Shown: one piece after another, positions 1 to 6,878 of the stretch
Position numbering within the stretch: the first letter of the stretch is position 1
Layout of the letters: each line of letters begins with the position of its first letter
NCBI GenBank assembly: GCA_030041195.1
Contig: JASHOI010000353.1
Location: forward strand, 1 to 6,878
Length of the DNA: 6,878 bases
Direction: 5' to 3'
Source: Streptosporangiaceae bacterium
GTDB lineage: Bacteria; Actinomycetota; Actinomycetes; Streptosporangiales; Streptosporangiaceae
Program-made: the position numbers and the translations under genes
Notes under the pieces: model-generated
Databases searched by the model: none
Told to the model about the DNA's origin: nothing
Seen by the model: only the letters and a program-made list of their open reading frames with translations

Positions 1-501
1 GTCCGGTTCGACGGCGCCCCGGTCCTGCCGGCCGGGCCCGCGGCGCCCGTGGTCGCGCTGCGCCGGGTGCTGCTCGCCGCCGAGTGCGCCGCCGCGGCAG
101 AGCACTGCCTCGATGTGACCGTGGCTTACTTGATGACGCGCAGGCAGTTCGGCCGGCCAATCGGCTCGTTCCAGGCCCTGAAGCATCGCGCCGCGGACCT
201 GGCGGTGGCGGTGTCCTCGGCGCATGCGACCGCGCGCGCCGCGGTGTGGGCGGCGGCCAGCAACCCGGCTGCGCTTGGCACGCTCGCCCCGCTGGCGGCG
301 CTGCACTGCGCGCGCACGTTCGTCCAGGTGGCCGGCGAGATGATCCAGCTGCACGGCGGGATCGGGTTCACCTGGGAGCACGAGGCGCACCTGTACCTCA
401 AGCGCGCCAAGTCCACGCAGCTGCTGCTGGGCCCGGCCAGCGCGCTGCGCGCGGAGATCGGCGCCGAGGCCGGCCTGCTCCCGGCCGCACCCGGCGGCTA
501 G
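1..501 (+). CDS. Acyl-CoA dehydrogenase family protein, C-terminal part (5' end outside window)
   Basis: The frame is open from base 1 and ends at TAG 499-501, giving 166 visible residues. It is the C-terminal helical domain of an FAD-dependent acyl-CoA dehydrogenase, an enzyme class that introduces a 2,3-double bond into acyl-CoAs during beta-oxidation. Family signatures are RRQFGRPIGSFQALKHRAADL-like residues near 47-67 of the fragment and the GGIGFTWEHEAHLYLKRA stretch near 119-136. At the position where MCAD-type enzymes carry the catalytic Glu (YEG motif) this protein reads LLLG. The alternative helix-G Glu of IVD-type enzymes aligns with Arg by eye. This resembles the subunits of actinobacterial alpha2beta2 FadE heterotetramers that rely on a partner for the catalytic base, which is an inference. 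No partner gene is visible downstream, so it may lie to the left. The true start cannot be seen. Confidence 0.9.
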   Translation, partial: VRFDGAPVLPAGPAAPVVALRRVLLAAECAAAAEHCLDVTVAYLMTRRQFGRPIGSFQALKHRAADLAVAVSSAHATARAAVWAAASNPAALGTLAPLAALHCARTFVQVAGEMIQLHGGIGFTWEHEAHLYLKRAKSTQLLLGPASALRAEIGAEAGLLPAAPGG

Positions 502-576
502 GTCTCCATCTGGTCTCCACACCAGCCACGCATCGCGGCCACGCAGGTGGGCTACGACGTCGCCCGGGGCTCGCGT

Positions 577-584
577 GGAGGGAG
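577..584 (+). promoter_or_regulatory. Ribosome binding site of the universal stress protein gene
   Basis: The purine run GGAGGGAG lies 6 bases before ATG 591, and its GGAGG core ends 9 bases before that codon. It is the best Shine-Dalgarno match on the plus strand here. It fixes the start at 591 in preference to the upstream in-frame extension, which would run back into the dehydrogenase gene. Confidence 0.75.
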
Positions 585-590
585 ACGCCG

Positions 591-1127
591 ATGTCTGCGA
601 TCTGCAGGGTCATCGTCGGGGTGAGTGGGTCCCCGCGGAACCTGCCCGCGCTGCGCTACGGCGCGTCACTGGCCCGCGACCACGGTGCGGTTCTGATCCC
701 GGTGCTGACATGGGTACCGCCGGGAGGGCAGCTCGCCGACTGCAGGTGCCCGTCCGCGTACCTGGACCGCGAGTGGGAGCTCGCAGCCTGGGAGCGCCTG
801 GACGGTGCGATCTGCGCCGCGTTCGGCGGCATGGCAGGCGAGCTGCGGACGCAGCCGGTGGTGCTCCGCGGCGAGCCGGGCTGGCTGCTGGTGCACGCCG
901 CCGCCCGGCCCGGCGACCTGCTGGTCATCGGCACCGGCCGACGCGGCTGGCTGGGCCGGCTGGCGGGCGGCGCGGTCAGCCGCTACTGCCTGGCCCGGGC
1001 GAGCTGCCCGGTGCTGGCGGTCCCGCCCTCAGCGCTGGACCAGCAAGCAAGGCATGGCCTGCATCGCTGGGCGTTCCGGCATCGTGGCCTGACCCTGCGG
1101 GACCTGACCGTTCCGGCCGGCAACTAG
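591..1127 (+). CDS. Universal stress protein (UspA domain), single-domain
   Basis: The product is a 178-residue cytoplasmic protein, slightly longer than a single Usp domain (about 140-150 residues). It opens with a beta strand (CRVIVGVSGSP, residues 5-15) followed by a helix with ALRYGASLA. The nucleotide-loop and C-terminal strand region is residues 112-145 (VIGTGRRGWLGRLAGGAVS through CPVLAVPP). The classical ATP-binding signature G-x2-G-x9-G-(S/T) is only partly kept: the second Gly is Arg and the last Ser/Thr is Ala. The Asp usually found in the first loop (VGVDGS) is replaced, so nucleotide binding is uncertain. Usp proteins typically accumulate under stress such as hypoxia or starvation, but their molecular role is often unknown. 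The tail after residue 146 is not conserved to my knowledge. The gene precedes a sensor kinase by about 200 bases, which may hint at shared stress physiology, but nothing shows co-transcription. Confidence 0.9.
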   Translation: MSAICRVIVGVSGSPRNLPALRYGASLARDHGAVLIPVLTWVPPGGQLADCRCPSAYLDREWELAAWERLDGAICAAFGGMAGELRTQPVVLRGEPGWLLVHAAARPGDLLVIGTGRRGWLGRLAGGAVSRYCLARASCPVLAVPPSALDQQARHGLHRWAFRHRGLTLRDLTVPAGN

Positions 1128-1186
1128 ATCCCGGGCTGCCCGCGCGGGGACCTGGTGCGCGGGACATGCGGGATTGCCGCGGTCAG

Positions 1187-1202
1187 GACCATAATCATGG
1201 TC
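1187..1202. promoter_or_regulatory. Imperfect palindrome, possible operator upstream of the histidine kinase
   Basis: GACCAT and ATGGTC form a 6-base inverted repeat around the spacer AATC. The second arm also belongs to a GGTCAG direct repeat (1181-1186 and 1199-1204, 18 bases apart). The spot is relatively AT-rich inside a GC-rich gap and includes CATAAT (1190-1195), one base from a consensus -10 hexamer, but no -35 sits at a suitable distance. It could bind a dimeric regulator. Without conservation data this is tentative. Confidence 0.3.
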
Positions 1203-1274
1203 AGATCAGCCACGAGTGCTTTGCGGCTCCGCACGACGAAACCGCGCGGAGGCGCCGTGCAACCGCGGTCGGCC

Positions 1275-1290
1275 GGCCGGCGAGCCGGCC
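1275..1290. other. GC-only hairpin before the histidine kinase
   Basis: GGCCGG (1275-1280) and CCGGCC (1285-1290) can pair around a CGAG tetraloop, giving six consecutive G-C pairs. No T-run follows, so it is not a standard intrinsic terminator. It lies 18 bases before the possible leader start at 1309 and could affect transcription or translation of the kinase mRNA. In DNA this GC-rich such hairpins also arise by chance. Confidence 0.35.
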
Positions 1291-1308
1291 AGGAAGTCGG
1301 GAGCTGCC

Positions 1309-1365
1309 GTGAACGACCGCAGCGGCGATGCCGTGCAGCTGGCGGTCCACCGTGCCGGTGGCTAG
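1309..1365 (+). CDS. Possible 18-codon leader peptide overlapping the kinase start
   Basis: GTG 1309 is preceded by GGGAG (1299-1303) at a 5-base spacing. The frame reads VNDRSGDAVQLAVHRAGG and stops at TAG 1363-1365. It overlaps the kinase reading frame around the alternative GTG starts at 1352 and 1358, none of which has a good ribosome binding site. Translation of this leader followed by reinitiation would explain kinase expression. It does not look like the end of a response regulator. The main alternative is that it is a chance frame. Confidence 0.25.
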   Translation: MNDRSGDAVQLAVHRAGG

Positions 1366-2701
1366 TCGCGGCGGCGGGCCGGTCGGGCTCCGGCTGGCGC
1401 TGGCCTTCGTCGCCGTGGCGATGCTCGCGGTCGCCCTGGTAGCTGTGCTGGCGGTGATCTTCACCGACCGCGATATCGCGGCGCTGGTCCAGCTGCGCCG
1501 CGACGACCTGGTCAGGTCGCTGGCCACCGACGCGGTCTCGACCTACAACACCGGCAGGCCCGGCTGGTACGACGTCGACCTCACCCCGGCGCTGCAGCTG
1601 GCCGGAGGCGACGGCGCGCAGGCAGCCGTGCTGGATGCGCAGGGGCGGGTCATTGCCTCCACGCTGACCGTGCCGCCTGCCGCGCCCACGCTGGTGCGGC
1701 GTCCGCTGGTCCTGGACGGCCACATGGTCGGCACGTTGCTGGTCCGCTTCACCGGACAGGGCCTGACCTCATCGGCGAATAACCTGCGCGCCTCCCTGGT
1801 CCGCGCCGTGATCGGCGCGGCCGGGCTGGCGGCCGTGGTGGGGCTGGCCGCGGCGCTGCTGGTCTCCCGGCGGATCAGCCGGCCGGTGATGCGGCTGATC
1901 GAGTCAGCGCGGGCAATGGGCGGCGGGGACCGGCATGCCCGGGTCGGCGAGGTCGCAGGCGCTCCGGCCGAGCTGCGGGAGCTCGCCGTCACCTTCGACC
2001 AGATGGCCGACGCGCTCACCGCGCAGGAGCAGTTGCGCCGCGACCTGGTTGCCGACGTCGCGCACGAGCTGCGCACCCCGGTGGCAGTGCTGCAGGCCAA
2101 CACCGAGGCGCTGCTGGACGGCGTGGTCGCCCACACGCCCGAGCAGACCGCGTCGCTGCACGAGGAGGCGGTGCGGCTCGGCCGGATGGTCGGTGACCTG
2201 CAGACCCTGGCAGCGGCGGAGGCGGCTGCCCTGCAGCTCAGCCTCGCCGAATGCGATCTGGGCCGGGTCGCCGCCGAGGCGGCCGAAGAGTGGGAGGCCA
2301 GTTTCGCGGCCGCCGGGATCCGGTTCGACTGGCGGCTCGAGCAGGCCCCGGTGCTCGCCGACCCGGGCCGCGTGCACCAGGTGATCGCGAACCTGCTCAG
2401 CAACGCGCTGAAGTTCACTCCGTCCGGCGGGGAGGTGCAGATGGCCTTGTCCGGCGTGGGAGGCACGGCCCGGCTGGAGGTCAGCGATACCGGGCCGGGG
2501 ATCGCGCTCGGCGAGCAGCCGTACGTGTTCGACCGGCTGTGGCGCGGCACCGGGGCGGCCGGCACTGTCGGCAGCGGCATCGGCCTCGCGGTGGCCGCCG
2601 AACTGGCCCGCGCGCACCGGGGCAGCATCGAGCTGGTCAGCGAGCCGGGCCGCGGCTCGCGGTTCAGCCTGATCCTGCCACTGGCCGAGCCCGCCGGCTG
2701 A
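1328..2701 (+). CDS. Membrane sensor histidine kinase (HAMP-HisKA-HATPase, BaeS/MtrB-like)
   Basis: The product is a 457-residue sensor kinase of a two-component system. The first membrane helix spans about residues 21-45, an extracytoplasmic sensor region of about 110 residues follows, and the second helix spans about 158-180. The HAMP linker (RRISRPVMRLIESARAMGGGD) starts near 181. The HisKA box has the phosphorylated His at 246 (VAHELRTPVAVLQ). The HATPase_c domain shows the N box (NLLSNALKF, Asn355/359), G1 (DTGPGI, 387-392), F box (FDRLW, 401-405) and G2 (GSGIGL, 415-420), so it appears catalytically complete. ATG 1328 is used here, but GTG 1352 or 1358 would give a shorter N-terminus closer to relatives, and none has a convincing ribosome binding site. 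No response regulator lies within the window on either side. The usual actinobacterial order is regulator then kinase, so this is either an orphan kinase or a pair that was broken up. The signal it senses is unknown. Confidence 0.93.
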   Translation: MPCSWRSTVPVASRGGGPVGLRLALAFVAVAMLAVALVAVLAVIFTDRDIAALVQLRRDDLVRSLATDAVSTYNTGRPGWYDVDLTPALQLAGGDGAQAAVLDAQGRVIASTLTVPPAAPTLVRRPLVLDGHMVGTLLVRFTGQGLTSSANNLRASLVRAVIGAAGLAAVVGLAAALLVSRRISRPVMRLIESARAMGGGDRHARVGEVAGAPAELRELAVTFDQMADALTAQEQLRRDLVADVAHELRTPVAVLQANTEALLDGVVAHTPEQTASLHEEAVRLGRMVGDLQTLAAAEAAALQLSLAECDLGRVAAEAAEEWEASFAAAGIRFDWRLEQAPVLADPGRVHQVIANLLSNALKFTPSGGEVQMALSGVGGTARLEVSDTGPGIALGEQPYVFDRLWRGTGAAGTVGSGIGLAVAAELARAHRGSIELVSEPGRGSRFSLILPLAEPAG

Positions 2702-2710
2702 GCCTGGCCG

Positions 2711-3514
2711 CTAGTCCCCGCCCGTGTCGGCGTCCCTTGCGGCGAGGAACCGCGCCGGGATCTCGCCGCCGCCGTGCACGGCCAGGTCGGCGCCGGTGAC
2801 GTAGGCGGCCAGCGGAGAGGCCAGGAACAGGCAGGCCGACGCCAGGTCGGCCGGCTCGGCCATCCGGCCCATGGGGATCGCCCGCGCGACCGACGCGCCG
2901 CGGTCCTGGCCGTAGTGCTGCGCCGCGCTCTCGGTCAGCACCAGCCCGGCGGTGATGTGGTTGACCCGGACCTTCGGCGCCCACTCCAGCGCCAGCGACC
3001 GGGTGAGCTGCACCAGGCCGGCCTTGGCGGCGGAGTACGCGGCGCTGAGCGGCGCCGCCTGGTGCGCCGACACGCTGCCGATGTTGACGATCGATCCGCC
3101 GCCGTCCTGTTGCTGCATGACCGCGTTGGCCGGCTGGGACACGTAAAACGGTGCGAGCAGGTTGAGCGCCACGATCCGCTCAACGAACCGGGGCGAGACC
3201 GAGGCCGCGTCCGCGTTCGGCGACCCGCCCGCGTTGTTGACCAGCACGTCCAGCCGCCCGAACGCGTCGACAGCGGCGTCGGCCACGGCCCGGGCCTGCG
3301 CCGGGTCGCGGACGTCGGCAGCGGTGAACACCGCCGAGCGCCCGCCGGAGGCGGGCAGCCGCTCGGGCTCGTTCCGGCCGCAGACCAGTACGTCGGCGCC
3401 GGCGGCAAGAAAGGTCTCGGCGATCACCCGTCCGATGCCGCGGGTGCCGCCGGTGACGACGACCGCGCGGCCGGTGAAGTCGGCCGGGCGGGCGGGACCG
3501 GCGGGGGAGTCCAT
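2711..3514 (-). CDS. SDR family NAD(P)-dependent oxidoreductase, classical type
   Basis: The product is a 267-residue short-chain dehydrogenase/reductase that probably interconverts a hydroxyl and a keto group on a CoA-linked or alicyclic intermediate. The cofactor loop is TGGTRGIG (21-28), the NNAG motif is at 93-96, the structural Asn is N118, and the catalytic residues are Ser147, Tyr160 and Lys164. The Pro-Gly motif after the active site is replaced by Ala-Gly (189-190). A Gly-rich HGGGE follows the last strand, where many family members have DGG. The start codon is one base after the thiolase stop (TGA-G-ATG) and there is no strong ribosome binding site, so translation is probably coupled. 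It is the last gene of the operon. It resembles SDRs of mycobacterial HIP-degradation loci (possibly the Rv3549c type) rather than IpdF, but that comparison is from memory. The substrate is not determined. Confidence 0.92.
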   Translation of the reverse strand: MDSPAGPARPADFTGRAVVVTGGTRGIGRVIAETFLAAGADVLVCGRNEPERLPASGGRSAVFTAADVRDPAQARAVADAAVDAFGRLDVLVNNAGGSPNADAASVSPRFVERIVALNLLAPFYVSQPANAVMQQQDGGGSIVNIGSVSAHQAAPLSAAYSAAKAGLVQLTRSLALEWAPKVRVNHITAGLVLTESAAQHYGQDRGASVARAIPMGRMAEPADLASACLFLASPLAAYVTGADLAVHGGGEIPARFLAARDADTGGD

Positions 3515-3515
3515 C

Positions 3516-4667
3516 TCAGCCGAGGCGCTCGATGATCGTGACGTTGGCCTGCCCGCCGCCCTCGCACATGACCTGCAGCCCGTACCGGCCGCCGGTGCGC
3601 TCGAGTTCGTGCAGCAGCGTGGTCATCAGCCGGGCTCCGGTGGCGCCGAGCGGATGGCCGAGCGCGATCGCGCCCCCGTTCACGTTCACCCGGTCCAGAT
3701 CGGCGCCGGTCTCGGCGGCCCAGGCGAGCACGACCGACGCGAACGCCTCGTTGATCTCGACCAGGTCGATGTCGGCGAGCGTCATCCCGGCCTTCGCCAG
3801 CGCGCTCGCGGTGGCCGGTATCGGCGCGGTCAGCATCCACACCGGGTCGGCGCCGCGGACCGACATGTGGTGGATCCGGGCGCGAGGCGTCAGCCCGTGC
3901 GCTCGCAGCCCCGCCTCGCTGACCACGAGCAGCGCGGCGGCCGCGTCGGCGATGGAACTGGAGACCGCGGCGGTGAGCCGCCCGCCCTCGACGAGCGTCG
4001 GCAGCGAGCGGATCTTCGCCCAGTCCGGCGCGCGCGGCGGCTCGTCGGCGGTGAGGCCGAACACCGGCACGATCTCCCGGTCGAACCGGCCCTCGGCGGC
4101 CGCGCGCAGCGCTCGCTCGTGCGACGTAACCGCGAACCGCTCCATGTCCTCGCGGCCGATGTTCCACTTCTCGGCGATCATCTCCGCCGAGCGGAACTGC
4201 GAGATCTCCTGGTCGCCGTAACGGCGCTGCCAGCCGGCCGAGCCGCGGAACGGGTCGGCGAAGCCCAGGGCCTGGCCGGCCGTCATCGCGTAGGAGATCG
4301 GGACCGCGCTCATGTTCTGCACGCCGCCGGCCACGACCACGTCGGCGGTGCCGGACTTGACGGCCTGCGCGGCGAAGTGCACGGCCTGCTGCGACGAGCC
4401 GCACTGCCGGTCGACCGTGGTGCCGGGCACGTGGTCGGGCAGCCCGGCGGCCAGCCAGGCGGTCCGGGCGATGTCGCCCGCCTGCGGCCCCACCGTGTCC
4501 ACGCAGCCGAACACCACGTCCTCGACCGCTCCCGGGTCGATCCCGGTGCGTTCGGCCAGCGCGGTCAGAACGGAGCCGCCCAGGTCGGCCGGATGGACCG
4601 CGGCGAGCCCGCCGCCGCGCTTGCCGACCGGGGTGCGGACCGCGTCCACGATGAAGGCCTCGGGCAT
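3516..4667 (-). CDS. fadA6: Acetyl-CoA acetyltransferase (thiolase), FadA6-like
   Basis: The product is a 383-residue thiolase that would cleave a 3-ketoacyl-CoA with CoA, releasing a shortened acyl-CoA. The acylated cysteine is Cys89 in VDRQCGSSQQA. NEAF (306-309), His338 in GGAIALGHPLGATGA and Cys368 in the CEGGG loop complete the active site. The length is normal and no segment is missing. Several stretches (YGDQEISQFR near 150-159, EGGRLTAA near 227-234, ARIHH near 263-267, ANVTIIERL at the end) match my memory of mycobacterial FadA6. That enzyme acts late in steroid C/D-ring (HIP) catabolism, and its gene also lies directly downstream of kstR2. ATG 4667 follows a TAGGGT at a spacing typical of leaderless mRNAs, although AGGG could also act as a ribosome binding site. 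The downstream SDR begins one base after the stop. The thiolase assignment is very secure; the FadA6 subtype is probable. Confidence 0.93.
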   Translation of the reverse strand: MPEAFIVDAVRTPVGKRGGGLAAVHPADLGGSVLTALAERTGIDPGAVEDVVFGCVDTVGPQAGDIARTAWLAAGLPDHVPGTTVDRQCGSSQQAVHFAAQAVKSGTADVVVAGGVQNMSAVPISYAMTAGQALGFADPFRGSAGWQRRYGDQEISQFRSAEMIAEKWNIGREDMERFAVTSHERALRAAAEGRFDREIVPVFGLTADEPPRAPDWAKIRSLPTLVEGGRLTAAVSSSIADAAAALLVVSEAGLRAHGLTPRARIHHMSVRGADPVWMLTAPIPATASALAKAGMTLADIDLVEINEAFASVVLAWAAETGADLDRVNVNGGAIALGHPLGATGARLMTTLLHELERTGGRYGLQVMCEGGGQANVTIIERLG

Positions 4668-4673
4668 GTGCTG

Positions 4674-4679
4674 ACCCTA
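4674..4679 (-). promoter_or_regulatory. Candidate -10 element of the thiolase operon (leaderless start)
   Basis: On the minus strand TAGGGT is followed by six bases and then ATG 4667. A TANNNT hexamer at this distance is the usual layout for actinobacterial leaderless transcripts that begin at the start codon itself. The adjoining operator touches its first base and would cover the spacer and -35 side. No -35 consensus is visible. This is a prediction from position and sequence only. Confidence 0.45.
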
Positions 4680-4692
4680 CCAAGCGCTTGTT
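4679..4692. promoter_or_regulatory. KstR2-type operator upstream of the thiolase
   Basis: ACCAAGCGCTTGTT matches the published KstR2 pattern AnCAAGnnCTTGnT at every fixed position. It contains a perfect 10-base palindrome, CAAGCGCTTG. It lies in the 32-base gap between the TetR gene and the thiolase and abuts the predicted -10. A repressor bound here would block transcription of the thiolase and the SDR. The adjacent gene encodes a KstR2-like protein, which makes the assignment strong. Confidence 0.8.
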
Positions 4693-4699
4693 CGGAAGA

Positions 4700-5350
4700 C
4701 TAGGGCGCGCCCTTCGCCGCCCTGGCCCTGGCCTTGGCCGGCCCGTCGGCCTTCCGCTGGGCGTGCGCTGGGGCGGCGAAGCCGTGCAGGAACAGTGACG
4801 TCACGTCCTCGGCAAGCTGGTGCGTGGAGTACGGGCCGTCGGGCCGGTGCCACCGGATGGACAGCCACACCGCGTCGCGGATCAGCCGGTAGAACACCCA
4901 CGACGGGATGTCGTCGCGGAAGACGCCCTCGGCCACACCGGCCGCGATCACCTGCAGCCAGGTCTGCTGGATCTCGGCCGCCGCCGACTGGATGTTGCTG
5001 AAGCCCGGCATCTCGCGCAGGTACTGAGCCTCGTTCTGGTAGATCGCCGTCGCGTGCGGCTGCTCCTCGGCAATCTCGAGCGAGGTGACCACGAGATCGT
5101 GCAAGCGCTCGGCCGGCCCCTTGTCGCTCGCGAGCACCACCGCGTACCGCGCCCGTATCGCGTCCAGGTAGCGGGTCAGCACCTCGTCGACGATCGCGTC
5201 CTTGGACGGGAAGTGGTGATACAGGCTGCCGGACAGCACGCCGACCGCGTCCGCGATGCCGCGCACCGTGGTTGCCCGCAGTCCCTTGCGAGCGAACATC
5301 TCCGCGGCAGTGGAGAGGATCAGCTCACGTCGGTCCTGGACTTCTGCCAT
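4700..5350 (-). CDS. kstR2: TetR family transcriptional repressor, KstR2-like
   Basis: The product is a 216-residue TetR regulator. The N-terminal helix-turn-helix (about residues 25-50) reads LRATTVRGIADAVGVLSGS then LYHHFPSK. The C-terminal ligand domain carries IYQNEAQYL (103-111) and the IRDAVWLSIRWHRPDGP region (157-173). These match mycobacterial KstR2 as I recall it. In KstR2 an Arg and a Trp four residues apart contact the HIP-CoA ligand; here Arg158 and Trp162 have the same spacing. ATG 5350 is chosen because GGAGGG sits 7 bases upstream; an in-frame TTG at 5392 would add 14 unlikely residues. The protein is longer than the 200-residue Mtb homologue because of an Ala/Lys/Arg-rich tail from about residue 196. 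Operators before this gene and before the thiolase suggest autoregulation and control of the operon. The effector is probably a steroid-derived or similar alicyclic acyl-CoA, by analogy only. Confidence 0.9.
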   Translation of the reverse strand: MAEVQDRRELILSTAAEMFARKGLRATTVRGIADAVGVLSGSLYHHFPSKDAIVDEVLTRYLDAIRARYAVVLASDKGPAERLHDLVVTSLEIAEEQPHATAIYQNEAQYLREMPGFSNIQSAAAEIQQTWLQVIAAGVAEGVFRDDIPSWVFYRLIRDAVWLSIRWHRPDGPYSTHQLAEDVTSLFLHGFAAPAHAQRKADGPAKARARAAKGAP

Positions 5351-5357
5351 CTGCAGA

Positions 5358-5363
5358 CCCTCC
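5358..5363 (-). promoter_or_regulatory. Ribosome binding site of the TetR regulator gene
   Basis: On the minus strand GGAGGG stands 7 bases before ATG 5350. It is the strongest Shine-Dalgarno on this strand and decides the start of the regulator in favour of 5350 over the upstream TTG 5392. Confidence 0.75.
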
Positions 5364-5412
5364 GGCGATATAGTAAGCCGCGACCGCAGCAAGATGCCGG
5401 TCCTGTGCGCTG

Positions 5413-6207
5413 CTATCCTACCTGGCTACCTACCAAACGCTTGCTTGGATCCGCGGGTAACTGAGTCACGGTCCAGCCGCCGTCGACCACCAGCAGCGCG
5501 CCGCCGATGTAGGACGCGAGCGGGCTGAGCAGGAACAAGATGGCCCACGCGATCTCGTCTGGCCGGGCCAGCCGCCCGGCCGGGATCCGCGCCAGGGTCC
5601 GCTGCCCGATCTCGCTGGCCGTGAAGCCGGCCAGCCGCGGGGTGTCGGTCATGCCAGGGGCCACCGCGTTAGCCCGCACCCGATCGCGGGAGTAGGTGGC
5701 CAGGTGCCGGGTGTAGCCCATGATGGCCGCCTTGGTGGCCGGGTACCAGTCCGGTTCGGTGCCGATCAGGTTGCCGGCCACCGACGACACGTTCACCAGC
5801 GCCGCTTCGGCCGGCACGGCGCGCGCCAGCCAGGCCTCGGTCACCCGGCGCACGCTCGCGACGCCCGCCAGCAGCCCGTCCTCGAAGGGCATGTCAGCCG
5901 CGCTGGCCGGCCCGGCGTTGTTGACCAGGTAGCGCGCCGTGCCGAGGCCGGCTTCGGTCGCGTCGAGCGCGGCCCGCACCTGGCCGTGATCGGTGACGTC
6001 GGCGCGGACCGCGAGTGCGTCGCCGCCCATGTCCCGGATCGTGTCCGCGGTGGCCTCGGCGCCGTGGCCGGCCAGGTCCCACGCGGCGACGCGCAGGCCA
6101 ACGGCGGCGGCGCTCACCGCGGTCGCCTTTCCGATCCCGCTCGCCGCGCCCGTGACGATGACCGCGTCCCCGGGCGCGAAGCCGAGCCGGACCTCGTCAG
6201 GCGCCAT
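5413..6207 (-). CDS. SDR family NAD-dependent oxidoreductase, classical type
   Basis: The product is a 264-residue short-chain dehydrogenase. It has the cofactor loop TGAASGIG (19-26), Asp44 at the end of the second strand (AAWDL, favouring NAD(H)), NNAG (96-99), and catalytic Ser142, Tyr155 and Lys159. APGM (183-186) follows, and the last strand ends in VDGGW (241-245). It probably oxidises a hydroxyacyl or alicyclic alcohol; the substrate is unknown. ATG 6207 is chosen because the Rossmann fold starts about 15 residues later; a longer in-frame extension to 6360 would only overlap the upstream gene. Its first 11 bases overlap the end of the preceding SDR gene, implying coupling. The tail after VDGGW is about 19 residues long and its DNA contains the second operator and the predicted -10 of the regulator. 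Without that regulatory DNA the protein would end close to the family's usual terminus. Confidence 0.92.
   Translation of the reverse strand: MAPDEVRLGFAPGDAVIVTGAASGIGKATAVSAAAVGLRVAAWDLAGHGAEATADTIRDMGGDALAVRADVTDHGQVRAALDATEAGLGTARYLVNNAGPASAADMPFEDGLLAGVASVRRVTEAWLARAVPAEAALVNVSSVAGNLIGTEPDWYPATKAAIMGYTRHLATYSRDRVRANAVAPGMTDTPRLAGFTASEIGQRTLARIPAGRLARPDEIAWAILFLLSPLASYIGGALLVVDGGWTVTQLPADPSKRLVGSQVG
5415..5420 (-). promoter_or_regulatory. Candidate -10 element of the TetR regulator gene
   Basis: TAGGAT on the minus strand fits the actinobacterial TANNNT pattern. The operator at 5432-5445 lies 11 bases upstream, covering the spacer and -35 region as expected for repression. Its final T is also the first base of the SDR stop codon. 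The predicted leader would be near 57 bases. TACTAT (minus strand, 5370-5375) is an alternative -10, but it lacks a -35 and lies farther from the operator. Confidence 0.45.
5432..5445. promoter_or_regulatory. KstR2-type operator upstream of the TetR regulator gene
   Basis: ACCAAACGCTTGCT matches AnCAAGnnCTTGnT with one mismatch (A for G at the sixth base). Read on the minus strand, both operators share A-n-CAAGCG-n-TTGGTAGG, with the extra GGTAGG just downstream of the palindrome. It sits about 80 bases before the regulator start and inside the 3' end of the SDR coding sequence. It probably mediates autoregulation of the repressor. Confidence 0.7.
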
Positions 6208-6878
6208 AACCGCCGTCCACGTCGAGTTTCTGGCCGCTGATGAAGCGGGCCCGGTCGGAGGCCAGGAAGCAGACCGCCTCGGCGACGTCCGCGGCGGATC
6301 CGAACCGGTACAGCGGTGTGTTGCGCCTGGCCACGGCGAGGGCACGCTCGTCCAGGTCACCGGACCCGATGAGGCGGGCGGCCATCCCGTCGGTCAGCAT
6401 CCCCGGGCCCACGCAGTTCGCGCGTACCCCGAAACGGCCCTCTTCCGCGGCGATCCCGCGGACGGCCGCCTCGATCGCGGCCTTCGGAATCGAGGACAGC
6501 CCGTCGCGTACCGCATACCGCGTGGTCGCGGCCGTGGTCACGGCCACCAGGCTGCCCCCGCTCACCCGCAGCAACGGGATCAGCGGCACCATCGCGGTGA
6601 GGAACGCGATCGCGTCCTGCTCGAGCTGGCAGCGGAAGACCTCGGCCTTGACGTTGCTCAGGTGCACCATCGGCACGTGCGGGCCGGCCGCGTAGACGAC
6701 GGTGTGCAGCACGCCGAAGTCGTCGGCGACGGTGGCGGCGACCCGCGCGCACGCGGCCGCGTCGGTCAGATCGAGCTGATAGCCGCGGGCGCGGTCCGGG
6801 CTGCGCGCGGCGAGTTCGGCGACGGCGGGGGACGGGCGCCGGTACGTCATCGCGACCCGGCTGCCCCTGGCGAGCAGC
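6197..6878 (-). CDS. SDR-like protein lacking the catalytic Tyr, 5' end outside window
   Basis: The frame is open to the right edge, so the visible 226 residues lack the start codon and the N-terminal glycine-rich cofactor loop. The rest is an SDR fold: LLARGSRVAMTYR after the first helix, a DLTD segment (36-39), YAAG (62-65) where NNAG is usual, GPGM (157-160), and a C-terminal DVDGGYGA. The active site departs from the family. Lys132 is kept in PKAA, but the Tyr four residues before it is Ser128, and the expected Ser is Thr115. A Tyr occurs at 121 but in the wrong register. The protein may be a non-catalytic partner, use another mechanism, or catalyse a different reaction. Its stop lies inside the start of the next SDR gene (11-base overlap), so the two are probably made together. 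The frame is intact throughout, which argues against decay. Confidence 0.88.
   Translation of the reverse strand, partial: LLARGSRVAMTYRRPSPAVAELAARSPDRARGYQLDLTDAAACARVAATVADDFGVLHTVVYAAGPHVPMVHLSNVKAEVFRCQLEQDAIAFLTAMVPLIPLLRVSGGSLVAVTTAATTRYAVRDGLSSIPKAAIEAAVRGIAAEEGRFGVRANCVGPGMLTDGMAARLIGSGDLDERALAVARRNTPLYRFGSAADVAEAVCFLASDRARFISGQKLDVDGGYGA

Follow-up and report, generated by a model that had tools for sequence, protein, structure and literature searches.

A KstR2-type repressor gene and two predicted operators at a fadA6-like locus of an uncultured Streptosporangiaceae bacterium

We analysed a stretch of 6,878 nucleotides from a Streptosporangiaceae bacterium (contig JASHOI010000353.1), from end to end called the window in the following. 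The genes on its minus strand are arranged in the order SDR, SDR, regulator, thiolase, SDR. The second SDR gene upstream of the regulator (6197–6877) is open at the window edge; like the SDR gene next to the regulator (5413–6207, family scan on 5416–6201), it was recognized from the ORF list and by a family scan. The regulator gene lies at 4700–5350, where a preliminary description had placed it, and encodes a TetR repressor of the KstR2 type with 216 aa from the ATG at 5350, which we took as the start because the same ATG is common to the related loci L001, L002 and L003. Directly downstream lies the FadA6-like thiolase gene that had been proposed there (3516–4667), matching NF005865 with 670.6 bits (cut-off 591), followed by an SDR gene (2711–3514) matching NF005893 with 362.5 bits (cut-off 255). 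The plus strand carries the C-terminal part of an acyl-CoA dehydrogenase gene (1–501), a Usp gene (591–1127) and a sensor kinase gene (1328–2701). The kinase gene is not accompanied by a response regulator gene within the window, and Rfam gave zero matches there.

Both its sequence family and its place next to a KstR2-type regulator identify the thiolase as FadA6-like. It is 94% identical to the thiolase of the closest relative (L148) and 70% identical to a Rhodococcus thiolase encoded beside a KstR2 (L189). The fadA6-like gene and the SDR gene behind it are probably on one transcript; the pair recurs in L002, L003, L004, L016 and Trebonia, while L148 has no SDR gene behind fadA6. Homologues of the SDR gene at 5413–6207 adjoin KstR2-type regulators in L005 and L007. 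The remaining genes had been regarded as a background outside known KstR2 loci. This view fits the Usp and kinase genes (591–2701), since L148 has neither between its thiolase and acyl-CoA dehydrogenase genes, but not the acyl-CoA dehydrogenase fragment, whose best family is IpdE2, as a partial match of a truncated gene (NF050027, 139.2 bits, cut-off 450). A kinase gene also follows the fadA6-SDR pair of Trebonia, with only 32% identity over 312 residues; we dropped the kinase as a conserved neighbour because this value is possible between any two kinases and the closest relative has no kinase there.

The regulator contains the domains TetR_N and TetR_C_24. Its closest solved proteins are by far those of KstR2, 4w97 (E = 8.6e-50), 4w1u (9.3e-50) and 2ibd (6.1e-46), whereas the first unrelated structure follows at 4.4e-22. 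We take 4w97 to be KstR2 of M. tuberculosis and 2ibd, labelled in the PDB as a possible transcriptional regulator, to be KstR2 of R. jostii RHA1. The regulator is 45% identical to 4w97 and 42% to 2ibd, compared with 59% between these two. The recognition-helix stretch VLSGSLYHHF is nearly identical to ILSGSLYHHF of KstR2, and the residues aligned with R162, W166 and R170 (M. tuberculosis numbering) are retained. R162 and W166 are presumably HIP-CoA contacts in M. tuberculosis KstR2; our literature search for a paper on these contacts found none. Because the aligned residues are also retained in related regulators for which no HIP genes were found nearby, they discriminate weakly and appear to set KstR2-type regulators apart from outgroups without distinguishing between ligands. 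No NCBIfam model scored above its cut-off for the regulator. Among the orthologues compared in PMC3068626, as far as the available part of that paper goes, identity exceeds 50%, against the 45% between the regulator and M. tuberculosis KstR2.

A motif search recovered the two near-matches to AnCAAGnnCTTGnT on which the preliminary description had been built, one exact and one with a single mismatch. The exact match at 4679–4692 (ACCAAGCGCTTGTT, minus strand AACAAGCGCTTGGT) ends 11 bp ahead of the thiolase ATG and is the candidate operator of the fadA6-like gene. The candidate operator of the regulator gene at 5432–5445 (ACCAAACGCTTGCT, minus strand AGCAAGCGTTTGGT) has its mismatch in one half-site and is located 81 bp upstream of the regulator ATG. 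There it falls within the final codons of the SDR gene preceding the regulator, so that it doubles as coding sequence for part of the C-terminal end of that SDR (SKRLVG). An exact match occurred in 0 of 1000 dinucleotide shuffles of the window. A third match at 5828–5841 was rejected as an operator: it has 2 mismatches, is situated inside an SDR gene and can be accounted for by chance when up to 2 mismatches are allowed (mean 0.56 matches; at least three in 4 of 200 shuffles).

Both candidate sites are conserved beyond their surroundings. At the regulator site, 13 of 14 columns were invariant among four sequences (window, L001, L002 and L003), compared with 41 of 134 columns outside; at the thiolase site, 13 of 14 were invariant among five (the same four and Trebonia), compared with 8 of 47 outside. 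L004 and L016 were not included in these alignments. An exact site precedes the thiolase gene in each of L001–L004, and a site also precedes the regulator gene, exact in L004 and with 1 mismatch in L001–L003. This mismatch is the very one found at 5432–5445, so that the one-mismatch site at the regulator's own promoter is kept in three relatives. Trebonia resembles L004 in having an exact regulator site closer to the start; L016 has its mismatch at another position. These comparisons support two predicted operators that are kept in relatives. The degenerate half and the position within the SDR reading frame might suggest that the regulator site is a chance match and that only the fadA6 site is used. 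We consider this very unlikely, given that 13 of 14 columns, mismatch included, are invariant in four sequences, and that this conservation is seen despite there being no homologue of the window's SDR at that place in the three relatives.

Putative promoters accompany both sites. For the regulator gene, a predicted −10 box TAGGAT (5415–5420, minus strand) lies 11 bp after the operator, and TAGGAT or TAAGAT is found 11–13 bp after it in the window, L001, L002 and L003. For fadA6, the predicted −10 box TAGGGT (4674–4679, minus strand) shares its first T with the operator and ends 6 bases before the ATG. All five thiolase promoters in the alignment have a TAnnnT box that starts on the last T of the operator and is separated from the ATG by 6 or 7 bases, a spacing that points to a leaderless fadA6 transcript. 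No TAnnnT box is present at this position in L016; in L004 the box is there, with the gene start lying further downstream.

A scan of genome contigs for relatives yielded four Streptosporangiaceae MAGs (regulators 92, 82, 82 and 69% identical), Trebonia kvetii, Pseudonocardia, Amycolatopsis and others. The small self-contained regulon that had been predicted for the window is difficult to reconcile with what these genomes contain. In six of six (G001–G006), a distance of 34–87 bp separates the exact motif from the Pfam match to an ipdA-like CoA-transferase, which its partner follows. The 14-mer before these ipdA genes, and before fadA6 in L001 and L004, is the one present in the Rv3557c/Rv3558 gel-shift probe bound by KstR2, according to the accessible sections of PMC3068626. 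The nearest solved alpha subunits to the CoA-transferase of L154 are 6co6 (7.5e-102) and 6con (2e-98). We assume both to be IpdA. The L154 gene heads a run with SDR, acyl-CoA dehydrogenase and enoyl-CoA hydratase genes, whose homologues in a Rhodococcus genome are no more than about 10 kb away from KstR2; in L154 and L159 alike, ipdAB-, SDR-, fadE- and hydratase-like genes form one run behind one operator.

FadD3-like genes likewise appear to belong to the set, adjoining a site in all five closest genomes (G001–G005). Those of G001, G002 and G003 score above the NCBIfam cut-off; the ligases of G004 and Trebonia, beside fadA6, were assigned by homology (65% and 75%). In L002 and L003 the FadD3-family ligase gene lies between regulator and thiolase, and in G001 it is next to ipdA, where the site upstream of it (L146:5941–5954, in the closest relative) has one mismatch. 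The four closest MAGs also encode KshA and KstR above the cut-offs. Because of the motif at ipdA- and FadD3-like genes and of KshA and KstR in relatives, the window is very probably part of the C/D-ring regulon of a steroid degrader.

The Trebonia kvetii genome (G005) has 26 exact motif copies and four KstR2-type regulators, three of them on contig C51. This contig carries 22 of the exact copies, and its region between about 28 and 149 kb (L160, L007, L161, L162) has a second set of fadA6, fadD3, ipdA and ipdB homologues and KshA at 119 kb. A second CoA-transferase pair of this genome is motif-linked. The Trebonia regulator closest to that of the window is located on contig C89 with three motif copies. 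A literature search combining Trebonia kvetii and steroids found no paper.

Exact-motif counts alone are weak evidence, being clearly above those of a reversed control only in some genomes. They were 6 versus 3 in G002, 8 versus 4 in G004, 26 versus 2 in G005, 1 versus 3 in G007, 13 versus 3 in G008, 4 versus 0 in G009, 4 versus 10 in G010 and 12 versus 10 in G011. That they do not exceed the control in G001 (4 versus 5), G003 (3 versus 5) and G006 (6 versus 8) would fit the explanation that both motifs of the window are there by chance and the regulator controls other genes. With the result of the window shuffles and the footprints at both sites, this explanation has a negligible probability. 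We inspected 19 of the 21 exact sites in G001–G004. Nine adjoin regulator, fadA6, fadD3 or ipdA genes and 10 lie elsewhere; by ORF calling, 9 of the 19 fall inside predicted frames, two of these (G002 C368, G003 C435) through a start called upstream of the real gene. One of the 10 sites elsewhere (L147:5204–5217, G001 contig C307) is found between a divergent alcohol-dehydrogenase-like frame and two SDR-like frames and marks a possible further regulon member.

The preliminary description had compared the regulator with KstR2. The kind is borne out by the PDB matches and by the phylogeny, the close kinship with the tested proteins is not. Of 64 regulator sequences, a first tree used all but the fragment L032; a second also omitted 6 long branches and 15 near-duplicates, 21 sequences in all. 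In the resulting 42-sequence tree, rooted with outgroups, all KstR2-type sequences form one group (100/99), and the window regulator belongs to a lineage of 30 (100/98) without the tested M. tuberculosis and R. jostii proteins, so that it does not share with these a clade excluding other KstR2-like regulators. Holding a 6-sequence group containing the window together with the 5-sequence group of tested proteins was rejected (p-AU 3e-13), the former group having been named after inspection of the first tree. The position of the tested proteins differs: the first tree shows them as a separate clade (94/90), the second as a base from which the window lineage springs. A quick tree of 151 sequences again set the window lineage apart (33–35 sequences, 94–96), with weak support at the base. 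This separate lineage speaks against a plain KstR2 label.

Both kinds of KstR2-type regulator are present in the Rhodococcus and Nocardia genomes searched. Amycolatopsis rhizosphaerae (G008; L192, L193) has two KstR2-type regulators on separate contigs with different HIP-gene homologues near each; whether both kinds are represented depends on the tree, and one is possibly of the classical kind. The pair would make this genome a natural setting for examining cross-talk on a single operator. A search of titles and the beginnings of abstracts turned up no publication describing a second KstR2 lineage, which does not show that none has appeared, and the main text of PMC4810484 has no word beginning with 'streptospor'.

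The regulator could be a KstR2 paralogue that uses the same operator, responds to another CoA thioester, of a different polycyclic or terpenoid acid, and controls a side pathway that includes a FadA6-like thiolase. Besides the phylogeny, the duplication of lineage members would fit, as in Trebonia with its four regulators and the motif-rich contig, and so would some Rhodococcus and Nocardia members for which no HIP genes were found in the stretch examined. We nevertheless regard a paralogue of this kind as improbable: each of the four closest relatives has a single KstR2-type regulator above 100 bits in the assemblies searched, the motif accompanies their ipdAB-like genes, and the aligned contact residues are retained. 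What argues against a different ligand are the sites that accompany ipdAB-like and FadD3-like genes.

In a wider sample of the class, comprising 109 regulator loci (L194–L302) as part of the places listed, a thiolase of at least 55% identity was encoded within the stretch at 69 loci. At 39 loci, a site deviating by no more than one mismatch lay between 60 bp inside and 350 bp upstream of the regulator gene; the other 70, many beside a FadA6-like thiolase, had no such site near the regulator, and their regulators may use different operators. The operator centre was considered as a mark of lineage, being in the first genomes mostly CG near the window lineage and CA/TG near classical KstR2. It was dropped because CG is commoner in the wider sample, at 26 of 32 exact best sites and also next to FadA6-like thiolases, and because CG is likewise the centre of the Rv3557c site of M. 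tuberculosis. KstR2-type regulators are common, since a match at 1e-36 was found in 107 of 394 genomes of the class of Trebonia and in 145 of 200 of the family of G001, mostly with 37–46% identity among the matches listed.

We favour, with a probability of about 0.83, the reading that the regulator is a HIP-CoA-responsive repressor of itself and of fadA6 within one arm of a dispersed C/D-ring regulon, and the host is best read as a steroid degrader related to the Streptosporangiaceae MAGs. The repressor would bind the 14-bp palindrome 81 bp upstream of its own start and beside the −10 region of fadA6, occupying both sites when steroid is lacking. Steroid breakdown would yield HIP, which FadD3 would convert to HIP-CoA; its binding to the repressor would free both promoters, allowing transcription of the fadA6 thiolase gene, the SDR gene behind it and the regulator gene itself. 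A weaker own operator would let the repressor be made while its targets are shut. With further copies of the operator at ipdAB-like and fadD3-like genes in other parts of the host genome, as in its relatives, the regulon would be a dispersed one for the C/D rings.

A further-reaching proposal assigns control of the HIP regulon in streptosporangiaceous and some pseudonocardial actinobacteria to a second lineage of KstR2-type repressors that separated long ago; operator and ligand contacts would be those of mycobacterial KstR2, the wiring different. In the window and its nearest relatives, the operator would overlap the −10 box of a leaderless fadA6 promoter, and a conserved half-site defect would weaken autorepression, so that the repressor accumulates and the targets are tightly shut. 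Taken as a whole, this proposal is tentative and rather less probable than its negation, its probability being lowered because L004 and L016 are without the promoter layout and the base of the tree is unsettled.

The system is a known one and ordinary in kind, the modest new point being the lineage together with the promoter layout. It extends a well-studied switch of steroid catabolism to uncultured Streptosporangiaceae and indicates that there is more than one lineage among the KstR2-type regulators with this common operator. This matters for regulon predictions from best BLAST hits, above all in genomes with both kinds, such as those of Rhodococcus and Nocardia.

KstR is the repressor of the upper steroid pathway. 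Like KstR, the window regulator belongs to the TetR family and very probably to steroid catabolism; unlike it, it reaches only 34.4 bits with the NCBIfam KstR model NF033703 (cut-off 280), and the relatives have a separate KstR. The KstR2 regulon of M. smegmatis, M. tuberculosis and R. jostii RHA1 comprises kstR2-fadA6, ipdABC, fadD3 and fadE30-33; it is given as 15 genes by Kendall et al. 2010 in the available part (PMC3068626) and also appears in Table 1 of PMC5380842, likewise available in part. The window shares with it a TetR repressor gene beside fadA6, the same palindrome and the retained contact residues, and in its relatives ipdA-like and FadD3-like genes adjoin the same motif. It differs in the separate lineage of its regulator (45% identity) and in the PRK07856-type SDR gene after fadA6, found also in several relatives. 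In M. smegmatis, kstR2 and fadA6 have no intergenic gap and were taken as one operon (PMC3068626, in the part available), whereas fadA6 of the window has its own predicted operator and predicted promoter. In the predicted KstR2 regulon of Nocardioides simplex, the gene number of kstR2 (KR76_25115) adjoins those of fadD3 and of a second ipdAB, according to the accessible part of PMC7807495; similarly, the regulator gene adjoins fadD3 in L002, L003 and L004.
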